From Lentisphaerota bacterium (GTDB lineage Bacteria > Verrucomicrobiota > Kiritimatiellia > RFP12 > UBA1067), in the NCBI GenBank assembly GCA_022839525.1, contig JALHET010000178.1, forward strand, positions 1 through 5,081: DNA of 5,081 nt, given 5' to 3'. This document shows positions 1-5,081 of this stretch, piece by piece. Under the pieces are notes generated by a model that had not been told where the DNA came from, ran no database searches, and was given only the letters and a program-made list of their open reading frames with translations. Within the stretch, counting starts at the first letter, position 1, and every line of letters begins with the position of its first letter. The position numbers and the translations under genes were made by a program.

Positions 1-209
1 ATGGGTTCGACGGTCGCTGACGCAACCATCATCGGCGAGGATTCGACCGCGATCGAGGCCCCTGTGCCTATGGACCTGTGGAAACTCGCGGGCGCCGCGA
101 GTATGAGCGCCACACAAGCGGCCGCGACGAGAGCTGCCCCGCCCAAGGCGGGGGCCGAGACGCGATCACGGAGCCCGCGCCAGTAACTCGGCCGCAGCCT
201 CGAGGCTTC
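1..209 (-). other. Non-HemW tail of the minus-strand frame, with one predicted membrane segment
   Basis: From about residue 135 the frame reads a basic stretch (RLRPSYWRGLRDRV, residues 138-151) followed by an Ala/Val/Leu-rich hydrophobic run at about residues 155-173 (bases 93-149), then a Ser/Val-rich segment to the window edge. HemW is soluble and has no such segment. A basic stretch, single helix and short acidic tail are seen in the C-terminal part of membrane anti-sigma factors, but nothing here proves that family. Codons keep a high GC third position, so the stretch looks coding in this direction. An alternative is that HemW ends soon after the junction: a +2 frame reads LEAAAELLARAP and then meets TGA. 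Confidence 0.4.
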
Positions 210-611
210 GATACGCGCAAGCGTCGCGTCATCGAAACTTTGAACGCCGATGCTCAGCCTGTTAACGCCCAGTTTTCTGAGCGTGTCCAGCAGTGGCCTG
301 TTCACAGAGGCCGGGTTCAATTCGACCGTCCACTCTTCGACCGAGGCGAAAGAGAGGTGTTCGGAGAGCCGCTCAATGAGGCGCGCGAGTCCGGCTCCGC
401 CGAGGAGGGCGGGAGTTCCGCCGCCCATGTAAACCGTCCGGGGTGAAAACCGCGTGATTTTCGGTCTGGCCTTGGCGACGAGTTCCAGTTCCTTGGACGG
501 CAGGGGGGGGTAAAGCCCTGTGAGATGCGCGTCGTTCAACACGGAATAGAACCCGCAATAGTGACACTTGCCGTCGCAGAAGGGGACATGGATGTACAGG
601 TGGGGAATCAT
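1..611 (-). CDS. hemW: HemW-like radical SAM protein, N-terminal part only, running in frame into an unrelated tail and off the window edge
   Basis: The frame starts at ATG 611-609 and stays open to base 1 (203 complete codons). Residues 5-23 read LYIHVPFCDGKCHYCGFYS, with the three cysteines (12, 16, 19) that hold the 4Fe-4S cluster in radical SAM enzymes. GGGTP lies at 63-67 (SAM binding), ELNPAS at 97-102 and LSIGVQSFDDATL at 119-131. These are hallmarks of the HemW/coproporphyrinogen-III-oxidase-like family; HemW proper is regarded as a haem chaperone in the cytoplasm. The expected continuation (LGRxH, then an IDLIxGLPG-type block) is absent: after Ile134 (base 210) the residues no longer resemble HemW. 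The family is usually about 370-400 residues, so only the first third is here. No clear Shine-Dalgarno precedes 611; an in-frame ATG at 635 would add eight residues. The gene is divergent from the hydrolase at 778. The family call is strong; HemW versus a paralogue is less sure, and the product as drawn is probably not functional. Confidence 0.72.
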   Translation of the reverse strand, partial: MIPHLYIHVPFCDGKCHYCGFYSVLNDAHLTGLYPPLPSKELELVAKARPKITRFSPRTVYMGGGTPALLGGAGLARLIERLSEHLSFASVEEWTVELNPASVNRPLLDTLRKLGVNRLSIGVQSFDDATLARIEASRLRPSYWRGLRDRVSAPALGGAALVAAACVALILAAPASFHRSIGTGASIAVESSPMMVASATVEP

Positions 612-725
612 ACGTGTGCAGACAGCATACCACATCCCGTCCCGCCAAGGAGGGGGGAAATCATCGCAATGCCGGAACGAAACGGCGTGGGCACCCGTCC
701 GCGCCTTGTTGGTGTCAGCCGCCTT

Positions 726-754
726 TTGAAAGAATAGAAGCTTTCTTGCATAAT
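726..754 (+). promoter_or_regulatory. Predicted sigma70-type promoter for the hydrolase/secreted-protein pair
   Basis: TTGAAA at 726-731 (consensus TTGACA) and CATAAT at 749-754 (consensus TATAAT) are separated by exactly 17 bp. The stretch is distinctly AT-rich inside GC-rich DNA. Transcription would start near 761, leaving a leader of about 17 nt before the ATG at 778. Confidence 0.6.
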
Positions 755-764
755 ATGATTATGC
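748..764. promoter_or_regulatory. Perfect inverted repeat over the -10 box, candidate operator
   Basis: GCATAAT (748-754) and ATTATGC (758-764) are perfect inverted 7-bp arms separated by ATG. The left arm contains the -10 hexamer and the right arm covers the expected transcription start, so a dimeric protein bound here would block RNA polymerase. No regulator gene lies in the window to pair with it. Confidence 0.35.
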
Positions 765-777
765 CATACTGGGTGGC

Positions 778-1572
778 ATGAAATGGATCCCCTGTTGCTT
801 CCTTGCTGTTTCTGTGGCGCAGGCGCAGTTTGCCGTCGAGGAGATGCTGGCACCGCATGTCTACACGAACAGCACAGGGGAGACGTTCCCCTATCGCATG
901 AGGGCGCCGCAGTTTCCGGCGGCAGGGCGGAAATATCCTCTGATCCTGTTCCTGCACGGGTCGGGTCAATGCGGGACTGACAATCTGGCTCAGCTCAAGG
1001 CGGGGGTGCCCGCGCTGATGTCGACGTTGCTCAAAACGCCGGAACCGGTGATGGTCGTGGCGCCGCAGTGCCAGGCCGGAAACTGGTGGGTCAAGCGGCT
1101 GGCCATGCGGGAGGATTATGCCGCCGCACGCGAACCTACGCCCGCGTTGGAGGTCGCGCTGGAGATTTGCCGGTATCTCGTGGCGGAACGGCAGGCCGAT
1201 CCGGACCGGCTATACATTACGGGGCTGTCGCTCGGCGGGTTCGGCACCTGGGACGCGGTTCAGCGCGAGCCCTCCCTGTTTGCGGCCGCCATTCCTGTTT
1301 GCGGCGGCGGCGATATCCGGCGCGTACAGCCAATCAAAAAGTTGCCGGTTTGGATTTTCCATGGGACGGAGGACAAGAATGTCCCCGTCGCATGCTCCCG
1401 GCGGATGGCCGAGGCCTTGAAGCTCGCCGGGAATTCACATGTCCGGTACACCGAGTATGAGAAGGCGAACCACTCCATTTGGGATCGCGTGTATGCGGAT
1501 CCGAAAGTGATCGGGTGGTTGTTGCAACAGAACAAGGCGAGGAAACCGTGGTGGAGGTTTTGGGAAAAATGA
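778..1572 (+). CDS. Exported alpha/beta hydrolase (COG4099-like predicted peptidase/esterase)
   Basis: 264 residues. Residues 1-16 look like a short signal peptide, with probable cleavage after AQA (14-16), so the enzyme should act outside the cytoplasm. The core is an alpha/beta hydrolase: LILFLHGSGQCGTDN at 55-69 carries the oxyanion-hole HGSG (60-63); GLSLGG at 149-154 is the nucleophile elbow with Ser151; HGTEDKNVP at 195-203 supplies Asp199; and NHSIWD at 231-236 supplies His232. The triad is complete. This arrangement is typical of the phospholipase/carboxylesterase and prolyl-oligopeptidase-like group, often called predicted peptidase or PHB-depolymerase-like; the natural substrate (ester or peptide) cannot be read from sequence. 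The C-terminus (KPWWRFWEK) is unusually rich in Trp and Lys. Its start follows the predicted promoter and has only a weak GGTGG ribosome site at 772-776. The stop overlaps the next start (ATGA), so the two are probably translationally coupled. Confidence 0.88.
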   Translation: MKWIPCCFLAVSVAQAQFAVEEMLAPHVYTNSTGETFPYRMRAPQFPAAGRKYPLILFLHGSGQCGTDNLAQLKAGVPALMSTLLKTPEPVMVVAPQCQAGNWWVKRLAMREDYAAAREPTPALEVALEICRYLVAERQADPDRLYITGLSLGGFGTWDAVQREPSLFAAAIPVCGGGDIRRVQPIKKLPVWIFHGTEDKNVPVACSRRMAEALKLAGNSHVRYTEYEKANHSIWDRVYADPKVIGWLLQQNKARKPWWRFWEK

Positions 1573-3611
1573 AGATGAGACGTTTTTTTTGTGTCACGGC
1601 GGTTGCGGCGGCATTGGGCGCGCAAGGCGTCACAAACGTGTTTGAGATGCCGGGTGTGTATCCCCGGCACCGTCACTTGCAGCAGCAGTTGATTCAGGTG
1701 GTGCGGGCGGGGCAGATTGAGGAGATGGAGCGTATCTGCCGCGACGGCGTGGCGCTGCTTCCGCAGGATCCGACATGGCAGTACAATTTGGCGTGCGCGC
1801 TGGCGTACCGGGCGGATAAAAGCGAGGCGCTGGAGGCTCTGGATCGGGCGATCGAACTGGGGTTCCGGGATGATGCGGCCATCGCGTCGGACAATGACCT
1901 CAAACACTTGAAGGGCGAAAAAAGGTTTGCCGAGCTGATCGGGAAGGCGAAACGCCTCAAAGGGCAGCCCGTGGAAGGCGTTGCGCAGGTTCAAGTCACT
2001 TCGGTCGTCATGGGGTTGCCCGCCGAGGTGAACGCGGGGAACACGCGCTGGGATTTTGAGGCCGGGTGTTTCAGGACGCTTTTCAGGCTCATGAGCCCGG
2101 ACATGAAACGCCTGTCCGCGTATGCCCCGGCGTATCAGGGGCCGGCAGCAGAGAGCCTGCGCGAATGGTTTGGGGACGGGACGGCATCCGGGAATTTCGG
2201 GGACCTTTACGTGAACCGGGACGGGGGGCACTCGCAATTGGACGTTTCGAAGTTCCCCGGGCTAACCCCTGTGGTTTATGGTGCCGAGGCTCAGAAACAC
2301 CGGGCACATCTGAGCCTGCCGAATACGCTTTTCGAGCAGCCGCTGATCGGGAATTGCTCGATGTCGATGGTGAGCGGGCCGTATTGGCGCAGCCTTCCGC
2401 GCTCGATCGTCACCGACCCTTTTCAGGCGATCGCGGCGTTCCGGTATTATGTCGGCAACCAGTGCTGGGTTTTCCCCGAGCACCGCGATTACGACCCGGA
2501 TCCCGGTGATTTGTTTCCTGTGAACGCGCCTTATTATGTGGTGAGCCAAGGCTCTTCCGGCTCCGATCAGCCGTTCCTTCAGGCGTTTGCCGCCACCCTG
2601 GCCGCTTTTCAGCCTGAGACAAAACGGTCCCTGATCCTGCAAAACCGTTTGGCTCCGACCCTGCAGATGATCCTCCGGGCAACGCAGAAAACCGTGAGGG
2701 AACCGGGCGGGTATTTGACGGGAGCGGCACATCCGGTTGTGTTCGATGCGCAAAGCCTGGATGTGGAGGCCATGGTGAAGATGGCGCATGCGTTGAAACC
2801 GGAGGAAATCCTTCCTTGGGTGGCTTTGCGGACGCTCAAGGATGCCCAGCCTGAAATGGGGCGGGACTTTTTCGATTTCCGTCCAGAAGGCTTGTTCGAT
2901 ACGCCGTGCTGTATCGCGCGGGTCGTCAGGGGGGTCTCGCGCGAACGCCGCATCACGCTGGAGGCCTCTGTCCCGGCAAGGGGTACAGGGTTTGAGTTTC
3001 AGTGGGTTGTTCTGCAGGGGGATCCCAAAAAAGTGGTGATCCGGCCGCTGAACAGCGCCGCCTCGCAGGTCGAGATAGCCGTTTCCTATCATGGCCGGTT
3101 CCGTGTCTGTAATGAGAAAGGTGAACCGCAAGCGATGACGAGCAGCCGCGTCGACGTCGGATGTTTTGTAAAGTCGGGGCCGTCTTATTCGGCGCCGTCG
3201 CTGGTCTCGTTTTATTATTTGCCGAACGAAGAGCGCGTCTACCGTGACGACGGCCAGATCCTGTCGGTGGATTACACGAACGCGGGGCACCGGTATGCCG
3301 ATCCGGTGCTGACGCTGCAGAAGGGCTGGAAGGATCTTTACGAATATGATGCGCGGGGACGGCTGATGGGGTGGTACCGCAAACGGGGGGATCAGACCGA
3401 GCGCTTCACGCACGCGGGACACAAGGTGCTAAAGACCGACAAACTGAACCGCCCGATGACGGCGTGCGCGGTGCAATACCTGCCTCGCCAGACGGGGGTG
3501 GCAGGTGCGCCGCCGGCGTTGACCTGCGCCGATACGCCTCAGGTCTTCACCTACACCTATGCGGATGACGCGGATCAGGTGGGGAAACCGGTCGCGACGC
3601 TTCCGAAATAG
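1569..3611 (+). CDS. Exported 680-residue protein of unknown function with TPR-like N-terminus and YD-repeat-like C-terminal piece
   Basis: I do not recognise the family. The chosen start, ATG 1569, overlaps the hydrolase stop (ATGA) and has GGAGG at 1553-1557, 11 nt upstream; ATG 1575 is an alternative. Residues 1-20 form a signal peptide (KMRR n-region, Phe/Ala/Val core). Residues about 35-130 resemble tetratricopeptide helices: WQYNLACALAYR at 70-81 and ALEALDRAIELGF at 87-99, then a block with FAELI (120-124). Residues about 155-450 contain many aromatics and several cysteines (167, 263, 299, 447, 448) without a known catalytic motif. Residues about 455-575 look beta-rich. LYEYDARGRLMGWYRKRGD at 590-608 resembles one YD/RHS repeat, a carbohydrate-binding shell element. 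Together with the hydrolase it would act outside the cytoplasm; a scaffold or binding role for the enzyme is only a guess. No terminator is seen after the stop at 3609-3611. Confidence 0.8.
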   Translation: MKMRRFFCVTAVAAALGAQGVTNVFEMPGVYPRHRHLQQQLIQVVRAGQIEEMERICRDGVALLPQDPTWQYNLACALAYRADKSEALEALDRAIELGFRDDAAIASDNDLKHLKGEKRFAELIGKAKRLKGQPVEGVAQVQVTSVVMGLPAEVNAGNTRWDFEAGCFRTLFRLMSPDMKRLSAYAPAYQGPAAESLREWFGDGTASGNFGDLYVNRDGGHSQLDVSKFPGLTPVVYGAEAQKHRAHLSLPNTLFEQPLIGNCSMSMVSGPYWRSLPRSIVTDPFQAIAAFRYYVGNQCWVFPEHRDYDPDPGDLFPVNAPYYVVSQGSSGSDQPFLQAFAATLAAFQPETKRSLILQNRLAPTLQMILRATQKTVREPGGYLTGAAHPVVFDAQSLDVEAMVKMAHALKPEEILPWVALRTLKDAQPEMGRDFFDFRPEGLFDTPCCIARVVRGVSRERRITLEASVPARGTGFEFQWVVLQGDPKKVVIRPLNSAASQVEIAVSYHGRFRVCNEKGEPQAMTSSRVDVGCFVKSGPSYSAPSLVSFYYLPNEERVYRDDGQILSVDYTNAGHRYADPVLTLQKGWKDLYEYDARGRLMGWYRKRGDQTERFTHAGHKVLKTDKLNRPMTACAVQYLPRQTGVAGAPPALTCADTPQVFTYTYADDADQVGKPVATLPK

Positions 3612-3627
3612 CGGAAGAGGATGTGAC

Positions 3628-3899
3628 ATGCCAACGTTGCAATGGTTAGATGACGGACAGGCCCGCAGAGCCGTGGAAAAAGTGCCGTACCGCATGCTCC
3701 GGCCGGACGACACGCTGTCGTGCTGGAAAGGCGGCGGCGGGTTCCGCTTCTACCGGTTGGGCGAGACGGTCTTCGACGTCTATGGGGCGTGATCAACCCG
3801 AAGGTGATCTACGGCGAGTGGTGTCCATGGGGTGAGAAACGGCTCAAAGGGGAACAGGTGACCTTCAAGCAGATGCCGTGCGACATCCGCGTGAGGCAA
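3628..3899 (+). pseudogene. Remnant of a type III-like adenine DNA methyltransferase (Mod), three pieces joined, catalytic domain missing
   Basis: An ORF of 54 residues (3628-3792) starts at an ATG with AGAGGA six nt upstream. Residues 1-32 (MPTLQWL, then VPYRMLRPDDTLS) match the usual N-terminus of COG2189-type Mod proteins. Residues 33-54 (WKGGGGFRFYRLGETVFDVY) match a block that in full-length Mod lies hundreds of residues later. The frame stops at TGA 3790. Reading resumes in another frame from 3789 as VINPKVIYGEWCPWGEKRL, and VTFKQMPCDIRVR at 3858-3896 matches the usual Mod C-terminus. Full proteins of this kind run to roughly 550-700 residues; here about 90 remain. The SAM-binding FxGxG and catalytic DPPY motifs are both absent, so it cannot methylate DNA. 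The codon after DIRVR is CAA at 3897-3899 where TAA would end the gene. Homology is judged from memory of the family. Confidence 0.75.
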
Positions 3900-3903
3900 G
3901 GAG
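3898..3903 (+). promoter_or_regulatory. Strong ribosome binding site of the Bro-N gene
   Basis: AAGGAG lies 8 nt before ATG 3912. It decides the start of the Bro-N gene, because the frame is open upstream as far as 3720 and beyond through the Mod remnant, and a longer start would only add remnant sequence. Confidence 0.75.
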
Positions 3904-3911
3904 AAAAGAGT

Positions 3912-4748
3912 ATGACAAACGAGACATTGGTCGCTTTTGAAAACTACAAGATCCGGCGGCAGTTCGACGAATCGCGCGGCGTCTGGCTCTTTTCGGTGGT
4001 GGATATCATCCAAGTTCTCCTGCAACAACCCGATTATCAGGCTGCGCGGAACTACTGGAAGGTGCTGAAAAACCGTCTGGCCAAGGAGGGATGTCAGTCG
4101 GTTACAAATTGTAACCAACTGAAAATGGAGGCTGCGGACGGAAAGAAATACAAGACCGACGTGGCCGATCCCGAGACGCTCCTGCGCCTGATCCAGTCGG
4201 TTCCGAGTCCCAAGGCCGAGCCGATCAAGCTCTGGCTTGCGAAAGTCGGTTACGAGCGGTTGCAGGATATGGCCGACCCGGCGCGTTCGCTGGATCGCGC
4301 CCGTGAATACTGGCAGCAGCACGGCAGGAGTGAGAAGTGGATCCAACAGCGCATGATGGGGCAGGAGACACGCAACAAGCTCACCGACTACTGGAAAGAG
4401 CACGATATCAAAGACGAGCGTGAGTATGCCATTCTCACCAATCTCATCCATCGTGAGTGGTCTGGAGTCTCGGTCAAAAAACACAAAGAGTTGAAGGGAC
4501 TGGAGCGTCAAAACTTACGCGACCACATGACCGAGGCGGAATTAATCTTCACTGCCTTGGCCGAACTCGCCACCCGGCAGATTGCGGAAAGCATGAACGC
4601 CACGGGCATGCCAGAAAACAGTGTGGCCGGTAAGAAGGGCGGCGGCGTCGCAAAGAAGGCTCGGCTGGAGCTTGAGAAAAAAACCGGCAAGCAGGTGGTT
4701 TCGGGCGAGAACTATCTGGCTCTGCGGGTGTTTTCAGGCCGTTCTTGA
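3912..4748 (+). CDS. Bro-N domain protein, DinD/antirepressor-like, between mod remnant and res
   Basis: 278 residues, apparently intact. The N-terminal region is a Bro-N-type domain: WLFSVVDIIQVL at 25-36, ARNYWKVLKNRL at 45-56, VTNCNQLK at 64-71, DGKKYKTDVAD at 76-86, and LLRLIQSVPSPKAEPIKLWL at 90-109. Bro-N domains occur in phage antirepressors and baculovirus BRO proteins and bind nucleic acid. The C-terminal part (SEKWIQQRMMGQETRNKLTD at 140-159, LTNLIHREWSGVSVKKHK at 175-192, MTEAELIFTALAELATRQIA at 206-225, TGKQVVSGENYL at 258-269) is the conserved tail of the BRO/DinD-like bacterial group. It has no membrane segment or signal peptide. Its position between mod and res is the pattern in which BRO, RhuM or ORF6N proteins accompany restriction systems, which suggests a regulatory or ancillary role. 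The segment encoding VTNCNQL is a perfect DNA palindrome repeated upstream of res, so self-binding is plausible. Biochemical function is unproven. Confidence 0.85.
   Translation: MTNETLVAFENYKIRRQFDESRGVWLFSVVDIIQVLLQQPDYQAARNYWKVLKNRLAKEGCQSVTNCNQLKMEAADGKKYKTDVADPETLLRLIQSVPSPKAEPIKLWLAKVGYERLQDMADPARSLDRAREYWQQHGRSEKWIQQRMMGQETRNKLTDYWKEHDIKDEREYAILTNLIHREWSGVSVKKHKELKGLERQNLRDHMTEAELIFTALAELATRQIAESMNATGMPENSVAGKKGGGVAKKARLELEKKTGKQVVSGENYLALRVFSGRS
4096..4121 (+). repeat. 26-bp repeat copy inside the Bro-N gene, containing a perfect 17-bp palindrome
   Basis: GGTTACAAATTGTAACC at 4100-4116 has perfect 8-bp arms around a central A. The 26-bp block 4096-4121 matches 4919-4944 at 24 of 26 positions; the two differences are at 4103/4926 and 4110/4933. 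Read in the gene frame, 4101-4121 encodes VTNCNQL. Confidence 0.85.
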
Positions 4749-4770
4749 AAGCAATCCGCCTAAAAGTTAT

Positions 4771-4793
4771 AACTTATTGTGAATAAATAAGTT
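4771..4793. other. AT-rich hairpin 22 nt after the Bro-N stop
   Basis: AACTTATT (4771-4778) and AATAAGTT (4786-4793) form a perfect 8-bp stem with a 7-nt loop. The stem has only two GC pairs and is not followed by a T run, so it is a poor intrinsic terminator. It could be an operator-like inverted repeat or a mild RNA 3' end structure. Confidence 0.4.
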
Positions 4794-4922
4794 GTGACAA
4801 ACATTGTTTTCATTCTGGCATGTGTTTAAGTGTGCTTTGAATCTTACAAATCGCGTTTTGTGAGACAAACAGCTTTGAGGCGAATGAATGAGACGCAAGA
4901 GACACGGCATAAAAGGTTAGTC

Positions 4923-4960
4923 GGTGACAAATCGTAACCAACTGGTGACAAATTGTCACC
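4923..4960. promoter_or_regulatory. Two tandem palindromes upstream of res, candidate paired operators
   Basis: The first, GGTGACAAATCGTAACC (4923-4939), is imperfect. The second, GGTGACAAATTGTCACC (4944-4960), has perfect 8-bp arms around one central base. Their centres, 4931 and 4952, are 21 bp apart, two turns of B-DNA, so two dimers would bind the same face. They lie 71-108 bp before the res ATG. The same palindrome type lies in the Bro-N gene at 4100-4116. Direct evidence is limited to the symmetry and repetition; the binding protein is inferred. Confidence 0.6.
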
Positions 4961-4984
4961 GGTTGGAGGGCGGTCTGTGTCCGG

Positions 4985-5011
4985 TCTCTGCGTTCCTTGC
5001 ATTCTTTGCGG
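4985..5011 (+). repeat. Three imperfect 9-bp tandem repeats before res
   Basis: TCTCTGCGT, TCCTTGCAT and TCTTTGCGG follow one another without gaps. The block ends 19 nt before the res start. I recall similar TTCTTTGCGG-type nonamer strings as common intergenic repeats in Verrucomicrobiota, Planctomycetota and others; that resemblance is from memory. A related, inverted copy (ACGCAAGAGA, 4893-4902) lies on the other side of the palindromes. Confidence 0.5.
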
Positions 5012-5030
5012 CTAAGAAAAGGGCTGTTTT

Positions 5031-5081
5031 ATGGAACTGAAAGACTTCCAAAAGGAATCGCTGGTGAAACTGACCACCTTG
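5031..5081 (+). CDS. Start of a type III restriction Res-like helicase/nuclease subunit (17 codons, cut by window end)
   Basis: ATG 5031 opens a frame reading MELKDFQKESLVKLTTL to the last base. MELKxFQ followed by an amphipathic helix is the usual N-terminus of the DEAD/DEAH-box Res proteins that accompany COG2189-type Mod genes; the Phe-Gln sits where the helicase Q-motif region begins. AAGGG at 5019-5023 is a moderate ribosome site. With only 17 residues the call depends heavily on the Mod remnant upstream. Res normally needs Mod for DNA recognition, so on its own it would be expected to be inactive unless another Mod is supplied. Whether the gene is intact cannot be judged. Confidence 0.6.
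   Translation, partial: MELKDFQKESLVKLTTL

Follow-up and report, generated by a model that had tools for sequence, protein, structure and literature searches.

The Bro-N gene and its palindromes

Why should a palindrome lie within the codons of a gene for a putative DNA-binding protein, and recur twice in front of the gene that follows? This question is raised by the 5,081-nt stretch of DNA analysed here (hereafter the window), in which a Bro-N gene precedes the start of a type III res-like gene. The features on which the analysis relies are the following:

3912–4748, + strand: Bro-N gene of the PADLOC PDC-S13 type, 278 aa (Pfam Bro-N, E 9.9e-7)
4035–4088, + strand: predicted recognition helix, codons 42–59 (helix in the AlphaFold2 model; residues 46, 47, 50, 51 and 55 covary with the half-site)
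4095–4121, + strand: palindrome of 27 bp inside the gene, centre 4108; predicted to be the cognate site of the Bro-N protein
4100–4116, + strand: intragenic palindrome GGTTACAAATTGTAACC, codons 64–69 of the Bro-N ORF 3912–4748
4918–4944, + strand: extragenic imperfect palindrome, full span, centre 4931, between the Bro-N gene and res
4923–4939, + strand: extragenic palindrome GGTGACAAATCGTAACC, imperfect, in the Bro-N–res gap
4939–4965, + strand: second extragenic palindrome, full span, centre 4952, 21 bp beyond centre 4931
4944–4960, + strand: extragenic palindrome GGTGACAAATTGTCACC, in the Bro-N–res gap
5031–5081, + strand: start of the type III res-like gene, of which the window includes 17 codons

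The three palindromes reported by the initial annotation, one in the Bro-N gene and two before res, were recovered by a mismatch scan: with up to 3 mismatches the window contains these three sites only (6 matches, counting both strands), against 0.05 matches expected from shuffles of the window; in 200 shuffles a count of 6 never occurred. The distance of 21 bp between the downstream centres (4931 and 4952) and the common 26-bp block were also confirmed; 24 of its 26 positions agree between 4096–4121 and 4919–4944, which as an alignment corresponds to 90% over 29 nt. The intragenic site itself is real, but its length had been understated, as it extends over 4095–4121, where 12 of 13 base pairs match around the centre at 4108, the middle base of codon 66 (read from the sequence). 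The middle copy (centre 4931) is flawed, with d2, d5 and d9 unpaired and a G.T at d13. The two downstream copies possess GTGAC-type arms in 3 of their 4 halves, and the copy in the gene is of the GTTAC type. Both extragenic sites fall within the 282-bp gap between Bro-N and res and end 66 bp before the latter.

The protein scores 29.7 bits against the Bro-N domain PF02498 (cut-off 25.6), and its residues 1–271 match the full length of the PADLOC model PDC-S13 (E 1.5e-116), a candidate phage-defence family whose name appears in none of the open-licence papers found. At least 8000 homologues were scored, all with E <= 0.001. In the AlphaFold2 model of the monomer (mean pLDDT 88.9) the stretch encoded by the palindrome comes right after the helix 42–59. 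The closest solved fold is DdrC of Deinococcus radiodurans (7udi, 8u0g and 7qvb in the PDB; Foldseek E 1.5e-7), a dimeric DNA-binding protein according to the titles of these entries, from which the Bro-N protein differs by an identity of only about 15% and a TM-score of 0.44 normalised to the query. The N-terminus of the res-like product matches that of the ORF behind the Bro-N gene in two other loci (L287 and L301) in 12 of 14 residues (E 2e-7), and over its initial 120 codons the L287 ORF matches both PADLOC REase_III (E 1.5e-23) and Pfam ResIII. In L287 the type III res frame behind Bro-N (from position 971 onward) runs into a stop within 479 codons of its start. An Rfam search returned nothing at gathering scores.

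Conservation of the palindrome among Bro-N relatives

An initial pattern scan of species genomes returned at least 118 sites, of which 77 fall within Bro-N ORFs from many phyla. The pattern leaves two letters free, namely the third base of the Val codon and the base that opens the codon after Cys; they form a base pair in 75 of these 77 ORFs, and the residue after VTNC tracks the Val codon, being His with GTG and Asn with GTT, with single later cases of Tyr with GTA and Asp with GTC.

A sample of 170 distinct Bro-N genes, mostly PDC-S13 and in a few cases PDC-S04-like, was picked by protein profile or tblastn, the genome searches contributing loci from the best 30 matches each. Duplicates, aligned spans shorter than 60 aa and genes without the motif column were dropped, and the pattern-selected loci (L001–L238 and L298–L315) were kept out; 30 of the sampled loci are from genomes reached via the pattern scan, and this subset is not independent of pattern selection. 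A palindrome with at least 6 of 9 pairs is present within 4 nt of the centre in 168 of the 170 genes, and in 157 the palindrome at the aligned place is the best one of the gene (the sole best in 122, tied with another elsewhere in 35). The peptide encoded there is variable: VTNCNQL, VTNC[HNYD], STICRQL, GTICTPL, YEKIVQL, Y[DE]KIVQL, S[DE]KIGQL and GQIVTPL all occur. Synonymous recoding of the 170 genes leaves 4.86 of 9 pairs, compared with 7.74 seen; 169 genes lie above the mean of their own synonymous null, 144 of them with p < 0.05 (of the 170). The expectation that relatives would carry a palindrome beyond what the amino acids force is therefore borne out in Bro-N genes. Because at least three kinds of Watson–Crick pair occur at positions d5–d8, the conserved property of the intragenic site is its symmetry rather than its letters.

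A further set of 40 genes was obtained as paralogues, and every one of them reaches 6 or more of 9 pairs at the best of three offsets. Paralogues within one genome share half-sites at the chance rate (5 of 65 pairs versus 3.8 expected), and on this count the idea that paralogues avoid common sites was rejected. Three small genomes (G634, G714 and G737) contain several Bro-N genes each, with mostly different palindromes; one of these genomes, of 0.8 Mb, has 7 Bro-N matches, and many of the matches in these searches are fragmentary or carry stops.

Helix residues and the letters of the half-site

Counted from codon 66, the alignment columns -15, -16, -19 and -11 correspond to V51, K50, N47 and R55 of the Bro-N protein, which are spaced as on one face of a helix. 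Outside the palindrome codons these four columns have, one gap column aside, the highest normalised mutual information with the half-site. They are also the strongest of 281 columns outside the palindrome codons in a test matched for protein identity, with columns -16, -19, -15 and -11 reaching log-odds of 3.1–4.5 against -0.02 for the median column, in a comparison whose gene pairs are not independent of each other. All 34 genes with V at -15 have A at d5, all 61 with K at -16 have C at d8, and so do all 82 with R at -20.

Taken together, residues 46, 47, 50, 51 and 55 predict the 5-bp half-site in 70% of the cases (n=152, partners less than 50% identical). Under the same identity limit the nearest whole protein succeeds in 3%, and five random variable columns in 7% on average, with a maximum of 15% over 50 draws. 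Five neighbouring column sets of our own choice, taken from the interval that separates helix and palindrome or from either flank, reach 12–28%, and these local controls count against linkage of adjacent codons as the cause. Columns nearer to the palindrome than the helix predict the half-site in 21%, so linkage alone does not explain the 70% obtained with the helix. In a hold-out of the 40 paralogue genes the half-site was correctly predicted in 23, versus 3 by the nearest protein below 50% identity; with the identity limit removed, the nearest protein predicts 7 of 40 and the helix residues 24. The prediction failed in 17 of the 40 genes.

Since the letters are predictable from the helix, neither a hairpin nor mere linkage would account for these results. 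The Bro-N protein very probably reads its own gene at the intragenic palindrome, and we regard it as highly likely, from comparison of sequences, that this palindrome is the protein's own duplex site. The proposal that a dimeric Bro-N protein has an operator-like site within its own codons thus finds strong in silico support, both in the pairing beyond the amino-acid constraint and in the helix residues that predict the letters, and it appears to hold more widely than had been suggested.

The same anatomy in other families

Stray palindromes in flanks were traced to RhuM-like and ORF6N-like ORFs. Among genes then collected through the two Pfam families, 28 of 29 ORF6N genes (10.3 of 11 pairs versus a null of 6.0) and 32 of 33 RhuM genes (10.0 pairs versus a null of 7.0) have their best palindrome at one fixed position, in both cases with a column defined as the commonest place of the best palindrome and with profiles seeded from palindrome-bearing ORFs (11 and 13 seeds, respectively), which favours positives. 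The genes with this column come from 34 ORF6N and 39 RhuM genes found, some of them in the flanks of other loci, including pattern-selected ones. As read from the sequences, the centre of the palindrome occupies the third codon position in RhuM, the first in ORF6N and the second in PDC-S13, and therefore no common peptide explains it. The best single column predicts the half-site with a success of 0.40 in RhuM (random 0.06, n=30) and only weakly, 0.15, in ORF6N (random 0.08, n=26). A solitary pattern match (L096:1008) lies within an ORF that resembles ORF6N by eye (LVTNCHQFKTMKHSSSLPYAFTEHG).

Phage ORFs of the Bro-N antirepressor type have the best palindrome 13–17 residues before the motif E[SP]GLY in 17 of 17 distinct ORFs, with 9.6 pairs versus a null of 7.0, the set being those ORFs from 48 loci that pass the motif filter, several of them near-identical. 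Many of the phage loci outside this set match in the C-terminal part only. One phage ORF (L614) combines Bro-N and ANT domains, and another (L611), outside the motif filter, exhibits 11 of 11 pairs. A pattern scan of viral contigs placed 0 of at least 121 sites inside a Bro-N ORF.

No palindrome at a common place was found in the 14 DinD-like ORFs scanned, nor in 12 KilA-N ORFs, two of which have the same palindrome and peptide (13 of 17 loci were covered, one of them yielding no such ORF). DinD-like proteins, which we take to be those relatives that match only the C-terminal half of PDC-S13 (about residues 125–277), have this half in common with it and differ in the absence of the fixed palindrome. 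Of 24 PF02498 loci, all but L525, L528 and L531 were scanned; by our count the palindrome follows the helix in 10 of these 21 ORFs and is missing there in the other 11, most of them DinD-like. Comparison across these families suggests a portable self-recognition signal that may be common to several of them.

Proposed mechanism and alternative explanations

What the computations show is the palindrome, a conservation of it that exceeds codon constraint, and letters that can be predicted from the helix; from this we infer physical binding, dimerisation, an outer contact and repression: the palindrome would probably be the specific duplex site of the Bro-N protein, read by a dimer, most likely for autorepression. 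Such a dimer could use helix 42–59 to read two half-sites, about 3–8 bp from the centre, whose middles would be about one helical turn apart, and the outer arms, conserved as A[AG]..[CT]T, may provide a second contact. With the helix codons located just 5' of the site, specificity and site would travel as a unit and diversify together. Negative autoregulation could then operate about 190 bp into the gene, with the bound protein acting as a roadblock or by occlusion. An internal operator would work behind any promoter, which would suit a solo gene in mixed neighbourhoods. The neighbourhoods of Bro-N genes are indeed mixed: among the 25 commonest neighbour families listed per scan, restriction-modification (RM), Cas, Fic and integrase families make up a few per cent each, and no conserved operon partner emerged among the ORFs on either side, 121 downstream and 118 upstream, which were chosen crudely as the longest ones. 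Because this makes an internal operator portable, we lean towards negative autoregulation from inside the gene as the most likely use of the palindrome, with a chance slightly better than even. We would advance more tentatively, as a possibility somewhat less likely than not, that in Bro-N, ORF6N, RhuM and phage antirepressors alike the coding sequence after the helix doubles as the cognate site, forming a co-diversifying module of about 100 bp that could serve as a per-copy address for self-immunity, copy-number sensing or orthogonal autorepression.

The main rival to autorepression, clearly less probable, is that the site is a self tag, which marks the DNA that carries the gene and whose occupancy tunes or shuts down a defence or antirepressor activity of the protein, for self-immunity or copy-number sensing. 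The model for this is BstA, which has a KilA-N-like domain and whose locus includes aba, a short element of cognate DNA; aba is reported to act apparently as DNA and to be cognate-specific, BstA variants having distinct cognate elements (PMC8585504). The Bro-N site resembles aba in being intragenic, cognate (in silico) and co-diversifying; besides, PDC-S13 is a phage-defence candidate and phage Bro-N genes have the same anatomy. On the other hand, aba is described there as overlapping the start of bstA, with CCCGCC direct repeats at its ends (PMC8585504), and these repeats are absent from both strands of 4080–4142. Unlike aba, the Bro-N site is a 27-bp palindrome after the helix codons, with letters largely predictable from the helix, and occurs in several families. 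No family named BstA is among the PADLOC matches at E 1e-3, PDC-S13 and PDC-S04 only, a result that bears on BstA membership only if the library includes a BstA model; and phage relatives are few (4 of 50,697 records at E 1e-5); a relative was also found in 13 plasmid records.

A wider form of the autorepression model, in which the Bro-N protein controls res via 4918–4965 in addition to itself, seems rather unlikely. The initial annotation had envisaged feedback on both genes; the site in the Bro-N gene is supported in silico, and the part concerning res is weakly supported. In favour of it, the two sites 21 bp apart end shortly before res, and arrays of sites do exist directly upstream of Bro-N genes. 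However, the two sites before res fit the V51-type half-site predicted for the Bro-N protein in only 1 of 4 halves, and the relative with a Bro-N–res pair, L287, has 4 bp between the genes and hence no room for such sites. Copies of the own type are not enriched in the flanks of the 170 loci, with 18 loci versus 25 expected at <=3 mismatches and 1 versus 0.65 at <=1 mismatch, and an own-type regulon in the flanks was rejected on the former count. A consensus promoter scan of the + strand over 3600–5081 found no sigma-70-like site. Control of res by the Bro-N protein is thus a possibility with weak support from the sequence.

The arrays have features of their own. In L281 (2379–2507) three 27-bp palindromes 51 bp apart lie upstream of a Bro-N gene that has a type I specificity gene before it and a type I restriction gene after it; in L077 (6361–6531) there are four 27-bp palindromes upstream of Bro-N, with all four letters represented at d5; and L050 (7327–7510) has four palindromes and a fifth by eye, in a stretch where no Bro-N ORF was found. 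GAAA follows 8 of the 12 palindromes in these arrays. Each member is well paired, yet d5 and the outer arms vary from one member to the next. Variation at d5 within one array is not predicted by a single specificity. A regulator that adjoins RM genes and has several palindromic sites is reminiscent of RptR, reported to be a dimeric repressor of a type I RM island; the RptR sites, however, are 6-bp TAGCTA palindromes in its own promoter (PMC12255303).

Two further kinds of extragenic site were noted. Loci L303, L315 and G277:C17 have a GGTKAC-type site about 36–58 bp upstream of a Bro-N gene whose internal palindrome is of another type, and six loci (L011, L021, L047, L070, L117 and L315) contain short Bro-N remnants centred on the palindrome, outside full genes. 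A scan of 240 genomes from a single phylum with the extended pattern found 24 sites in 18 genomes, and the reversed control gave none; 17 of these 18 genomes have a PDC-S13 match, versus 63 of the 240 overall.

It is improbable, slightly more so than control of res, that what is conserved is an intrastrand hairpin, in mRNA or single-stranded DNA, rather than a duplex site. Pairing is kept despite base changes, including those at d5 in the extragenic arrays, as a hairpin would have it. But the letters are predicted by helix residues, and among mismatches G.T is not favoured over A.C (0.30 observed versus 0.51 under the null); there is therefore no signature of a sense-strand RNA, and for want of a G.U excess the mRNA hairpin was rejected, the same figures being still compatible with an antisense transcript.

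Template switching perfects quasi-palindromes, and symmetry might accordingly be maintained by mutation; or the palindrome might itself be copied about, as a mobile footprint that stays behind. The array members, which differ and still are well-paired palindromes, and the solitary Bro-N remnants around a palindrome would agree with this explanation, which we nevertheless consider very improbable in view of the fixed position in four kinds of gene, the codon cost and the predictability from the helix.

A by-product of chance or of a conserved peptide is practically negligible as an explanation: VTNCNQL does force part of the symmetry, the synonymous null being already 4.9 of 9 pairs, but the shuffles, the synonymous null, the covariation of the free letters (K/M, 75 of 77) and the diversity of the peptides all contradict it.

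Relation to known systems

Intragenic operators, like systems of the BstA/aba kind, are already known. The lac operator O2 in lacZ is an example, a repressor site inside a coding sequence. The Bro-N site differs from it in that the gene around the site encodes the DNA-binding protein, and in that site and helix diversify together throughout the family. Among the open-licence papers found for these families in connection with palindromes, operators or RM, no report of intragenic sites appeared, nor one of such proteins reading their own genes. What appears to be new, as far as these papers go, is a site fixed behind the recognition helix that co-diversifies with it across families and is largely predictable from it.

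If our interpretation is correct, Bro-N, ORF6N and RhuM proteins, as well as the N-terminal domain of phage antirepressors, gain a specific DNA target that each gene itself reveals, and the old question of what Bro-N and related domains do becomes a direct binding test. A recognition code could be learned from thousands of natural protein–site pairs. The family would also be a clear case of a DNA site that shapes a protein sequence, in which the residue after VTNC obeys the pairing.

Other ORFs in the window

Upstream of the Bro-N gene, positions 1569–3611 (+) encode a 680-aa protein without a Pfam family and with a TPR end-of-group match. The ORF at 3–635 (-) contains HVPFCDGKCHYCGF and resembles the start of a radical SAM protein, presumably of the HemW kind. 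Between them, 778–1572 (+) encodes an alpha/beta hydrolase, with matches of both the polyhydroxyalkanoate-depolymerase-like and the prolyl-oligopeptidase-like type.
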